From NCBI RefSeq assembly GCF_025742995.1, contig NZ_JAOVQM010000001.1, positions 62,001-126,000 of the forward strand: a stretch of 64,000 nucleotides of DNA, read 5' to 3'. Below are positions 1 through 64,000 of this stretch, one piece after another. The notes beneath the pieces are model-generated. The model did no database searches and was not told where the DNA came from. It worked only from the letters and a program-made list of their open reading frames with translations. This DNA comes from Paracholeplasma manati. GTDB lineage: Bacteria > Bacillota_I > Bacilli_A > Acholeplasmatales > UBA5453. Each line of letters opens with the position of its first letter. Positions within the stretch are counted from its first letter, which is position 1. Made by a program: the position numbers and the translations under genes.

Positions 1-225
1 ATTTTTGATGAGTAAAGCGACTGGGCTATCTTTAACAAATTTGGTCAACACTTTGGTTTTGAGTCCAAGCGCTGCAGAGATGCTTAAAACATTCGTTTCA
101 GCCGATGTAGCTTGCATCTGAAATAGGCTTGAAGTGTGGACAGGTTGTCTGTCAAATGGGGTGATTCTAACCCCCATCGACGATGGTGATACGAGTGCGT
201 ACTTGCTGTGTTCTCTGAATTTCAT
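1..225 (-). CDS. PfkB-family sugar kinase, N-terminal part (probable 2-keto-3-deoxygluconate kinase)
   Basis: The reading frame begins with ATG at 225 after the ribosome binding site AGGGGAGA and stays open to the window edge, giving 75 codons. The peptide has the look of a PfkB/ribokinase N-terminus: the stretch TSAETNVLSISAALGLKTKV corresponds to the region where these kinases bind sugar and begin the Rossmann-like fold. It lies 21 bases downstream of uxaE on the same strand, so the two are almost certainly co-transcribed. In hexuronate pathways the kinase that follows the isomerase/epimerase and dehydratase steps phosphorylates 2-keto-3-deoxygluconate, which is my inference for the substrate. 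The ATP-binding C-terminal half is outside the window, so the substrate is not proven. Confidence 0.75.
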   Translation of the reverse strand, partial: MKFREHSKYALVSPSSMGVRITPFDRQPVHTSSLFQMQATSAETNVLSISAALGLKTKVLTKFVKDSPVALLIKN

Positions 226-246
226 ACAATGTTCTCCCCTGAAATA

Positions 247-1728
247 TTAAAATCCTTTGTATAAAAGCTCTAAATGCATCCCGATATGGGCATATAACAT
301 ATCGCTATAGGTTTGTGCTTCATCGCGCCATAAAGCGAATAATTGGTTTCTAAATACAAATTCACCTTGTTCATTTTTATGATTTAAGATGAACCCATAA
401 GTGATGTGGATGAGTTGTCTAGCATCGTTGTTATGGAACAAGTTTGGTAGTTCTTCATCCTTTAAAGTTTCTAATGCTGGTATACGGTTTAAATCGGTCG
501 TTACATGATAGAACTTTTGAGCTTCACCAAACATGCTGATGGCGTAGGCGTGGATGTCGCGATAAAGCTTCGGTGCTTTCGCGGAAACGACACGCATCGC
601 TTCAAGCCAGTTGGTGCCAGCGGTTTTCACATGGAAATGACCTCTGGTGTGTTTACCAATCAATGTAAAGATTGAGAATTTATCTGACCCTGAGTGAATC
701 GATAACTTATAACCAAAATGTCTCGCAATCGCAGCGTGTACCATGAGTTCGACTTCAAATTGCTTGATATCGCCTACATAGTCAATCCCTTTTTGGAATT
801 CACCACAGAATCGTGGTGCCAACGTATCGAGTTTAACCCCTCTGAGTTTCAATTCGTTCGCAACAAAATAGTGTTGTGCCGGGGTGGTTGGTGTAGAGGT
901 TTCATCGATGGATAGCTCGAAGTTCGCTTCGGCTTTTTGATCGATAAAGAATGTTTGATAAATTTTGGCTGCGAATTCGATGGCTTTTCCATAAACCAAG
1001 ACACAACGGTTCAATTCATTTTCAGAAAACTCTACCACACTGTGTTCAATTTGAATTGGGTGACCTAAATAACGCTTTTTAAGCATGTCATCGATTTGAA
1101 CTTCACGACGAACTTGTTCATCGGTCATGTGATTTACATCATTTCGAATATAGTCACTCGCGTCCAAAGTAATCATTGTAAACCCTAAAGATAACGCGTA
1201 CTTAATGTCTTCTGGTTTCTTTAAATGGTCACCATCAGCACCAAAGCCTCTGGTGAATCCCACTTTAAACGCACCAAATGACGCAGCATCTAACACGTCC
1301 TCATAGGTTCTATGGGTTAATGTGAGTTCTCTGATGGATTGTTGAGCAAAAATTGGATAAGCATCGTATTGTTTAAACACACGCGCATGTCCTGGGGTTG
1401 CTAGACCCAAACGGTCACCTAAACCAAAACTTCTTTGTTTATTTAAAACAGGGATGGGTTTGGTAAATGGGAACAATCTTCTCAGTACTTGTCCATTTTC
1501 AAAGGTGAGTGGTGCGATGACCACAGGTACTCCTGAAACATCATCAATTTGACCCTTAAATTGGTTTGCTAATCTGCCATAAGCTACCAATTCATCTGCG
1601 TGTGGTGCTGCTTGCATCCAAACGTAAGTATCTTCGACTTGTTGAATGGATTTAGGATATACCTTTGATCCATAGACACCTTGAATGCCCGATAATGCCT
1701 TTAAAAAATCCGTGTTTTTGTTTGACAT
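247..1728 (-). CDS. uxaE: Tagaturonate epimerase family protein (UxaE)
   Basis: A 493-residue soluble protein that I recognise as the UxaE family, which interconverts D-tagaturonate and D-fructuronate in galacturonate catabolism. Visible support is the glycine-rich stretch FGLGDRLGLATPGH near residue 100, the TIM-barrel-like alternation, and candidate metal or acid/base residues in LSIDETSTPTTPAQHY and in KLSIHSGSDKFS. Full length for the family. Start ATG at 1728 follows AGGAGAGAAC. It heads a transcript that continues into the sugar kinase at 225. A promoter-like TTTACA/TAAAAT pair with a palindrome over the -35 lies upstream. Galacturonate use fits the pectin methylesterase at 22-26 kb. 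The family name comes from sequence memory; an older annotation could call it a hypothetical sugar isomerase. Confidence 0.8.
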   Translation of the reverse strand: MSNKNTDFLKALSGIQGVYGSKVYPKSIQQVEDTYVWMQAAPHADELVAYGRLANQFKGQIDDVSGVPVVIAPLTFENGQVLRRLFPFTKPIPVLNKQRSFGLGDRLGLATPGHARVFKQYDAYPIFAQQSIRELTLTHRTYEDVLDAASFGAFKVGFTRGFGADGDHLKKPEDIKYALSLGFTMITLDASDYIRNDVNHMTDEQVRREVQIDDMLKKRYLGHPIQIEHSVVEFSENELNRCVLVYGKAIEFAAKIYQTFFIDQKAEANFELSIDETSTPTTPAQHYFVANELKLRGVKLDTLAPRFCGEFQKGIDYVGDIKQFEVELMVHAAIARHFGYKLSIHSGSDKFSIFTLIGKHTRGHFHVKTAGTNWLEAMRVVSAKAPKLYRDIHAYAISMFGEAQKFYHVTTDLNRIPALETLKDEELPNLFHNNDARQLIHITYGFILNHKNEQGEFVFRNQLFALWRDEAQTYSDMLYAHIGMHLELLYKGF

Positions 1729-1824
1729 ATGTTCTCTCCTCTTGTGTATATATTTCCTTTAGAAATAGGCTTGCTTAAAAATGAATGACCATTTTTATGA
1801 ATAAGCAACCGCTACCATAATACT

Positions 1825-1860
1825 ATTTTACCACATTTTTTATTTTGTAAACACTGTTTA
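1825..1860 (-). promoter_or_regulatory. Candidate uxaE promoter with palindromic operator
   Basis: On the minus strand TTTACA (1846-1851) and TAAAAT (1825-1830) are 15 bases apart, with a TG dinucleotide one base before the -10 (extended -10). A perfect palindrome TAAACA-C-TGTTTA (1848-1860) covers the -35, a good position for a repressor. Its core resembles the AAACANTGTTT core of enterobacterial KdgR boxes, but no regulator gene is visible, so the binding protein is unknown. Confidence 0.45.
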
Positions 1861-1878
1861 TATATGCGGACACATTTT

Positions 1879-1910
1879 TATCAACGACACTTTTTATAGC
1901 ACCGTTGATA
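1879..1910. repeat. Inverted repeat after the HAD phosphatase gene
   Basis: TATCAACG (1879-1886) and CGTTGATA (1903-1910) form perfect 8-base arms around a 16-base loop, directly after the stop codon of the HAD gene. There is no T-run on either side, so it is a weak terminator candidate or a protein site upstream of uxaE. Confidence 0.4.
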
Positions 1911-1917
1911 GCCGTGT

Positions 1918-2709
1918 TTACTGTTTGAATATGAATGTGTTGATAGCGTGTGTAAACCCATCTTCTTTAAAGGTTTTGGTCACATAAGACGCGTTTTCTT
2001 TTAAGGTAGTTTCGCCATCGCCCATCGCTACACCGATGCCAGCAATTTGAACCATCGATAAGTCATTTTCTTGATCACCAATCGACAAAACTTCGGTTAA
2101 AGGTATCCCTAAATGTTCACATAGAATATTTAAAGCTCTGCCTTTACTCGCGATTTTATTGCCCACATCGATAAATGAAGCTTGAGAAGATAAAACATAA
2201 ACGTCATCGATTCGAGATAATGTTGTTCTTAAGGTATTAAACTTATGTTCATTGGGTTCAATGATCAGGATTTTTAACAACCCTTGCTTTAAATAAGGTT
2301 CAATCTGTTCGGATTCAACCACCACAGATTCAAAGGTACCAATGCGCGATTCTAACAATGCTTTCGCGCTTTGGTTTGAAACGATGACTTGTGTGGTGTA
2401 TAAAAGATAATCGGTTTGATGTTGGTTTAATAGGGCTAAAACTCGATTAGCCACCGTGGGTTCGATGACATCTTGATGTAATACTTTTTGTTGATTAAAA
2501 TCATAGATCATCGCACCGTTGGTACAAATAATCGGCCATTTAATGTTGAGCGTTTTAGCCATTGATTTAACCGCGTCTTTATGACGTCCAGTCGCAAGGG
2601 TGAATACATAGCCTTCGTTTTGAAGGCGTAGTATGGTTTGTTTGGTTTTGTCGGACATCTCTTTTTTATTGACCAATGTCCCATCTAAATCAGCAATAAT
2701 CATTTTCAT
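1918..2709 (-). CDS. Cof-type HAD-IIB sugar-phosphate phosphatase
   Basis: 263 residues, typical for the Cof/YidA group of haloacid dehalogenase-like phosphatases, which remove phosphate from small sugar phosphates or nucleotides. Motif I is DLDGTLVNKKE (residues 7-17) with the nucleophile and acid aspartates. Motif II is the threonine in FTLATGR. The conserved lysine is in ASKGRALN, and motif III is GDQENDLSMVQIAG, which binds magnesium. The cap region between about residues 80 and 185 is the usual C2 type. Start ATG at 2709 follows GGAGTG. It is 93 bases downstream of the GH2 gene and has a TATAAT-like box at 2732-2737, so it may have its own promoter as well as read-through from the sugar operon. 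Substrate unknown. Confidence 0.85.
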   Translation of the reverse strand: MKMIIADLDGTLVNKKEMSDKTKQTILRLQNEGYVFTLATGRHKDAVKSMAKTLNIKWPIICTNGAMIYDFNQQKVLHQDVIEPTVANRVLALLNQHQTDYLLYTTQVIVSNQSAKALLESRIGTFESVVVESEQIEPYLKQGLLKILIIEPNEHKFNTLRTTLSRIDDVYVLSSQASFIDVGNKIASKGRALNILCEHLGIPLTEVLSIGDQENDLSMVQIAGIGVAMGDGETTLKENASYVTKTFKEDGFTHAINTFIFKQ

Positions 2710-2802
2710 AATTTATCAGCACTCCAGTGCCATTATACACTATTATTATTCTTAAACTTATGTTTGACTATTCATAATTCAAATTTACTTCAGGTATTCT
2801 AC

Positions 2803-5052
2803 TTATTTTTTAATTTTCTGTAATGCTTTGTTTAAGGCTACCATAAGCGCTTTTGGCAACAACTTGGAATTATAACTCGTGATCATTTTAATACTCATAC
2901 TACGAATGTTTGCTAAAGTTGTTTTCTCATCCATAGAATGAAAATATTGATTAAATACTTGTTTTGCTTCTGGATGATTTATTACTTCATGAATGGTATC
3001 ATAAATACTAAAATAGTCCGGTTTTATGTTTTCCAATGCATCCTCATTTGAAACCGTATCTATCCAATCTGAAGGATTAATGCCAAACACATTATTGACT
3101 GTATTTTGTTTTTGATAAGTGTATTGTAAAACTGGTTGATCAACAGTAATCCATTCAACAGATTCCACCAAACCATTGGCTTTGACAATGATTTCATTTT
3201 TACCAAGCTCTAGGTGAATCGGTGCAGTGAAGACTACATCATCTTTGAATATCTGACTGATGGATACCCCATTATGACTTACCTGTATATTGTGTTGATT
3301 AGAATAAACTTTTAAAATAATGTCTCTTTGATGTCGATACTTAAATCGTTTAGAAGTGATGTGTAGCATTGGGGTTTTAAGCCATTTTGCTTGATAAAAA
3401 TAGTAAGCATCTTTTAACACCTTGTGGTCAAAAGTTACTAATCCTTTAAAGTTTTTTCCTTTAAACTCACCACTTTCTCGAAAATCAGAAGCGAAGTCGT
3501 ACATGTTCCAGACGAATGTTCCCCATATAAAATCATATTTGCTAAATATGCTGTAAGATTTCTCGTGCCATATAGCCTGATACTCTTCCGTATAATCCTG
3601 CATTTGTGGTTGATCAGAATGGTACTCTACGATTGCTTCAACACCATACTCACTAATGGCTAATAACTCATTTGGTTTTGTATGTTCATAATGAGACAAC
3701 CATGAATCGAAGTCTTCAACTTTACCCATATACCAACCAAAGTATAAGTTATATCCAAGTAAATCAGTATGTGTATGAATCGAGTCAATGATTGGTTGTC
3801 TTGCCAATTGAGCTTGCACAGTTAAACGATTTTGATCTAGCGTTTTAGCTAAATTTACCAATGATATAACCACGTTTTCAACACCATCATTTTTTCCAAA
3901 AGCTGTGATTTCATTTTGAATACCCCAGATGACAATTGATGAGTGATTCATATTTTGAAGTATAAGTTCTTTGAGTTGTTGGTGCGCATTCAAACCCAAT
4001 GTATCGGTTTTTGATCCTCTTGAAATAAATGGGATTTCTGCCCAAACCATGAAACCATAACGATCACATAATTCATAAAAATAATCATGATGCTGATAAT
4101 GTGCTAATCGAATAGCATTTGCACCTAATTTGGAGATTTGCTTAATATCCTCTTCCATCATGGATTTGGTTAAGCAATTACCATAGCCTTGAATGTCCTG
4201 ATGTCTTGAAACACCATTTAATCTTATTTTTTTCCCATTTAGGAATAGACCATTTTCAGTTTTTAAAAGCTTTCTAAACCCTATGGCAATCTCTCTACTA
4301 TCTAAAATCATATTATTCTTGATTAAACTCACAGTTAAAGTATACAAATACGGGTCATCAATTCCCTGCCATAAATGCGGATTTTCTAAAACTAATGAAA
4401 CTTCTGATATATTAAGACCCTTCACAGGAAGCTGTCTTAAATCACTTAAAACGGTTTTGGATTTCGCATCATTTAATCGGATTAAAACATCAACTGTTTG
4501 TGAGATATCCCGGTTAAATATCATTGATTTTACTCGAAATCTAGTATATTGAGATGTAACATCATCTTGAAACACATATACGCCATCGGAGGCTTCATCC
4601 ATTAGATAAAAAGCAATTGTGTTGGTTTGAATGAGAAACACATCTCTATATAAGCCACCATAAAATGTAAAATCTGCCATTAACGGGAATACTTCTTCAT
4701 GATGAGAATTATCCACACTCACTAAAATATGATTTTCACCGATTAAAGCTAAACCACTGATATCGAATCTAAATTTTGAGTATCCACCCTTATGTGTACC
4801 TAATAAAATCCCATTAAAATACACCGTAGAAACGCTATTGGCACCTTCAAACTCTAAGTATAGAGCGCCTGAAATATCACTGATACGCAACGATTTTCGA
4901 TAATGACAGACGCTTCTATAGTAGTCACTTCCACCATCTTGTCCGTCAATATTATTCCATGTATGTGGTAATGATATTTTTGTCCAAGTAGGTTGATTTT
5001 CAATGTCATCTTTCGTAAAGTACCAATCATTGTTGATGTTGATTTTTTTCAT
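2803..5052 (-). CDS. Glycoside hydrolase family 2 (beta-galactosidase/beta-glucuronidase type)
   Basis: About 749 residues, cytoplasmic, no signal peptide. The order is the sugar-binding jelly-roll domain (about 20-165), an Ig-like domain (about 170-260), the TIM barrel (about 265-565) and a C-terminal extension. The acid/base glutamate is in VIWGIQNE (near residue 380) and the nucleophile glutamate in LLAISEYG (near 467); both are intact. I start at ATG 5052 (MKKININNDWYF) because AAGGA lies 8 bases upstream; a longer frame to 5097 exists but has no ribosome binding site. It is the last gene of the seven-gene sugar operon, after a perfect hairpin at 5086-5110. Family 2 covers beta-galactosidase, glucuronidase, mannosidase and galacturonidase activities, and the sequence alone does not choose between them. 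Confidence 0.85.
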   Translation of the reverse strand: MKKININNDWYFTKDDIENQPTWTKISLPHTWNNIDGQDGGSDYYRSVCHYRKSLRISDISGALYLEFEGANSVSTVYFNGILLGTHKGGYSKFRFDISGLALIGENHILVSVDNSHHEEVFPLMADFTFYGGLYRDVFLIQTNTIAFYLMDEASDGVYVFQDDVTSQYTRFRVKSMIFNRDISQTVDVLIRLNDAKSKTVLSDLRQLPVKGLNISEVSLVLENPHLWQGIDDPYLYTLTVSLIKNNMILDSREIAIGFRKLLKTENGLFLNGKKIRLNGVSRHQDIQGYGNCLTKSMMEEDIKQISKLGANAIRLAHYQHHDYFYELCDRYGFMVWAEIPFISRGSKTDTLGLNAHQQLKELILQNMNHSSIVIWGIQNEITAFGKNDGVENVVISLVNLAKTLDQNRLTVQAQLARQPIIDSIHTHTDLLGYNLYFGWYMGKVEDFDSWLSHYEHTKPNELLAISEYGVEAIVEYHSDQPQMQDYTEEYQAIWHEKSYSIFSKYDFIWGTFVWNMYDFASDFRESGEFKGKNFKGLVTFDHKVLKDAYYFYQAKWLKTPMLHITSKRFKYRHQRDIILKVYSNQHNIQVSHNGVSISQIFKDDVVFTAPIHLELGKNEIIVKANGLVESVEWITVDQPVLQYTYQKQNTVNNVFGINPSDWIDTVSNEDALENIKPDYFSIYDTIHEVINHPEAKQVFNQYFHSMDEKTTLANIRSMSIKMITSYNSKLLPKALMVALNKALQKIKK

Positions 5053-5085
5053 TTTATCCATCCTTGACTGCACCTTTTTCAGACA

Positions 5086-5110
5086 ATAACGGAACATATA
5101 GTTCCGTTAT
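5086..5110. repeat. Perfect inverted repeat between permease and GH2 genes
   Basis: ATAACGGAAC (5086-5095), five bases, then GTTCCGTTAT (5101-5110). It sits in the 95-base gap before the GH2 gene. Without a following T-run it looks like an intercistronic mRNA hairpin that adjusts expression inside the operon rather than a full terminator. An operator is the alternative. Confidence 0.6.
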
Positions 5111-5147
5111 TCTGGATTAGGAGGAGATTTTCAATCTATAAAAACGA

Positions 5148-6176
5148 CTAATTTGTCGTAGTATTGGCTGTCTTATTTTTTTTAAGTTTTTGCACAAACT
5201 GACGAACTCTAAAAGACTGTGCTGACACAGCATAAAATCCAAATACAAACATTCCCATAATAATTCTTTCAATTCCACCATCACCTAGATTGATGGTATC
5301 TAAACCGTAATATAAGAATTGCATAGCAATAGCTGCCATGATGATGCCTATATAATCTTTTGATACACTTCCAATGATGATGCCCATATAAACCGGAACA
5401 ATGTATGAGAACATAATGCTTGCAGTAGATAGGTTTGATTGTGGCGGAATTTCATTTTGTGAAACGTAAATAATCGCTGCAAGTCCTATAATTAAACCAT
5501 TAAAAACATAGGTCAAAATAACATTTCTAGTTTCATTAATTCCTACATTTATGGCAGCATGTTGATTATTTGCGAGCATTTTGCTCTTATAACCTATTGT
5601 CAATACTTCATTAAACAAAATATAAAGTAATACGGCTAGTGCCACAGGGATGAAGATGAGTGGAATTCTACCGAAAAACGAGAGTTTTTCTTGAGAATAA
5701 AACCCGAAAATTCCTGTGCCATCAAAAATTAAATATGTGATAGACTCGTATAATAATGTCATCCCAATAGATGTTATTACAATCGGAACTCTACCTATTA
5801 CATAGACTAAACCAATCACTGTAGAAAGAATGACTGCAATCACGACAGCTGAAATTAATGCGATAACAGGGCTCCCCGTCATCAAACCAATATTACCTGC
5901 TATGATTCCTGTTAATGCGATGGATGCGCCTAATGAGAAATCAAATCGTCCATTTTTAAGTTGTAAACGGATTGCCAATGAAATAGAGACAGATAGACAT
6001 GTGCCTAACACGACAGTATTGATCAAGTCTGAACCCAAATATATGTATTTTCCATTTACATAAGCATTTTCATTGGTCACTGTAACAAGTACCATGACTA
6101 AAAACATAGCAACTGGGAACAGTGCAGATAATCCGATTCTTTTTAATAGAGATGTGGTTTTGGTCTTTATGCTCAT
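5148..6176 (-). CDS. ABC sugar transporter permease 2 (BPD_transp_2 family)
   Basis: 342 residues with about nine to ten hydrophobic helices and the GASIALTGIIAGNIGLMTGSP-type glycine-rich cytoplasmic loop of the RbsC/YjfF carbohydrate permeases. It would form a heterodimeric channel with the permease at 7440-8417 and be driven by the ATPase at 8431-9933. Start ATG at 6176 follows AAAGGATG. It is 61 bases after the binding lipoprotein, with a strong hairpin in the gap. The C-terminus is a basic tail (KKNKTANTTTN). The pair of unequal permeases plus a double-domain ATPase is the layout of YtfQRT-yjfF-like importers. Confidence 0.85.
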   Translation of the reverse strand: MSIKTKTTSLLKRIGLSALFPVAMFLVMVLVTVTNENAYVNGKYIYLGSDLINTVVLGTCLSVSISLAIRLQLKNGRFDFSLGASIALTGIIAGNIGLMTGSPVIALISAVVIAVILSTVIGLVYVIGRVPIVITSIGMTLLYESITYLIFDGTGIFGFYSQEKLSFFGRIPLIFIPVALAVLLYILFNEVLTIGYKSKMLANNQHAAINVGINETRNVILTYVFNGLIIGLAAIIYVSQNEIPPQSNLSTASIMFSYIVPVYMGIIIGSVSKDYIGIIMAAIAMQFLYYGLDTINLGDGGIERIIMGMFVFGFYAVSAQSFRVRQFVQKLKKNKTANTTTN

Positions 6177-6200
6177 AATTTAATCATCCTTTTGTGTTTC

Positions 6201-6225
6201 TTGAGGGTGCATTTTGCACCCTCAA
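6201..6225. repeat. Intercistronic hairpin after the binding-protein gene
   Basis: TTGAGGGTGCA and TGCACCCTCAA are perfect 11-base arms around TTT. It lies right behind the stop of the substrate-binding protein and has no T-run. Such hairpins in sugar ABC operons protect the upstream message from decay, so the binding protein is made in excess of the permease; that role here is inferred from position. Confidence 0.65.
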
Positions 6226-6237
6226 CTACACATATTT

Positions 6238-7401
6238 TTATTGAATATCGTTAATTGTCATTTGTGATAACGCTTCTAACAAGCCTGCATATGTTGAATT
6301 GCTATTGCCAAATGCTGTTAAGTTTAATACAGCATCTGAATCTAAAAATGCATCCTCATATAAACCTGTATAGTAAATGTTCGTTTTGAATTTTGTCAAA
6401 TCAGACTCACTATTGATGACTATCGGTTCAAGACTGATTCGTTGAGCTACCTCTGGCATATCATCAAATTCAACACCATATAGTTTATTCAACATTAATA
6501 CCAATGAGTATGTAAGGGACTCAATAGCAACAACCTCAGTGTGTTGGTATGTTTTTGCACCAGTGGTGGCAAAGTTATCGTCCATGCCTTGTTCCCACCC
6601 AGATGTAAAGATTTTTAATGAGTTGTGTAAGCCCGCATTTACCATTGGAGGGTAAACGAAACCTGCGCCTGCTGCAAAACTAATGACTGCATCAATACCA
6701 GGATGCTTAGTAAAGTAAGTGCTACTAATCGGTCTAAACGAAATGATATCAACTTCAGAATCAAGTGGATCTACGGTGATTGGATTTGTAGCAGTTTTAT
6801 TATATTCGTTCACAGCTGCAACAAATTGAGCGGCTGCAGTGTGGTGTGTAGGAAATGCCCAAGTAGGAAACACGACCATTGAAACATGATCAATTATTTC
6901 TGTTGGGTTAGCTGTGTTATACTCAATCAATGAACGGAAAAATGAATTACCACGATCAATTTCAGTAGAGATGTAGCCGTCTGCAACAGTTCCTAAAAAG
7001 TATTCACTCTCGTATACTTCTTCAAATGAATCTCTATATGATGTATCAAAATCAGATAGAAAACCAGCTAAATAAACCCCGGCAGCTTCACATTCTTCTA
7101 CGATGGAAGGCATGCCTAAATCCATTGAAATTAAAATACCATCTGCGCCAGCAGCGATTAGTTCTTGAATCTTAGTCAAGTTGGTTGCTTCATCTGTTTG
7201 GGTCAATTTCGTGTAAATGACCTCAAAGTCCAGCGCTTCTCCTAGACCTTCAAGATAGCTCTTGATAGCTGTTACAGATGGACCGCTATCACTATAATGT
7301 GCAACACCGATTGTAAAATGTTGTAATTTTACGTCGTTTTTGCATGCGGATAATGAAACGATTGAAAACAAAACCAATGCAAATAAAACTAACTTTTTCA
7401 T
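6238..7401 (-). CDS. Sugar-binding lipoprotein of the ABC importer
   Basis: 387 residues. A lipoprotein signal with lipobox LSAC places the acylated cysteine at residue 20, so the mature protein sits on the outer face of the membrane. The rest matches the periplasmic-binding fold type I (Peripla_BP_4/ribose-binding type), for example the IQELIAAGADGILISMD segment that lines the sugar pocket. It is encoded between the two permeases of the operon, and start ATG at 7401 follows AAAGGAG. The substrate is not readable. Given the GH2 and GH3 partners a beta-linked oligosaccharide or its glycone is likely. Confidence 0.85.
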   Translation of the reverse strand: MKKLVLFALVLFSIVSLSACKNDVKLQHFTIGVAHYSDSGPSVTAIKSYLEGLGEALDFEVIYTKLTQTDEATNLTKIQELIAAGADGILISMDLGMPSIVEECEAAGVYLAGFLSDFDTSYRDSFEEVYESEYFLGTVADGYISTEIDRGNSFFRSLIEYNTANPTEIIDHVSMVVFPTWAFPTHHTAAAQFVAAVNEYNKTATNPITVDPLDSEVDIISFRPISSTYFTKHPGIDAVISFAAGAGFVYPPMVNAGLHNSLKIFTSGWEQGMDDNFATTGAKTYQHTEVVAIESLTYSLVLMLNKLYGVEFDDMPEVAQRISLEPIVINSESDLTKFKTNIYYTGLYEDAFLDSDAVLNLTAFGNSNSTYAGLLEALSQMTINDIQ

Positions 7402-7439
7402 ACTTTTCTCCTTTTTATGTAAATGTAATCTCTACATTA

Positions 7440-8417
7440 TTACCTTGGCAATATTAAATCTTTAGACCTTGAAGTTAATAATACGATGACAATGAATATG
7501 AGTGCTTTAACTAGATTAATCATAATCATCGAAACACCCATCGTTGCAAGCACATTTGACAGTAGAACAAATATGAGTGAGCCTATAATAGCACTACTCA
7601 TTTTGGATTTCATTCCACCAGACAGTGGCATACCTCCCAATATAAGAATTACCATTAAATCGAGATGATAACCTGAACCCGTACCATTACCTGCTGAACC
7701 TGTTCTCATCAAAATTAAGAACGACCCCACAGCAATCATTACAGCAAAACCAAAATACGCATAAATTTTATACTTGCTAACTTGAATCCCTGATTGAACC
7801 GCTACTTTTGTATTTGCACCAATAATGCGAATGTATTTTCCAACATTGGTGAACCTAAATATATACGAATATATGAGCGAAAATATAATAATAATTACTA
7901 ATAATAACACGTTGTAATCCTCGCGATTGGTTGGTCTAATCCGGATATTTAAGTTAATGCTATTGACCCCTGTGCTTGACATCAACAAAAATTGAACACC
8001 TGTGAATATAAACATGAGAAATAGTGAAGTGACAATTGAGGGTAGTTTTAACTGGGCTGATATATATGCATTGATCCAACCACTAAATAACGCTAAAACT
8101 AAAATAACCATGAATGCGATAAAAAGTGTAAAGAATGTTGCTCCTAAAGCATTGGTAATCATGACCATCAAAATGATATAAACACCAATTTGTTGTCCAA
8201 TACTAATATCCAAATTCCCTAAAGAATATATCAAAACACCACCCAGTGCAATTATGATGTAGGGTGACACCGTTTGAAGTAAAACGCCAATGTTATATTC
8301 AAGTCTTCTACCACTATAAATAACGAACAAAATGGAAACAACTATAAAACCCGAATAAGAGATAAGGTTATGGTCTTTGATGAAGTTGAAAACTGAATTT
8401 AAGTATTTGCTTTTCAT
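7440..8417 (-). CDS. ABC sugar transporter permease 1 (BPD_transp_2 family)
   Basis: 325 residues, hydrophobic throughout, about eight to ten membrane helices. The LGNLDISIGQQIGVYIILM segment and the GGMPLSGGM loop are hallmarks of RbsC-type carbohydrate permeases and contact the ATPase. Start ATG at 8417 follows AAGGAG and lies 13 bases after the ATPase stop, consistent with translational coupling. Partner of the permease at 5148-6176. Confidence 0.85.
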   Translation of the reverse strand: MKSKYLNSVFNFIKDHNLISYSGFIVVSILFVIYSGRRLEYNIGVLLQTVSPYIIIALGGVLIYSLGNLDISIGQQIGVYIILMVMITNALGATFFTLFIAFMVILVLALFSGWINAYISAQLKLPSIVTSLFLMFIFTGVQFLLMSSTGVNSINLNIRIRPTNREDYNVLLLVIIIIFSLIYSYIFRFTNVGKYIRIIGANTKVAVQSGIQVSKYKIYAYFGFAVMIAVGSFLILMRTGSAGNGTGSGYHLDLMVILILGGMPLSGGMKSKMSSAIIGSLIFVLLSNVLATMGVSMIMINLVKALIFIVIVLLTSRSKDLILPR

Positions 8418-8430
8418 GGTTTACCACTCC

Positions 8431-9933
8431 TTAAATCATGTACTGGATAATATCTTGTTCTGATAGTTGTTCACTTCTGTAAAACTCTTTGGTTATCTCA
8501 TTGTTTTTCATAATGATAATACGATCCGACATCCCAATTAGTTCTGGCAATTCTTCACTAATCATTAAGATGGATTTACCTTGTTTTTTCATTTGATACA
8601 TTAATTTATACATCGATTGTTTTACACCAACGTCCACACCACGTGTTGGACATACCATGATAATCACTTCTGAATTTCTTGAAGTCCATTTCGCGAAAGA
8701 TACTTTTTGTTTGTTGCCACCACTTAAGGTATTCACAATCTGTGATACATTTCGAGCTTTTATACTGTAAAAGTTCATTTCCTTTTTACTGATTTTCTTC
8801 TCTTTAAGTGGATTAACAAAACCAAATTTCTTTAACTGGCTCAGTGAAGGCAAAACGATATTTTCTAGTATAGATGCTTTTAGTACAACAGCCTCTTCAT
8901 CACGATTTTTCGAGATAAAACCGATGTCTTTAGTGATTGCATCATGTGGATTTTTGACAATTTGTCCATGTCGTAATACTTCACCTTCGTCAGGTGTTTC
9001 TAGTCCAAATGCTGCACGGGCAATGATATGCATTCCCGAACCATTTAAGCCTCCGAAGCCGAGAATTTCACCTTTATGCAATTGAAATGAAATACGTTTC
9101 AAATCACCAACACTGACGTTATTAAACTCTAATGCGACGTCAGGTGAACAACTATAATCATAATCTTTTCTATAATATTCATCACCGATATCCCTACCGA
9201 CCATCAAAGTTCTTATCCGTTGAACCACATCATTTTTATGCATGTCTTCAGGTTCTAAATGACCAACAATCTGCCCATCCCTTAAAACAGAAAGATGGGT
9301 ACATTGCGAGATAATTTCATTGATGTCATGTGAAATAAAGATGACACTCTTACCTTCTTGTTTAAATCTCTGCATGATTTTATAGACTAAATCACGACCT
9401 TCATGGGAAATAGCTGTTGTAGTCTCGTCTAAAATCAATATTTCTAAGTCGTCGCGCATACAACGTGCAATTTCGATCAATTTACAATCCTCATAATTAT
9501 ATTTATTGATCATATCAGTCGCATTTATATGGTTTATACCAAGTTTTTTAAGTAATTCGCTAGCAGCTCTGTTCATTTTATTTTTGTCTAAAATTCCGAA
9601 CTTTGTGAAAAGGTCAAAGTTACCAGCATATATATTTTCTGCTACCGTTACGTTCTTAATAGTAGATGCCTCTTGAAGCACCATACCAATACCAAACTTT
9701 TGAGCTTCTGCCATGCTTTGGGGTTGCCATAATGCATTTCGAAAATACATCTTACCATCTGATTGTCTTTGCATACCTGAAATGATAGAGGTAATTGTAG
9801 ATTTTCCACTACCATTTTCGCCAACCAATCCCCTAATTTCCCCATTATAAAATGAGACATCTACGGATTTCAAAGCTTTTGTTGGTCCAAAGTTTTTGCT
9901 CATTTTTAAAATCTTCATTAAAGGCTCATGCAT
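8431..9933 (-). CDS. ABC sugar importer ATPase, double nucleotide-binding domain (RbsA/MglA type)
   Basis: 500 residues, the usual length for the fused ATPase of ribose/galactose-type importers. The first domain has Walker A GENGSGKST (near 37-45) and Walker B LEILILDETT. Its signature is unusual, NYEDCKLIEIARC in place of LSGGQ. The second domain has LSGGNKQKVSFAKW and Walker B EVIIMVCPTRGVDVG, but its P-loop is GFGGLNGSGMHI, where Walker A lysine and threonine are missing, as is common in the degenerate half of this family. ATP hydrolysis should therefore depend on the first site, with the signature of the second domain. Start ATG at 9933 follows AGGGAG. Confidence 0.9.
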   Translation of the reverse strand: MHEPLMKILKMSKNFGPTKALKSVDVSFYNGEIRGLVGENGSGKSTITSIISGMQRQSDGKMYFRNALWQPQSMAEAQKFGIGMVLQEASTIKNVTVAENIYAGNFDLFTKFGILDKNKMNRAASELLKKLGINHINATDMINKYNYEDCKLIEIARCMRDDLEILILDETTTAISHEGRDLVYKIMQRFKQEGKSVIFISHDINEIISQCTHLSVLRDGQIVGHLEPEDMHKNDVVQRIRTLMVGRDIGDEYYRKDYDYSCSPDVALEFNNVSVGDLKRISFQLHKGEILGFGGLNGSGMHIIARAAFGLETPDEGEVLRHGQIVKNPHDAITKDIGFISKNRDEEAVVLKASILENIVLPSLSQLKKFGFVNPLKEKKISKKEMNFYSIKARNVSQIVNTLSGGNKQKVSFAKWTSRNSEVIIMVCPTRGVDVGVKQSMYKLMYQMKKQGKSILMISEELPELIGMSDRIIIMKNNEITKEFYRSEQLSEQDIIQYMI

Positions 9934-9957
9934 AATTATTCTCCCTATTATTATGGG

Positions 9958-10836
9958 TTATTTTAATACCCATTTAGGTGTATCGATTAACTCTTTTTGA
10001 AATTGTAAATAGTATGGATTAAGATTATTATTATACGATTTATCTATGAATGGGACGAAGGCTTTTTGATAGAAATCTTTCCAGCTATTTGTCTCATTAT
10101 TTGGAATAATAGGATAGAAAAAGACATCATTTAAATCTGCTGCAACACGATCATTTAGGGAATCTCCTAGCATAATAATGTTTTGTTTGTTATATTTAAG
10201 GGACAACTGCGCAATACAAGCTTCTTTTGTGCCTTGTTCTTGTCCAGCAACACCATGTAAATATTGCATCATGTTTTGTTCTTCCCACTCTCTCACAATG
10301 GTGTCAAAAGGGGTAGAAGAAACAATCACAATATCGGCTTTTTTGGATATTTTTTCTAATGTTTTGTGTACATATGGAAAAGGCTTCACATTTTTTACCA
10401 TACGTTTGATATTTTCATCAACTTCTTTAGACCAAGCCAATGTTTGTAATATGATTGGATTAGGATTTGTTTGCATATTTATATAATCAACCAATCCTTT
10501 AGTACTTAAATTGTCTGTTTCTTTAGCCCAGTTAATTAAAGGGGTTAAGTCAGCAATTTCAATACCGCGTTCCAAGACACTTTGACGCGTTTTTAATAAT
10601 TCAAATGTTCGAATAAGTGCAAGAAATCTATTATAGCCTCTTGTCTTGGAGTATAAATTAACGAATTCTGCTGTTTCTCTAACATATTTTGAAATTCCTT
10701 GTAAGTTCCAAACGAGAACTGTTGCTGGAACAAAGCACTCTTTATGTTTCAATTCCATCGTATCAAATACGCATCCATCTGAATCTATACAAACCAGGAA
10801 TGGTTTGGTCGGTATTAATTTGTTTAAATCATTCAT
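9958..10836 (-). CDS. HAD-superfamily phosphatase of the sugar operon
   Basis: 292 residues. Motif I is CIDSDGCVFDT (residues 16-26), motif II the serine in IVIVSSTPFD, and motif III LGDSLNDRVAAD; together they define a magnesium-dependent HAD phosphatase. The cap between about residues 40 and 150 is helical (C1 type). It is embedded between the GH3 and ABC ATPase genes with gaps of 20 and 24 bases, so the product probably acts on a phosphorylated sugar from the imported substrate or on an inhibitory side product. A close named relative is not recognised. Confidence 0.8.
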   Translation of the reverse strand: MNDLNKLIPTKPFLVCIDSDGCVFDTMELKHKECFVPATVLVWNLQGISKYVRETAEFVNLYSKTRGYNRFLALIRTFELLKTRQSVLERGIEIADLTPLINWAKETDNLSTKGLVDYINMQTNPNPIILQTLAWSKEVDENIKRMVKNVKPFPYVHKTLEKISKKADIVIVSSTPFDTIVREWEEQNMMQYLHGVAGQEQGTKEACIAQLSLKYNKQNIIMLGDSLNDRVAADLNDVFFYPIIPNNETNSWKDFYQKAFVPFIDKSYNNNLNPYYLQFQKELIDTPKWVLK

Positions 10837-10856
10837 AGTATGACCTCAATGTATAT

Positions 10857-12644
10857 TTATAGTTTTGTATCTATCATGCCACAAAAAATATCCACTGGTG
10901 ATTTCCCTATGAAAGGTGATTCACCAAGTAATTTTTTGATCAATGCTTTAATTGTGTTGTCTTCACTATCATAACAATTAATGTACGTTTTGATTTGGGG
11001 CACATCAGCTAAATGAAATGGTGAATTAAATGATATAAAAATAGTTGGAATCTCATTAACATACCATGGTTTTTCATAGCCGCCTTTAAATGATGACCAT
11101 GTCAATCGATTGACAGTTTGCATTTCAGCATTGATATTTGCCAATATCAACACTAAGTCATAACTTTGTTTAAAGATTTCTACCGATGATTTTCCACCGT
11201 AAATAATGTTATTAATTTTTTCCGGGTTCTTCGTAAATTCGATAAATTCGTCGTTCGTCATTTTATCTACATCAGATATGAGTTTTTTTATTGGCGAATT
11301 ATAAATATCTACTTCAAATCGATACTTTTCAAGTTCATTCTTTAGAATATTACCGATATCTTTTTTCAAGCCTCCCTTGAGAAGTCTAATCATAGTGTTT
11401 TCATTTTCAAGTGGGACGAGTAAAATCTTCTTATATTTATTTGTTAATATGGGTAATATGTTTGGTTGTGTACTTTTACCAAGGGTGATTGCTCGATCAG
11501 CAATTTCATCACTTATTCTTTTAAACTCAATGTTATCAACAATGGTTGATTCACTACCTACTTGAGGATTTTTGTGTAATCCCAGTGATGCTTTTAATCC
11601 TAAAACACGTATCAAAGCGTCATTTAACCGAGTCATTGATAGTAATCCTGTTTGGAGTCCTTCTTTCATATAAAGAATGTCTTCTTCAATATCGTTATGA
11701 AACAAGAATAAATCACACCCAGCTTCAATGCACATCGGCACCAGTTCGCGTCTAGGTTTTCTTCCTGTAAGTCCAACCATATGTGAAGCATCTGAAATAA
11801 TTACACCATTAAATCCGAGTTTCTGACGTAATAAATCATGTAGTAATTCCTTTGATAAAGTTGCTGGTAAGTATTCCGTTTCCTTTAAAGAAGGGTTGAG
11901 TTCTTTTTGGTAAGATGGCAACATGATGTGTCCTGCCATAACAGCTTGAACACCTTCGTTGATTAATGTTTGATAAATTCTACCAAATGTTTCGTCCCAT
12001 TCTCGAGTAGACATACTATTAACCGATGAAGACAAATGATGATCTCGCTCATCAATACCATCACCAGGAAAGTGTTTGAGGGTACATGCAACATTGGATA
12101 ATTTTGCACCTTCCAAAAACGCCTTACTGAATTGAATGACTTGATCTGGATTTTCACCCCATGTCCGAGTTTGTATTATTGGATTTCTCCAGTTTTTACT
12201 CAAATCTACAATTGGAGAAAACAACATATTAGATCCAGATAACATCGCCTCTTGCGCGGCGATTCGTCCCAATTCAAAAGCATATTTTGGGTCTTGCGTC
12301 GCAGCTACTTTTATTTCAAAGCCAATAAAAGTACCATCCTCTACAGCCCCTTTACCTCCGTTTTCCGCATTGGATGCGATTAATAAAGGGATTTGTGCTT
12401 TGGACTGAAGAAATCTTACCATCTCTTTCAATTCTGTTGATTTTTTGGGACTATATCTAAAACCTGCTGCTTGCGTCCTTGATAGAGTGGATGTTAAATA
12501 TGCCTCATTATTTGTTGCTAACATTCCTATAAAGAGTTGTCCGATTTTTTGATCTAGTGTCATGCTTTCTAAAGTCTTATGCACCCAATCGATGTCTGTT
12601 TTAGATAAATTGAACGGTTTATTTGATAAATTAATCATATTCAT
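10857..12644 (-). CDS. Glycoside hydrolase family 3, NagZ-like beta-N-acetylhexosaminidase/beta-glycosidase
   Basis: 595 residues, cytoplasmic. The N-terminal TIM barrel (about 25-375) carries KHFPGDG (near 191-197), the substrate-binding lysine-histidine motif of NagZ-type enzymes, and the nucleophile aspartate in VIISDASHMVGL (near 283). A second alpha/beta domain follows (about 395-595), as in the two-domain Bacillus-type enzymes. The motif usually reads KHFPGHGD; here the second histidine is replaced by aspartate, so specificity may differ. It is the first gene of the sugar operon, divergent from the AraC regulator. Start is ATG 12644; an alternative ATG at 12638 has slightly better spacing to AGG. 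Confidence 0.85.
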   Translation of the reverse strand: MNMINLSNKPFNLSKTDIDWVHKTLESMTLDQKIGQLFIGMLATNNEAYLTSTLSRTQAAGFRYSPKKSTELKEMVRFLQSKAQIPLLIASNAENGGKGAVEDGTFIGFEIKVAATQDPKYAFELGRIAAQEAMLSGSNMLFSPIVDLSKNWRNPIIQTRTWGENPDQVIQFSKAFLEGAKLSNVACTLKHFPGDGIDERDHHLSSSVNSMSTREWDETFGRIYQTLINEGVQAVMAGHIMLPSYQKELNPSLKETEYLPATLSKELLHDLLRQKLGFNGVIISDASHMVGLTGRKPRRELVPMCIEAGCDLFLFHNDIEEDILYMKEGLQTGLLSMTRLNDALIRVLGLKASLGLHKNPQVGSESTIVDNIEFKRISDEIADRAITLGKSTQPNILPILTNKYKKILLVPLENENTMIRLLKGGLKKDIGNILKNELEKYRFEVDIYNSPIKKLISDVDKMTNDEFIEFTKNPEKINNIIYGGKSSVEIFKQSYDLVLILANINAEMQTVNRLTWSSFKGGYEKPWYVNEIPTIFISFNSPFHLADVPQIKTYINCYDSEDNTIKALIKKLLGESPFIGKSPVDIFCGMIDTKL

Positions 12645-12941
12645 GCCTGATTTCCATATCTTATTCGATTATGAAAGTCTAATTCCTCTCTTAATTAATT
12701 ATGCCTGTAATGGTTATTTTGTAAATGGTTATTTTTGCCACTCAATAATATGATAAACAAAGTATTGAAGGCACATTGGATTATGATCGATTTATTAATC
12801 TATGTTGTTCGAGTTGCAAGCAATACCATACTCGTCTTCTCTTACTCATAATGTCATTATAGCAAACGCTTACATTATTTCATATTGCATTATTTATACT
12901 TCTATATTGCATTTCTTCCATTCTTTTTATATACTGAGTGT
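12645..12941. other. Divergent control region between GH3 operon and AraC gene
   Basis: About 300 AT-rich bases with no gene. It holds the minus-strand TATAAT and cre-like site described separately, plus a plus-strand TATACT-like box near 12894-12899 that could serve the AraC gene. An AraC binding site is expected here but no clear direct repeat was identified. Confidence 0.6.
12856..12874 (-). promoter_or_regulatory. Sugar-operon extended -10 box overlapped by a cre-like CcpA site
   Basis: On the minus strand TGCTATAAT gives an extended -10 (TATAAT at 12856-12861). Directly upstream, TGTAAGCGTTTGCT (12861-12874) fits the cre consensus TGWAARCGYTWWCW at 13 of 14 positions. A CcpA-type protein bound there would block the promoter when preferred sugars are present. 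CcpA itself is not in the window. Confidence 0.6.
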
Positions 12942-13727
12942 ATGGCATACAATTATAACTTTAACAATTTTAAATTCTCACATAAGATCGATTTTCCAGA
13001 TTCTAAAATCGATAATTATGAAAAACACTCCCATGCTGTATTCGAGTTTTTATATTTCATTGAGGGTGAAGTTGATTTTTATATCGAGAGTAGAAAATAT
13101 ACTTTAAAACCCCATGACTTGTTGTTCATAAAACCCGGCGAACATCATCACATGATTATCATTAAGCCTGTTCGGTACGATAGAATGGTTATTCGCTTCC
13201 CAGAATACATCATACCTAATATTTTGTTATCCGATATAAACAGGAATACAAATGTTTATAATATCAAAGATACACCGTTGATACCTGTGCTTAAACGATT
13301 TGATGAGTATAACGAGTCGTTTACTGGAGACAGACTACAGTTAATGTTCTATACACTACTAACTGAATTACTCATTCTTTTTTCTTCGATTGATGGTAAC
13401 AATGGGGCAGAAGCGGAAATTATTGATGTGAACGTTTCTAACATTATCGATTACATTAATTCTAATATTAATCGTCAAATTTCTATCGATGACATCTGTA
13501 AACAATTTTTTTTATCTAAGTCAAAATTGTATAAGATATTTTTCGATGTCGTAAAAGTACCAATAGTTACTTATATTCGCAGCAAAAGAATCATTTTAGC
13601 GCACAAATTAATAACAGAGGGACACTCTCCTATCGAAATTTATGAAAGATGTGGTTACAGTCACTACTCCACATTTTATCGTACGTACTTAAAAGTGTTT
13701 GGTGTACCTCCTTCAAAAGGCCAATAA
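12942..13727 (+). CDS. AraC-family transcriptional regulator
   Basis: About 261 residues. The N-terminal half is a cupin/AraC-binding domain (HSHAVFEFLYFIEGEVDFYI, about residues 28-110, with the KPHDLLFIKPGEHH strand pair). The C-terminal half has two helix-turn-helix units (about 165-261), including ISIDDICKQFFLSKSKLYKIF and the closing CGYSHYSTFYRTYLKVFGVPPS signature. I start at ATG 12942 (MAYNYNF); the open frame reaches back to 12885 but the extra residues are hydrophobic and do not fit the family. Divergent from the GH3-led operon, so it probably senses the incoming sugar and activates that operon. A hairpin terminator follows. Confidence 0.88.
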   Translation: MAYNYNFNNFKFSHKIDFPDSKIDNYEKHSHAVFEFLYFIEGEVDFYIESRKYTLKPHDLLFIKPGEHHHMIIIKPVRYDRMVIRFPEYIIPNILLSDINRNTNVYNIKDTPLIPVLKRFDEYNESFTGDRLQLMFYTLLTELLILFSSIDGNNGAEAEIIDVNVSNIIDYINSNINRQISIDDICKQFFLSKSKLYKIFFDVVKVPIVTYIRSKRIILAHKLITEGHSPIEIYERCGYSHYSTFYRTYLKVFGVPPSKGQ

Positions 13728-13728
13728 C

Positions 13729-13767
13729 AAACACCTTCATATCAATCATGCATACGAAGGTGTTTTT
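13729..13767 (+). terminator. Terminator of the AraC gene
   Basis: AAACACCTTC (13729-13738) pairs with GAAGGTGTTT (13756-13765), 17-base loop, followed by further Ts. Confidence 0.75.
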
Positions 13768-13856
13768 ATATATTGATTATTCAAACTTATTAACTGTGAA
13801 AGTAGGTATTGTAGTGATATCTTATGAACAAATGTTTAAATCAAAATGCTTAATTT

Positions 13857-14813
13857 TTATTTAATTAAATGATATGCGTTTTTTCCTAACTTTTTTGCTT
13901 CATACAAAGCATCATCTGCTTTTTTTAATAAGGTTCTAATGGTCGGATGGTAATCATCATTAAAGATGACAACGCCAATGCTTGCAGTTAACTTAATCTC
14001 CCCAATTGGTGTTGTCCAATGGCTTAACAAATTCAACAAGCGCGACATATTGTGCTCAATCTGATCGGTTTGATCACACATTGGCAAGACAACTACAAAT
14101 TCATCTCCGCCTAGTCTGACAGGGTAACCATACTTGGTTTGGTTTGTAAAAGACTCTAGTTTAGAAGCAAACTCTTGTAAAATTTGATTTCCAACATCAT
14201 GACCAAAAGTATCATTGATAGACTTGAAATTGTCCAAATCCACCATTAATACAACCCCATGTTCATAAGGGGATTCATCAAAAAAACGATATAAATGTTG
14301 TCTATTGTAAATACCTGTTAAAGAATCTCTATACGCTAGATTTTCAAGTTCTAAATAATAGCTAAACATTTTCGCTAATTTTTGAAGTAAAATGACACTC
14401 TTGTTATCATAATGGTAGGCTTCACTGCTTGCAGCACAAAGTGTACCAAATCGAGTGCCATTCTTCATTGTAATTGGTATGCCCAAATAAGAAACTGCAT
14501 TGATATCATTGATGGTTTGTTTAACCTTTTCTAACCCTGAAGTACTTTGCAGGTTTTCAATAATCAGTGGTGCATCACTCCTATAGTCAATTAAGTTACA
14601 TATAGCATCTTCCACAGGAATGGTCGTGCCTTCTTCAAGGTGGATATTCAAATCATTTTTTTGAACTTTCAAAGTCACTTGAGTGAAATCATTGAGTGAG
14701 TTGATGTAAAGTGTTTGATTCGGTAAAATCTCAGAAGCTAAACTTAAAATGTCGCTTGCGAGCATATCAAAATTTTGATACGAAATAACTTCTTTAGTGA
14801 GTAAACTCTTCAT
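13857..14813 (-). CDS. GAF-GGDEF diguanylate cyclase
   Basis: About 318 residues, soluble. A GAF-like sensor (about 15-155, with DAICNLIDYRSDAPLIIENLQ and YLGIPITMKNGTRFGTLCA) precedes a GGDEF domain (about 160-318). The active-site loop is intact (RLGGDEFVVVLP, near 232-243), as is the upstream DLDNFKSINDTFGHDVGN, so it should make cyclic di-GMP. The RxxD inhibitory site that normally lies five residues before GGDEF is absent. Start at ATG 14813 (MKSLLTKE) follows GGGGGAG; the frame extends to 14858 without such a site. No c-di-GMP effector or phosphodiesterase is seen nearby. Confidence 0.88.
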   Translation of the reverse strand: MKSLLTKEVISYQNFDMLASDILSLASEILPNQTLYINSLNDFTQVTLKVQKNDLNIHLEEGTTIPVEDAICNLIDYRSDAPLIIENLQSTSGLEKVKQTINDINAVSYLGIPITMKNGTRFGTLCAASSEAYHYDNKSVILLQKLAKMFSYYLELENLAYRDSLTGIYNRQHLYRFFDESPYEHGVVLMVDLDNFKSINDTFGHDVGNQILQEFASKLESFTNQTKYGYPVRLGGDEFVVVLPMCDQTDQIEHNMSRLLNLLSHWTTPIGEIKLTASIGVVIFNDDYHPTIRTLLKKADDALYEAKKLGKNAYHLIK

Positions 14814-14972
14814 TGGTTTCTCCCCCAATCCTTTTGAAGTGATCCTGTTAGCAACCAAGGGTTAACAACTGGATATGTTAATTATTATACAGTACATCTT
14901 AATAATTCCTTATAAATTTGTTTCAAACGGTTCTTTATGGTCATAAATTTAATACTTATTTAAGAATAACGA

Positions 14973-15434
14973 TCATTTTAACCGCATTTTGAGGATTTGT
15001 TCATCGTCATCCATCTCATGGGTGTCTTCGAAACCACATGTAATATAGAACTGATAGGGCATAGGGTCATGCATTGTGCAAGTCACATACCAATAAGCCA
15101 TACCATCTTCTATCGCTTTTTGTTTGAGGATGTCGATGACCTGTTTTCCATAGCCTTTGTTTTGGTATGGTTTCGCAATCATGAATCGCCATAAAAAATA
15201 AGCGGGTTGGTCCGCTTCTGGAATATCATCGTCCTGGAGTGCCATCATCACAAACCCAATCGGTTCTTCATCTAAATAAATCGCTCTTGGCCATGCGCGT
15301 TCTAAATTTACATACGCTTGAGCGATAGACACCACATTCGGTGCGACGCTCTTCTTTTGGGATTCATCCAATGTATCCGATAATTGAATGATGGCTCTAA
15401 AATTATCAGGTGTGATTTCTCTTAAGGTAATCAT
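14973..15434 (-). CDS. GNAT N-acetyltransferase (SpeG/diamine type)
   Basis: 153 residues. The acetyl-CoA loop is FMIAKPYQNKGYGKQVIDILKQ (about 88-108), the GNAT motif A with Q/RxxGxG/A. The C-terminal YQFYITCGFEDTHEM is the usual GF end of the fold. Start ATG at 15434 follows AAGGAG. It resembles diamine/spermidine acetyltransferase-like GNATs (GFVMMALQDDD), but the substrate is not determinable. Divergent from the ASCH gene. Confidence 0.82.
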   Translation of the reverse strand: MITLREITPDNFRAIIQLSDTLDESQKKSVAPNVVSIAQAYVNLERAWPRAIYLDEEPIGFVMMALQDDDIPEADQPAYFLWRFMIAKPYQNKGYGKQVIDILKQKAIEDGMAYWYVTCTMHDPMPYQFYITCGFEDTHEMDDDEQILKMRLK

Positions 15435-15509
15435 GATATCATCTCCTTAGTTTATTGTAACATTTTTTCGTTATTTAGAGATGATATAATAAAGCGTGAG
15501 GTAATGCAT

Positions 15510-15965
15510 ATGAATGACATTCAATCTTTTTTTAATAGATTCATTGAACAATCCCATAGAGATTCCAATGCACGTTATGTCGATGTGTATCATTTTGAGC
15601 TCAACGAGTACTGGGCAAATGAATTGTTACGTTTGGTGCTCATTGGACAAAAGAAAGCTACAGCATCCAGTTACGACAGTTTCAAATTAGGCAATGAAAC
15701 CCTTCCCAAAAAAGGTGATTTAAATATCATCACCGATTTTGCAGGAAACCCTCGATGTGTGGTTGAAACCAAACAAATCACCATCCTGCCTTTTAAAGAT
15801 TTTACCTACGAAATTGTGAAACGTGAAGGTGAGGATGACAATTTAGAGTCTTGGCAACAAGGACACATCCGATTCTTTACAGCTGAAGGCAAAGCACTTG
15901 GATATACCTTTAGTGAGGATATGTTGGTTGTATTCGAAGATTTTGAAGTGGTCTATCAAGAATAA
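15510..15965 (+). CDS. ASCH-domain protein
   Basis: 151 residues that match the ASCH (ASC-1 homology) family of small beta-barrel RNA-binding proteins, in some cases amidohydrolases acting on modified nucleosides such as N4-acetylcytidine. The hallmarks are the GQKKATASSYDSF segment (about 49-61), which lines the ligand cleft with lysine and threonine, the PKKGDLNIITDFAGNPRCVVE strands, and the closing VVFEDFEVV. Start ATG 15510 is preferred over ATG 15504 because GAGGT lies at the right distance. Single-gene unit with a small hairpin behind it. Confidence 0.82.
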   Translation: MNDIQSFFNRFIEQSHRDSNARYVDVYHFELNEYWANELLRLVLIGQKKATASSYDSFKLGNETLPKKGDLNIITDFAGNPRCVVETKQITILPFKDFTYEIVKREGEDDNLESWQQGHIRFFTAEGKALGYTFSEDMLVVFEDFEVVYQE

Positions 15966-15993
15966 AACGGCATTTTTAGCCGTTGTCTTATTT
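15966..15993. terminator. Short hairpin between converging ASCH and pmbA genes
   Basis: AACGGC (15966-15971) pairs with GCCGTT (15979-15984). Only a broken T-rich tail follows, so it is a weak terminator. Confidence 0.45.
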
Positions 15994-17302
15994 ATTCACC
16001 TGAAATCACGAGTGATTCAACCAATACCGATGGGCTAGCAACCCCAGATAAATTGAACTTTAAATCACTACCTAAAGTGACTATATGGTTCATCATCTCA
16101 AAGAAATTACCTGAAACCACAATCATCTTAACAGCACGAACAATCTTGCCTTGTTCAATCTTTTGACCTGCTGCTTGTAAGCTAAATTCACCAGAAATGG
16201 TTTTAACACCGGCATGTAGTCCAATCAAATCAGTGATTAATACACCATCTTCTACCCCTTTAATCATATCTTCTAAAGAGGTATTGCCTGGTTGTAAAAC
16301 AAAGTTTGACATTTGGATAGAACCCCCAAAGCCATTGCCGGTTGGTTCCGTATTGAAAATCTTCGCTGTTTTTAAGTTATGGTTAAACCCGGTGAATACA
16401 CCATCTTTAACCACGTAGCGCTGTTGACATGCGACACCTTCATCATCAAATGGTACTTTGAAGAATGCATCTTGATGGAGTGGATCATTGACCAAATTGA
16501 TCTTTGAGTCAAAAATGGGTTTACCAACTTTATCTTTCAGTGGGGTGATGTTACGATATGCAGCTTCCCCAGAGAAAATGCTTGAAAACACATTTAAAAT
16601 GTCTGAGAACATTTCGTTGTTGAAGATCACTGGATAGGCTTTGGTTGGAATCGATTTACCACCCAGTTTCGCAAGCCCCATGTCTAAAGTCGTTTGAATC
16701 ATTTGATCCACATTGAAGTCTTCAAACTTCTTGGCTAACTTGATATCATAAGCGGTTTGGATATCGGATTCATCCTTTTTAAATACACCAATCGCGTAAG
16801 CATAAGCATAAGATTGTGTTCTTGATAGGTTTAATCCTTTGGAGTTCACTAAAGTAGTTACTGACGCAACTTCTTGGTACTGTGTGGTTTGAACTTGAGA
16901 TACGGCTGGATTTTTAAGTAAACCTTGTTCTAATTTTTTCAAGAGGTTGATTTTATCGATGACTGGTACAGCACTAAAATCAAACTTGTCTTCTTCAACC
17001 ACTGGATAGGATTTAGATCCTTCAAAAATGATGGCTGGTTCAACAACTGTCAATGCTTTCGCATTTTCAATCAATTGATTAAGCATATGATCCACGTTTT
17101 CTAAAGAGAGGTTTTCAAAACGTACAGTCGATAACTTGTTTTGATAAATCCCACGAATCGTGACCGATTCAACTTCGCTTTGAACGTGTTGATCCAATTT
17201 ATTTTGATAAACAGACAGCTTTAAACTTCTGTTCTTAACTGCGTATATTTCAAGGTCAGTGATGCCTTTATCTAACCCTAATTTTAACCATGTTTGATAC
17301 AT
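15992..17302 (-). CDS. pmbA: TldE/PmbA-type metalloprotease subunit
   Basis: 436 residues, the partner subunit of the TldD/TldE protease. It lacks the HExxxH zinc motif, as TldE does, while keeping the family signatures near the C-terminus (TGNGFGGSIQMSNFVLQPG, ISGEFSLQAAGQKIEQG). In E. coli the TldD-TldE heterodimer digests unfolded peptides and processes microcin B17 and CcdA. The start codon overlaps the tldD stop by one base (TAATG), which couples translation to give equal amounts. No peptide substrate gene is apparent next to the pair. Confidence 0.9.
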   Translation of the reverse strand: MYQTWLKLGLDKGITDLEIYAVKNRSLKLSVYQNKLDQHVQSEVESVTIRGIYQNKLSTVRFENLSLENVDHMLNQLIENAKALTVVEPAIIFEGSKSYPVVEEDKFDFSAVPVIDKINLLKKLEQGLLKNPAVSQVQTTQYQEVASVTTLVNSKGLNLSRTQSYAYAYAIGVFKKDESDIQTAYDIKLAKKFEDFNVDQMIQTTLDMGLAKLGGKSIPTKAYPVIFNNEMFSDILNVFSSIFSGEAAYRNITPLKDKVGKPIFDSKINLVNDPLHQDAFFKVPFDDEGVACQQRYVVKDGVFTGFNHNLKTAKIFNTEPTGNGFGGSIQMSNFVLQPGNTSLEDMIKGVEDGVLITDLIGLHAGVKTISGEFSLQAAGQKIEQGKIVRAVKMIVVSGNFFEMMNHIVTLGSDLKFNLSGVASPSVLVESLVISGE

Positions 17303-18687
17303 TATTTTTTACCCCCTGCACCACCGACGGTCATCGAAGACACACGAATGGTTGGTTGACCCACGTCGACTGGAATACTACCGGATAGTGAACCACACAT
17401 ACCTTGTCCGAATTCTAGATTATCAGCGACACGGTCAATCTTAAATAAGACATCTTTACCATGTCCAATCAGCATCGCACCACGGACTGGCTTGGTGAGC
17501 TTACCATCTTCAATGAGATACCCTTCTTGAACCGCGAAATTGAACTCACCTGTGGCTGGTACAACGGTACCACCACCGAGTTTTTTCGCGAATAGACCGT
17601 ACTTAGTATCCTTGATAATATCTTCAAACTTATCGGTACCTGGTGCGATATAAGTAGAATTCATTCTCGAGGTTGGTGAGAATTTATAAGATTGTCTACG
17701 ACCGGATCCAGTCGGTGCCATCTTCATCTTACGACCATTTCGGTAATCGATGAGATATCCTTTTAATACGCCATTTTCAATGAGTAGATTCTTTTGGGTT
17801 GGTTTGCCTTCATCATCAAAGGATAATCTACCCCAAGCCGATTCCACGTCACCATCGTCATACGCCGTAACTTTATCAGAACCGACTTTTTCACCGAGTT
17901 TTCCGACGAATGGAGATAACCCTTTCGCCACCGCTGTCGCTTCGAGTGGGTGACCACAAGCTTCATGGAAAATAACCCCACCAAACCCATTGTGTAAAAC
18001 GACAGGCATGACTTGAGGCACCATATCTTCGGCTGATAATAATGTGATACTGGAGGTTGCTACTTCTTTCGCAAGCTGATCAAAATCAATTTCATCAAAG
18101 ATTTCTAATCCCATGTAACGCCCTGGACCTTCTCCAGCTTGTTGCATAACCCCGTTCTCTGAGGACGCAGCCATTAAATACACGCGAGTGTAGGTTCTGA
18201 GATCATCTTGATAAACACCTTCACTATTTACCACTAAAACCTTTTGTCTTGTTTCAATCAATTGAACCATCGATTGAACGATTCTAGGGTCGTGGTTTTT
18301 CATGATGTGTGATAAGTGTTGAAGTTTCACTGTTTTTTCAGCGACAGGAACACTTTCCATCGGACGTTTGATGTTATTGATATAAGGTTTTGGCTCCCCT
18401 AGAGGCACTGCATTATGCAATGGTCCTGAAAAAGAAGCGCGTAAATTCTTAACCAATTTTTCTAACGATTCCAATGAAACATCATTGGTAAATCCATACA
18501 CTTCATCGGTGTTTTGAATGAGTCTAACTCCTGCCCCGTGGACATTTCCACGGTCGATGGATGTGACTTCACCATTCATCACACGAATGATCGAAGACGC
18601 GGTGTCTTCTAAAAAGATTTCTGCGAAGTCAGCCCCAGTTTGGAGGGCATCTTCTAATAAGATTTGTAGCTGTTGTTTTTCTAACAT
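17302..18687 (-). CDS. tldD: TldD metalloprotease, catalytic subunit
   Basis: 461 residues, standard for TldD. The zinc site is HEACGH (near residues 240-245 in FHEACGHPLEA), with the third ligand cysteine in FGQGMCGSLSG near the C-terminus. The N-terminal domain carries the TldD fold (VRLIQNTDEVYGFTND). Start ATG at 18687 follows ACGAGG. First gene of the tldD-pmbA unit. Both zinc-site residues are intact, so an active peptidase is expected once assembled with PmbA. Confidence 0.93.
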   Translation of the reverse strand: MLEKQQLQILLEDALQTGADFAEIFLEDTASSIIRVMNGEVTSIDRGNVHGAGVRLIQNTDEVYGFTNDVSLESLEKLVKNLRASFSGPLHNAVPLGEPKPYINNIKRPMESVPVAEKTVKLQHLSHIMKNHDPRIVQSMVQLIETRQKVLVVNSEGVYQDDLRTYTRVYLMAASSENGVMQQAGEGPGRYMGLEIFDEIDFDQLAKEVATSSITLLSAEDMVPQVMPVVLHNGFGGVIFHEACGHPLEATAVAKGLSPFVGKLGEKVGSDKVTAYDDGDVESAWGRLSFDDEGKPTQKNLLIENGVLKGYLIDYRNGRKMKMAPTGSGRRQSYKFSPTSRMNSTYIAPGTDKFEDIIKDTKYGLFAKKLGGGTVVPATGEFNFAVQEGYLIEDGKLTKPVRGAMLIGHGKDVLFKIDRVADNLEFGQGMCGSLSGSIPVDVGQPTIRVSSMTVGGAGGKK

Positions 18688-18801
18688 AGTCTTACCTCGT
18701 TTATTGTTATCAATTCTATCTCATTGAATACTTTTTTGCAATACATACCCTCAAATCACACAAAAATAAGTCATTTTGATACCTTTATTTAGAAATAGGG
18801 C

Positions 18802-18807
18802 TATACT
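18802..18807 (+). promoter_or_regulatory. Probable -10 box of the SOUL gene
   Basis: TATACT followed by ATAGGTA, 20 bases before the start codon. The same 13-base string recurs at 25984-25996 in front of a small membrane protein gene, which suggests a shared promoter type. The -35 is not clear (TTGATA is 20 bases upstream of the -10). Confidence 0.4.
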
Positions 18808-18826
18808 ATAGGTAGGGGATGATACC

Positions 18827-19339
18827 ATGGGCTTCTTTGAAACCATTCGTTACACATTGATTAAAAAGGATAAAAACATCGAAATTAGACAATACGATGT
18901 CTTCCTACTCGCATCCACCAAAACGCTCTCTAATAAGCAATTCGATTCGGGTTTTATGAATGTGTTTAATTATATCTCAGGCGATAACCATACCTCTGAA
19001 AAAATATCGATGACCACCCCAGTGGTATCTTATGAAGAGGATGATCAATTGGTCACGGGGTTTTATGTGCCTTCCAAGTACGATAAGACAAACGTTCCAA
19101 AACCGACCAGTGAACATGTCTTCATCCAAGAAAACGAAGCTTCGATATACGCAGTGATTCGTTTCAGTGGGGGTTGGCGTGAAAAGAATTTTAAGGTTGC
19201 TGAAGAGAGACTTATGGATTATTTGAATCAAAACCATTATGAAATCCTGTCAAATCGAATCATCTTCAGGTATCAACCACCGTTCATACCAGGGTTCTTA
19301 AGACGAAATGAAATCGCCTTTAAAATCAAATACACCTAA
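18827..19339 (+). CDS. SOUL haem-binding family protein
   Basis: 170 residues, matching SOUL/HEBP proteins: the opening YTLIKKDKNIEIRQYDVFLLA, the middle EKISMTTPVVSY, and the ending IFRYQPPFIPGFLRRNEIAFKI (shown in parts here) are family landmarks. SOUL proteins bind haem or other tetrapyrroles in animals; the bacterial ones are largely uncharacterised and the haem-ligand histidine of mouse HEBP is not conserved across the family. Start ATG at 18827 follows GGGGATG. Stands alone with its own terminator. Confidence 0.85.
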   Translation: MGFFETIRYTLIKKDKNIEIRQYDVFLLASTKTLSNKQFDSGFMNVFNYISGDNHTSEKISMTTPVVSYEEDDQLVTGFYVPSKYDKTNVPKPTSEHVFIQENEASIYAVIRFSGGWREKNFKVAEERLMDYLNQNHYEILSNRIIFRYQPPFIPGFLRRNEIAFKIKYT

Positions 19340-19342
19340 AAC

Positions 19343-19370
19343 AAAACCGATAGCGCAAACTATCGGTTTT
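19343..19370. terminator. Bidirectional terminator between SOUL and deoxynucleoside kinase genes
   Basis: AAAACCGATAG and CTATCGGTTTT form perfect 11-base arms around CGCAAA, serving both converging genes. Confidence 0.85.
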
Positions 19371-19376
19371 CATATA

Positions 19377-20009
19377 TTATAGGTTTTGAGTAATGAGTTG
19401 GATAACTTCATGACGATCAGAAGCATTTCTCACATCATACTTATCCATATCAATCATGACCACTTTAGAAGCTTTATAATGGTGTAAGACCCAATCATCA
19501 TAGTTTTCCCATAAGAATTTGTAATAATCCACCAAGGATTGGTCTAATTCATAACTTCTACCACGGAGCTGAATGCGTTTAAGTACGGTTTCAAATGAAC
19601 CTTTGAGATAGACCATCAAATCTGGAGCCTTCTTAGGTAACCCTGTAAGTTCTTCCATCATGTTTTTTAGAAGTTTTTCATACATTTCAAATTCAAGATC
19701 AGAGATTCTGCCCAAATCACGATTTCTTTTTGCGAAATACCAGTCTTCATAGATAGAACGGTCAATGATGTTGTTTTCATGTTGTAGCGCATCTTTGATG
19801 GTCTTAAATCTAGAATTCAAGAAATAGAGTTGTAAAAGAAATGGGTATCTTTTCGCTTCAATCTCTTCTTTTGAAGAGGTATAGAATAATGGTAATATGG
19901 GATTATCATCGACCGATTCATAAAATACTTGACTACCGAGTTGTTCTGCTAAGATTTCTGCTACTGTGGTCTTACCCAGACCGATCATACCGCCAATGAC
20001 TATCACCAT
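19377..20009 (-). CDS. Deoxynucleoside kinase (deoxyadenosine/deoxyguanosine type)
   Basis: 210 residues of the dNK family that phosphorylates salvaged deoxynucleosides. The P-loop is GGMIGLGKTT (residues 6-15), the DRS motif is in IIDRSIYEDWYFAKRNRDLG (arginine and aspartate that bind the sugar and phosphate), and the lid arginines are in RIQLRGRSYEL. Length matches the bacterial dAK/dGK pair members. Mollicutes typically rely on such salvage. Start ATG at 20009 follows AAAGGAG. Which base it prefers cannot be told. Confidence 0.9.
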   Translation of the reverse strand: MVIVIGGMIGLGKTTVAEILAEQLGSQVFYESVDDNPILPLFYTSSKEEIEAKRYPFLLQLYFLNSRFKTIKDALQHENNIIDRSIYEDWYFAKRNRDLGRISDLEFEMYEKLLKNMMEELTGLPKKAPDLMVYLKGSFETVLKRIQLRGRSYELDQSLVDYYKFLWENYDDWVLHHYKASKVVMIDMDKYDVRNASDRHEVIQLITQNL

Positions 20010-20294
20010 TTTGTCTCCTTTATAAATAGAACATGCTCGTATCTAAAGATTTAGAATGAGCATGGTTCACTTGAGTTGCTTCTATAGCACTTATACCTAT
20101 TGTAATAGAAGTTACTTTATGGTGTCAAGGTTATCAAAATCATTATGATTAGGTCTATAATTAGTCAAAATCAGTATTCATTTCATTGAAAAATCCATTC
20201 ACTATTTTTTAATATATTTTTAAGTGCAATTTATTTTGAAACCGTAATATTGCGTGATATGATAACGGTACAAAAGGTAGAAAAGGAGATTTTT
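20010..20294. other. Intergenic region upstream of the heliorhodopsin gene
   Basis: About 285 AT-rich bases between divergent genes. Apart from the promoter at 20236-20263 I see no gene or clear regulatory repeat. Confidence 0.5.
20236..20263 (+). promoter_or_regulatory. Heliorhodopsin promoter
   Basis: TTGAAA (20236-20241) and TATGAT (20258-20263) are 16 bases apart, about 30 bases before the start codon. This is a good housekeeping-type promoter, so the gene is likely expressed on its own. Confidence 0.7.
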
Positions 20295-21122
20295 ATGTCA
20301 GAAAAAGCGTTAAAAAGAGACCCACTTGCGTTTGATAGTCTAATTCGCTTCAACAAGATCATGGGTTCGGTTCACCTTATTCAAGGCGTCTTGATGATGC
20401 TATTTGCATTTTTAGTTTATCCTAATTTGGATGGCACCGGTACACAAACATTTACAATTCCTGTGATTGGGAATTACTTAAACTTCGTTGAAGGTCAAGG
20501 TTTGGTCTTAACCCCTACAGAAACCTTATTCGAATTACCATTCTTACCATTAACAGCTAGCTTCTTACTCATTTCTGCATTGTTCCATTTCATCATTGCT
20601 TTCCCTTATAAAGACAAATACGTCGCTGACTTAAAAGTCGGTATCAACAAACTCAGATGGTACGAATATGCCCTATCTTCTTCATTGATGATCGTATTGA
20701 TCTCTTCATTATTTGGTGTCAGAGACGTTGCCGTATTCGCGTTGATTGCTCTCGCAAATGCTGCGATGAACTTATTCGGTTTAGACATGGAATTACTCAA
20801 TGCGGGCGAATCCAAAGCTGGTAAAAAAGTCAATTGGTTACCATTTATTTTCGGTTCAATCATCGGTTTAGCCCCTTGGGTAGCGATTGCGTTCTATATT
20901 GGAGTTAACCCTAATTTAGCCAATGTACCCGGATTTGTTTGGGCCATCTTAGTCACTTACTTTGTTGCGTTCAACACATTCCCAGTCAACATGGTATTAC
21001 AATACTTAGGTAAAGGTAAATTCAAAAACTATCTTTATGGTGAAAGAGGTTATATCATTCTTTCCTTAGTAGCGAAGACCATTTTAACTTGGTTAGTGCT
21101 ATTTGGTGCGTTCCAACCTTAA
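20295..21122 (+). CDS. Heliorhodopsin (type-1-related retinal protein of inverted topology)
   Basis: 275 residues with seven hydrophobic helices. The helix C signature RWYEYALSSSLMI (121-133) is diagnostic of heliorhodopsins; E124 corresponds to the Schiff-base counter-ion (E107 of the studied protein 48C12). In helix G, K261 in SLVAKTILTW is the retinal-binding lysine, with S257 four residues before it as in 48C12 (S237/K241). H27 in helix A and H98 in helix B match the conserved histidine pair. Heliorhodopsins sit with the N-terminus inside, show slow photocycles and do not behave as standard pumps; their roles are debated. Start ATG 20295 follows AAAGGAGA, not the upstream ATG at 20250. 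It has its own promoter and terminator, so it is monocistronic. No retinal-forming dioxygenase is in the window. Confidence 0.93.
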   Translation: MSEKALKRDPLAFDSLIRFNKIMGSVHLIQGVLMMLFAFLVYPNLDGTGTQTFTIPVIGNYLNFVEGQGLVLTPTETLFELPFLPLTASFLLISALFHFIIAFPYKDKYVADLKVGINKLRWYEYALSSSLMIVLISSLFGVRDVAVFALIALANAAMNLFGLDMELLNAGESKAGKKVNWLPFIFGSIIGLAPWVAIAFYIGVNPNLANVPGFVWAILVTYFVAFNTFPVNMVLQYLGKGKFKNYLYGERGYIILSLVAKTILTWLVLFGAFQP

Positions 21123-21135
21123 TCTTGATTCAATC

Positions 21136-21164
21136 AAAGTCATTCTTTATGAATGGCTTTTTTT
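21136..21164 (+). terminator. Terminator of the heliorhodopsin gene
   Basis: AAAGTCATTC pairs with GAATGGCTTT (one G-T pair) around a 5-base loop, followed by TTTT. Confidence 0.8.
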
Positions 21165-21227
21165 GTTATTTTGATGGGTTTTACGGTTATAATAAATGTA
21201 ATGACTCAAATAAAGGAGAACAATTTT

Positions 21228-22211
21228 ATGAAACAACGAATGCTCGGAAAGACCGGTGTGATGGTCAGTGAAATCGCCCTCGGTTGTTGGCAACTCGGTG
21301 CGGTTTGGGGTGAACCTTTCAACCCAGAAATCGCGTTAAATACACTGAAAACAGCGACATCACAAGGCATCAACTGTTTGGATACCGCCGATGTTTATAT
21401 GGGTGGTGAATCCGAAAGAGCGATTGGTAGATACCTTCAAACATTAGATGAAAAACCATTTGTGATTACGAAGATGGGTCGTTTTCAAAGCCCACACATC
21501 GCTGCGGGATATCATGAAGATAACCTCAGAAGATTTGTCAAACAATCGTTGAAAAACCTTCAAGTGGATGCATTAGACATGGTGTTGTTACACTGTCCAC
21601 CGAGTGAAGTTTACGATACGCCTGAGGTCTTTGAAAGCTTAGATATCATCAAAGCGGATGGTCTGATCAAACATTATGGCGTCAGTGTTGAAACTGTGGA
21701 AGAGGGCTTAAATGCCATCCAATACCCTGGGGTTGAAGCGATTGAAATCATCTTTAATATGTTCCGCTTGAAACCAGCAGAACACTTCTTCTTAGAAGCC
21801 AAGAAACAAAACGTTGGTATTATTGTTAGAGTACCTCTCGCATCTGGTTTACTCACAGGTAAATTTAAGAAAGATACACAGTTCAATCCAAACGACCATC
21901 GAACTTATAACCGTCAGGGTGAAAAGTTTGATATGGGTGAAACCTTCAGTGGGGTCAATTATAACACCGGTTTAGAAGCGGTTGAAGAGTTAAAGAAAGT
22001 CTTCCCAAATGAGTCCTTACCGCTCATCGCGTTGAGATGGATTTTGATGTTTGACGCGGTCAGTACCGTGATTCCTGGGGCGAGCCGTCCTGAACAAATC
22101 TTAGAGAATGCGACAGCATCCCTATTACCCCCATTAACCGAAGCTCAAATGAAACAGGTTGAAGCGATTTACAATCAATATATCAGACCACTCGTTCATC
22201 ATAAGTGGTAG
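21228..22211 (+). CDS. Aldo/keto reductase
   Basis: 327 residues of the NADP-dependent aldo/keto reductase superfamily, (beta/alpha)8 barrel. The catalytic tetrad is visible: aspartate and tyrosine in CLDTADVYMGG, lysine in FVITKMGR, histidine in MVLLHCPPSE. The cofactor segment near the C-terminus is VSTVIPGASRPEQILEN. Start ATG at 21228 follows AAAGGAGAA; the frame reaches upstream to 21153 without a ribosome site. A TATAAT box at 21188-21193 suggests its own promoter. It resembles the YqkF/general stress AKR group, substrate unknown. Confidence 0.9.
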   Translation: MKQRMLGKTGVMVSEIALGCWQLGAVWGEPFNPEIALNTLKTATSQGINCLDTADVYMGGESERAIGRYLQTLDEKPFVITKMGRFQSPHIAAGYHEDNLRRFVKQSLKNLQVDALDMVLLHCPPSEVYDTPEVFESLDIIKADGLIKHYGVSVETVEEGLNAIQYPGVEAIEIIFNMFRLKPAEHFFLEAKKQNVGIIVRVPLASGLLTGKFKKDTQFNPNDHRTYNRQGEKFDMGETFSGVNYNTGLEAVEELKKVFPNESLPLIALRWILMFDAVSTVIPGASRPEQILENATASLLPPLTEAQMKQVEAIYNQYIRPLVHHKW

Positions 22212-22214
22212 AAA

Positions 22215-22245
22215 AGGTGCCCTTTCAAAAGGCACCTCTTTTTTT
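22215..22245. terminator. Terminator behind the aldo/keto reductase and pectinesterase genes
   Basis: AGGTGCC (22215-22221) pairs with GGCACCT (22231-22237), then CTTTTTTT on the plus strand. On the minus strand a shorter TTTT follows, so it probably serves both converging genes. Confidence 0.85.
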
Positions 22246-25200
22246 ACGCTATAGATTGTAAGTAAGTTAACGCGTTTTGGTAGAGCCATTCGCTACTAAA
22301 GGTAACCAAACCATTGGTTTCATCGAATACAACGGCTTTATCAATCGCACTGGAAACGAGTTCAGACGATAAGGTTTTACCATTGGTAGTGGTTGGTAAT
22401 AGTTGTTGATTAACATCCCTGTTTTCAAACTCATAGAATCGTGCATCTTGAGGTAAGTTGCCAGACATTTCTGTCCACCCTCTACTGCTGATGTGTTCAC
22501 CAAATGTATTTTGAATGTACATGATGGCTGCACTCTTATCCCATGGTCTGCCTAAGTCTACGGAGCCCACTGGAACGCCTTGTTCAAAGGTAAATGTGTT
22601 GTTATAGAACACATAACCAAAACTGACGAGAAGTGTATTTTGAGTGTTATAACCCTTGTTGGTTGAGATGACACCGGTTGAACGTGCCAAGGAACGAATC
22701 TCAGAATTTTCAAAGAAGGCTGGACCACCATTACCAAAGATGAAATCAACCACACCTTCAATATACACATCTAGATAATATTGACGACCTGATTTTGCAT
22801 AGAGGGTATCTTGATAACCTTTGAAGGAGACTTGATAGAAAATGACTTGGTCAGCTTCATTCACCAAGGCGACCCCTTGTTTATCTGCGATGGTCGATTG
22901 ATTGAAATTGAAATCATTTTGGAATGTGATGTTCTTCGCCATAAAGCCTGTGGCGGATGATTTGATTGAAACGGTAGCTGAACCTTGGGTACCCCAAGTT
23001 GAGCCATTCGGTTGTTGTGTACCAGATGCTGCGTCATAGGTAATGATCGTAGTTGCTTCATCTTCACCAATCATAATCAAACTTGGCACAGTAATCGTGA
23101 CTTTTTCACGATAAGTGCCTGCCATCACATAAAGATGTTTCAAAGTTGTGGTTGGATAGTTTTGATTCACTAAATATTGTAAGGCAGATTTAACCGTTTT
23201 AAACATCATATGATTATTGATGATTTCACTGTCATACCCTAAGAAACTTTGATCGACATAAATCGAAATCGCTGTTGGAATAGATACATCTAGCGCATGG
23301 ACATAGATATTGATATGAACCACATCAAAGGTCTTGTATGTGATGCTGATTTGATAATCACCAGGGGTATTGAAATCGACTTGTGAAATATCCATGGTGT
23401 ATTCATTGGCGTTAAGCTTCAAGAATGTCCCATCGGTTAATACAGCTTTAACCACCAAACCATCGGTATTGAGACTTGAACCCACAGCGTATGTTTGTTT
23501 CATCAATAAGTCATCTGCTAATACGTGGGTGACCGAAACAACTTTCACTGAGAATACCTTGGTTTCATTGTTATACGTGATGGTGATATCATACTCACCA
23601 TCTTGGGTGTTATCGAATAGGGTTGAATCGATTTGATATAAAGCGGACTCTAATAACGTACTAGAACCATCCGAGAAGGTAGCGTAAACAGCTAGATTGG
23701 TTAAATCCAAGGTTTCACCTACCAAATAATACTTTTTGACTTGTGATGTTGAAAGTGAGAATCCAGTTTCAACCACAGGGCCAGTATCATCTGATTGTCT
23801 TGCAATAGAGCCATTTAAGTATTTAAAGAAGGTTGCGTTAAATCCACTTTGGTCAAACCAGGCTTGCGTAATTTCAGCGTTGGTTAACCCAGTACCTTCA
23901 GGCATCGCAATCGGTGCTGTACCGACCATAAATACGGTGGTTTCGCTGGCGTAGTATAAATTGGTTAAGGTCGCTGTTGAACCACTTGGTAAGTTACCTA
24001 CACCGATTTTGTTGGTGTTGGTCCCTGAGGTTTGTGTGATATCAGATATAAACACTTGATCAGCGATGATGGTTGAACCTGAAATGTTGGTACCTAAAAT
24101 AGAACCGACATTCTTACCAGAAGAAACGCTGCCTTTAACCACAATTTGTCTGACGGTTAATGTAATACCTGCTGCGTTTAAACGGCCCATAATCGCACCT
24201 GCCGCTTGGTTAGGTGCAGCCACTTTAGAATCAAAGTAAACATTTTCAACATCGATGGTAACGGCTTTTCTTGCGGCACCAATCAACCCACCCACATAGG
24301 AACTACCTTCAATCCAGTGATTTTCATCATTGATGACGGTAATATTTCGAATGATGATGGTGGTTTCGTTAGCGTCATTGATGACATCCCCAAACAATAA
24401 AGCTGCGTAAGACCCGGCATGAATAACCGATACATTGAAGAATGAGATATTTTCAAATCGAGATCCACCTTGAGCAAATGCTGAGATGAATGCAGAGGAT
24501 TCGGAGGAACCACCACCATTGTGGATGGAATCCACGAAGTTGATGTTCTTAACAACACCGCCATTGAGTACTTCTTTGAATAAGAAGCCCATCTTATTGC
24601 CGGAGGCGTTGATGACTGCACCACGAATGGTATATCCATGGCCATCTAAAATACCATCAAATGTTTTCGCACTACCGGTTAACGTGGTGCCAGTCATATC
24701 GATGTCATTCATCAAATGCACTTGGCCTGTTGCGCCATTGGTAATGAGGTTTAAGACATCTTCGGGTGTATATAATAAGGTACCCGTAGGTAGATCAGGA
24801 TCTGTTTCGAACCTACCATACAATTCATAGTTACCCGTAGAACCGAGTGGGATGGATTCTACCAATGTACCACCTTCAGGTTGTGTAAACCACCCAACAA
24901 AGATCATACCCGTCATTTCTATGGTTCTAAAGACTGGTTCTGATTCGATGGTGTAAGTGTCATCCCCCATGGTTAAAATGGTTGCGTCTACAGGTTTCCA
25001 ATAACTGATGGTATATTCGACGATTTCAAATACAGGTTTTAAAGTAATGTCTTGATCGATGATGGTTTGTGAAAAATCAAAGGCGACTTGATTGAGCTGC
25101 CACTCAACAAAGGCATAACCTAATTTTTCAGGATCGTTTTCTGGTTTAACCACGAGGTTCCCTTCAGTCACTTGACTGGTTGATAGGGTTGAACCATCTG

Positions 25201-25792
25201 CAGTTTCAAATGTGACCGTATATACTTCAGGGATTGCTTCCCATTTAGCATATAAGGTGATATTGGCGTTTACGATATCGGTATTAAATACCCATGGGGT
25301 GGTTAAACTTTCTTCTTTAAACCAACCCATAAAAGTATATCCTGTTTTGGTTGGATCTAATGGGGCATTTACTTTCGCACCTTCATTAACCGTTTGTGGG
25401 TTCACGGATGAACCTCCATTGGCATTAAAGGTCAGGGTAAATGTAGGGATTGGTAAGGCTTTAACCGTAACGGTGTAACTCAAGTTTTTACTAAAGTTGG
25501 TGCGTGTCACAGACGCAGTCAATGTGACTTCAATATCCCCTGTGGAATGACTTGGTCTTGTGACCACACCACTGGTGGATAGTGTTGCAGGTTGGCTGGA
25601 TGCCCAAACAATATTGAAGGTTTCTCCCTCAACTTCAACTGTCGTAGGCAAAGTGATATTCTCTGTAACTTCACTCGGAATATTGAGAATATTCTGTTGA
25701 ATCAAAGCATCGTAATCCACAGATGGATTTTCACATGCGAGTAAAATCGTTCCTAAAAATAGAAACACGAATAGCGTTACAATCTTCTTCAC
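22244..25792 (-). CDS. Surface lipoprotein pectin methylesterase with InlB-type and Ig-like repeats
   Basis: About 1182 residues. The lipobox LLAC puts the lipidated cysteine at residue 20. Then come a bacterial Ig-like/atrophied repeat (about 30-110), three to four Listeria-Bacteroides (InlB B-type, GYxFxGW...LYAKW) repeats (about 115-330), a right-handed beta-helix-like region rich in G-x-I repeats (about 335-640), two Ig-like modules (about 665-850), and the pectin methylesterase domain (about 865-1160). In that last domain QDTLYAKSGRQ, VDFIFGNG and LGRPW supply the two catalytic aspartates and the arginine. It would remove methyl groups from pectin at the cell surface, making it accessible to lyases. 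I start at GTG 25792 because AAAGGAG lies 10 bases upstream and the signal peptide begins there. A strong promoter with a cre-like site precedes it. Confidence 0.88.
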   Translation of the reverse strand: MKKIVTLFVFLFLGTILLACENPSVDYDALIQQNILNIPSEVTENITLPTTVEVEGETFNIVWASSQPATLSTSGVVTRPSHSTGDIEVTLTASVTRTNFSKNLSYTVTVKALPIPTFTLTFNANGGSSVNPQTVNEGAKVNAPLDPTKTGYTFMGWFKEESLTTPWVFNTDIVNANITLYAKWEAIPEVYTVTFETADGSTLSTSQVTEGNLVVKPENDPEKLGYAFVEWQLNQVAFDFSQTIIDQDITLKPVFEIVEYTISYWKPVDATILTMGDDTYTIESEPVFRTIEMTGMIFVGWFTQPEGGTLVESIPLGSTGNYELYGRFETDPDLPTGTLLYTPEDVLNLITNGATGQVHLMNDIDMTGTTLTGSAKTFDGILDGHGYTIRGAVINASGNKMGFLFKEVLNGGVVKNINFVDSIHNGGGSSESSAFISAFAQGGSRFENISFFNVSVIHAGSYAALLFGDVINDANETTIIIRNITVINDENHWIEGSSYVGGLIGAARKAVTIDVENVYFDSKVAAPNQAAGAIMGRLNAAGITLTVRQIVVKGSVSSGKNVGSILGTNISGSTIIADQVFISDITQTSGTNTNKIGVGNLPSGSTATLTNLYYASETTVFMVGTAPIAMPEGTGLTNAEITQAWFDQSGFNATFFKYLNGSIARQSDDTGPVVETGFSLSTSQVKKYYLVGETLDLTNLAVYATFSDGSSTLLESALYQIDSTLFDNTQDGEYDITITYNNETKVFSVKVVSVTHVLADDLLMKQTYAVGSSLNTDGLVVKAVLTDGTFLKLNANEYTMDISQVDFNTPGDYQISITYKTFDVVHINIYVHALDVSIPTAISIYVDQSFLGYDSEIINNHMMFKTVKSALQYLVNQNYPTTTLKHLYVMAGTYREKVTITVPSLIMIGEDEATTIITYDAASGTQQPNGSTWGTQGSATVSIKSSATGFMAKNITFQNDFNFNQSTIADKQGVALVNEADQVIFYQVSFKGYQDTLYAKSGRQYYLDVYIEGVVDFIFGNGGPAFFENSEIRSLARSTGVISTNKGYNTQNTLLVSFGYVFYNNTFTFEQGVPVGSVDLGRPWDKSAAIMYIQNTFGEHISSRGWTEMSGNLPQDARFYEFENRDVNQQLLPTTTNGKTLSSELVSSAIDKAVVFDETNGLVTFSSEWLYQNALTYLQSIA

Positions 25793-25815
25793 GAATACAT
25801 TTCTCCTTTTTAAAA

Positions 25816-25863
25816 TGAAAGCGCTTGTATCTTTCAATATAATGATATTTTTACATATGTCAA
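25816..25863 (-). promoter_or_regulatory. Pectinesterase promoter with cre-like CcpA site at the start of transcription
   Basis: On the minus strand TTGACA (25858-25863), 16 bases, TATATT (25836-25841). TACAAGCGCTTTCA (25816-25829) matches the cre consensus at 12 of 14 positions and lies about where transcription begins, the classical repressing position. Confidence 0.65.
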
Positions 25864-25866
25864 TGC

Positions 25867-25941
25867 AAAAAACCCACTTTTACCAATATTTAGTATATCG
25901 TCTAATATGATAGATAATTTAATTAGTTTTTGTGGGTTTTT
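25867..25941. repeat. Widely spaced inverted repeat between divergent genes
   Basis: AAAAACCCAC (25868-25877) and GTGGGTTTTT (25932-25941) are perfect 10-base arms 54 bases apart, just upstream of the pectinesterase -35. They could pair in RNA or bind a dimeric regulator across a DNA loop; neither is shown. Confidence 0.4.
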
Positions 25942-25983
25942 GTCTATTATAATATACGATTAACCATTATATCTAAAAGGGGG

Positions 25984-25996
25984 TATACTATAGGTA
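25984..25996 (+). promoter_or_regulatory. Probable -10 box of the small membrane protein gene
   Basis: TATACTATAGGTA, identical to the string at 18802-18814 ahead of the SOUL gene. In both places it is preceded by a G-run (GGGGG here, GGGC there). Confidence 0.4.
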
Positions 25997-26010
25997 TAGA
26001 AGGTGATTGG

Positions 26011-26358
26011 ATGTCTATCAAGACTTTGGTTCAATGGTCTCCCCGTGTTTTATCCATTTTATTCACGTTATTTTTATCGATGTTTTCATTCGACGTTTTT
26101 GAAATGGCTGCCCCATGGTATGAATTATTGTTGGGATTCTTGATACACAATATTCCGACATTGATTCTCGCGATTGTGATTTTTCTCGCTTGGAAAAGAC
26201 CCCTAATTGGTTCGATCGTGTTCGCTGCAGCGGGTTTATTCAATACAATCTTGGTTTTTACAAATCAAGGTTTAGAAGATTGGCTTTCAGTGGTGATTTT
26301 GGGACTCCCGGCTATCATAATAGCTATTTTGTATTATATTGATTATCGTTTTATATAG
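26011..26358 (+). CDS. Small four-helix membrane protein (DUF7670-like)
   Basis: 115 residues with four predicted membrane helices (about 12-32, 38-60, 65-88, 93-113) and short loops; the PWYELLLGFLIHNIPTLILAIVIFLAWKRP run (given here only as a landmark by position 38-68) is typical of a widespread unnamed family of small inner-membrane proteins. Start ATG 26011 follows AAGGTGA; the longer frame from 25930 lacks a site. Function unknown. It is monocistronic with a strong terminator. Confidence 0.7.
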   Translation: MSIKTLVQWSPRVLSILFTLFLSMFSFDVFEMAAPWYELLLGFLIHNIPTLILAIVIFLAWKRPLIGSIVFAAAGLFNTILVFTNQGLEDWLSVVILGLPAIIIAILYYIDYRFI

Positions 26359-26360
26359 AA

Positions 26361-26390
26361 AAAACACCTTCGCGTTGAAGGTGTTTTCTT
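26361..26390. terminator. Bidirectional terminator
   Basis: AAAACACCTTC and GAAGGTGTTTT, perfect 11-base arms around GCGTT, with T-runs on both strands; it serves the small membrane gene and the RCC1 lipoprotein gene. Confidence 0.9.
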
Positions 26391-26391
26391 T

Positions 26392-28023
26392 CTATTCAAA
26401 GTAAAACTCAAAGGTTCTAAAGCCACTGACTGATATTTGATACTTCGATGCATAAATGACATATTTTGGTGCAATCATCCATTGTTTGTAAGTGTCTTCA
26501 TCATATCCGAAAGCATCGGTGATGTCGATTGGATCACTAAAATATTCTATCTCAGATAAAGAAAACTTACTAAATTTGTTGCTTCCCAAGGCGATTGCTC
26601 TTCCTTGGTTTGTAATAAAAATCGAATTATTAACGAAGTTGCAAATGACTTGAATGATTTGTTCTGAAGGATTCAAATCTAAATTAGGAGTAATATCGAC
26701 TGGACCATATTGAACAGACAATGAAACATCATAACCCAATTGTCCTACACTGTTTCGACCCATGCCAAACACCCTTCCTTGATTGGTTAGAACGAGCGTG
26801 TGTGTATTACCAAACTCAAAATCTATAATATACTCATTTGAATTTAAAGCAAAAAGGTTAGTTATATCTACAGGAATCTCTATACTCTTCACATCTTCGG
26901 TAAGTCCAAGTGCGCCAGAATAGTTATTACCCCACAGGAATAAACGCCCTTCACTAGTGAGCAAACCACCACTACGGTCATAACTTTTTTTCGCTTTTAG
27001 AATGCTTTCACCTGGCATGAAATTGAAATAGCCGGTTTGATCTACCCACTGTTTGTTATCAACCAAGTCTAGATTACTATTATCAATATAACTACCACTA
27101 TTATAAACTTTACCACTTTCAGTCACGACTATCATATAGTTTTCAATGATATAGAGTTGTTCAATAATCTCTTGTCCAAATTGGAAATAATCGGTGATAT
27201 CGATTGGATGACCAACTACATCGTCTTCACATAAGCCAAGATTGCAATCAAAACATCGACCCCAAGTGAAGAAACGGCCTTGGTTAGTAATGGCATAGTT
27301 TCCATTAGAACCTAGATAAATATCTACAATGATTTCATTCATTTGTAAGTCAAATTGTCCTGAAATTTCAGTTGGGGTTAATGTGTCATAACTATGGTCA
27401 AAACCGCCGCATAATAAGTATGGCGAGCCATTATGACCCCACATATAGAGTTCTCCATTTTCTAGCAATACTGCATTTGAGAACTGATTTGTAGCTAATT
27501 TACGAATTTCAGCATTAAATGTATAGCTTTGAATAAAATCAGTCACATTATTATATATTGGCTGAAGGGTAATGGCTTCATCGATCATTGTGTTTGCATT
27601 TGAACTGTAACCAGCAAACTCGAATCCAAACATAAATGGTGATTCGGGAATCATATCTTTAAAATAGGTGCCATATGGTAAATTTTCATCCACAAGTATA
27701 TTCCCTTTGAAATCTAAAACTTTAAACGGATAACTTTTAACAACCCATCTAGCAAACAAATTGACATTCGAATCCACAGGTTGATTAAATGTATAAGGGG
27801 TATCACCATCATACCAACCAACAAACTCATAACCAGTCTTTAATGGTATTTCTGGTTCTATAACCACACCACTGTCTATAACATCCACTACTAAATTGGT
27901 TGAACCGTTTTGAAAGTTAAATGTAATTTGATGAACTTCAATCTCAGGGACGTTCTCTTTACATCCTGAAATAATCATCAGTGAAACAACTACTAATAAT
28001 ACAAAACAAATGTGTTTTCTCAT
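26392..28023 (-). CDS. Lipoprotein with InlB-type repeat and RCC1 beta-propeller
   Basis: 543 residues. The lipobox IISGC places the acylated cysteine at residue 21. One InlB B-type repeat (about 30-92, GYEFVGWYDGD) and a second degenerate one (about 95-155) precede at least five RCC1-type repeats (about 165-500), each with a G-R-x-F/Y-x-W/M-G turn such as GRFFTWGRC, GRLFLWGNN and GRVFGMGRN. RCC1 repeats build a seven-bladed propeller used for protein contacts. Start ATG at 28023 follows AAGGAGG. A cell-surface recognition role is likely, but no partner is indicated. Confidence 0.85.
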   Translation of the reverse strand: MRKHICFVLLVVVSLMIISGCKENVPEIEVHQITFNFQNGSTNLVVDVIDSGVVIEPEIPLKTGYEFVGWYDGDTPYTFNQPVDSNVNLFARWVVKSYPFKVLDFKGNILVDENLPYGTYFKDMIPESPFMFGFEFAGYSSNANTMIDEAITLQPIYNNVTDFIQSYTFNAEIRKLATNQFSNAVLLENGELYMWGHNGSPYLLCGGFDHSYDTLTPTEISGQFDLQMNEIIVDIYLGSNGNYAITNQGRFFTWGRCFDCNLGLCEDDVVGHPIDITDYFQFGQEIIEQLYIIENYMIVVTESGKVYNSGSYIDNSNLDLVDNKQWVDQTGYFNFMPGESILKAKKSYDRSGGLLTSEGRLFLWGNNYSGALGLTEDVKSIEIPVDITNLFALNSNEYIIDFEFGNTHTLVLTNQGRVFGMGRNSVGQLGYDVSLSVQYGPVDITPNLDLNPSEQIIQVICNFVNNSIFITNQGRAIALGSNKFSKFSLSEIEYFSDPIDITDAFGYDEDTYKQWMIAPKYVIYASKYQISVSGFRTFEFYFE

Positions 28024-28060
28024 GTGAGCGTCCTCCTTATCTTTGAACGTATTATTTTTT

Positions 28061-28348
28061 TTAGGAACGATTTTGTTTCACAACAACTTTTGTTTTTTGC
28101 ATAAGTCCATTGAAACTAACTAAAAATACAATCAATGGAATCCCATAAATCTGGAATAGTCCCCATAAAACAACACTGAGTGCAGGGATTAAATCCTCGA
28201 GCGGCGTGGATTCGATTAGATCCAGTAACTCTGACCAACTAAATGATGTCGAATTCAGTAAAGACATCAAATCACTCACTGAATACGTGATTGCAGCTAA
28301 AGCAATCAAACTAATCACCATAAAAATCAACATTACCAATCTTCTCAT
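28061..28348 (-). CDS. Small two-helix membrane protein, unknown
   Basis: 95 residues. Two hydrophobic segments (about 3-23 and 55-80) flank an acidic loop (SWSELLDLIESTPLEDLIP). Start ATG 28348 follows AAGGAGG with good spacing; the frame continues upstream to 28447 but without a site. It lies 37 bases upstream of the RCC1 lipoprotein on the same strand, so the two are probably one transcript, suggesting an accessory role in that system. No family recognised. Confidence 0.65.
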   Translation of the reverse strand: MRRLVMLIFMVISLIALAAITYSVSDLMSLLNSTSFSWSELLDLIESTPLEDLIPALSVVLWGLFQIYGIPLIVFLVSFNGLMQKTKVVVKQNRS

Positions 28349-28630
28349 TTTAACAACCTCCTTCGTCATGTACACATACATGATAAATAGCACTGATTTT
28401 AGAGTATATATGGAAAAAGACAAGTTATAACACTGTCCCCGAAACATACCTATTTATAACCGTTCTATTTTAATCAATCTTACCATAACTATTAATAATT
28501 GCAACAACTTTTTTATTTTTCATACTAATTTTAGTTTTATTAATCGAATAGTTGGCAAATCCAATCGTACATATTATCATATCTGTGAAACCGTGATACT
28601 ATATTATTAGAAAGGATCAAGGTGTTGTTT

Positions 28631-29161
28631 ATGACCAACAAGGAACAAATTTTATACCATCAAAATAAATACCCAAATATGCTTTTACAAGACCACGTTA
28701 AACGCATCCATCAGATGATTTTTGGTCCTGCACATGCGCACAGTCAACCTTCTTTGGATAAAGTAAAACAATATATGACTAGTGAACTCTATGAAATGAA
28801 AGTGAACGAATGTGGCGATGATATCATTGAGATTGGTCATGATTTTGTTCGTGTGGATTTGGGGTTGGTTCTCAAGGGAGAAACCACCATTGAATTATTA
28901 AGTCAAGCATTTCTGTCCAGCATGAATCCTGAGCATATAGAAAAAGAACCGGTATCCGTCATGGATCACGCTTTAAAGGAACTAGAACACATGATTGAGC
29001 TTGGGGTGTTACCTTACGATCTTGATCAATCCATCTCATGGCTTAATCAGTATCGTTCATTGGGGTATCCTGCCATCCATCATAGCGATACTTATCGTGA
29101 TTTATATCACCCACATTATCGAGTCATACATTCAGAATACCTCCCAGATCTAAAAAAATAA
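28631..29161 (+). CDS. Conserved hypothetical protein with FGPxH motif
   Basis: 176 residues, soluble, no membrane segments. The N-terminus reads as a conserved pattern: an ILYHQNKYP helix, QDHVKRIHQMIFGPAHAHSQPS (landmark FGPAHAH near residues 35-41) and a later FVRVDLGLVL strand. Similar FGPGH-containing proteins occur in Clostridia and Bacteroides as unannotated genes. Clustered histidines (HAH, HH, HPHYRVIH) hint at metal binding, which is inference. Start ATG 28631; GTG 28622 is possible but too near the AAGG. Single gene with a bidirectional terminator. Confidence 0.75.
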   Translation: MTNKEQILYHQNKYPNMLLQDHVKRIHQMIFGPAHAHSQPSLDKVKQYMTSELYEMKVNECGDDIIEIGHDFVRVDLGLVLKGETTIELLSQAFLSSMNPEHIEKEPVSVMDHALKELEHMIELGVLPYDLDQSISWLNQYRSLGYPAIHHSDTYRDLYHPHYRVIHSEYLPDLKK

Positions 29162-29188
29162 GTGGCTATCGCTAGCCACTTTATTTAT
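29160..29188. terminator. Bidirectional terminator
   Basis: AAGTGGCTA and TAGCCACTT around TCGC, with A/T-runs on both sides; it closes the gene at 28631 and the operon ending at 29185. Confidence 0.88.
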
Positions 29189-29811
29189 GCTTGATTGAGT
29201 TGTTCTTGTAAGCGCTCGATGAATTTACCGACATGGTAGCCATCGACGAATGCGTGATGTACTTCGATGTTCAAAGACATCATTTTTTGCCCGTTTACAT
29301 CCACATATTTTCCCCATGTCAAACGCGGTATCGCGTCATACTTATCGTGATTGTGCGCGTGGGTTATCTGTGTGAAACTCGCCCAAGGAAAGGTCGATAT
29401 GTAGACCAAATCCGCTTGTGCTTCTTTCGATAGATCGATGAATTGATCGCCCTGGTTACGTGAGATTTCCTGTGCAGATTGAATAAATGTTTGTCGATCT
29501 TCTGAGAAATCAACTGTCACGATTTTGAAGCGTTCTGTATTCGGTATTAGGTCAGTATATGATGGATGAATTACATCAAAAATGACTGGTGCCTCGTGCA
29601 CAAAACGATACTTAAAGGCTTCAATTTTATTCATTTCTTGTAAGGCTATATGCATAAAACTCAAGTAGAAAGAGGTTTTCTCGAGTTTTACTTTTTGATA
29701 CAAATGGGTGACATCTACTTGAACTGTAACACTGAACAAAGGATGGTCTAATCCTTTGTAAAAATCATAGACTTCTTTTCGATCCCAATGCTCCAAATCG
29801 ATGATTTTCAT
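29185..29811 (-). CDS. Chloramphenicol acetyltransferase family protein
   Basis: 208 residues, close to the usual 210-220 of CAT enzymes. The catalytic histidine is in VHHAFVDGYH (near 190), the HHxxxDG motif, with the family's SFTQITHA and FPWASF strands before it. CAT trimers move acetyl from acetyl-CoA to chloramphenicol; many genomic CAT-like proteins have other or unknown acceptors. Start ATG at 29811 follows AAGGAG, 11 bases after the zinc-ribbon gene stop, so it is the third gene of the operon that begins at 34087. Whether it gives resistance cannot be told; its place in that operon argues for a physiological acceptor. Confidence 0.85.
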   Translation of the reverse strand: MKIIDLEHWDRKEVYDFYKGLDHPLFSVTVQVDVTHLYQKVKLEKTSFYLSFMHIALQEMNKIEAFKYRFVHEAPVIFDVIHPSYTDLIPNTERFKIVTVDFSEDRQTFIQSAQEISRNQGDQFIDLSKEAQADLVYISTFPWASFTQITHAHNHDKYDAIPRLTWGKYVDVNGQKMMSLNIEVHHAFVDGYHVGKFIERLQEQLNQA

Positions 29812-29822
29812 ACATAATCTCC

Positions 29823-31376
29823 TTAGCCGATGGTTTCTTTATGAACCATATTACAATGAGGACAAATGACTTTACCCGCCGGGTTAATCTTGGTGATGTT
29901 TCTAAAATACATCAAAGATTCTACTTGGCGTTCATAATACCATTCATCCTGATCAACGGTCATGTTACCAAATAATGGGTTTTTACGACGGTGTGGTGAA
30001 TCTGTATAAAAGAAGGATTGTTTGGTGGTAGGACAGGTATCTGTTTTGATTTGTGTCATACAATCACCACATTGGTAGTAATCATGACGCTTATTCTTTT
30101 CGAGTTTTCCCCCACAAAATGGACAGGTGGTGCGCTCTGTATCCGCGTGAATCATACCTCTTAAAATGATTTGTTGAAGTCGTCTAAATGAGTCAATATC
30201 GGTCATACTGATATATACATCTTCACGCTTTAAATAGTCTTCATCGAATGGGTCTACAACAATCACTTCGTGCAGTCTTCTTCTCATCTTTTGGGTGCGA
30301 ATGAATTCTTCATCGGTTTGACTGTCGACAATCATGACACGATACGCTTGATCTTTTTTAAAATACAATAAAACCGATTCATTGTTGTTGTTTTGAATAT
30401 TGAGTTTCCAATCTTTAAATGTAAAGTTCACGTTTAATTCATTCAGCTTCATTTTGGTTTTTGAATCCAGTTCAAAATTAAAATGACCCGCTGCGAAAAT
30501 GGCTAATAGTTGAACGTATAACATGTAAGTTCTACGTAACCAAACTTCATCGAGTGGTTTGTCCTCTTCTTTTTTTACGATTGGACTATTCAATAAATAC
30601 TTATAGGTTTTGTAGACTTGACGGTAATCCTTTTGCATGAGGAAGATGTTGGTTTTCTTAATCGATAGATTTGGGTTTCGATGATTGTTCTTTTTATAAA
30701 CAGGTTTACTTAAGCGCGGTTGAATGACCCTTGTCACAGAACCTAGCTCATTGAGCATCTCTTTAGATAGATTAAAATACTGTGAGAAATCACGGATATA
30801 ACCCGTATGAAGTTTCCCTAACGCTAGGAAGTATTTAAGGTGATTGGCTTTTTCTAGTAAGTTAAACTCCATGATGTCTGAAGCGTAAATGATCGCGTTT
30901 AAGATACGTCTATTACGATTCGAGAATCGGATCACTTCATCGATGTAGTTACAAAACACGATGTTCTCATAAATCGCGTAATCATCTTCATAAATACGGG
31001 TCAGTAGCTTTCTCGGTTTAACCCCACTGTTGGTAAGATTAGACACATGTTGGCTGTGGTTTGCTAAATGTAATAAAGTGTTTTGATTGATGATTCGCGC
31101 ATTTTCAACAGGCAAAACATCATCGGTATCTTTCAATACGATGATGGGTTTGTTGAAGATGCGTTTGGATGCAGGCATCGATTTTTTTATCACTTGAATG
31201 GTGTTTTTTAATTGATCAAAATCAAACTCTGGTTCAATTGAAAATAACGTCATATCATGGACGACATAATAATCAAATTCAATGTATGAGAGCTGTGGGT
31301 GCTTAACGACGAATTTTTCAATCCCTGCTAACAAGGATTCTATACGTCTATAAGCATCTAATTTTTGCTTATCCAT
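29823..31376 (-). CDS. DUF2357-like partner protein with C-terminal zinc ribbon
   Basis: 517 residues, soluble. The middle section (RIYEDDYAIYENIVFCNYIDEVIRF, about 125-150) resembles the DUF2357 proteins that accompany McrB-like ATPases. Near the C-terminus is a treble CxxC zinc ribbon: CPFCGGKL plus CGDCMTQI (about 417-440), a CPTT, and a last CPHC (about 508). I see no convincing PD-(D/E)xK nuclease site, although a region of VLLYFKKDQAYRVMIVDS (about 345-362) could be a remnant. It starts six bases after the AAA gene, without its own ribosome site, so translation is coupled. Likely the adaptor or effector of that membrane ATPase. Confidence 0.65.
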   Translation of the reverse strand: MDKQKLDAYRRIESLLAGIEKFVVKHPQLSYIEFDYYVVHDMTLFSIEPEFDFDQLKNTIQVIKKSMPASKRIFNKPIIVLKDTDDVLPVENARIINQNTLLHLANHSQHVSNLTNSGVKPRKLLTRIYEDDYAIYENIVFCNYIDEVIRFSNRNRRILNAIIYASDIMEFNLLEKANHLKYFLALGKLHTGYIRDFSQYFNLSKEMLNELGSVTRVIQPRLSKPVYKKNNHRNPNLSIKKTNIFLMQKDYRQVYKTYKYLLNSPIVKKEEDKPLDEVWLRRTYMLYVQLLAIFAAGHFNFELDSKTKMKLNELNVNFTFKDWKLNIQNNNNESVLLYFKKDQAYRVMIVDSQTDEEFIRTQKMRRRLHEVIVVDPFDEDYLKREDVYISMTDIDSFRRLQQIILRGMIHADTERTTCPFCGGKLEKNKRHDYYQCGDCMTQIKTDTCPTTKQSFFYTDSPHRRKNPLFGNMTVDQDEWYYERQVESLMYFRNITKINPAGKVICPHCNMVHKETIG

Positions 31377-31381
31377 AGGAA

Positions 31382-34087
31382 TTAGTCGTTATCTAAGCGG
31401 CGAATGAAGGCTGCGCATTGGTGCAATTTGAGCTTCGTAAATTCGAGTTCGAGTTTTTCTTTGTCGTCCAAAGTCTTCGTTTCGAGTTTCGCAACCACTT
31501 TGCTTAATAAAATCTTTTCAACCGCTTCGGATTCGACGTCTTCATCGGCGAAGCAGGCTTTATAAATATTCACGAATTCTTCGATTTGTTTTAAGATACG
31601 GTTACCAAAGGAAATGTTGAATGGCGCTAACAATGTTTCCACGCTCTTGATCAGTTCAGAATTCTCAGCGTCAAAATTGCCTTGTTTTTTCGCATCCACA
31701 AACAATTGTTGGATGGTTTGATAATCATAGAACTGTTTCGACATTGGCTCTGAATAGTTTCTAACCTTCGGTGCACGTTTGGTGAAGTTCATCGTATGTG
31801 CACGGTCATACACTTTATCAGATATCACGAAGGTGGATTCATCGCGGTTCGCGGTACCGATGAACCAAACGTTCTTCGGAACCTTGAGGGTGTTGCCATC
31901 ATTTAATGCCAAATATTCGTTTTCTTGTTCTGCTTCTTTACGGGTTAAACGGATATTGATGAGTTTGATTTCACGTTGGTTTTCTTCATTTTCCATCAAG
32001 GATAAGAAGTCTGAGAAGTAATACTCAATACGGGATAGGTTCATTTCATCTAATAGAATGAAGGTAAATACTTCAGGGTTTAAAGCGGCTTTATAAAGTG
32101 CTAAGGTAAACTTCTTAGGGGTATATTTCATCGAGAATTCGTTGTAATAACCGAGGAGTTCGTTTTTGTCTTTCCATGAGGATTCAACTTCGATGATTTC
32201 ACAATTACCAAACACCGCTTCAGAGAAGATTTTCGGCAAACTGGTCTTACCAGTCCCTGACATCCCTTGAAGGATCGATAGCTTTGAAGCCCCCAATCCC
32301 GCAACAAATGTCGCGATATCTTCTGGGGTATAGGATAGATGTAATCTGGAGTTTCTCGCGTAATCGACAACAAAATTAACCAATTGATTGAGACTGGTAA
32401 AATTGGTTTTTAAGCCTTTACGTTTTTCTAAGTCTGCATCAAACAATGGTTTCTTCGAATCCAAATCGGTAAATGCTGGACACGGATCAAATGGTTGATA
32501 GGCTTCTTCTACTGGTTCATCATTGGATGGTTTGAATTCATCTGTAGGTTGATTAGTATTGAGTGGTAAGGTATCTTCAGCACCTGGGGCTAAACTAACC
32601 GACAATGGGGCTTCACGGTCGAACGCTTTACGGAAAAACATCCAAGTGAGGACTGCGATCGAACCAAACAATACGACAATCGCGTTTGTACCGATGTTAT
32701 ACTCATATTCTAATCCTGTAGGTAAACTGATACCGTAGAATTCAAAGATATCAAGCATCACCGCTTGGTTGATTTCTTGAGCGATTTGGAAATAATACCC
32801 AGCAATCGAAATGATGAACACAAAGAACACATTGACGATGGCGGAGAGTTTAACAATGGCGTTAAATTGTTTGAAATTAGATAAGTAACTACTGATGGTG
32901 ATGACCAAAGTCAACCCGATCGATATGAGCATAACAACCAACACATAAGCAACCAAGCGATAACCTGGGTCTAACACTGGGTAATCCAATAAAATCTTTA
33001 ACCCAGTCAAATTCACGTTGTATTCAAAGTTGCCAAACGTGATTTGCATCACAATGATTGGCATCAATAACAGCGATGCAGTCACTGCAGTGAGTAACAA
33101 TACATATAATAAAGGTTCAATCTTCGCGTATCGGAACTTCAATACTTTATACGACATCGGATGATCGATGTGGTATTTACCTTTAAGAATCGCAAATCCA
33201 AAGATGACAAATACCATCATCGCTACCGGAATGAATGCGAAAGTGATGACTTCATTGCCTTCTAGTGTGTAATAGATATTTAAAGCTAGCCCAGCAATGA
33301 AGAAAATAACCGTTGAGATAAAGATAAAGTTGATGAGGTTTTTTGACTTTTGGATGAATCGTTCTTGATCAAAGAAATAGTGTGAGATGATGTCTGAAAA
33401 ATATAAGAATATCCCTAGTAATAGGGTGAAATTCGCTAAGAAATAGCCGACAATCTCAAGATTGGTATCACCAAAGAACAGTGCTCTAATGATGATTGCG
33501 TGATAATCTGGTGACACATCCGTTAAAGTATACAAAGGCACAACAAAGGTTGTCATAAAGACTAGGATCGATAAGACATTGATGACTAAAACCGTTCTTA
33601 AAATGGATTTGCCTACCGGTTTAACTTCTACTGTATCCTCTTTAATTGATGTTGATCCAACCAATAATCGTTTTCGATATACCATTAAAATGACCAACCC
33701 AATAATAAATACCAAATTTACAATCATTAAAATCAAGGCGATAGGTGCTAACAACCCATTGATGGTTTGAAATACGATGAATGCACTGGAAAAACCGAGT
33801 AAAAGGAACAACGCTGGCAACATCCCCCATTGTGTCTTACGAAGGATACCAACGATCGATAATACGATGGATGTTAGGGATGCATAATAGAGAATCACCA
33901 TAACAAAACCAAAAATGACCAATACCCCGCCATCAGCAATTCTGCTTGCTAATGAAAAGAAATCATCGGTTTCATACGGTGATAAGAGCGGCGTGGATAG
34001 TGCCCATAAATTAATGAGTGCAATCACAGACAATAAGGCTGTGATGATGATACCGATAAACCATGGTTTTTTAATCAGTTGTTTCAT
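31382..34087 (-). CDS. Multi-pass membrane protein fused to a McrB-like AAA+ ATPase
   Basis: 901 residues. About twelve hydrophobic helices fill residues 10-490, a linker follows, then an AAA+ domain (about 575-880). Walker A is QGMSGTGKTSL (near 605), Walker B FILLDEMNLSRIEYYFSDFLS (near 681), and sensor FIGTANRDES (near 744), in the place of the McrB signature MNTxDR. This is the pattern of McrB/dynein-related AAA proteins with DUF2357 partners, normally soluble. The fused membrane half is unusual. The operon continues with the zinc-ribbon protein (gap 5) and a CAT-like enzyme (gap 11). A membrane-associated anti-phage or stress system is possible, but no defence role is shown. Start ATG at 34087 follows CGAGG. 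Confidence 0.75.
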   Translation of the reverse strand: MKQLIKKPWFIGIIITALLSVIALINLWALSTPLLSPYETDDFFSLASRIADGGVLVIFGFVMVILYYASLTSIVLSIVGILRKTQWGMLPALFLLLGFSSAFIVFQTINGLLAPIALILMIVNLVFIIGLVILMVYRKRLLVGSTSIKEDTVEVKPVGKSILRTVLVINVLSILVFMTTFVVPLYTLTDVSPDYHAIIIRALFFGDTNLEIVGYFLANFTLLLGIFLYFSDIISHYFFDQERFIQKSKNLINFIFISTVIFFIAGLALNIYYTLEGNEVITFAFIPVAMMVFVIFGFAILKGKYHIDHPMSYKVLKFRYAKIEPLLYVLLLTAVTASLLLMPIIVMQITFGNFEYNVNLTGLKILLDYPVLDPGYRLVAYVLVVMLISIGLTLVITISSYLSNFKQFNAIVKLSAIVNVFFVFIISIAGYYFQIAQEINQAVMLDIFEFYGISLPTGLEYEYNIGTNAIVVLFGSIAVLTWMFFRKAFDREAPLSVSLAPGAEDTLPLNTNQPTDEFKPSNDEPVEEAYQPFDPCPAFTDLDSKKPLFDADLEKRKGLKTNFTSLNQLVNFVVDYARNSRLHLSYTPEDIATFVAGLGASKLSILQGMSGTGKTSLPKIFSEAVFGNCEIIEVESSWKDKNELLGYYNEFSMKYTPKKFTLALYKAALNPEVFTFILLDEMNLSRIEYYFSDFLSLMENEENQREIKLINIRLTRKEAEQENEYLALNDGNTLKVPKNVWFIGTANRDESTFVISDKVYDRAHTMNFTKRAPKVRNYSEPMSKQFYDYQTIQQLFVDAKKQGNFDAENSELIKSVETLLAPFNISFGNRILKQIEEFVNIYKACFADEDVESEAVEKILLSKVVAKLETKTLDDKEKLELEFTKLKLHQCAAFIRRLDND

Positions 34088-34440
34088 AGCTATGACACCT
34101 CGATTGGAATAAAAGTCTAATACTAACCTTTAATATGGAGAATAGACCGATGAACAGGTCCTACTTTAGTTATCATTGTATCACAGAACCACGAAGTCTT
34201 TTCGAAAGAAAAGCATGTCCACGCGTAAAAAATCTGTTACATAGAAGCCTAATACTCAATGATTACAGTGACATGGTCAACTTTTAGACCTTTTTTAAAA
34301 CCAATAAATCCAATGTAACATTTTTATTCCATCTAATTTTATGCATTTATTTTTATTTAATTAAATTCAAATATTTTCAGTTATTTACATTACTTATCAA
34401 ATGTGTTAGTATTATTCATGTCGAAAGGAGTAATTAAAAA
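34088..34440. other. Intergenic region between divergent AAA operon and LRR lipoprotein gene
   Basis: 353 AT-rich bases. On the plus strand a TATTAT box (34410-34415) and AAAGGAG before the lipoprotein start are visible. On the minus strand TACAAT near 34177-34182 is a weak -10. No gene or clear repeat was found. Confidence 0.5.
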
Positions 34441-36057
34441 ATGAAATCTATTCGTGTATTTACGTTTTTAATTTTCATGGTATCAATGTTCGTTCTTATG
34501 GGTTGTCAAAACCAAAAAAGTGCGACACTCACCCTAAAAAATGAGGGTGAAGTCATGGCGTCATTATCAAAATTAGAAAAGAATGAGGTGGTGTCTTTAC
34601 CAATCCCAAGTGCAGATAACCAAGTATTTATCGGTTGGTCTGATGGTACCACAACCTATTTTGATACATACACATTCACTGATTCAACTACCCTAACGGC
34701 TGTATATAAACCTGTCAACGACATGTTTACCTACACCGTAATCCCAAGTCGTGAATTTTCTGATGCCTTTAGCTACGAGTTGGTTCGAATCGATACGTAT
34801 AAAGGCGATGTAGACCGTCTCGCTGTCCCAGCCACGATTGATGGGAAACACGTATCTGCTATTGGTTCAAATGCCTTCGCTGGCTCATCAGTCATCGATG
34901 TCAGACTACCCGTAGATATTGTAATTGGTGATTTGGCTTTCTCAAATATCTTGTCCTTAAAAAGTGTGACATTTTATGGTGATTATGTCATTCCTTATGA
35001 AGTATCTTATAACCAAAGTCAATGGGATGAACTCTTATCTAGTTACACCTCTACTTGTCAATTTAAAGGGGGCGAATTGGTAAATCAACCATACCCTTAC
35101 GGTGAGCAATGTCCTATCCTAGAAGTATTAAATCAAAGATCTATGGTTATTGGTGGAAATACCGTTACAAGCTATACTGCTTTAATAAACTCAAACATCC
35201 TATATAAACCGATTCGTAACACCTTTACAGACAGTGCCTTTAAAGGTTCAATCCATTTAAAAACGCTTGAAATTCCAAAGGGTGAAACCCAGTTTAATCC
35301 ATATATCGTTTCTGGATTGAATGAACTAGAAAACCTTGTTATTACGGATAATCATGCAAAATACCGTTGGCAGGATGGTGTTTTATTCAATCGTGATCTC
35401 AACCAATTGGTTTATTACCCGTCCTACCTACAACAAACCAGTTATACATTGCCTAATGGATTAAATAATATGCCTGTGAATATCGAGAATGATTACTTAG
35501 AAACTTTAGTCATCCCTGCTGATTTTACTGGTGATTTGATGTTTGAAGGCCTCCATGGTTTAAAAGAAATATTGGTTGAAACAGGGAATACCAGATATCA
35601 AAGCATCGATGGTGTACTTTACACCAACAATAGCTTAATCAAATATCCAGCCAATAAGTCGGGGTCTGAATTCACTGTACCTACATTTGTTAAAAGCATA
35701 GACAATCGAGCTTTTTCAAACAACCGAAACCTTGAAACCTTGGTTCTACCTGACACACTAACGCATATTAATCAAGAGGTGTTTTATAAATCAGATAAGC
35801 TAACCACTTTGACATTACCTGCTTCAGTTTTAACGATAGGTTATGGTGCGTTACATTTATCGAGCATTCAAACACTCATCATCTATCGTAGTGCAATCAC
35901 ACAAGGCACGATTACTACCATCGCTGGATCATTAGCACAAACTTACCCAACCAACTTTGTTATTTATGTGCCGGATGATTCATTGAGTGCTTATCAAACA
36001 GCACCTGGTTATGTGCCTTTAGCAGAGCTTATTTTACCCATTTCATCGAAAAACTAA
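34441..36057 (+). CDS. Lipoprotein with InlB-type domain and BspA-type leucine-rich repeats
   Basis: 538 residues. The lipobox FVLMGC puts the lipid cysteine at residue 22. A degenerate InlB-like repeat (about 30-95, VFIGWSDGTTTYF) comes before BspA-type LRRs (LRR_5; about 120-170 and 270-520), for example SAIGSNAFAGSSVIDVRLP and SIDNRAFSNNRNLETLVLP. Such proteins sit on the outer face and bind host or other macromolecules. Start ATG at 34441 follows AAAGGAG at normal spacing. Domain style is like the lipoproteins at 22-28 kb, indicating a shared surface-protein module set. Confidence 0.85.
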   Translation: MKSIRVFTFLIFMVSMFVLMGCQNQKSATLTLKNEGEVMASLSKLEKNEVVSLPIPSADNQVFIGWSDGTTTYFDTYTFTDSTTLTAVYKPVNDMFTYTVIPSREFSDAFSYELVRIDTYKGDVDRLAVPATIDGKHVSAIGSNAFAGSSVIDVRLPVDIVIGDLAFSNILSLKSVTFYGDYVIPYEVSYNQSQWDELLSSYTSTCQFKGGELVNQPYPYGEQCPILEVLNQRSMVIGGNTVTSYTALINSNILYKPIRNTFTDSAFKGSIHLKTLEIPKGETQFNPYIVSGLNELENLVITDNHAKYRWQDGVLFNRDLNQLVYYPSYLQQTSYTLPNGLNNMPVNIENDYLETLVIPADFTGDLMFEGLHGLKEILVETGNTRYQSIDGVLYTNNSLIKYPANKSGSEFTVPTFVKSIDNRAFSNNRNLETLVLPDTLTHINQEVFYKSDKLTTLTLPASVLTIGYGALHLSSIQTLIIYRSAITQGTITTIAGSLAQTYPTNFVIYVPDDSLSAYQTAPGYVPLAELILPISSKN

Positions 36058-36062
36058 TCAAG

Positions 36063-36101
36063 AAAAAAGAAGATTTTTTATCCAAATCTTCTTTTTTTTT
36101 A
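36063..36101. terminator. Bidirectional terminator between lipoprotein and fabV genes
   Basis: GAAGATTT (36069-36076) pairs with AAATCTTC (36084-36091), flanked by A6 and T9, so it stops both converging transcripts. Confidence 0.9.
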
Positions 36102-36102
36102 T

Positions 36103-37314
36103 TTATCCGTTATAGTCGAACAAGTTGTCTAATTTTGGCAAAATGGCTTCTAAATCAACGTCTTGATCATAATCGATATCTGCGTAACCAAATCCATTAT
36201 TGTGGTGAACTTCGGTTAAAAATAACTGAGTACCCGACAATTCAAATATGGATTCGTTTTGATATTGTTGTAAATATCGTTTCGTCAATTCTTGGACACG
36301 CGGTTCCATCTCATGATGGTCAACACGGATTCTATTTTTAGCATCTACCAATCGTTTATCCCCATATACCATGTCTTTAAACAAGAGATGTTTGTGCGCT
36401 AAAATCGATTCGTGGTTGCCTAATTCCTTCATCACTTCAAATAAACAAGAGATGTAGGATACAAACCCAGGAATGAACACACTGGCTTTGGTGGTTACAG
36501 CTTTAGAAGATGAAATCACGGCTTCCCCTTGGTATTTATCTTTGAGCCAACTGTTCATGGCTAAAGCAGTATCTTCTAAATGGTCTTTGGCTTTTCCAAT
36601 GGTACCACTACGGTAGATTTGATCCATCGCACCACTACCGACATAAGAATAAGAAATGGTTTTAAATCCTTTCGAAAGACACCCGGCTTTTTCTAAGGCT
36701 TCAACCCATAGTTGCCAGTCCTCGCCACCCATCACATAAACAGTGCCCTGTACTTCTTCAGGTGTCGCTGCTTTGATGTGGATGTCTCTAATCTCCTTAC
36801 TCGCGATATCCACTGTTTTTCCAACCAAATCCTCACCAATAGGCTTGATGGCGGAATAGATGACTTCGCCCGTGTCAGGGTTTGGTCTAGCCCCTGAGGC
36901 TAAAGAGTAAACCAATAGATCGATTTGTCCAAAGGTTTCTTTGATTTTATCGATGGTGATGGCTTTGGTTTGATGACTAAAAGCATTACCGATGATATCA
37001 TAGTGTTTAGAATCTAGGGATTGTGCTTGTTTTATAAACGCTACATTGTTCCAATACCCAGCTGTACCTGTACGTTGGTCTTTAGGTCTCGATTCATAGG
37101 ATACATTGATGGTGGAGGCTTGGGCATTTTGTGCAAGTGTGACACGACTCGATAACCCATAACCGGATGAACCACCAATAATTAAAACCCGTTTAGGTCC
37201 GCCAAAATTGGGCAATTGTTTGGCTTCTTCAAATAAATCGTTGACGTAATGTTCACAACCCAATGGGTGTGCACTTAAAAAAATGTTGTTTCTCAGTGTT
37301 GGTTTAATGATCAT
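36103..37314 (-). CDS. fabV: Trans-2-enoyl-CoA/ACP reductase (FabV/TER type)
   Basis: 403 residues, the usual length. The NADH-binding motif is GGSSGYGLSSR (about 48-58), and the catalytic Y-x8-K is in YRSGTIGKAK (near 232-241), the FabV spacing. The N-terminal MIIKPTLRNNIFLSAHPLGC is diagnostic. FabV reduces the enoyl group in fatty acid synthesis; the near-identical TER enzymes reduce crotonyl-CoA in butyrate fermentation. No fab cluster or butyrate genes lie nearby, so which role applies is open. Start ATG at 37314 follows AAGGGGATG. Confidence 0.9.
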   Translation of the reverse strand: MIIKPTLRNNIFLSAHPLGCEHYVNDLFEEAKQLPNFGGPKRVLIIGGSSGYGLSSRVTLAQNAQASTINVSYESRPKDQRTGTAGYWNNVAFIKQAQSLDSKHYDIIGNAFSHQTKAITIDKIKETFGQIDLLVYSLASGARPNPDTGEVIYSAIKPIGEDLVGKTVDIASKEIRDIHIKAATPEEVQGTVYVMGGEDWQLWVEALEKAGCLSKGFKTISYSYVGSGAMDQIYRSGTIGKAKDHLEDTALAMNSWLKDKYQGEAVISSSKAVTTKASVFIPGFVSYISCLFEVMKELGNHESILAHKHLLFKDMVYGDKRLVDAKNRIRVDHHEMEPRVQELTKRYLQQYQNESIFELSGTQLFLTEVHHNNGFGYADIDYDQDVDLEAILPKLDNLFDYNG

Positions 37315-37410
37315 AAAAGTTCATCCCCTTTTAGGACTATTTTACAACATCCTATGGATTCATCGTTTGAATTTGCCTGTAAAACAAAGACAATCTGAAT
37401 GTTCAAAATG

Positions 37411-37436
37411 AAGAAAAAGACGGATTGCCCGTCTTT
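37411..37436 (-). terminator. Terminator of the amino-acid permease gene
   Basis: On the minus strand AAAGACGG pairs with CCGTCTTT around GCAAT, followed by TTTCTT. Confidence 0.8.
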
Positions 37437-38757
37437 ATGCTTGTCTCACTTTGATGAAAATGTCGTATAAGAAATACCCAGCTACCAATACACCAAAACC
37501 GATGAGGGATGGGACTAGACTTTCGACTAAAGTTGAAACAATGAGTAACAACATCCCGAGGATTGCTAAAGCAGGGATGACTGGGTACCCAATCACTTTA
37601 TAAGGTCGTTCTAATTCAGGTGAACGTTTTCTAAAGATAAAGATGGATATGAAAATCAAGGTGTTAAAAATCAAGCCACCAAACACCACAAAGGTAAGTA
37701 AGTCTTGGAAATTGTATACCAACAATACTAAAGCCATCAATCCTGAACCAATAATCGCGATACCAGGGGTTTTATAGCGATCATTGACTTTAGAGAATGC
37801 TTTGAAGAATACTTGGTCTTCTGCCATGGCGTAATATACCCTTGGAAATACCATGATTGAACCGTTCAAGGATCCAAATATGGAAATCAAGATAGAAAAA
37901 AATACAATCCTCATCCCGGTTTCACCAAAGAGGGTCATCATCGCTGGAATCGGTAAGACTGCTCCACCTTCGGATAACGACATGGTGGTTGCAGTACCGA
38001 GAATACGATATAGCGAAAAGATGAATAATAGATAGATGACTGAAACCCCAATGGTTGAAATAGACAAGGCTTTGGGTAAGTCTTTTTTAACATCTTTCAT
38101 TTCACCAGCCACAGTATTTAAGTTGGTCCAGCCTTCATAAGCCCATAAGGTACCTACTACCCCAAAACCAATCATGGTGAGGAGTTGGAAGAACCCTACC
38201 GGTTCAGCGGTTGTGAATGATAAATCCGGAGATGCTGTACCCATAAATAATCCAACCACGATGATCCCAAAGATGGGAATGAGTTTAGCAACCAAGAATA
38301 TCTTTTGAACCCACGTACCTGCTTTGACACCCATATAATTAACTACAGACAGTAATACAATGACCACCCCTGCTATCCATTTATATAAAACACCCAAAGG
38401 TACGATATAACTGAGTACTTCTGAGAATGCTAAAGCGAGTAAAGCGATAGAACCACTGGAAGATAATACAAAATTCATCAACCCACTCAAGAAAGCGACT
38501 TTTTTACCATAGGCTTTCTTTAAATACACATAATAGCCGCCAGTCTCTGGAAATAAGGTACCTAACTCAGCGTAAGTAAGCGCAGAAACCAAGGTTAAAA
38601 TACCACCTAGTAACCAGGCGAGCAGGGATAATCCTAAGGAGAATCCGACCCGTTCTAAGATGGAACTACCAAAAACAAATATACCTGAACCAATCATAAT
38701 ACCTGCTAAAATGGATATTCCACCAAACAGGCCGATTTCTTTCTTTAATGTTGTCAT
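37435..38757 (-). CDS. APC-family amino acid permease/exchanger
   Basis: 440 residues, twelve predicted membrane helices, with the opening GLFGGISILAGIMIGSGIFVFG that is the APC amino-acid-binding glycine motif (GSGIF) in helix 1. It looks like the L-amino-acid exchanger (SteT/LAT) side of the family. Start ATG at 38757 (MTTLKKE) follows AAAGGA; a first ATG at 38775 is possible. Specificity is not readable. Monocistronic. Confidence 0.87.
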   Translation of the reverse strand: MTTLKKEIGLFGGISILAGIMIGSGIFVFGSSILERVGFSLGLSLLAWLLGGILTLVSALTYAELGTLFPETGGYYVYLKKAYGKKVAFLSGLMNFVLSSSGSIALLALAFSEVLSYIVPLGVLYKWIAGVVIVLLSVVNYMGVKAGTWVQKIFLVAKLIPIFGIIVVGLFMGTASPDLSFTTAEPVGFFQLLTMIGFGVVGTLWAYEGWTNLNTVAGEMKDVKKDLPKALSISTIGVSVIYLLFIFSLYRILGTATTMSLSEGGAVLPIPAMMTLFGETGMRIVFFSILISIFGSLNGSIMVFPRVYYAMAEDQVFFKAFSKVNDRYKTPGIAIIGSGLMALVLLVYNFQDLLTFVVFGGLIFNTLIFISIFIFRKRSPELERPYKVIGYPVIPALAILGMLLLIVSTLVESLVPSLIGFGVLVAGYFLYDIFIKVRQA

Positions 38758-38834
38758 TTTTAAAATTCCTTTCATTCACCCTCAAGATAACATAAAAGGG
38801 TGATTAAAACCAAAAGGAATGCTTTGATATTCAA

Positions 38835-38863
38835 AAGACAACCGATGGGATGTCGGTTGTCTT
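38835..38863. terminator. Hairpin between permease gene and accessory island
   Basis: AAGACAACCGA and TCGGTTGTCTT, perfect 11-base arms around a 7-base loop, with TTTTGAAT on the minus-strand side. Probably the terminator for the island's DUF4143 gene transcript. Confidence 0.6.
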
Positions 38864-39055
38864 GAGTCTGTTGAATCTATTCATGAAATCGAGTAAAAAA
38901 AGAATACTGAACTTCTGAATATTTAACGAAGATTTGATTAATCAAAAAGTGGTACCGAAAAGAGAAACTAAAATTGATACATATACTTTAGGTCTTTCAG
39001 AGCATTGTGAAGTTAATGCTTCTGCTATCCATATGAGAAGTGTAGATGAAATAAG

Positions 39056-40348
39056 TTAATGTTTCAAACAACCTATTGGTACAATCTTAATGCCATCTTC
39101 CCTAGTGTATGCGATTTCACCACCAGTGATAATCACCAACAAATCTGGTTCCTTCAATTTGTGAGCACTTCTTGTTTCGTTTGCTTTTCGAATAAGATCA
39201 ACGACTTCAAGAAGATGTTTTGCTGCTTCTTCTATTTGCTTTGTCCCCAACTTAAATTCTATCAATGCGAATCTTCCATCATTTAAATGTAGCACAGCAT
39301 CAACTTCAAGATTCATTCGATCTCTATAATACGATATATTACCTCCAAGAGATGATGCATAAACCTTTAAGTCTCTTATACATAAATTCTCAAACATAAA
39401 GCCAAAAGTTTCAAAATCCTGCAACAACATTTGAGGTGAAACACCTAGAGCAGCAGCAGCTATAGATGGGTCAATAAACATCCGTTTATTCGAACTTCTG
39501 ATGGAGGTTTTTGAGCGAATTGATGGATTCCATGCGGGTATATCTTCAATCACATAAAGTTTGTTCAGTGCATTAATATACTCATAGTATGCAGATTCAG
39601 ACAGACTGGTGTTTGAATTAACATCGTCGATGATGGTCTTATTCGATGAGATTGTGCCTATGTTTCTTGCATATGACTTAAGTAAATATTGAACTTTCAA
39701 TGGTTCCCTTTTCTTACCATCAACTGCTGAAATATCTGTTTGAATAATATTATCTAGATAAGACTTAGCTACCAGTAATTTGGCAGTTTCTGTTTTCTTA
39801 GTTAAACTAGAAGGCCAACCACCTCTGCAAGTTGCAAAAATCAAGTTTTCAATGGTTAAATTAGATTTTAATCCATCAATATTGTAATTTTTATCGTTAA
39901 ATAATTGTTTTAATGATATAGATCCATTGGACTCTTTTGACTCGAATAAGCTCATTGGGTACATCATCAAACGAGCGATTCTACCTGTTCCTGTATGCAT
40001 GATTTTTGACTCATCCACAACTGTTGATCCTGTTAAAATGTATAACCCTTCAATTCTCAAATTATCAACAGATGTTCTAATCGCATCCCATAGCACAGGT
40101 GCCATCTGCCACTCATCAATTAATCGTGGTTTGTCACCTTCAAGTAACAAGGATGGTTTTGTCTGTGCAGTTAATAAATAACCCTGGGATTTGTCTGGGT
40201 CTTGCAATTTCAAAATACTTTTTGCTTTCATGGATGCGCTTGTTGTTTTACCACACCATTTTGGTCCTGTGATAAGTATGGCACCAAAAGCTTCTAGATA
40301 GGACTCAAGTTCACTATCAATATTTCGAATAAGGTATGTTGTATTCAT
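39056..40348 (-). CDS. AAA_14/DUF4143 ATPase
   Basis: About 430 residues. The N-terminal AAA_14 domain has Walker A ITGPKWCGKTT (near 27-37), Walker B LIDEWQMAP (near 77) and the arginine-rich sensor loop. The C-terminal DUF4143 (about 195-420) includes RMNLEVDAVLHLNDGRFALIEFKLGTKQ, the nuclease-fold-like strand ending with the E-x-K pattern. Such ATPases are common in mobile accessory genes and occur as abundant paralogues; activity is unknown. Start chosen at ATG 40348; GTG 40360 is also in frame. Three tandem repeats lie upstream. In the AT-rich island beside tRNA-Thr. Confidence 0.85.
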   Translation of the reverse strand: MNTTYLIRNIDSELESYLEAFGAILITGPKWCGKTTSASMKAKSILKLQDPDKSQGYLLTAQTKPSLLLEGDKPRLIDEWQMAPVLWDAIRTSVDNLRIEGLYILTGSTVVDESKIMHTGTGRIARLMMYPMSLFESKESNGSISLKQLFNDKNYNIDGLKSNLTIENLIFATCRGGWPSSLTKKTETAKLLVAKSYLDNIIQTDISAVDGKKREPLKVQYLLKSYARNIGTISSNKTIIDDVNSNTSLSESAYYEYINALNKLYVIEDIPAWNPSIRSKTSIRSSNKRMFIDPSIAAAALGVSPQMLLQDFETFGFMFENLCIRDLKVYASSLGGNISYYRDRMNLEVDAVLHLNDGRFALIEFKLGTKQIEEAAKHLLEVVDLIRKANETRSAHKLKEPDLLVIITGGEIAYTREDGIKIVPIGCLKH

Positions 40349-40360
40349 GATATCACTCAC

Positions 40361-40743
40361 TTTCCTACTTTATTTTAGCACGCAGACCGTAAATACGCAA
40401 GTGTAAATGGAGACTTTTGCATTATTTTAAAAGAGACTTTTGTTATATTTTAACGGAGTCTTTTGAATGAATATCTAGTGAAGAATATTTTAACAGCAAG
40501 TTTACTGTAAATAAAATTAACACCGAGCGGCATGTCACCTTTCTAATATTGATGCTTTTATATCAAAAAAGTTGACACATTGATTGATAATTTCTTATTC
40601 TTACTTTGTGGTAATCTATATAAGGCTCAAATCATATTACTTTCAAGCTTAATTTTTATCACTAATGACGATGTATTTTAAAAGATAGAGACGCTTTTCA
40701 AAATACACCATAACCCATTTTCTTCTTTGACATGTTCATGATT
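40361..40743. other. Gene-free stretch in the island
   Basis: 383 AT-rich bases. It holds the three 23-base-spaced repeats (40410-40465) and, near 40718-40748, a short sequence resembling the start of the 42129/43222 repeat. I see no coding region. Confidence 0.55.
40410..40465. repeat. Three direct repeats with 23-base period upstream of the DUF4143 gene
   Basis: GAGACTTTTG at 40410, GAGACTTTTG at 40433 and GAGTCTTTTG at 40456. Each is followed by an AT-rich TATTTTAA-type spacer, so the repeat unit is about 23 bases (two helical turns). It lies 62 bases upstream of the gene start, a place for a repeated operator. Confidence 0.7.
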
Positions 40744-41793
40744 TTATTCCTTAATGAGGTTAAGCAATTGCACATTTTTATAGATAACTTCTTTTCCTAA
40801 TTGCTCAGAAACAATGAAACCTTCTTTTTCAAGCAACTTTAAATATTTTGTTGCAGTTGCTCTAGAGATATTCAAGTTTTCTCTGAAGAACTCATTTTTG
40901 GTATACATGTAAGAAAACAAATGCTCGACTATCTCATAACGATAAATATCTGGCAATCGTTTTTTCATCATTTCTTTTGTTAACTCTATGGATTGGTTGA
41001 TTCTTAATATAAGATTGATCGTATTGATGGAAGTTTCAGAAATACCTTTTAAAATGTATAGAACAAAATCCTTAATGTTATCTATATTTTCATTGCATTT
41101 TTTCAAAAGAGCATAATATTGGGCTTTATTTTCCATGATGTACTTACTTAAATAGAGTATAGGTTCAGATAGTTTTTCCTTTAACACTAAATACAAGATA
41201 TTCAAAATTCTACCTGTCCTACCATTACCATCATAAAACGGATGAATACTCTCAAATTGAAAGTGGATGAGAGCCATTTGAATCAGTGGGTCATAATCAT
41301 TATTCTGATTGATGAATAATTCAAGATTATGCATGAGTTCACGAATCTCAATTTCATTTTGTGGAGGTGTGTGTACGACTTCATTGGTTTTATCGTTAAT
41401 GATTACTGTTCCAGGCAGTTTTCTTATGCCACCTTTATTCGGCTCAATGACATTTTGAATTTCTACAAGTATATTTGTGCTGATAAACCCTTTTTGTCTC
41501 ATAACCAATAAACCATGAGCGATAGCATGCTTATAATTGATTACTTCTTTTGGTTTTCCTCCAATAGGTATCTTTGAAACAATCTCTTTAAATATTTCAT
41601 CATAGGTTGTAATGATATTTTCTATAGCTGATGAGTCTTTCGATTCACTTAAATTGATTAAACTCAAAACAATTCCAGGATTTGGAAGTAGTTTAAGTAT
41701 GCCTTTTAATTCGCCTATGTGATGATTTGCAGTATTGAGTTCTTTCAATATGTCTACTTCATTCAAATTTATGTTAAAGGGGAGTTTATTCAC
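40744..41793 (-). CDS. Fic-domain protein with N-terminal inhibitory helix and C-terminal winged helix
   Basis: 349 residues. The complete Fic motif is HPFYDGNGRTGR (near 185-196), with catalytic histidine and the phosphate-binding glycine-asparagine loop. An SSAIEN helix (near 53-58) fits the (S/T)xxxE(G/N) inhibitory motif, so this is a class II Fic enzyme that can silence itself. A C-terminal winged-helix domain (about 280-349, SRATATKYLKLLEKEG) suggests DNA or protein binding. Fic enzymes usually transfer AMP to a target protein. Start is GTG 41793 after GAGGTGATATT. Third member of the tRNA-Thr island group; target unknown. Confidence 0.9.
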   Translation of the reverse strand: MNKLPFNINLNEVDILKELNTANHHIGELKGILKLLPNPGIVLSLINLSESKDSSAIENIITTYDEIFKEIVSKIPIGGKPKEVINYKHAIAHGLLVMRQKGFISTNILVEIQNVIEPNKGGIRKLPGTVIINDKTNEVVHTPPQNEIEIRELMHNLELFINQNNDYDPLIQMALIHFQFESIHPFYDGNGRTGRILNILYLVLKEKLSEPILYLSKYIMENKAQYYALLKKCNENIDNIKDFVLYILKGISETSINTINLILRINQSIELTKEMMKKRLPDIYRYEIVEHLFSYMYTKNEFFRENLNISRATATKYLKLLEKEGFIVSEQLGKEVIYKNVQLLNLIKE

Positions 41794-42438
41794 AATATCA
41801 CCTCGTGACTAGTAAATCTTAATTTTTATCCTCGTAGTCATCATATCATACAAAACTAGTCGCGTCAAGGTTACGAGGATAGATTTCGTCATGTTTTAGT
41901 CACGTTATGAATTGTTATAATGTATATAAAACTTATATTCCATTAACCGGCATTCAGAGATGGTTAAACATTGAATAAAAAGTATTTTATCCTACTTAAG
42001 GTGGTGATACTTTTAAGTCAACTATGTAGACACAATCGTTGGAAGTTGTTATTTCCAATGCTAAATTTGACTAAGCATTTATACGGTAGATTCTGTTGAT
42101 ATCCTTGGGCGACATATAAATTCAACTTATCTCTTTTTACCCTAGAAATTCATGGCTTGCAACTCTTATAGTTTATATTAATATGAGTGTGCTTGCATGT
42201 TATTAAAAACAAAAGGCCATCGAATATCAATGACCTAAATTTAATTAATGTAAATAATGATGCCGAAAAGGGGATCGAATTTTATACATATATTCATCAC
42301 TATTTACGGCTTAACAAAGCCACCAAAAATAACTTCTGTAATTACAAAAATCACTAGATATTATCAGGTGATTTAAATTAATTGAATAATTTTTAGTTAT
42401 TGCGTCCACTTTATGGTAACTAAACCAAATATTTAATT
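41794..42438. other. Gene-free stretch with relic of the tRNA-Thr 3' end
   Basis: 645 AT-rich bases without an ORF of substance. It carries the repeat described at 42129-42285 (a degenerate copy of the sequence behind tRNA-Thr), plus short palindromic pieces that I do not recognise. Confidence 0.6.
42129..42285. repeat. Degenerate copy of the tRNA-Thr 3' end and its terminator
   Basis: The block resembles 43222-43385. The shared landmarks are a CTCTTTT...TTCATG stretch at its left, the hairpin AAAGRCCATYGAAYATCAATG, and GATGCCGAAAAGGGGATCGAA (shown in parts), which copies the tRNA plus-strand GTGCCGAAAATAGGAATCGAA. It fits a past integration or duplication at the tRNA end. Confidence 0.6.
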
Positions 42439-43023
42439 TTAACCTACTATTTCAATTATTGCATAAAATGAAACAAAGCCAAAATAGCATATAGACAAGA
42501 CATTAAAAAGCAAGGCAAGCAAGGCTATTAACTTATTTTTTTGTTTAAACTGTAAATAGTTTATTTGTAAGTTTCGAAAAATCAAGAATAAGCCTATGAC
42601 GATGCTTATAAGTCTTGTGGTATTTGTTAGTATTTGCATCATTACTAAATCTGTTTTAAAACTAGAGCCTATAACTAGTAAAGTGAAGATTAAGATAAAT
42701 ATCGAGAAAATAATGCTATCGACACCAGGTTTTTGCGTTAATGGTTCATTTTTAATATCTTGTGATTCAATGACTGTTTTTTTATAATCCCCCAAAGTGA
42801 AATAACTGAATATAAGTCGATTGCTGATTAACCAAGAAATACGTTTACTTTGATTTTTTTTGATCTTTTTTATCTCTTCAGCACGTTCCTCACTATTTAG
42901 TTCTTGTAACAATTTCCTGTGCTTATATGCCAAAATCGTATTGAATAAAAGTGATAATAGCGAAAAGAGAACATAAATCAAAATTATTGAAGCAACAGCA
43001 TTGAAAATAATCTCATGAATCAT
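42439..43023 (-). CDS. Orphan membrane protein of the island
   Basis: 194 residues. Four membrane helices: about 5-30, 108-128, 135-150 and 165-190, with a charged stretch rich in KKIKKNQSKR near residues 45-60 between helix 1 and 2. Start ATG 43023 follows GGGGGTGTC. No recognised family. The gene sits between the two copies of the tRNA-end repeat, which makes it a candidate cargo gene. Confidence 0.6.
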   Translation of the reverse strand: MIHEIIFNAVASIILIYVLFSLLSLLFNTILAYKHRKLLQELNSEERAEEIKKIKKNQSKRISWLISNRLIFSYFTLGDYKKTVIESQDIKNEPLTQKPGVDSIIFSIFILIFTLLVIGSSFKTDLVMMQILTNTTRLISIVIGLFLIFRNLQINYLQFKQKNKLIALLALLFNVLSICYFGFVSFYAIIEIVG

Positions 43024-43356
43024 CTTGACACCCCCAAATATATAAACTAATTTAGTTCAGTATAACATATTTATTAACTCGTATTTCATAGTGTAAAAAT
43101 TTTTGGTGAAAGTGAAAAACGAATTAATACTCATAAAATTGATAGAAAAGCATAAAATTGTTTGTGCTGATTTCGATGAAGTGTTTACAAGAAATTTCAA
43201 GTGTCCCGTCAAAACACAAATCACCTCTTTTGACCTTAGATGTTCATGATTTATATTTTTACCTATTGTATCAAATAATCATCACTCTTCTTGACCATAA
43301 ATATAAAAGACCATTGAACATCAATGATCTATCTCAAAAATGAATTATCTTAATTA
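43024..43356. other. Region between orphan gene and tRNA-Thr
   Basis: 333 AT-rich bases with the tRNA terminator (43308-43330) and the intact copy of the repeat (43222-43385). No gene. Confidence 0.55.
43308..43330 (-). terminator. Terminator of tRNA-Thr
   Basis: On the minus strand AGATCATTG pairs with CAATGGTCT around ATGTT (one mismatch-type G-T pair), followed by TTTATATTT. Confidence 0.65.
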
Positions 43357-43432
43357 TGGTGCCGAAAATAGGAATCGAACCTACGACCTGCTGATTACGA
43401 GACAGCTGCTCTACCGACTGAGCTATTTCGGC
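43357..43432 (-). tRNA. tRNA-Thr (anticodon CGT)
   Basis: 76 bases with acceptor stem GCCGAAA/TTTCGGC, discriminator A and encoded CCA at 43357-43359. The D-arm is GCTCAGTCGGTAGAGC, the anticodon loop CTCGTAA (anticodon CGT, reads ACG) and the T-arm loop TTCGATT. The anticodon stem has one T-T mismatch at 31/39. It is the integration-type landmark for the island at 38.8-43.4 kb. Confidence 0.95.
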
Positions 43433-43439
43433 ACGCGCC

Positions 43440-43467
43440 ATTATGATAACACAAAAAAAAGAATCAA
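43440..43467 (-). promoter_or_regulatory. tRNA-Thr promoter
   Basis: On the minus strand TTGATT (43462-43467), 16 bases, CATAAT (43440-43445), seven bases before the mature tRNA 5' end. Confidence 0.65.
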
Positions 43468-43516
43468 GCAATTTGATTTGTGCTAAAATAAGGGTAATTG
43501 CGTGCGAGGTAACCCT

Positions 43517-44632
43517 ATGATTACGATTAAACCAGTACAGAACAAAAGAGACTTAAAGCGATTCACAGAATTTCCAAATAAACTCTTTAAAAATGAACCC
43601 AGTTTCGTACCAGCCTTATCCATCGATGAAATGCATGTCTTCGATAAAAAGAAAAACCCTGCCCACGAATATTGTGATTCACAGTGTTTTTTAGCCTATA
43701 AAGACAATCAAATTGTGGGTCGTGTGGCCGGTATCATTAACCATCAATGGAATGAGGCTAAACAAACCAAAATTGGTCGTTTCTCTAGAATTGATATGAT
43801 TGATGATATTGAAGTGACCAAAGCCTTAATGGCTGCGGTGACTGAGTGGAATAAATCCAAAGGGATGGATACGTTGATTGGACCCATTGGATTTACCGAT
43901 TTGGACCGTATGGGTATGTTGGTAGATGGTTTTGAGTACTTAAACATGTTCATCACCATATGGAACCCTAAATATTATAGTGAGCACTTAGAACAATTGG
44001 GATTTGTGAAAGATGTCGACTGGATAGAAAAACGTATTATGATGACCTCCATTCCGGAAAAGATCAGTAAGGTTGCAGATATCACCCAACGTCGATATGG
44101 TTTTAAATTGGTTGTTTGTAAGAAAAAGAAAGAAGTCTTTAAGTACATCTATCCTGCATTTAAAATGTATAACATAGCTTTCAATGAACTTTATGGCTTT
44201 CACCCAATTAGTGATAAAGTCATGGATTATTACATCAAGCAAATGATTACCATCGTTAAACTGGATTATCTATGGTTCGTATTGGATAATGAAGATCAGG
44301 TGGCTGGATTCGGATTGATGATGCCATCATTAGCGATGGCCAATAAAAAGAGCAACGGTCATTTATTCCCATTTGGTATTTTTAGAATCTTAAAAGCATT
44401 AAAGAAACATGATGTTGTAGACTTGTATTTCATCGCCGTAGACCCTAAACATCATGGTAAAGGCTTACCAGCCCTCATGTTAAATGATGGTATTCAAAAA
44501 GCCATGAAACGAAACATTCAATTCGCTGAAACTGGACCAGAACTTGAAAATAACATCGCGATACAAGCCCAGTGGAAAGACTTTGATTATATCAATCACA
44601 AGCGTAGACGTTGTTATAAAAAAGCCATGTGA
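43517..44632 (+). CDS. GNAT-related N-acyltransferase, conserved
   Basis: 371 residues, soluble. It contains an N-terminal GNAT-like half (KLFKNEPSFVPALSIDEMHVFDKKKNP, QIVGRVAGIINHQWNE) and a C-terminal GNAT module with LYFIAVDPKHHGKGLPALMLNDGIQ. This is the layout of a widespread 370-residue family of unknown acyl acceptor. I start at ATG 43517 after GAGGT. The stop TGA lies at the edge of the downstream tnpB element, which may even provide it (ending CYKKAM), so the native C-terminus might have been a little different. Confidence 0.8.
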   Translation: MITIKPVQNKRDLKRFTEFPNKLFKNEPSFVPALSIDEMHVFDKKKNPAHEYCDSQCFLAYKDNQIVGRVAGIINHQWNEAKQTKIGRFSRIDMIDDIEVTKALMAAVTEWNKSKGMDTLIGPIGFTDLDRMGMLVDGFEYLNMFITIWNPKYYSEHLEQLGFVKDVDWIEKRIMMTSIPEKISKVADITQRRYGFKLVVCKKKKEVFKYIYPAFKMYNIAFNELYGFHPISDKVMDYYIKQMITIVKLDYLWFVLDNEDQVAGFGLMMPSLAMANKKSNGHLFPFGIFRILKALKKHDVVDLYFIAVDPKHHGKGLPALMLNDGIQKAMKRNIQFAETGPELENNIAIQAQWKDFDYINHKRRRCYKKAM

Positions 44633-44635
44633 ACT

Positions 44636-44745
44636 ACCCACCACTTAACTAGAAGTGGGGGCTTCCTATCCATACCGGCGTACCCGCCAGTGACTCAATA
44701 GGCTATCCCCGTAGTCCCTACGGTTCTTAATGTGTCTTATTACTG
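44636..44745 (-). ncRNA. Probable omega RNA (right-end RNA) of the tnpB element
   Basis: Directly after tnpB the minus strand forms CCGTAG-GGA-CTACGG, GGCG-GGTA-CGCC and then the CCACTT/AAGTGG end palindrome, the folding pattern of TnpB guide RNAs. The guide would be the next 16-20 bases past the right end, which are the last codons of the acyltransferase read backward. Assigned by structure and position only. Confidence 0.6.
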
Positions 44746-45837
44746 AAAAGCTAATTTGTACTGTCTTAATCCCTCTTTATTGATATTGATCGCTGCGTTG
44801 TGATCTCTATCTAAGTGTAGTTCACACTGCTTACACTCAAATACTCGATTATTGAGTTTGAGTTCACTATGAATCTCACCACAGGTACTACAGGTCTTTG
44901 AGGATGGATACCACTGATCCATCACCATTAAGGTCTTACCTTGTATTTCTAACTTATACTTTAAGAATGAAACAAATCTAGTCCATCCAAACCTCGAAAT
45001 CTGTTTGGCGTAATAAGGATTCGTTTGAGACATCTCTATGAGATTTAATCTTTCTACACTCACCAAATCGTAACGCTTGGTTATCGCGTTAGATAATTTT
45101 TGTAAAAAGTCATCTCTTTTATGTCTGATTCGTTCATGTAATAAAGCGATCTCTAATACTTTTTTATGATAGTTATTAGAACCTTGGATTCTTCTAGATA
45201 GACTTCTTTGAAGAATACTTAGTTTGTTATAGTCTGTTTGAATATCGGTTGGGTAATCTAGTTTGAATCCTTGATGATCCACATAAAAATGATTCATCGA
45301 GAAATCTAGACCAATCGATGTTTTGATTTCTTGTCTCTTAATCTCTTTCTGGTATTCATAAAGTATCGAGACATAGTACTTACCTGTACTACTCTTAGAA
45401 ACAGTTACGTTCTTCAAAGACATATCACTAGGTATGGCTCTGTGTTGTTTGATTTTCACTTCACCGAGTTTAGGTAGTTTGATATAACCCTTTAATAGAA
45501 CGATGTTATTGTTAACAAGGTTGGTTGTATACCCGTAGTCTTGTTTCTTAGAATGAAATTTAGGAAAGTCTTGTTTATGATTGAAGAATTGTTTAAAAGC
45601 TTTTTCTAGATTGAGTTGCGTATTGGCTAGAGATAAAGAGTCGATGTCTTTTAGAAATGGATAAGTATCTTTATACTGTGCAGGACGATTGTATAACATG
45701 GTTTTATCAAGTTCATACTGTTTCTGCTTATCTTCTAACATCTTGTTCCAGAGAAAGCGATTATGGCCAAGGGTCATATGAATCAAAGTCTGTTGAGTTT
45801 GAGTTGGATAGATTCTAAACTTAAAGGCTTTGTTCAT
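44740..45837 (-). CDS. tnpB: TnpB, RNA-guided nuclease of IS605 type
   Basis: 365 residues. The RuvC-like catalytic residues are in IGLDFS (near 174), SVERLNL (near 260) and DRDHNAAIN (near 344), all intact. A zinc ribbon CSTCGEI...CKQC (near 315-335) precedes the last one. The N-terminal KAFKFRIYPTQTQQ is the family's start. TnpB cuts DNA next to a target motif using the right-end RNA and helps the element persist. Start ATG 45837 follows GGGGGTATC. It looks functional, but transposition requires TnpA from elsewhere. Confidence 0.92.
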   Translation of the reverse strand: MNKAFKFRIYPTQTQQTLIHMTLGHNRFLWNKMLEDKQKQYELDKTMLYNRPAQYKDTYPFLKDIDSLSLANTQLNLEKAFKQFFNHKQDFPKFHSKKQDYGYTTNLVNNNIVLLKGYIKLPKLGEVKIKQHRAIPSDMSLKNVTVSKSSTGKYYVSILYEYQKEIKRQEIKTSIGLDFSMNHFYVDHQGFKLDYPTDIQTDYNKLSILQRSLSRRIQGSNNYHKKVLEIALLHERIRHKRDDFLQKLSNAITKRYDLVSVERLNLIEMSQTNPYYAKQISRFGWTRFVSFLKYKLEIQGKTLMVMDQWYPSSKTCSTCGEIHSELKLNNRVFECKQCELHLDRDHNAAININKEGLRQYKLAFQ

Positions 45838-45986
45838 CAGAGATACCCCCATTTCATAGTATTTATGTATAGTGATTATTCAACTATATTATAACGTTAT
45901 TTATGGGTGTTTGTATATAAAAAGTGAAAACAAATCAATTCATCCCACTACCTAAAGTGGGTGTGGACTTCTTGATTGTGTTGTTA

Positions 45987-46017
45987 AAGAAAAAGGACAC
46001 CCTCACGGATGTCCTTT
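45987..46017 (-). terminator. Terminator of adhE
   Basis: On the minus strand AAAGGACA pairs with TGTCCTTT around TCCGTGAGGG, followed by TTTCTTT. Confidence 0.85.
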
Positions 46018-46021
46018 ATTT

Positions 46022-48619
46022 TTATCGAAATACTTTGATCATGATTTGTTTCATATCTTCTACAAGTGCCAGTCTTGGATTGGCAGGTGTACATTGATCT
46101 TCATAGGCAGCATAGGCCAAACCTTCAACATTCGCCATGAATGTCTTTTCGTTGACTTTTTGTGCACGTAAACTCATTTGAATTCCAATACTTTCACCTA
46201 AATCATAGACAGCTTGTGCGAGGGATTCTACACCCTCAGCTGGCGTATTCGCTTTAAGCCCTAATACGGTCGCAATCTTTTGATACTTCTCATCAGCTTG
46301 ATAGTAATTGTATTTTGGCCAAGTGGATAACTTAGATGGTTTTTGACCGTTGTATCTAATGACTTCAGGTAATAAGATTGCATTTAAGCGACCATGAGGT
46401 ACATGGAATAATCCACCAATCTTATGCGCCATGGAGTGAGATATCCCCAAGAAAGCATTACCAAATGCCATACCAGCCATGGTGGATGCATTGTGCATTT
46501 TTTCTCTGGCTTCAAAATCTTGACCATTGTCCCAAGCACGTTTCAAATATTTGAATACCATCTCAATCGCTGATAACGCGAGTGCGTCGGTATAGTCATT
46601 CGCTAGAGTAGAAACGTAGGCTTCAATGGCATGAGTCAATACGTCCATACCGGTATCTGCAGTAACTGTTTTAGGTTGTGTCAGTACCAAAGCAGGGTCA
46701 ACAATCGCGACTGTCGGTGTCAATGAATAGTCCGCCAAAGGATACTTTTTATTGTCTTTTTTATCCGTAATAACCGCGAATGGTGTCACTTCACTACCTG
46801 TACCTGAAGTGGTTGGGATACAGACCAAACTGCTCTTTTTACCCAATTCTGGGTATCTGAACGCACGCTTACGGATGTCCATAAATTTTTGTTTTAAATC
46901 ATTAAAGTTCACTTCTGGGTGTTCATAGAATAGCCACATCGCTTTAGCCGCGTCCATTGGAGAACCGCCACCAATCGCGATAATCGTGTCAGGTTCAAAG
47001 CTCTTCATGATTTGATACCCCTTTTGAACGGTATCAATCGAAGGATCTGGTTCTACATCACAGAAGAGTTGAACTTGGACTTTGTTACGTCTTAGATTTA
47101 ATTGGTCAGTAACCTTTTGAACATACCCTAAATCGACCATCACACGGTCGGTAACAATGAATACTTTGGACACATCATGCATCTGTCTTAGATACTCGAT
47201 CGCGTCCCTTTCAAAATAGATCTTCGATGGAATCTTAAACCATTGCATATTGTTTTTTCTTCGTCCAATCTTCTTAATGTTGAGTAAATGATTCGCGCTG
47301 ACATTATCACCAACGCTGTTTCTACCATAGGACCCACAGCCCAATGTTAAAGAAGGAATAAATTGATTGTATACTTGACCAATCCCTCCAAAGGTCGTAG
47401 GTGAATTGTGAATGATGCGGATGGCTTTGGTGACGGTACCAAATCGTTTCACAACGCTGTTATCATTGGCATGAATACATGCGCTGTGTCCGAGTCCATC
47501 GAATTCAACCATTTTCTTGGCTTTATCGATGCCATCCACATCATCCATCACCTCATAGAAGGCAAGGATAGGAGAGAGTTTTTCCCTGCTGAATGGTTCT
47601 TTTGGTCCAACTTCTTGACAGTGAACACCTAAAATAACCGTGTTGGCTGGGACCTCAATACCAACCTCTTTGGCCAACCATAAAGCGGATTGTCCAACGA
47701 TATTTGGATTGAGTTTCGCTTTGGCATAGTCTTCATAGCTTTCTACACCAAATGCTAATTTCATCAGTTTGAGTTTTTCGGCTTCTGTCAAAAAGTGCGT
47801 ACCGAATTGTTTAAATCGTTCGATGGTTTCATGATAGATGTCATGGTCAATGAAACAACCTTGTTCAGAGGCACAAACCATCCCGTTATCAAACGCTTTA
47901 GACATCACGATGTCATTAACAGCCTGTTTGATATTGGCTGATTTGTGGATGTACGCAGGCACATTACCGGCACCAACCCCAAGGGCAGGTTTCCCACAAG
48001 AATAAGCGGTTTTCACCATAGCGTTACCGCCTGTAGCGAGAATGAGACTGGTGCCTTCATGTTTCATGAGTTCTAACGTATTTTCCATCGATGGGTTTTC
48101 AATCCATTGAATGGCATGTTTAGGTGCACCTGCAGCAATCGCTGCTTCTTTGACAATGCGTGCTGCTTCTGCAGAGCATTGTTGTGCACTTGGATGAAAA
48201 GCAAAAATGATCGGGTTTCTTGTTTTTAAAGCGATAATACTTTTAAAGATGGTCGTGGAGGTTGGATTGGTTACTGGTACAATACCGCATATAACCCCCA
48301 CAGGGTCAGCAATTTGGGTAATACCGCTGACCTCATCTTCACTAATCACGCCAACTGTCTTTAGATGACGGATGTGATTCACTACATACTCTACTGCAAA
48401 TAAATTCTTCGTAGCTTTGTCTTCAAAAACGCCTCGTTTTGTTTCTTGAACAGCCATCATAGCGAGCTTACCATGTGCTTCTAATGCAGCAACCGATACT
48501 TTCGCAATGATGTGGTCAATTTGCTCTTGAGTGTATGTATAAAAAGCCTCAAGCGCTTCTTGAGCGTTTAGGACAAGACTACCCACAGGTGACTGTGTGT
48601 TTTGAATGTCTTTTTCCAC
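46022..48619 (-). CDS. adhE: Bifunctional aldehyde/alcohol dehydrogenase
   Basis: About 865 residues. The N-terminal aldehyde dehydrogenase (about 1-440) has the catalytic cysteine in MVCASEQGC (near 246). The C-terminal iron alcohol dehydrogenase (about 450-865) has GGGSPMDAAKAMW (near 551) and the iron histidines in HAIEAYVS and HSMAHKIGGLFHVPHG. It turns acetyl-CoA to ethanol with NADH, regenerating NAD in fermentation. AdhE forms long spirosomes. Start GTG 48619 is favoured over TTG 48628 by spacing to AAAGGA. Upstream are a cre-like site and an imperfect inverted repeat, both suited to CcpA or redox control. Confidence 0.95.
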   Translation of the reverse strand: MEKDIQNTQSPVGSLVLNAQEALEAFYTYTQEQIDHIIAKVSVAALEAHGKLAMMAVQETKRGVFEDKATKNLFAVEYVVNHIRHLKTVGVISEDEVSGITQIADPVGVICGIVPVTNPTSTTIFKSIIALKTRNPIIFAFHPSAQQCSAEAARIVKEAAIAAGAPKHAIQWIENPSMENTLELMKHEGTSLILATGGNAMVKTAYSCGKPALGVGAGNVPAYIHKSANIKQAVNDIVMSKAFDNGMVCASEQGCFIDHDIYHETIERFKQFGTHFLTEAEKLKLMKLAFGVESYEDYAKAKLNPNIVGQSALWLAKEVGIEVPANTVILGVHCQEVGPKEPFSREKLSPILAFYEVMDDVDGIDKAKKMVEFDGLGHSACIHANDNSVVKRFGTVTKAIRIIHNSPTTFGGIGQVYNQFIPSLTLGCGSYGRNSVGDNVSANHLLNIKKIGRRKNNMQWFKIPSKIYFERDAIEYLRQMHDVSKVFIVTDRVMVDLGYVQKVTDQLNLRRNKVQVQLFCDVEPDPSIDTVQKGYQIMKSFEPDTIIAIGGGSPMDAAKAMWLFYEHPEVNFNDLKQKFMDIRKRAFRYPELGKKSSLVCIPTTSGTGSEVTPFAVITDKKDNKKYPLADYSLTPTVAIVDPALVLTQPKTVTADTGMDVLTHAIEAYVSTLANDYTDALALSAIEMVFKYLKRAWDNGQDFEAREKMHNASTMAGMAFGNAFLGISHSMAHKIGGLFHVPHGRLNAILLPEVIRYNGQKPSKLSTWPKYNYYQADEKYQKIATVLGLKANTPAEGVESLAQAVYDLGESIGIQMSLRAQKVNEKTFMANVEGLAYAAYEDQCTPANPRLALVEDMKQIMIKVFR

Positions 48620-48693
48620 AATATTCAATTTCCTTTCGTGTTCTTTACCCTTATTCTCTCAAATCATTTTCACGAAAGCAATCTTTCTAAACT

Positions 48694-48739
48694 GGTAAAC
48701 GTTTTCGTCGAATTTGAAAATGTTTTCATAACACTTTCA
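48694..48739 (-). promoter_or_regulatory. Regulatory sites upstream of adhE: cre-like site and inverted repeat
   Basis: Minus strand ACGAAAACGTTTACC (48694-48708) fits WTGNAANCGNWNNCW at 13 of 15. The inverted repeat TGAAAATGTT (48715-48724), five bases, AACACTTTCA (48730-48739) has 9 of 10 paired positions; it could bind a redox regulator such as Rex, but its bases do not match the Rex consensus well. Both lie in the adhE leader/promoter area. Confidence 0.45.
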
Positions 48740-48782
48740 CTAATATTAAAACCAGATAATCGCTTTATTTAGATGTTTTAAC

Positions 48783-48821
48783 AAAAAAAGACACCTGATT
48801 TATATAAAATCATTGGTGTCT
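48783..48821 (-). terminator. Terminator of the tetR-type repressor gene
   Basis: On the minus strand AGACACC pairs with GGTGTCT, extended inside by an AT stem, followed by T7. Confidence 0.85.
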
Positions 48822-48828
48822 ATTTTCA

Positions 48829-49410
48829 TTAAGATAGTGCTTTTATAACCTGTGCATAGACAAGTTCACATACCCCATCATCGTCGATTTCCATCTCACC
48901 TTTTACGTATTGTAAAAGAATACCTGAGATGAGGGCTTGAATAACATGTTTTGCGTATGGATTCGCTGTTTGAACCACAATCTCTTTGGATTGAATGCCC
49001 AAAGCCATGATGTTTGTAAAACGGATGTTCATTTGTTCTTGGATATTTTCCATCAGTTTTTGATGTTCAATATTGAGCGATGGTATGCCTTCTAGTTGCG
49101 TATTCATGATCGCGTCCATGACACTTTTCGCATCGCTCATGACGCATAAAATGCGTTTGATTTGAGCAATAAAGGATGCTTTAAAGGTGGTCATAGGCAT
49201 ATCTTCTAATAAAATACCGTGGTACTTATTCAATAGGTAAGCATAGGTACTAGAAATCATTTCTTCTTTGTTTTTGAAATGTTCATACACCGTACTCTTA
49301 CCAATCTCTGCTTCTTGTGCCACTTTAGACAAGGAAATATCATTTAGGTTATTCCCTTGTTTGATGTGTTCAACCAAGACTTGGATGATTTTATCTTTCG
49401 TCTGCGACAT
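48829..49410 (-). CDS. TetR-family repressor of the RND exporter
   Basis: 193 residues. The DNA-binding helix-turn-helix is in residues 5-50 (DISLSKVAQEAEIGKSTVYEHFKNKEEM). The C-terminal helical ligand domain is variable. Its start overlaps the end of the RND gene by 20 bases, so both are made from the same message, an autoregulated exporter-repressor arrangement. The operator is presumably the palindrome at 52793-52808 in front of the RND gene. Confidence 0.88.
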   Translation of the reverse strand: MSQTKDKIIQVLVEHIKQGNNLNDISLSKVAQEAEIGKSTVYEHFKNKEEMISSTYAYLLNKYHGILLEDMPMTTFKASFIAQIKRILCVMSDAKSVMDAIMNTQLEGIPSLNIEHQKLMENIQEQMNIRFTNIMALGIQSKEIVVQTANPYAKHVIQALISGILLQYVKGEMEIDDDGVCELVYAQVIKALS

Positions 49411-52400
49411 TGGATAACGCCTCTTTTTTCATATGCTTACGATTTAATAACGCATAGATGGTCGGAACAACCACCAAGGTTAAGATGGTTGAGTAAATCA
49501 AGCCACCAATGGTCGTGATGGCCATCGGTTGTAATAGTTCAGACCCTTCACCAAAGCCTAATGCTAAAGCAGCTAAACCTAAAATCGTGGTTAAGGATGT
49601 CATAAAGATCGGTCTTAAACGGGTTTTACCTGCCAAGACAATCGCGTCTTTGATGGTCATACCTTCATTTCGCAATTGGTTAATGTAATCCACCAATACG
49701 ATACCGTTATTAACAACGATACCTACCAGAATAACTAGACCCATGATTGAAACTAAGCTTAAATAAGAATTCGTAATCAATAAGGCCAACATACCACCAG
49801 TGAATGCGAGTGGGATGGTGAATAGAATGATGAATGGGTAAACAAGGGATTGGAACTGAATAGCCATGACCATGTATACCAATAATATCGCAACCAACGC
49901 TGCTAGGACTAAGTCATTAACCGCTTGAAGGATCTCTTCGGATTCCCCTTCAAACGATACATAATAACCATTACCGTATTGTGTAAAGTCATTGGAATCT
50001 AGGTAGTCGTTTACTTTTCTGGTCGCTTCTTGTGAAACCAAAGTAACGTTCTTACCATCTTCGATTTCTGCTGTCACCGTGACATAACGGTTAGAACCAT
50101 CCGTGTTAATGGTCGTAAACCCGGTAATGTAATCAATGGATGCGACAGAGTTTGCGTTATCCACATAGAGTGGAGATACCGCTCTACTCAATAACATTGG
50201 GTCTGCGCTCATGAGGTCAGGATTGAATACAATCTCACCACCGACCACTCTTAAGAATGGGTTGATGATGAACTTGAGGTAACCACCAGTTGCTAAAGCA
50301 CTTGGGTCAATGGTATAGATACCTTCACCGGTTTGTGCGGTATATCGATCAATCATCGCACGGTTTTCATCGCTAAATAACATGATGCCTGATAAGAAGT
50401 TGAGATAATCACCAAATAGATCAAAGGTCAAGCCACCCGAGACTGCGTCATTTGGTAACGAGATATCGTAGGTAACACCTTCAATGGTTAGGGTCAATGT
50501 TTGGGTTTCACCTAAGCCACCCAAACCTTGGTATAAATAGGCAATATTGGCATTCACATCGGCAGCGGTTAAACCATAGACCATCGCGTTGTCTTTGTTG
50601 ATGGTGATTTTAACATTGTCTGCGCCTTGAGAAACGCCGTTGTCTGGTTTAACAACACCAGGGGTCCCTTCTAATATCGCAGTGATATCATTCGCAATCG
50701 CTTCTAAGGTTTGTAAATCATAACCCGATACTTTGATCGAAATACCGGATGCACCACCCAAAGCCCCTGTAGAATTTTGTGCGGAAATGCTGGTTTCAAT
50801 GATGTTATTGGCATCAAATCCAGTTAAGCTGGAATAATCAAATTCAGCCAACAGTGATTTAATGATGGCTTCGTTTTCTTTGGTTGATTTTGCACGATTA
50901 TCTTTTAAATTGATGGAGAGTTCGATATCTGAACTGCCACCCATCATCGCTGCGAAACCACCGAAACCGCCAGCCCCACCAATAGAAGCGGAAACGGTCT
51001 CAACATCGCCATTTTCTAATAATCGTTCAGTCAATAAATCGGTATATGCAGCTTTGGATTCGAAAGTGGTTTGTGAGGTTGTTAGCACGGTAATATCGAT
51101 GACACCTTCATCCGATTCAGGGAGTAAAATGAACCCTTTAGAAGCGACAATCCATACCGAACTTACCAACAATAATAAGACCACGATCAAGGTTGTAATT
51201 TTATGTTTGAGGGTAAATAAAACGGAGTTTTCATAGGCCTTTTTCATCCATACCATCCACTTACCATCGTGTTGAGGTTTGTGGTCATCAAGCATGCGGG
51301 ACGCCATCATCGGTACGAGTGTTAAAGCGATGATGAGCGATGCGCCTAATGAGTAAGCAATGGTTAACGCCATGGAAATAAAGACGTCAGCGATGATGCC
51401 TTCGATGAAGACAATTGGTAAGAATACTGCGACAGTGGTGATGGTCGATGAGGTAATCGCACCAGCGACTTCTTTCGCCCCTTGTGTGGCTGCTTCGCGT
51501 TTGGATTTACCTTCAGAAATCATACGGTAAATGTTTTCGATGACAACGACGGCGTTATCAACCAACATCCCAATACCGAGTGCCAATCCACCCATCGAAA
51601 TGAGGTTTAATGTGACACCTGTAAAGTACATCAACATGAATGCACCAACGACAGACGTTGGGATGGCTAAACCAACAATGATGGTTGGTTTGATGTTTCG
51701 TAAGAATAAGAATAGGATGACAATCGCGAGTACACCACCCACAATTAAGTTATTGAGTACAGACCCAATGGATTGTGTGATGTATTCACCTTGGTCAAGC
51801 AATATCTCATAATGAGCGGCTTCACCTTCACGCGCCATGACATCGTCTAAACGGTCTGCAATCGCGTTCGAGACTTCAGTAATACCATAGTTGGATTGTT
51901 TGGTGAATGACACTTGAATACCTTGGGTACCATTAATCTTAGAATAGGTATCGGTATTCGCGTTGATATATTTAATACCATTATCGACGATCAAATCACT
52001 TAGATAAATCACTTCAGCGCCATCAAAATAGATCGGTAACGCTGCGATTTCATCCAATTGGGTAATTTTGTTCCCTAAATATAGCATGCGTAATTCGCCA
52101 GAGTCTAACGCAACCCCAATCAAACCACCTTCGTTTTGATCTTCAATGGTTTGTAAAACAGCTGCGTGGTCTAACCCATAGGTAGTTAATTTGTTATTGT
52201 CCAAATTGATTTGTAAAACAACGTCCGCTTGTCCTGAAATCGATACGTCAGCGACCCCCGGAATGCTTTGTAAATCGATGAGTAAATCCCTTTGAATCCA
52301 TTCGGTGTTGCGAATCAAGATTTCTTCATCGGTCAATGTTTCTTCATAATCTCTGAATAGTGTCACTGTCATTACCGGTAACATATCTGGACTGATTCTT

Positions 52401-52774
52401 AAAATACGCGTGTTACCAACCCCATCCACAAATTGGATGTTATTGAGTAATTCACGTAGTTCGATGACAACCGAATCCATGTTCGCACCATCGGCGAATG
52501 TGACGATGGAAATCGCGAAATGTTCATTCGACATCGAAGACACTTCTGAGAAGTTTGAAATGGTTGCGACAGTGGATTCGATTTTCTTCGAGACCTCTGA
52601 TTCCACTTCTTCTGGTGATGCCCCTTGATACTCGGTAATGGTTACGACAAATGGTAACTCAATATCTGGAAACAAGGTTAAAGGTAATCTGGTTATTGAG
52701 AATAACCCTAACACGATGACGATGAGTACACCCATGATCACAGTGATCGGTTTTCTAACACTATATCCGCTCAT
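49391..52774 (-). CDS. RND-family efflux transporter (AcrB/SwrC type)
   Basis: 1127 residues, twelve helices with two large extracytoplasmic loops. RND landmarks are YQGASPEEVESEVSKKIE near the N-terminus, IPTSVVGAFMLMYFTG (helix 2-3), the proton-relay segment GLALGIGMLVDNAVVVIENI and VILVGIVVNNGIVLVDYINQ in the mirrored half. As in Bacillus SwrC it appears alone, without the fusion protein and outer-membrane channel that partner AcrB, in keeping with a monoderm cell. Likely removes lipophilic compounds or exports lipids. Start ATG at 52774 follows GTGGAGG. Confidence 0.9.
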   Translation of the reverse strand: MSGYSVRKPITVIMGVLIVIVLGLFSITRLPLTLFPDIELPFVVTITEYQGASPEEVESEVSKKIESTVATISNFSEVSSMSNEHFAISIVTFADGANMDSVVIELRELLNNIQFVDGVGNTRILRISPDMLPVMTVTLFRDYEETLTDEEILIRNTEWIQRDLLIDLQSIPGVADVSISGQADVVLQINLDNNKLTTYGLDHAAVLQTIEDQNEGGLIGVALDSGELRMLYLGNKITQLDEIAALPIYFDGAEVIYLSDLIVDNGIKYINANTDTYSKINGTQGIQVSFTKQSNYGITEVSNAIADRLDDVMAREGEAAHYEILLDQGEYITQSIGSVLNNLIVGGVLAIVILFLFLRNIKPTIIVGLAIPTSVVGAFMLMYFTGVTLNLISMGGLALGIGMLVDNAVVVIENIYRMISEGKSKREAATQGAKEVAGAITSSTITTVAVFLPIVFIEGIIADVFISMALTIAYSLGASLIIALTLVPMMASRMLDDHKPQHDGKWMVWMKKAYENSVLFTLKHKITTLIVVLLLLVSSVWIVASKGFILLPESDEGVIDITVLTTSQTTFESKAAYTDLLTERLLENGDVETVSASIGGAGGFGGFAAMMGGSSDIELSINLKDNRAKSTKENEAIIKSLLAEFDYSSLTGFDANNIIETSISAQNSTGALGGASGISIKVSGYDLQTLEAIANDITAILEGTPGVVKPDNGVSQGADNVKITINKDNAMVYGLTAADVNANIAYLYQGLGGLGETQTLTLTIEGVTYDISLPNDAVSGGLTFDLFGDYLNFLSGIMLFSDENRAMIDRYTAQTGEGIYTIDPSALATGGYLKFIINPFLRVVGGEIVFNPDLMSADPMLLSRAVSPLYVDNANSVASIDYITGFTTINTDGSNRYVTVTAEIEDGKNVTLVSQEATRKVNDYLDSNDFTQYGNGYYVSFEGESEEILQAVNDLVLAALVAILLVYMVMAIQFQSLVYPFIILFTIPLAFTGGMLALLITNSYLSLVSIMGLVILVGIVVNNGIVLVDYINQLRNEGMTIKDAIVLAGKTRLRPIFMTSLTTILGLAALALGFGEGSELLQPMAITTIGGLIYSTILTLVVVPTIYALLNRKHMKKEALSNVADER

Positions 52775-52792
52775 GTATAATCCTCCACAAAG

Positions 52793-52849
52793 CCGACCGA
52801 ACGGTCGGTCGGTATTTCAAAGTATACCATCATACGCACACACAATCAA
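52793..52849 (-). promoter_or_regulatory. RND promoter and TetR operator
   Basis: On the minus strand TTGATT (52844-52849), 17 bases, TATACT (52821-52826). The perfect palindrome CCGACCG-AA-CGGTCGG (plus strand 52793-52808) lies at the transcription start, extended by a further TCGG. This is the classic TetR operator size and place, so the repressor at 48829 should bind it. Confidence 0.8.
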
Positions 52850-52889
52850 TGACTTTGCACACTTTTTACGAATATGTGTATTTTACGAA

Positions 52890-52914
52890 AAATAAAACCA
52901 CCGGGTGGTGGTTT
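52890..52914 (-). terminator. Terminator of the lipid kinase gene
   Basis: On the minus strand AAACCACC pairs with GGTGGTTT around ACCC, followed by TATTTTTC; overlaps the stop codon. Confidence 0.8.
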
Positions 52915-53818
52915 AGAAAATGTATTTGGCTGCTCTCTTCGAGACATAAATCTCTATGGCTTCTTGAATGACATCGATCCGAACACTGTTTTTCTCTGTT
53001 TTTTCGCCATCGGTGTTCCAATCGATATCGGCTTGATCGTGTTCAACTTCTATCTCATAAAAAGAGGATGTTAATCGGTGTCCCCCACGCATCACCAAGC
53101 CACCAATCGCGAAGAATGTCAATATTTTAATCAACATCCAAAAGCGTCTGTGTTCGAAAATGCGAGCTTCAATCTTACCATCGTTGAGTTTGGATTTTTT
53201 CATCAAGTATAGGTTTCTACCACCCACACGTGGCCCGTTTAAGAATAATAATAACGTAAAGGTTTTTTCTAGTACACCACCATCATAAGTGATCTTCATA
53301 GGCATTTTATAATCAAATAACAGATCTGTAATACCTCTGACAATGTAAGCCAGTATACCAAAACGTTTCTTATCTTTACGCTTCACATCATAGCTCGCTT
53401 TGGTAAAACGACCTGTGGCTGCAGCGTAGGTAAAGTATGTGTCATTGATTTTAGAAACGTCCATCTTTTTGACTTCACCCGTTTCAAGAATGAGTTTCAC
53501 CGCTTTTTTTACATTCATTGAAATGCCAAGCATGTGTGCCACATCATTCACAGTTCCAGTAGGGATATAAGCGATTTTTGGTCGTTTTTCTTTGGTCATT
53601 AAGCCATTCACGACTTCATTCAATGTACCATCACCACCAGCAACCAATAACATATCATGGTCGCTTTCAATGGCGTATCTTTTCGCATCCAATGTTTTTT
53701 TCGTCTTTAAAATATCGATCACATGACCCTTGGCTGTGAATGCGTCGACGATATACTTCGAATTACGTTCAATTTTTCCACTGCCACTCTCTGGGTTATA
53801 AATAAATCCAACTCGCAT
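52913..53818 (-). CDS. Diacylglycerol/lipid kinase (DagK/YegS type)
   Basis: 301 residues of the DAGK catalytic family. The nucleotide loop is GGDGTLNEVVNGL (near 62-74), preceded by the ESGSGK start of the fold (FIYNPESGSGKI). The C-terminal part carries ARIFEHRRFW and a glycine-rich tail. It phosphorylates diacylglycerol for phospholipid recycling or acts on related lipids. Start ATG 53818 follows GTGGTGATC. Monocistronic. Confidence 0.88.
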   Translation of the reverse strand: MRVGFIYNPESGSGKIERNSKYIVDAFTAKGHVIDILKTKKTLDAKRYAIESDHDMLLVAGGDGTLNEVVNGLMTKEKRPKIAYIPTGTVNDVAHMLGISMNVKKAVKLILETGEVKKMDVSKINDTYFTYAAATGRFTKASYDVKRKDKKRFGILAYIVRGITDLLFDYKMPMKITYDGGVLEKTFTLLLFLNGPRVGGRNLYLMKKSKLNDGKIEARIFEHRRFWMLIKILTFFAIGGLVMRGGHRLTSSFYEIEVEHDQADIDWNTDGEKTEKNSVRIDVIQEAIEIYVSKRAAKYIF

Positions 53819-53877
53819 ATGATCACCACTTCACTTTCATTGTAACACCTAAAAAAATAATGTGAAACTAAATCACA

Positions 53878-54501
53878 CTATTTTCTATTTTTCAATAAAA
53901 ATTTGTTGTATGATACTAAGGCCAAACTTAAAACTAAAAATCCTAGAGTCAATATGAACACCCATCCTAAAACCCCACCATAGCCGATGTTGTTCACATC
54001 TAAAAAGAAATACGGGTATGAGTTGGTGAATAAACCAATGATTAAGGTGACGATGACATATAGATAAGGGAGTATTAAGCTTTCCAATATAACACGCCAT
54101 TTAAGATTGTTCTTTGGGTTAAATAACAAGAAGTCTATTACAACCATCATCGGACCAAACAAATGCATAATCACATTTCTAACTCGCCAATAGGTAGGAT
54201 CAAGTATATTACCTAACAATGTATTATAGATGATCAAAGTAACTAAAATCATGATGGTAATGACGAATCTTACGGATGGGTATTTGAATGTATTAGGTTT
54301 GCCCTTAAGTATTTGGTACTCTATAAACCACAAATACGCCATTAAGCTAAACGCAACTAAATTTGAAAGATTCGTATAGTAAACAAAGAAACCATCATTG
54401 AAAGTGCCTGTATAAATCTCGGTTGCTAGAAATAAACCAATGAATCCAATGACCAAATAGATTGATTTGTAGATAAAAGATGCTTTTGTGTTTGTGATCA
54501 T
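53878..54501 (-). CDS. Pr6Pr-family membrane protein
   Basis: 207 residues with about six helices. The LSNLVAFSLMAYLWFIEY and RNVIMHLFGPMMVVIDFLLF stretches match the Pr6Pr (FAR-17a/AIG1-like) family, whose eukaryotic members are fatty-acid ester hydrolases. The conserved histidine of the family could be H in MHLFGP. Function in bacteria is not established. Start ATG 54501 follows AAGGAAG. Confidence 0.72.
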   Translation of the reverse strand: MITNTKASFIYKSIYLVIGFIGLFLATEIYTGTFNDGFFVYYTNLSNLVAFSLMAYLWFIEYQILKGKPNTFKYPSVRFVITIMILVTLIIYNTLLGNILDPTYWRVRNVIMHLFGPMMVVIDFLLFNPKNNLKWRVILESLILPYLYVIVTLIIGLFTNSYPYFFLDVNNIGYGGVLGWVFILTLGFLVLSLALVSYNKFLLKNRK

Positions 54502-54617
54502 GATGACACTTCCTTACTCACATAACATCATTGTATAAAACATGGACAATGATTTCAATTGTTTTGATTTTCAAAAGATATCCCATTTTAGGCTTTATAT
54601 AGGGGAAATGTGTTTAT

Positions 54618-54646
54618 TTGACAAAACACTAAGTTTCAAGTAAGAT
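54618..54646 (+). promoter_or_regulatory. Promoter of the small membrane gene at 54667
   Basis: TTGACA (54618-54623), 17 bases, TAAGAT (54641-54646), then AAGGAG before the start. Confidence 0.75.
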
Positions 54647-54666
54647 GATTAAAAAGGAGCGTATAT

Positions 54667-54951
54667 ATGGTACCATTTATTCCCTACATAGCAGGATTTG
54701 GACTACTCGCGATTGCGGTAGGTATTGCGTTTTCATTCATCAAACAGAAGTTTGCGTTCGTCCCAACCTTAATTTTACTGGCTTTAGGCTTGGTATTCAT
54801 TTGGTTATCACAAATGCCACAACCCGCAGGTTCGTGGAACGATTTGATGTATGTATTATTCGGCTTATTCTTCTTCTTTGTTGGTTTGGTGGTTGGATTA
54901 ATCACTTTACTGATCAAAGCATTGAAGAAACCCACAGAACAAATCAAATAA
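54667..54951 (+). CDS. Small three-helix membrane protein, unknown
   Basis: 94 residues with three hydrophobic segments (about 4-24, 31-50, 60-84) and a basic C-terminal tail (KALKKPTEQIK). Start ATG follows AAGGAG, and a near-consensus promoter and strong terminator enclose it, so it is a real, well expressed gene. No family recognised. Confidence 0.65.
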   Translation: MVPFIPYIAGFGLLAIAVGIAFSFIKQKFAFVPTLILLALGLVFIWLSQMPQPAGSWNDLMYVLFGLFFFFVGLVVGLITLLIKALKKPTEQIK

Positions 54952-54956
54952 CAAAG

Positions 54957-54986
54957 AAAAAGGACAGCCGCGCTGTCCTTTATTAT
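54957..54986. terminator. Bidirectional terminator
   Basis: AAAGGACAGC and GCTGTCCTTT, perfect 10-base arms around CGC, A-rich before and T-rich after. Confidence 0.88.
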
Positions 54987-55301
54987 TTATGCTAGTTTGT
55001 TCGCTTGATTTTGCATCAAGAATGGGTTGATGAATCCACCGATGACGATGGCTAAAATCAAATAGATGATAGACATATCTTCAGCGCCTTGCTGAGCCAA
55101 TCTCTTACCAGCCGCGTATTGCCAATAAAGACCGTAAATACCAAAGGTAAAGATTAACATCAAGAAGTGTCCTAACCCACCAAAACCTTCGCCAGTTTGT
55201 TTCTTAAGTTCAACTTGGAACATGATAATCCAATAAATCGGATAGATACCAAAGGTGAATAAGAATAACAAAATCATCATTCCAATACTTCTTTGTTTCA
55301 T
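54987..55301 (-). CDS. DUF4234-type small membrane protein
   Basis: 104 residues with three helices and twice the motif FTFGIYxxYW (near 15-24 and 51-60), the hallmark of DUF4234 proteins. Function unknown. Start ATG at 55301 follows GGGAG. Preceded by a roughly 165-base region without an obvious promoter. Confidence 0.8.
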   Translation of the reverse strand: MKQRSIGMMILLFLFTFGIYPIYWIIMFQVELKKQTGEGFGGLGHFLMLIFTFGIYGLYWQYAAGKRLAQQGAEDMSIIYLILAIVIGGFINPFLMQNQANKLA

Positions 55302-55466
55302 TTTTTTCTCCCTTCCACTCTTAAAGAGTGCTTATCTTTATAAATATGATAACACAAGTGGAAGCGTTTTATTATACTATTTCTATTTTTATTATTTTGT
55401 GCATTTAAAAGATGATTATGATATCTATCCATTAAAATTGTATTTGTTATAATATTACAATCAATT

Positions 55467-56918
55467 TTATAAGTATTTTTTTAGTATCAGAGCTGACTGA
55501 TAAATCGTTGGTAACCCACTGCCTGGGTGTGTACCGCCACCAACTAAGTATAAATGAGAGATATCCTCAAATTGATTTTGAGGTCTTCGATTCAACATTT
55601 GAGGCAGGTTATGTGCCAAATTAAATACTGCCCCACGATAGACATTATAATCATTGGCCCAACCGTTTGGATCAATCATTTTCATTACTTGGATATGATT
55701 TCTAAGGTCGATACCATGTTTCGATTCGATTAAGTCGATGGTTTGTTCTTTCAGGATTTCTTTGTATACAGACCAATCTTGTTCAGCCGATAAGTTCGGT
55801 ACAGGTACCAAAACAAATAGACTTGTATGACCTTTAGGGGCGTATGAATCATCATTTAGTCCTGGATTATGGACATACACACTGAAATCATCTGTGAATT
55901 GATTACCTGTCAATCCTTTTAAATAGGCTTCATAATCTTTTGAGAAAATGATTTCATGGTGTGGAAAATCATAGGTGGTATCTAAACCGATGTATAACAT
56001 AAATGTCGATACACTGAATCTCTTCTTTTCAATCTTTTCTGGGGTATATTTCTTCAAGTGTTCTGGTTTGATTAAATGATTCATCGCGTACGCAAAATCC
56101 GCATTGATGATGATGTCATCAAAGAGGATGGCTTCGCCGTTGACTCTTAACCCTTTCGCAGCCCCTTTATCCACAATGATTTCTTCTACTGGGCTATTTA
56201 AGTGGATGTGCCCGCCATTCTTTTCAATCAATTCAGCCATTTTATGGTTGATTTGATTGAGACCCCCTTTAACATGATATAAACCCAATGCGTGTTCTAA
56301 GTAAGGCAATATCGTAAAAATGGATGGGGCTTGATAGGATGCCATACCCAAGTACTTCGCTTGGAACGATAACGAATGGATGAAATTATGGTTTTTATTG
56401 AAGGTGGATAAATGTGTAAACACCGATTGAAATGGGTGTAAATAAGGTAAAGCTCTCAATACATCTGGTCTCAGAAAATGAAAGTAATTCGGGAAGGGTT
56501 TTTTTAAAATGGATGATATGGCATTTAACTTCTTTTCTTGTGCCTTCAACCAGTTTAGATAGCTTTTCCCCATGCCAGGTTGGTATTTATCATACATACT
56601 CGCATTCTCATTGGGGTCTTTCGACATGTGAAACGTAACGTCATTGAACATCAATGTATATAACTCTTCTAAACGGATGATGTCTAATTCTTTGTGTAAG
56701 TCATACCCAGCCGATTGAAAGACTTCTTCTAAGATTTCTAGATACATCAAGAAGGTTGGACCCACATCAAAATGATAATCCCCTAAAGAGAGTCGTTTTG
56801 AACGACCACCCACTTGGTTGTCTTTTTCAAATATGTGGAGTTCATAGCCTTTTTTAGATAAGACCATCCCCGCGGCTAAACCCCCAGGTCCAGCCCCAAT
56901 AATCGCTATTTTTTTCAT
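55467..56918 (-). CDS. Carotenoid-type (CrtI/CrtN) FAD-dependent desaturase
   Basis: 483 residues. The FAD-binding motif is IIGAGPGGLAAGMVLSKKG (residues 4-22) and the family region is RSKRLSLGDYHFDVGPTF. The C-terminal dinucleotide segment GGGTHPGSGLPTIYQSALI is the CrtI/CrtN end signature. It would introduce double bonds in phytoene or diapophytoene; carotenoids are known in Acholeplasma. No crtB/crtM (synthase) lies nearby. The start overlaps the stop of the ABC1 kinase gene by four bases (ATGA), so the two are coupled. Which substrate chain length applies is not visible. Confidence 0.82.
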   Translation of the reverse strand: MKKIAIIGAGPGGLAAGMVLSKKGYELHIFEKDNQVGGRSKRLSLGDYHFDVGPTFLMYLEILEEVFQSAGYDLHKELDIIRLEELYTLMFNDVTFHMSKDPNENASMYDKYQPGMGKSYLNWLKAQEKKLNAISSILKKPFPNYFHFLRPDVLRALPYLHPFQSVFTHLSTFNKNHNFIHSLSFQAKYLGMASYQAPSIFTILPYLEHALGLYHVKGGLNQINHKMAELIEKNGGHIHLNSPVEEIIVDKGAAKGLRVNGEAILFDDIIINADFAYAMNHLIKPEHLKKYTPEKIEKKRFSVSTFMLYIGLDTTYDFPHHEIIFSKDYEAYLKGLTGNQFTDDFSVYVHNPGLNDDSYAPKGHTSLFVLVPVPNLSAEQDWSVYKEILKEQTIDLIESKHGIDLRNHIQVMKMIDPNGWANDYNVYRGAVFNLAHNLPQMLNRRPQNQFEDISHLYLVGGGTHPGSGLPTIYQSALILKKYL

Positions 56919-58138
56919 GCGTTGATCGCCTCATTTGCTTTGTGAAATTCTTCTAAGAAACGTCTCATTTCCATCATGAGTACCGTATCTGGTGCACCTT
57001 TTAATACCATGCCATCCAAATACATCATACTCTTGATGATTGGGAACATCCCTTTTTCAAAGACCATGCCTGAATTGACCCCAAGCTTGATGGTTTCCAT
57101 CATTTTTCTGGTCAAGGAAACATCAGATACCGACTTGCCTTCAAAGTCTTTGTATAAATCCAATAGTTTTACGTAATAAGCATCATAAGTTTTTCCATGG
57201 ATTTCTTTAGAAGCCATATGGTTTAAAGCCAGTGCACAACCTGGGAAGTCATAATAAGCGAGTTTTTCCATGAACTCAAATAAGCCCATTTGGATCTTTT
57301 TACCAACTTCTGAAATCGCGCCAGTATCGATGAAATAGAAATCATTGCCTTTTTTGATGAGATTGCCTGGATGTAAATCCCCATGGAAAGTACCTACAAT
57401 GAAAATATAGAACCCATGAATATGGAATATTTCTAAGATGTCTTCAAAAGGCATCGATTTTTCTTCTAATAGATCATCGACGGTTTTCCCTTCAATAAAC
57501 TCAGAAACCAACACATGTTCATTCGATAAGTCTTTATAAATTTTAGGAAATTTTAAACGAGATAAATCAAACTTGTCTTTGTTCGCTTCATAAATGCCTT
57601 TGAGCACTTCACCATGGCTGATTTCGTTTCTTAAGTCTAACTCGGCTAAGGTGTATTCTTCAATGTGCTCTAAAATGCCTACTGGGTCTGCCACTTTAGC
57701 CAATTTAGGATAGAAGAAAATGATGAACTTGATGAATCGTCTGAGTGAACGGACATCTTTTTCAAATTTTTTCTTGAAGTCTTTTTTGATGAATTTGATG
57801 ACCACTTCATCACCATTAAATAAGGTAGCACGGTGGACTTGTCCAACCGAGGCACTACCAATCGGGGTTTCTTCAATTGTTTTGAACTGTTTGAGCCAAT
57901 CTTCATTGGTATATTGTTTGAGTAAAACCTTAAAATCCTCCCCTTGAATTGGGGTGGTTCGAGTATAAAGTTTCGCTAGATGGGTGCAGGTCGCTTCATT
58001 TAAGAAGTCAATTCGAAGTGCGAAGGTTTGGGCAATCTTCACAGCCAAAAGACCTTGATTTTGAATGAAGTCTAAGTCCGGTAGTTTCTTTTTTGAAAAT
58101 ATTTGTTTGAATAATCGGATAAACATGATCCAACGCAT
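56915..58138 (-). CDS. ABC1/UbiB-family atypical kinase, KxGQ variant
   Basis: About 407 residues. The ABC1 landmarks are the ATP lysine in EVVIKFIKK, the catalytic HGDLHPGNL and the DTG metal motif in FIDTGAISEV, with a degenerate alanine loop (IGSASVGQVHRA). The normally invariant KxGQ motif is KIAQ here (VKIAQTFALR), a glycine-to-alanine change. UbiB/ADCK proteins act in isoprenoid lipid (quinone) biology; Acholeplasma lacks typical quinone genes, so coupling to the desaturase suggests a carotenoid or polyprenyl role. The start is uncertain (ATG 58138 with AAAGGA, or ATG 58126). Confidence 0.8.
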   Translation of the reverse strand: MRWIMFIRLFKQIFSKKKLPDLDFIQNQGLLAVKIAQTFALRIDFLNEATCTHLAKLYTRTTPIQGEDFKVLLKQYTNEDWLKQFKTIEETPIGSASVGQVHRATLFNGDEVVIKFIKKDFKKKFEKDVRSLRRFIKFIIFFYPKLAKVADPVGILEHIEEYTLAELDLRNEISHGEVLKGIYEANKDKFDLSRLKFPKIYKDLSNEHVLVSEFIEGKTVDDLLEEKSMPFEDILEIFHIHGFYIFIVGTFHGDLHPGNLIKKGNDFYFIDTGAISEVGKKIQMGLFEFMEKLAYYDFPGCALALNHMASKEIHGKTYDAYYVKLLDLYKDFEGKSVSDVSLTRKMMETIKLGVNSGMVFEKGMFPIIKSMMYLDGMVLKGAPDTVLMMEMRRFLEEFHKANEAINA

Positions 58139-58225
58139 AACATCACTGTCCTTTATGTTTATTATATAACAAAGTGGTTTTTTAGTCCCTAGATGATACA
58201 CAATAAAGGGAAATTTAAGATATTG

Positions 58226-58251
58226 AAAAAAAAGCCCACCGCAGTGAGCTT
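58226..58251 (-). terminator. Terminator of htpG
   Basis: On the minus strand AAGCTCAC pairs with GTGGGCTT around TGCG (one G-T pair), followed by T6. Confidence 0.85.
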
Positions 58252-58257
58252 AAATCC

Positions 58258-60102
58258 TTATTTCTTGTGAACCATCCAGTCATTCAATACTTGGATGTAT
58301 TCCGACGGGTCTTCGATTGGTAAGCCTTCAATGAGTAAGGCTTGGTGGTATAAGAGGGTTGCGTAAGATTTTAACGCAGCTTTATCTTCGGTTAAGCCTT
58401 GTAAAACTTGGAAGATGTCATGATCAGGATTGAGTTCTAAGATACGTTCCGCTTTAACTTGTTCACCATTCGGTACGTTTTTCAATACCTTTTCCATTTC
58501 TAAAGACAAACCTTCGCCTGAAACCAAGCACACAGGTGCGTCTTTCAAACGTTGAGAGAGTTTGACATCGGAGACTTTATCGCCAAGGGCTTCCTTAAGG
58601 GCTTCTAATAAGGATTTGTTGGATTTTTCTTTCTTCTTAATATCCTTTTTCTTTTCCTCATCCACCAAGTCTAAATCGGCGGATTGAATCGATTTGAATG
58701 GTGCTTCGTTGTATGAACCCATGATTTGAATCATAAATTCATCCACTTCTTCGGTCAGTAATAATACTTCATACCCTTTTTCTTTGAGGATACCCATTTG
58801 AGGTAGGTTTAAGATGGCTTGTTTGGATTTACCGGTCGCGTAATAGATGTCTTTTTGATCGGTCTTTTTACGGTCTAGGTATTCTTTGAAAGTGATGTAG
58901 TCATCCGAAAGGTTGGTTTTAAATAAAATGAGGTCTTGTAAAAGTTCTTTGTGTAAACCGAAGTTTTGATAAATGCCATATTTTAAGGATGTCTTATATA
59001 CATCATAGAATTCAATGTATTTCTCACGGTCATTCTCTAACCAGTTTTGAAGTTCATTCTTTATCTTCTTTTCAATTGAACTGGAAATCTTTTTGAGTTG
59101 TCTGTCTTGTTGTAAGAGTTCACGAGAGATATTTAAGGATAAATCGGAGGAGTCTACAACCCCTTTAACAAACTTGAAGTGATCGCCAATCAAATCTTTA
59201 TTCTTGTCTTGGATGAAGACACCTTTGGAATAGAGTTGTAATCCTTTTTCATAGGTTTCACTATAGAAATTATAAGCTGGTTTTTTAGGGATGAACAGTA
59301 ACGCATTGAAAGTTAACATCCCTTCAACTGACATGTGAATGACTTTCATCGGGTCTTCAAAGTCATTGAATTGGTGTTTATAAAAACCATTTAAAGCTTC
59401 ATCGGTGATGTCCGCTTTTGAACGTTGCCAAAGCGGGGTCATTTGGTTGACTGGTTTTTCTAAATCTTCTGATAAATAGATTGGGTAACGCACATAATCG
59501 CTATACTTTTTGATGAGTGAACGCAATTCATAGACTTCAAGGTAGTCACTGAAGTTTTCTTTGACTTCTTCATCTTCAATATCCGCTTTTAAGTATAAAG
59601 TAATTTCAGTACCCACAACATCGCGGTCTAACACATCGACGGTAAATTCTGAAACACCATCCGATGTCCATAAATAACCGGTGTTTGCGTAAGGGGATTT
59701 GGTTCTAACTTCAACCTTGTCAGAAACCATGAAAGCACTGTAGAAACCGACCCCGAATTGACCGATGATGTTTGTATCGTTTTGGTCGAGTTTTTCAATG
59801 AATGCTTTGGATCCACTTTGTGCAATCGTTCCAAGATTGGTAATCAATTCTTCTTCGGTGAAACCAATCCCAGTATCTGTGATTGTAAGGGTTCTTTGTT
59901 CCTTGTTGGGTGTGATGGTGATTTTGTATTCCCCGGACGGGACTTGTTCATCCGTTAGAGATAAAAAGTGTCTCTTATCAATCGCGTCACTCGCGTTGGA
60001 TATGAGTTCTCTAAGGAAGATTTCTTTTTGTGTGTAAATTGAGTGTGTCATCAAATGTAAAAGCTTTTGAGATTCTGTTTTGAATGCTTGTGTCTTTGAC
60101 AT
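58258..60102 (-). CDS. htpG: Chaperone protein HtpG (Hsp90)
   Basis: 614 residues, standard for bacterial Hsp90. The N-terminal ATPase has ELISNASDAIDK (near 26-37) and DTGIGFTEEELITNLGTIAQSG, the lid and Bergerat-fold nucleotide residues. The middle domain carries the catalytic arginine in LNISRELLQQDR. The C-terminal dimerisation part is complete. Start ATG 60102 follows GGAGGCG. A TTGACA promoter overlapped by a CIRCE-like repeat precedes it. Confidence 0.95.
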   Translation of the reverse strand: MSKTQAFKTESQKLLHLMTHSIYTQKEIFLRELISNASDAIDKRHFLSLTDEQVPSGEYKITITPNKEQRTLTITDTGIGFTEEELITNLGTIAQSGSKAFIEKLDQNDTNIIGQFGVGFYSAFMVSDKVEVRTKSPYANTGYLWTSDGVSEFTVDVLDRDVVGTEITLYLKADIEDEEVKENFSDYLEVYELRSLIKKYSDYVRYPIYLSEDLEKPVNQMTPLWQRSKADITDEALNGFYKHQFNDFEDPMKVIHMSVEGMLTFNALLFIPKKPAYNFYSETYEKGLQLYSKGVFIQDKNKDLIGDHFKFVKGVVDSSDLSLNISRELLQQDRQLKKISSSIEKKIKNELQNWLENDREKYIEFYDVYKTSLKYGIYQNFGLHKELLQDLILFKTNLSDDYITFKEYLDRKKTDQKDIYYATGKSKQAILNLPQMGILKEKGYEVLLLTEEVDEFMIQIMGSYNEAPFKSIQSADLDLVDEEKKKDIKKKEKSNKSLLEALKEALGDKVSDVKLSQRLKDAPVCLVSGEGLSLEMEKVLKNVPNGEQVKAERILELNPDHDIFQVLQGLTEDKAALKSYATLLYHQALLIEGLPIEDPSEYIQVLNDWMVHKK

Positions 60103-60122
60103 AATTATCGCCTCCAAATACT

Positions 60123-60164
60123 ATTTTATCCAAGGTTTTGGCAATGTCAAGTATTAAGTGCCAA
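60123..60164 (-). promoter_or_regulatory. htpG promoter with degenerate CIRCE-like repeat
   Basis: On the minus strand TTGACA (60145-60150), 16 bases, TAAAAT (60123-60128). The 27-base block 60138-60164 has the 9-9-9 layout of a CIRCE element (TTGGCACTT, nine bases, CATTGCCAA), matching the consensus arms at 7 and 6 of 9. It spans the -35, where HrcA would repress. HrcA is not in the window. Confidence 0.5.
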
Positions 60165-60174
60165 TTCACATAGA

Positions 60175-60214
60175 AAAGAAAAACACACAGTCTATTTTTG
60201 ATAGACGATGTGTT
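60175..60214 (-). terminator. Terminator of the amidohydrolase gene
   Basis: On the minus strand ACACATCGTCTAT pairs with ATAGACTGTGTGT (imperfect in the middle) followed by TTTTCTTTTC; overlaps the stop codon. Confidence 0.75.
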
Positions 60215-61652
60215 CGTTGATAACTGTCATTTCAACCAAAGGCTCTTTTAGTCTACTAGATTCGATGGTTTCTAAATCGAATGTGAAAATGCTAAAGTCC
60301 GCGACCTGTCCAATTTCAATTGTACCCCTGTTTTGAAGGTTGTTTTGAGCGTTCGCGTATATCGTATAACCTTTGATCGTATCCATCCTAGAAATGCGTT
60401 CTTCGGGTTGGTATATTTTACCGTCTTTCGCTACCCGTTCTGTAGCGTCTAAGATTCCTAAGAGTGGGTTAGGTGTCTCTACCGGTGCGTCACTGCTAAA
60501 AGAGAGGGTTAATCCATTTTTTAACATGGTTTTCCACGGAAAAACATACGGTGGAAATTGTTTGAAGATGGTGGTTGCTTCAGGAAAATCACTCGATAAA
60601 AACTGTGGTTGGATGTCAATCGTAACAGGCATGGATTTTAGCGCATTCATGCCATATTCTGATACCCATGGGGCGTGAATGATGCGGTCTTTTTGATTTT
60701 CTTTGGGTGGGTATTTCTTTAAAATATCGATGAGTTCATCTAACCCTTGGTCACCAATCACATGGATGGCTAAAGTCAGACCAAATTGTCTTACTTTTTG
60801 AACAATTTCGATGAAATTTGGAGTGGTTCTAAGGCCATTCGAAGTTTCATTTTGATAACCATGCCACATCAAAGCTGTCTTCGATGACATGGTACCGTCA
60901 TAGAATACTTTGATGCCTTTAAGCTCTAAAAAATCACTGTAATGATTGAAATAAGGTGAGGCTATGTAGTCGTCAAGGACTTCATGATGAACCAATAAAT
61001 GCGTACGAAATGGGATTCTTTTTTGTACGTTTATGAAGGCTTGAAGTGTATCTTGATAACCATTGAAATAGAACAAATCATCTGAGTGCCCCCCGGTAAT
61101 ACCGAACCGATAAAGTGATTTTATGGCTGTTTCAAGATAGGATTCTAAAGTTTCATTACTGACTTTAGCATAGTGTCTGATAACCGCTTGAGCATCTTCT
61201 TCTCTGAGAATCCCTGTAGAACTTTCTTTATTCAATTGTTTTAGAACAACCGTATTTACGGTGACTGCGTGAAAATCGTGGTGTCTTAAAATCATAGGAT
61301 TTTGATTGTTTATGGTATCCAAATCGTATTTGGTAACACCCACATATTCATGGTAACCATCCACAATTAAAAGTTCAAAAATGTTTTGTTTTTTGAGAAG
61401 ATTTAAGACAAGATTTTTGTCTTGAGTATGGGTTAAATATAAGCGATTGAGAAACTGACCATACCCAATCAAATGTAGGTGTGCATCGACAAAACCTGGG
61501 TAAAGGTGATAACCTTTTAAGTCAATCACTTCATCATAGGGTTCTTTTTCATCCACGTTTAAACCCACAATGAGCCCTTGATCGGTGAGTATGTTCGAAA
61601 TTTCAGATTGATTTGTTAGTGTATGGATAACCCCATTTTTCCAAAGTTTCAT
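60192..61652 (-). CDS. Amidohydrolase, YtcJ type
   Basis: 486 residues. Metal ligands are in VDAHLHLIG (near 57-65), the lysine region GTMSSKTALM, histidines in LAIHVIGDQG and IIHAPW, and the aspartate in FSSDAPVETPNPL near the C-terminus. This is the metal-dependent amidohydrolase superfamily (Amidohydro_3, YtcJ-like), acting on unknown cyclic amides or amines. Start ATG at 61652 follows GAGGTGG. Divergence of substrates in this family prevents a more precise name. Confidence 0.8.
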   Translation of the reverse strand: MKLWKNGVIHTLTNQSEISNILTDQGLIVGLNVDEKEPYDEVIDLKGYHLYPGFVDAHLHLIGYGQFLNRLYLTHTQDKNLVLNLLKKQNIFELLIVDGYHEYVGVTKYDLDTINNQNPMILRHHDFHAVTVNTVVLKQLNKESSTGILREEDAQAVIRHYAKVSNETLESYLETAIKSLYRFGITGGHSDDLFYFNGYQDTLQAFINVQKRIPFRTHLLVHHEVLDDYIASPYFNHYSDFLELKGIKVFYDGTMSSKTALMWHGYQNETSNGLRTTPNFIEIVQKVRQFGLTLAIHVIGDQGLDELIDILKKYPPKENQKDRIIHAPWVSEYGMNALKSMPVTIDIQPQFLSSDFPEATTIFKQFPPYVFPWKTMLKNGLTLSFSSDAPVETPNPLLGILDATERVAKDGKIYQPEERISRMDTIKGYTIYANAQNNLQNRGTIEIGQVADFSIFTFDLETIESSRLKEPLVEMTVINEHIVYQK

Positions 61653-61693
61653 AAGCCACCTCTTTACGTTGATTGTATCATATTATTTGGATA

Positions 61694-61720
61694 GAAAAAA
61701 ACCAAGCGATTTACGCTTGG
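61694..61720 (-). terminator. Terminator of the PatB-type gene
   Basis: On the minus strand CCAAGCG pairs with CGCTTGG around TAAAT, followed by T7; overlaps the stop codon. Confidence 0.88.
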
Positions 61721-62877
61721 AGTTCATCTAATATGAAATTTAAGAATCTTTCAAGACCGGCTTCTAGTTGGTCTTTTGAACAGGCTAAATTCATCCGAAC
61801 AAAATCTTTCAAATCTGGATCAAACTTGTTTCCATCAGATAAGGTGATTCCGTAGTCCATCACCTTCTTGGTGATATAGATGGAATCTTTCTTTAAGAAT
61901 GACATATCTAACCAAGCCAAATAAGTGCCTTCTGCTTTGGTGATCTTCATTTGTGGGACATGTAGTTTAAAGAACGCATATAGACGTTTGAAGTTTTGTT
62001 CTATGTGGTGGTTTTGAGCATCGACCCAGTCATCACATTCTGTATATGCAACTTGACAAGCAAGGGTTGCGAAGAGGTTTGGAGTACAGTTATGGGAGAC
62101 GCGCAATTCATGATGAATGGCTTCTCTCATCTTCGGGTTTCTAATTACGATATTCGATAAATGTAATCCTGCAATATTGAAGGTTTTATTGGGAGAAGTG
62201 CAGACCATGAGTTGATCATAATCATCTAAATAATGTCCAAGCGATGTAAATTCATGTCCTTTAAGGATAATGTCAGCGTGAATTTCATCTGAAACTAAGG
62301 TCACCTTGTATTTCTTACATAGATTCACGACTTGTTCGATTTCATGTTTGGTCCACACACGTCCAACTGGGTTGTGTGGGTTACATAAAATAAACATCTT
62401 AGCCCCTTGTTTAAAGGCTTCTTCTAAGCCAAAGAAATCCATTGTGTAATGACCATTGATATTGACTAGTTTATTATCGATGAGTTCACGGTGGTTGTCG
62501 TGGATGACATCGAAAAATCTTGGATAAACTGGTGTTTGAATAACGACCTTATCCTGTTTTCGAGTTAAGCCTTTAACAGCTAAATACAGCGCAGCAACCA
62601 CGCCTGGTGCAGGAAAAAACTCACCTTTTTGAACCGTAAAATGGTATCTTCGAGAAAACCAATTGGCGACGGCTTTTTCATAGGATTCATCAATATAGTT
62701 ATAACCGAAAGCCCCATGTTCAACGCGCTTTTTTAACGCGTCAATGATGGGTTTTGGTGACTTATAGTCTGAATCTGCGATAGAAAAAGGTAAAAAATCA
62801 TCCTCAAAAGGACCTCTTTCTAAGTCCCATTTTCGAGCATTGGTGTAACTGCGATCAAGCGATTTAAATGCGTTCAT
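61711..62877 (-). CDS. PatB/MalY-type PLP-dependent C-S lyase or aminotransferase
   Basis: 388 residues of fold-type I PLP enzymes. The Schiff-base lysine is in CTSPNKTFNIAGLHLSN (near 229), the MalY/PatB form. The cofactor site includes FILCNPHNPVGRVW and LVSDEIHADIIL. The MalY group cleaves cystathionine or other C-S bonds and in some species also controls transcription. Start ATG at 62877 follows GAGGTATAT. Single gene with its own terminator. Confidence 0.85.
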   Translation of the reverse strand: MNAFKSLDRSYTNARKWDLERGPFEDDFLPFSIADSDYKSPKPIIDALKKRVEHGAFGYNYIDESYEKAVANWFSRRYHFTVQKGEFFPAPGVVAALYLAVKGLTRKQDKVVIQTPVYPRFFDVIHDNHRELIDNKLVNINGHYTMDFFGLEEAFKQGAKMFILCNPHNPVGRVWTKHEIEQVVNLCKKYKVTLVSDEIHADIILKGHEFTSLGHYLDDYDQLMVCTSPNKTFNIAGLHLSNIVIRNPKMREAIHHELRVSHNCTPNLFATLACQVAYTECDDWVDAQNHHIEQNFKRLYAFFKLHVPQMKITKAEGTYLAWLDMSFLKKDSIYITKKVMDYGITLSDGNKFDPDLKDFVRMNLACSKDQLEAGLERFLNFILDELQA

Positions 62878-62948
62878 AGTTAATATACCTCTAAGGTTTC
62901 TATGTTTATTATAAAGGAAATAAAAGATAGATTAAACCCCTTAAAAAG

Positions 62949-62973
62949 AAAAAATCACCGTTTTGGTGATTTT
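62949..62973 (-). terminator. Terminator of the GNAT gene
   Basis: On the minus strand AAAATCACC pairs with GGTGATTTT around AAAAC, followed by TTC; overlaps the stop. Confidence 0.85.
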
Positions 62974-63334
62974 ATTCAAAAATAGAGCCGATTTTTTTCA
63001 TGCCAATCTTTTCATAATAAGGATCAACATCCGACATCACATAAACGGGTTGATAAATCGATTTGAGGTGATCAATGAGTTTTTTACCATACCCATGTCC
63101 ACGGTGGCTTTTTCTTACCAACAAATCATAGATATAAAACCCAAAACCACTGTCATCTCTACCACGGATGAAACCAATACATATAGATTCATCCATCAAC
63201 ACATAAACCGTTGAACTTTCAATTGCTAAACGATATTGATTTCTATGTTCGATGTATTCTACCCATTCAGGGTCACTTTCAATCAGATCGAATAACGCAT
63301 CTTCATAGGTATAGTTATAATGTACTAAAACCAT
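62972..63334 (-). CDS. GNAT N-acetyltransferase
   Basis: 120 residues. Motif A is LLVRKSHRGHGYGKKLIDHLKS (about 76-97), the acetyl-CoA loop RGHGYG. Start ATG 63334 follows GAGGG and lies one base after the stop of the SRPBCC gene; the frame extends to 63349 (TTG) without benefit. Acceptor unknown. It is the second gene of a two-gene unit. Confidence 0.8.
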   Translation of the reverse strand: MVLVHYNYTYEDALFDLIESDPEWVEYIEHRNQYRLAIESSTVYVLMDESICIGFIRGRDDSGFGFYIYDLLVRKSHRGHGYGKKLIDHLKSIYQPVYVMSDVDPYYEKIGMKKIGSIFE

Positions 63335-63335
63335 A

Positions 63336-63755
63336 TCATAGTCCCTCAATAAATGTTTTGAACACAGTCATGATTCGCGTGGTTTCCCCTTTAAACAACG
63401 CTTCAGATCGTTCAATACCATCTTCAAAAGTAAAAATGACATCCATTTGATAATCGGTTTGTTGACCTAAGTCTTTGAAATGATAGTCACAGCGGTTGTT
63501 TACACCAGGTACTTCATAGACAAAAACGAGTTTATATGGTAACTCATTTTCGAGTACTTTCACGGACATCTTTGACTTAACACCGATCACATCATAAATC
63601 AAAAACCCTTCAAAACCTGCTTTTGGCCATACACCTTTGACGGTTTCAATGTCGATTAAATGGGGTTGCCAGAGCTTCATCATGGCGATATCGATGAAGC
63701 CATGAATCACCTTGTCTATGTGTTGATTGAACGTTGTTTGAACTTGGTATTGCAT
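63336..63755 (-). CDS. SRPBCC-domain protein
   Basis: 139 residues with the helix-grip (START/SRPBCC) layout: first strand and helix (VQTTFNQHIDKVIHGFID), the conserved W-x-P-x-L region, then beta strands (FKDLGQQTDYQMDVIFTFE). These proteins bind hydrophobic ligands in a central cavity. The polyketide cyclase/ligand-binding type is likely; the ligand is not known. Translationally coupled to the GNAT gene. Start ATG 63755 follows GAGGTGATA. Confidence 0.75.
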   Translation of the reverse strand: MQYQVQTTFNQHIDKVIHGFIDIAMMKLWQPHLIDIETVKGVWPKAGFEGFLIYDVIGVKSKMSVKVLENELPYKLVFVYEVPGVNNRCDYHFKDLGQQTDYQMDVIFTFEDGIERSEALFKGETTRIMTVFKTFIEGL

Positions 63756-63790
63756 GCTATCACCTCAAGTTTACTATATCATAGATTAAG

Positions 63791-63818
63791 AAAAAGACCA
63801 TCTTTTTATCGATGGTCT
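63791..63818 (-). terminator. Terminator of the cation exchanger gene
   Basis: On the minus strand AGACCATC pairs with GATGGTCT around GATAAAAA, followed by TTTTC. Confidence 0.88.
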
Positions 63819-63825
63819 ACAGTTA

Positions 63826-64000
63826 TTAAAATATAGATAAAGCTCTTAATACGATGTAAACTAGATAAGATGCATAGATGAACACCAACGCGAACCCTTC
63901 TTTTTTAGATACTTTTCCATATGTCACTGCAGCACCTAAAGCAAACACGGTTACACCAATCATGATAAGAATATCGATGAGTACATCTCCATTGATGCCT
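63826..64000 (-). CDS. Sodium/calcium exchanger family protein, C-terminal part
   Basis: The last 58 codons of a gene that runs beyond the window. The peptide is two membrane helices (DVLIDILIMIGVTVFALGAA and FALVFIYASYLVYIVLRALS as landmarks) separated by KVSKKEG, as at the end of YrbG-type CaCA exchangers. Only this tail is seen, so the substrate ion is open. Confidence 0.6.
   Translation of the reverse strand, partial: GINGDVLIDILIMIGVTVFALGAAVTYGKVSKKEGFALVFIYASYLVYIVLRALSIF

Follow-up and report, generated by a model that had tools for sequence, protein, structure and literature searches.

Heliorhodopsins (HeRs) are light-sensing membrane proteins whose biological role is still debated. 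Bacteria of the Acholeplasma type have small genomes, and some of them can be cultured. The HeR of Trichococcus flocculiformis (TfHeR) binds a class II photolyase through residues R162/K227, and repair is raised about 3-fold and extended to green light (PMC9769723). Gene neighbourhoods that join a HeR with a photolyase or with DUF2177 are already known (PMC9769723, PMC11109279). Here we analyzed a HeR gene in the genome of Paracholeplasma manati (1.87 Mb, 28 contigs, 99% complete). "The window" denotes the whole 64,000-nucleotide stretch of DNA that was analyzed (NZ_JAOVQM010000001.1, positions 62,001 to 126,000). The host belongs to the Acholeplasmatales, an order characterised as peptidoglycan-deficient in which some members are predicted to have thin walls (PMC10868615), in agreement with the wall-less lineage that an earlier note on this DNA had proposed. 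No paper dealing with both heliorhodopsin and Tenericutes, Acholeplasma or Mycoplasmatota was found in the open-access literature searched; HeR in this wall-less group is little discussed, at least, and the genomes are public.

Identity and predicted fold

The window gene (Table 1) encodes a genuine heliorhodopsin (type-3 rhodopsin). Its frame is translated without interruption into 275 amino acids, and the protein was matched by the Pfam profile PF18761 (277.9 bits, E 8e-83) and by the NCBIfam model NF038020 (258 bits, cut-off 100). Residues H27, H98, R121, E124, S257 and K261 are all present and, counted from the alignment, correspond to H23, H80, R104, E107, S237 and K241 of 48C12. Among them are the SxxxK motif of helix 7 (S257-LVA-K261) and the counter-ion glutamate of helix 3 (R121-WY-E124). 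Every residue named in the earlier note has its 48C12 equivalent.

An AlphaFold2 model (pLDDT 89, pTM 0.86) contains the seven membrane helices noted before, together with an extracellular beta region. When this model was compared with the PDB by Foldseek, the ten top fold matches were all HeRs (TM 0.79-0.84 by query), with E values of 1e-17 to 1e-13 versus about 1e-4 for the top type-1 rhodopsins. The profile search and the structure prediction that had been suggested as checks thus both returned a heliorhodopsin; two curated models, matches to the sequences of solved HeRs and the predicted fold agree. Because the segments taken as cytoplasmic hold 12 lysine and arginine residues, versus 1 in those taken as external, a cytoplasmic N-terminus is predicted, which fits the inverted topology of HeRs.

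Table 1. Features of the heliorhodopsin locus and related genes, in window coordinates
Feature	Position	Strand	Details	Basis
SOUL heme-binding protein	18827-19339		two genes upstream of the window HeR	profile search
Promoter-like site	20236..20263	+	TTGAAA-16-TATGAT, extended -10 TG	consensus match only
Ribosome-binding site	20284..20290	+	aaaggag	sequence
Heliorhodopsin CDS	20295..21122	+	ATG 20295, stop codon 21120-21122, 275 aa; K261, E124, S257, H27, H98	
Intrinsic-terminator-like hairpin, then T-run	21136..21160	+		consensus match only
CrtI-family phytoene desaturase	55467..56918	-		TIGR02734 crtI_fam, 384 bits, cut-off 238

The promoter-like and terminator-like sites of the gene lie in the right places and are statistically little above chance (7 promoter-like matches in the HeR region versus 4.4 +/- 2.5 by chance, and 2 terminator-like matches versus 0.8 +/- 0.9). 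The claim that the gene has its own promoter and terminator is therefore retained as far as placement goes and weakened as to significance; the HeR is probably a stand-alone transcription unit.

Distribution and phylogeny

HeRs had been thought rare in low-GC cells. This view does not hold for the class, in which PF18761 matched 72 of 395 sampled genomes (70 over the cut-off), some with three copies. By protein comparison and trees, three sets of these HeRs are distinguished: A, which is large, C, which is divergent, and B, to which the window HeR belongs. Support for set B was 100/99 in a first tree of 69 rows without the window row and 100/100 in a second tree that included it; two PDB reference rows were joined by long branches in the trees and were excluded from interpretation. 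Set B comprises HeRs of uncultured Acholeplasma, 'Candidatus Izimaplasma', Tenericutes bacterium MO-XQ and Syntrophomonadaceae metagenome-assembled genomes (MAGs), with 78-93% identity to the window HeR. One member, L061, is a MORN-HeR fusion whose HeR part is 84% identical to the window HeR. Since fusions of this kind were reported in PMC8612252, the window HeR is a relative, lacking the MORN part, of a HeR branch already published; the profile search of the window protein found no MORN repeats, PF18761 being the sole match.

Identities of 78-93% across families raised the idea of recent horizontal transfer within set B, which is not supported because silent sites are near saturation. Older transfer may have occurred, since branching within the set is mostly unresolved and mixes families. 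Separately, three genomes of 0.7-1.0 Mb (G235, G091 and G332; loci L038, L042, L051-L052) each carry three different HeRs of about 43-52% mutual identity; in G235 and G091, two of the three are separated by a few genes.

An origin of the window HeR from a phage or a plasmid was also considered and set aside: none of 50,697 phage records matched it, and two plasmid HeRs are distant. On the plasmid side, a 10.5-kb mobilizable Lactococcus petauri plasmid carries a HeR near an IS6 transposase gene (NZ_CP141705.1, L117, 5592-6368), and a 180-kb Chloroflexota plasmid from a cold seep carries another (CP069395.1, L118, 5025-5789). On the viral side, a single 5.8-kb viral contig (IMGVR_UViG_3300036987_000418, L115) has a set-A-like HeR at 2387-3175, 58% identical to the window HeR, in the head module of a tailed phage, flanked by the genes for the terminase large subunit and the portal. 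This HeR has its own ribosome-binding site and hairpin terminator, like a phage cargo gene, and none of the PHROG families matches it. Among 158 related loci, the terminase-portal gap varies widely in width and often holds extra sequence; L115 is the only locus with a HeR in it. This contig may be a chimeric assembly.

Selection, maintenance and loss

Compared with its two closest relatives, the window HeR has a dN of 0.08 and a dS of about 1.8-2.0 (dN/dS about 0.04); in comparisons with the others, silent sites are at or near saturation. In a comparison of G091 with G235, the set A and set B HeRs are 93% and 92% identical, far better conserved than most surrounding genes (55-77%). The window HeR is intact, under strong purifying selection and maintained; as had been surmised, it is not passenger DNA. 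It belongs to a branch that evolves very slowly and that relatives of mycoplasmas share.

HeR genes have been damaged or lost elsewhere in the order. Interrupted copies are found in G158 of the same genus and in G323, G089 and G336 of the same order. In Acholeplasma oculi (L073, 10001-10195), the remnant joins a match to the N-terminal 52 residues directly to one to the C-terminal 16, a large internal deletion. HeR is missing from two of the three other genomes of the genus, and three genomes of the genus have a photolyase and lack an intact HeR. No HeR remnant was found in G130 or G144 near their deoxynucleoside kinase or their counterparts of the gene pair at window 29823-34087, the two anchors used; in L071, a HeR lies upstream of the same gene pair in the same orientation. 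These broken and absent copies, together with the failure to find a retinal-making enzyme (see below), would suit a reading of the window HeR as a relic that is decaying and now without function, which we consider very improbable in view of its full-length frame, its complete key residues and its dN/dS of 0.04.

Genomic neighbourhood and light-related genes

By profile search, the direct neighbours of the window HeR encode a SOUL heme-binding protein, a deoxynucleoside kinase and an aldo/keto reductase, none of which recurs within 5 genes of the other HeRs in the 48 loci inspected. The SOUL family also occurs near set-C HeRs in L037, L039, L043 and L052, and its presence near these and the window HeR may be chance. 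Further off, window 22244-25837 encodes what we take to be a large, apparently secreted protein whose C-terminal part resembles pectinesterases, and window 247-1728 presumably a tagaturonate-epimerase-like protein; pectin use is possible.

The HeR had been described as lying beside no other light-related gene. This is right for its direct neighbours and not for the window, where a CrtI-family desaturase is encoded 34 kb away. This light-protection gene may have a link to the HeR. An ABC1/UbiB-type kinase gene adjoins it with an overlap of a few bases (window 55467-58201). For the genome as a whole, the description fails: it has a class II-type photolyase and, elsewhere, a cluster of tocopherol-cyclase-like, CrtI-type, phytoene/squalene synthase and DUF92 genes. 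The photolyase (C1:260,675-262,066) adjoins DUF2177, a DAK2-DegV gene and DUF1295, and among NCBIfam models it scores highest with phr2, a class II family (461 bits, under that model's cut-off of 550). As it lies about 178 kb from the HeR (C1:82,295), the two do not form a HeR-photolyase operon.

Within the class, photolyase was found in 35 of 70 genomes with HeR versus 9 of 325 others, and by genus in 19 of 40 with HeR versus 3 of 152 without, shared ancestry and habitat being still contained in both comparisons. About half of the HeR genomes gave no match to PF03441, a profile that scores class II photolyases poorly. All 10 sampled set-B genomes have a photolyase, and most set-B HeRs are not linked to it. 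In several relatives, HeR lies beside photolyase, carotenoid and tocopherol-cyclase-like genes. Among the 48 inspected loci, which were not randomly chosen, a photolyase lies within 5 genes of HeR in 14, a tocopherol-cyclase-like gene in 12, and DUF2177 and DUF1295 are each near HeR in 5.

From family, fold, selection and co-occurrence, we propose that the window HeR may be a light-regulated helper of DNA repair or light stress, most likely with the class II-type CPD photolyase of the host as a partner in trans. Of the readings considered this is the most likely, and we give it slightly less than an even chance. Against this partnership speak the absence of linkage between the window HeR and a photolyase or other light gene, the mostly unlinked HeRs of set B, the HeR genomes in which PF03441 found no match, and the three genomes of the genus that have a photolyase and no intact HeR.

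Phytoene synthase (24 of 70 HeR genomes versus 11 of 325 others in the class) and the nearby tocopherol-cyclase-like genes would also be expected if HeR served in general photoprotection of the membrane or against oxidative stress, acting with carotenoid and tocopherol-cyclase-like genes and with no dedicated protein partner. The SOUL and aldo/keto reductase genes that flank the window HeR point the same way, and a role against light-induced oxidative damage has been proposed (PMC8612252). We regard such a role as distinctly unlikely, for phytoene synthase is absent from most HeR genomes, and each HeR shown to work so far has a protein partner on which it acts (PMC9529153, PMC9769723, PMC11109279) or transports protons, as in a giant virus (PMC9448325).

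A partner other than photolyase is suggested by different neighbours. The HeRs of four f14 genomes and the broken G158 HeR adjoin an ABC-2-type transporter cassette, accompanied by a TetR regulator in several of these loci. The OcHeR of Ornithinimicrobium upregulates the exporter OmrDE (PMC11109279), MORN-HeRs are located near histidine kinases (PMC8612252), and L061 in the window's own subclade is a MORN fusion. The window HeR could accordingly be a light sensor that acts on an ABC exporter, or on a signalling protein that it contacts via its N-terminus. Such a sensor seems to us rather unlikely, although somewhat less so than partner-free photoprotection, as the window HeR has neither such a cassette or kinase directly beside it nor MORN repeats.

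Retinal source and proposed mechanism

No BCD/Blh enzyme scored over the cut-off in any of the 395 genomes of the class, in a search that had no positive control, as no control genome matched; RPE65-type oxygenases were likewise found in 0 of 395, with controls matching. The host has phytoene/squalene synthase and desaturases without a convincing lycopene cyclase, and PF18916 found none in its genome. A PF05834 match (24.8 bits) was examined as a candidate and judged not to be a cyclase, its frame being a generic FAD-oxidoreductase beside a glycosidase-like gene. Because no retinal-forming or lycopene-cyclising enzyme was found, retinal is probably scavenged from the environment; it may also be made by an as yet undescribed enzyme.

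Help to the host photolyase could then work as follows: 1) K261 would bind all-trans retinal from the surroundings; 2) visible light would isomerise it; 3) the positively charged loops K106-K114, K174-K178 and K240-K244 on the cytoplasmic side would change in response and pass the change to a soluble partner, without ion transport; and 4) this partner would most likely be the distant class II-type CPD photolyase. To the observed family, residues, integrity, selection, subclade and co-occurrence, this scheme adds a putative retinal binding, photocycle, partner and effect.

More broadly, and more tentatively than for the repair role itself, wall-less Acholeplasma-like bacteria and their kin might share a conserved light-response module whose parts (a slowly evolving HeR, a class II-type photolyase, tocopherol-cyclase-like, DUF2177, DUF1295 and carotenoid genes) cooperate even when unlinked, with scavenged retinal and no member making its own; we hold this module to be possible and somewhat improbable.

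Comparison with described heliorhodopsins

The interest of this HeR lies in a natural comparison set and in the source of retinal rather than in any new mechanism. In some species of these bacteria HeR is intact, in near relatives it is interrupted or missing, and linkage to photolyase is frequent; they thereby provide natural comparison pairs for the role of HeR in DNA repair and for the origin of retinal without a known synthesis enzyme.

Compared with the solved HeRs 48C12 and that of a Thermoplasmatales archaeon (6su3, 6is6), the window HeR is alike in fold (TM 0.79-0.84 by query) and in retinal-site residues, whereas it shares 36-39% identity with them in fold alignments and comes from another lineage. 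With the MORN-heliorhodopsins of Syntrophomonadaceae, known from haloalkaline sediment MAGs (PMC8612252), it shares a HeR subclade; it differs from them in host lineage and in having no MORN repeats. It differs from TfHeR (PMC9769723) in that the photolyase of its genome is not adjacent to the HeR, and resembles it in belonging to the same protein family and in being encoded in a genome that also has a class II-type photolyase.
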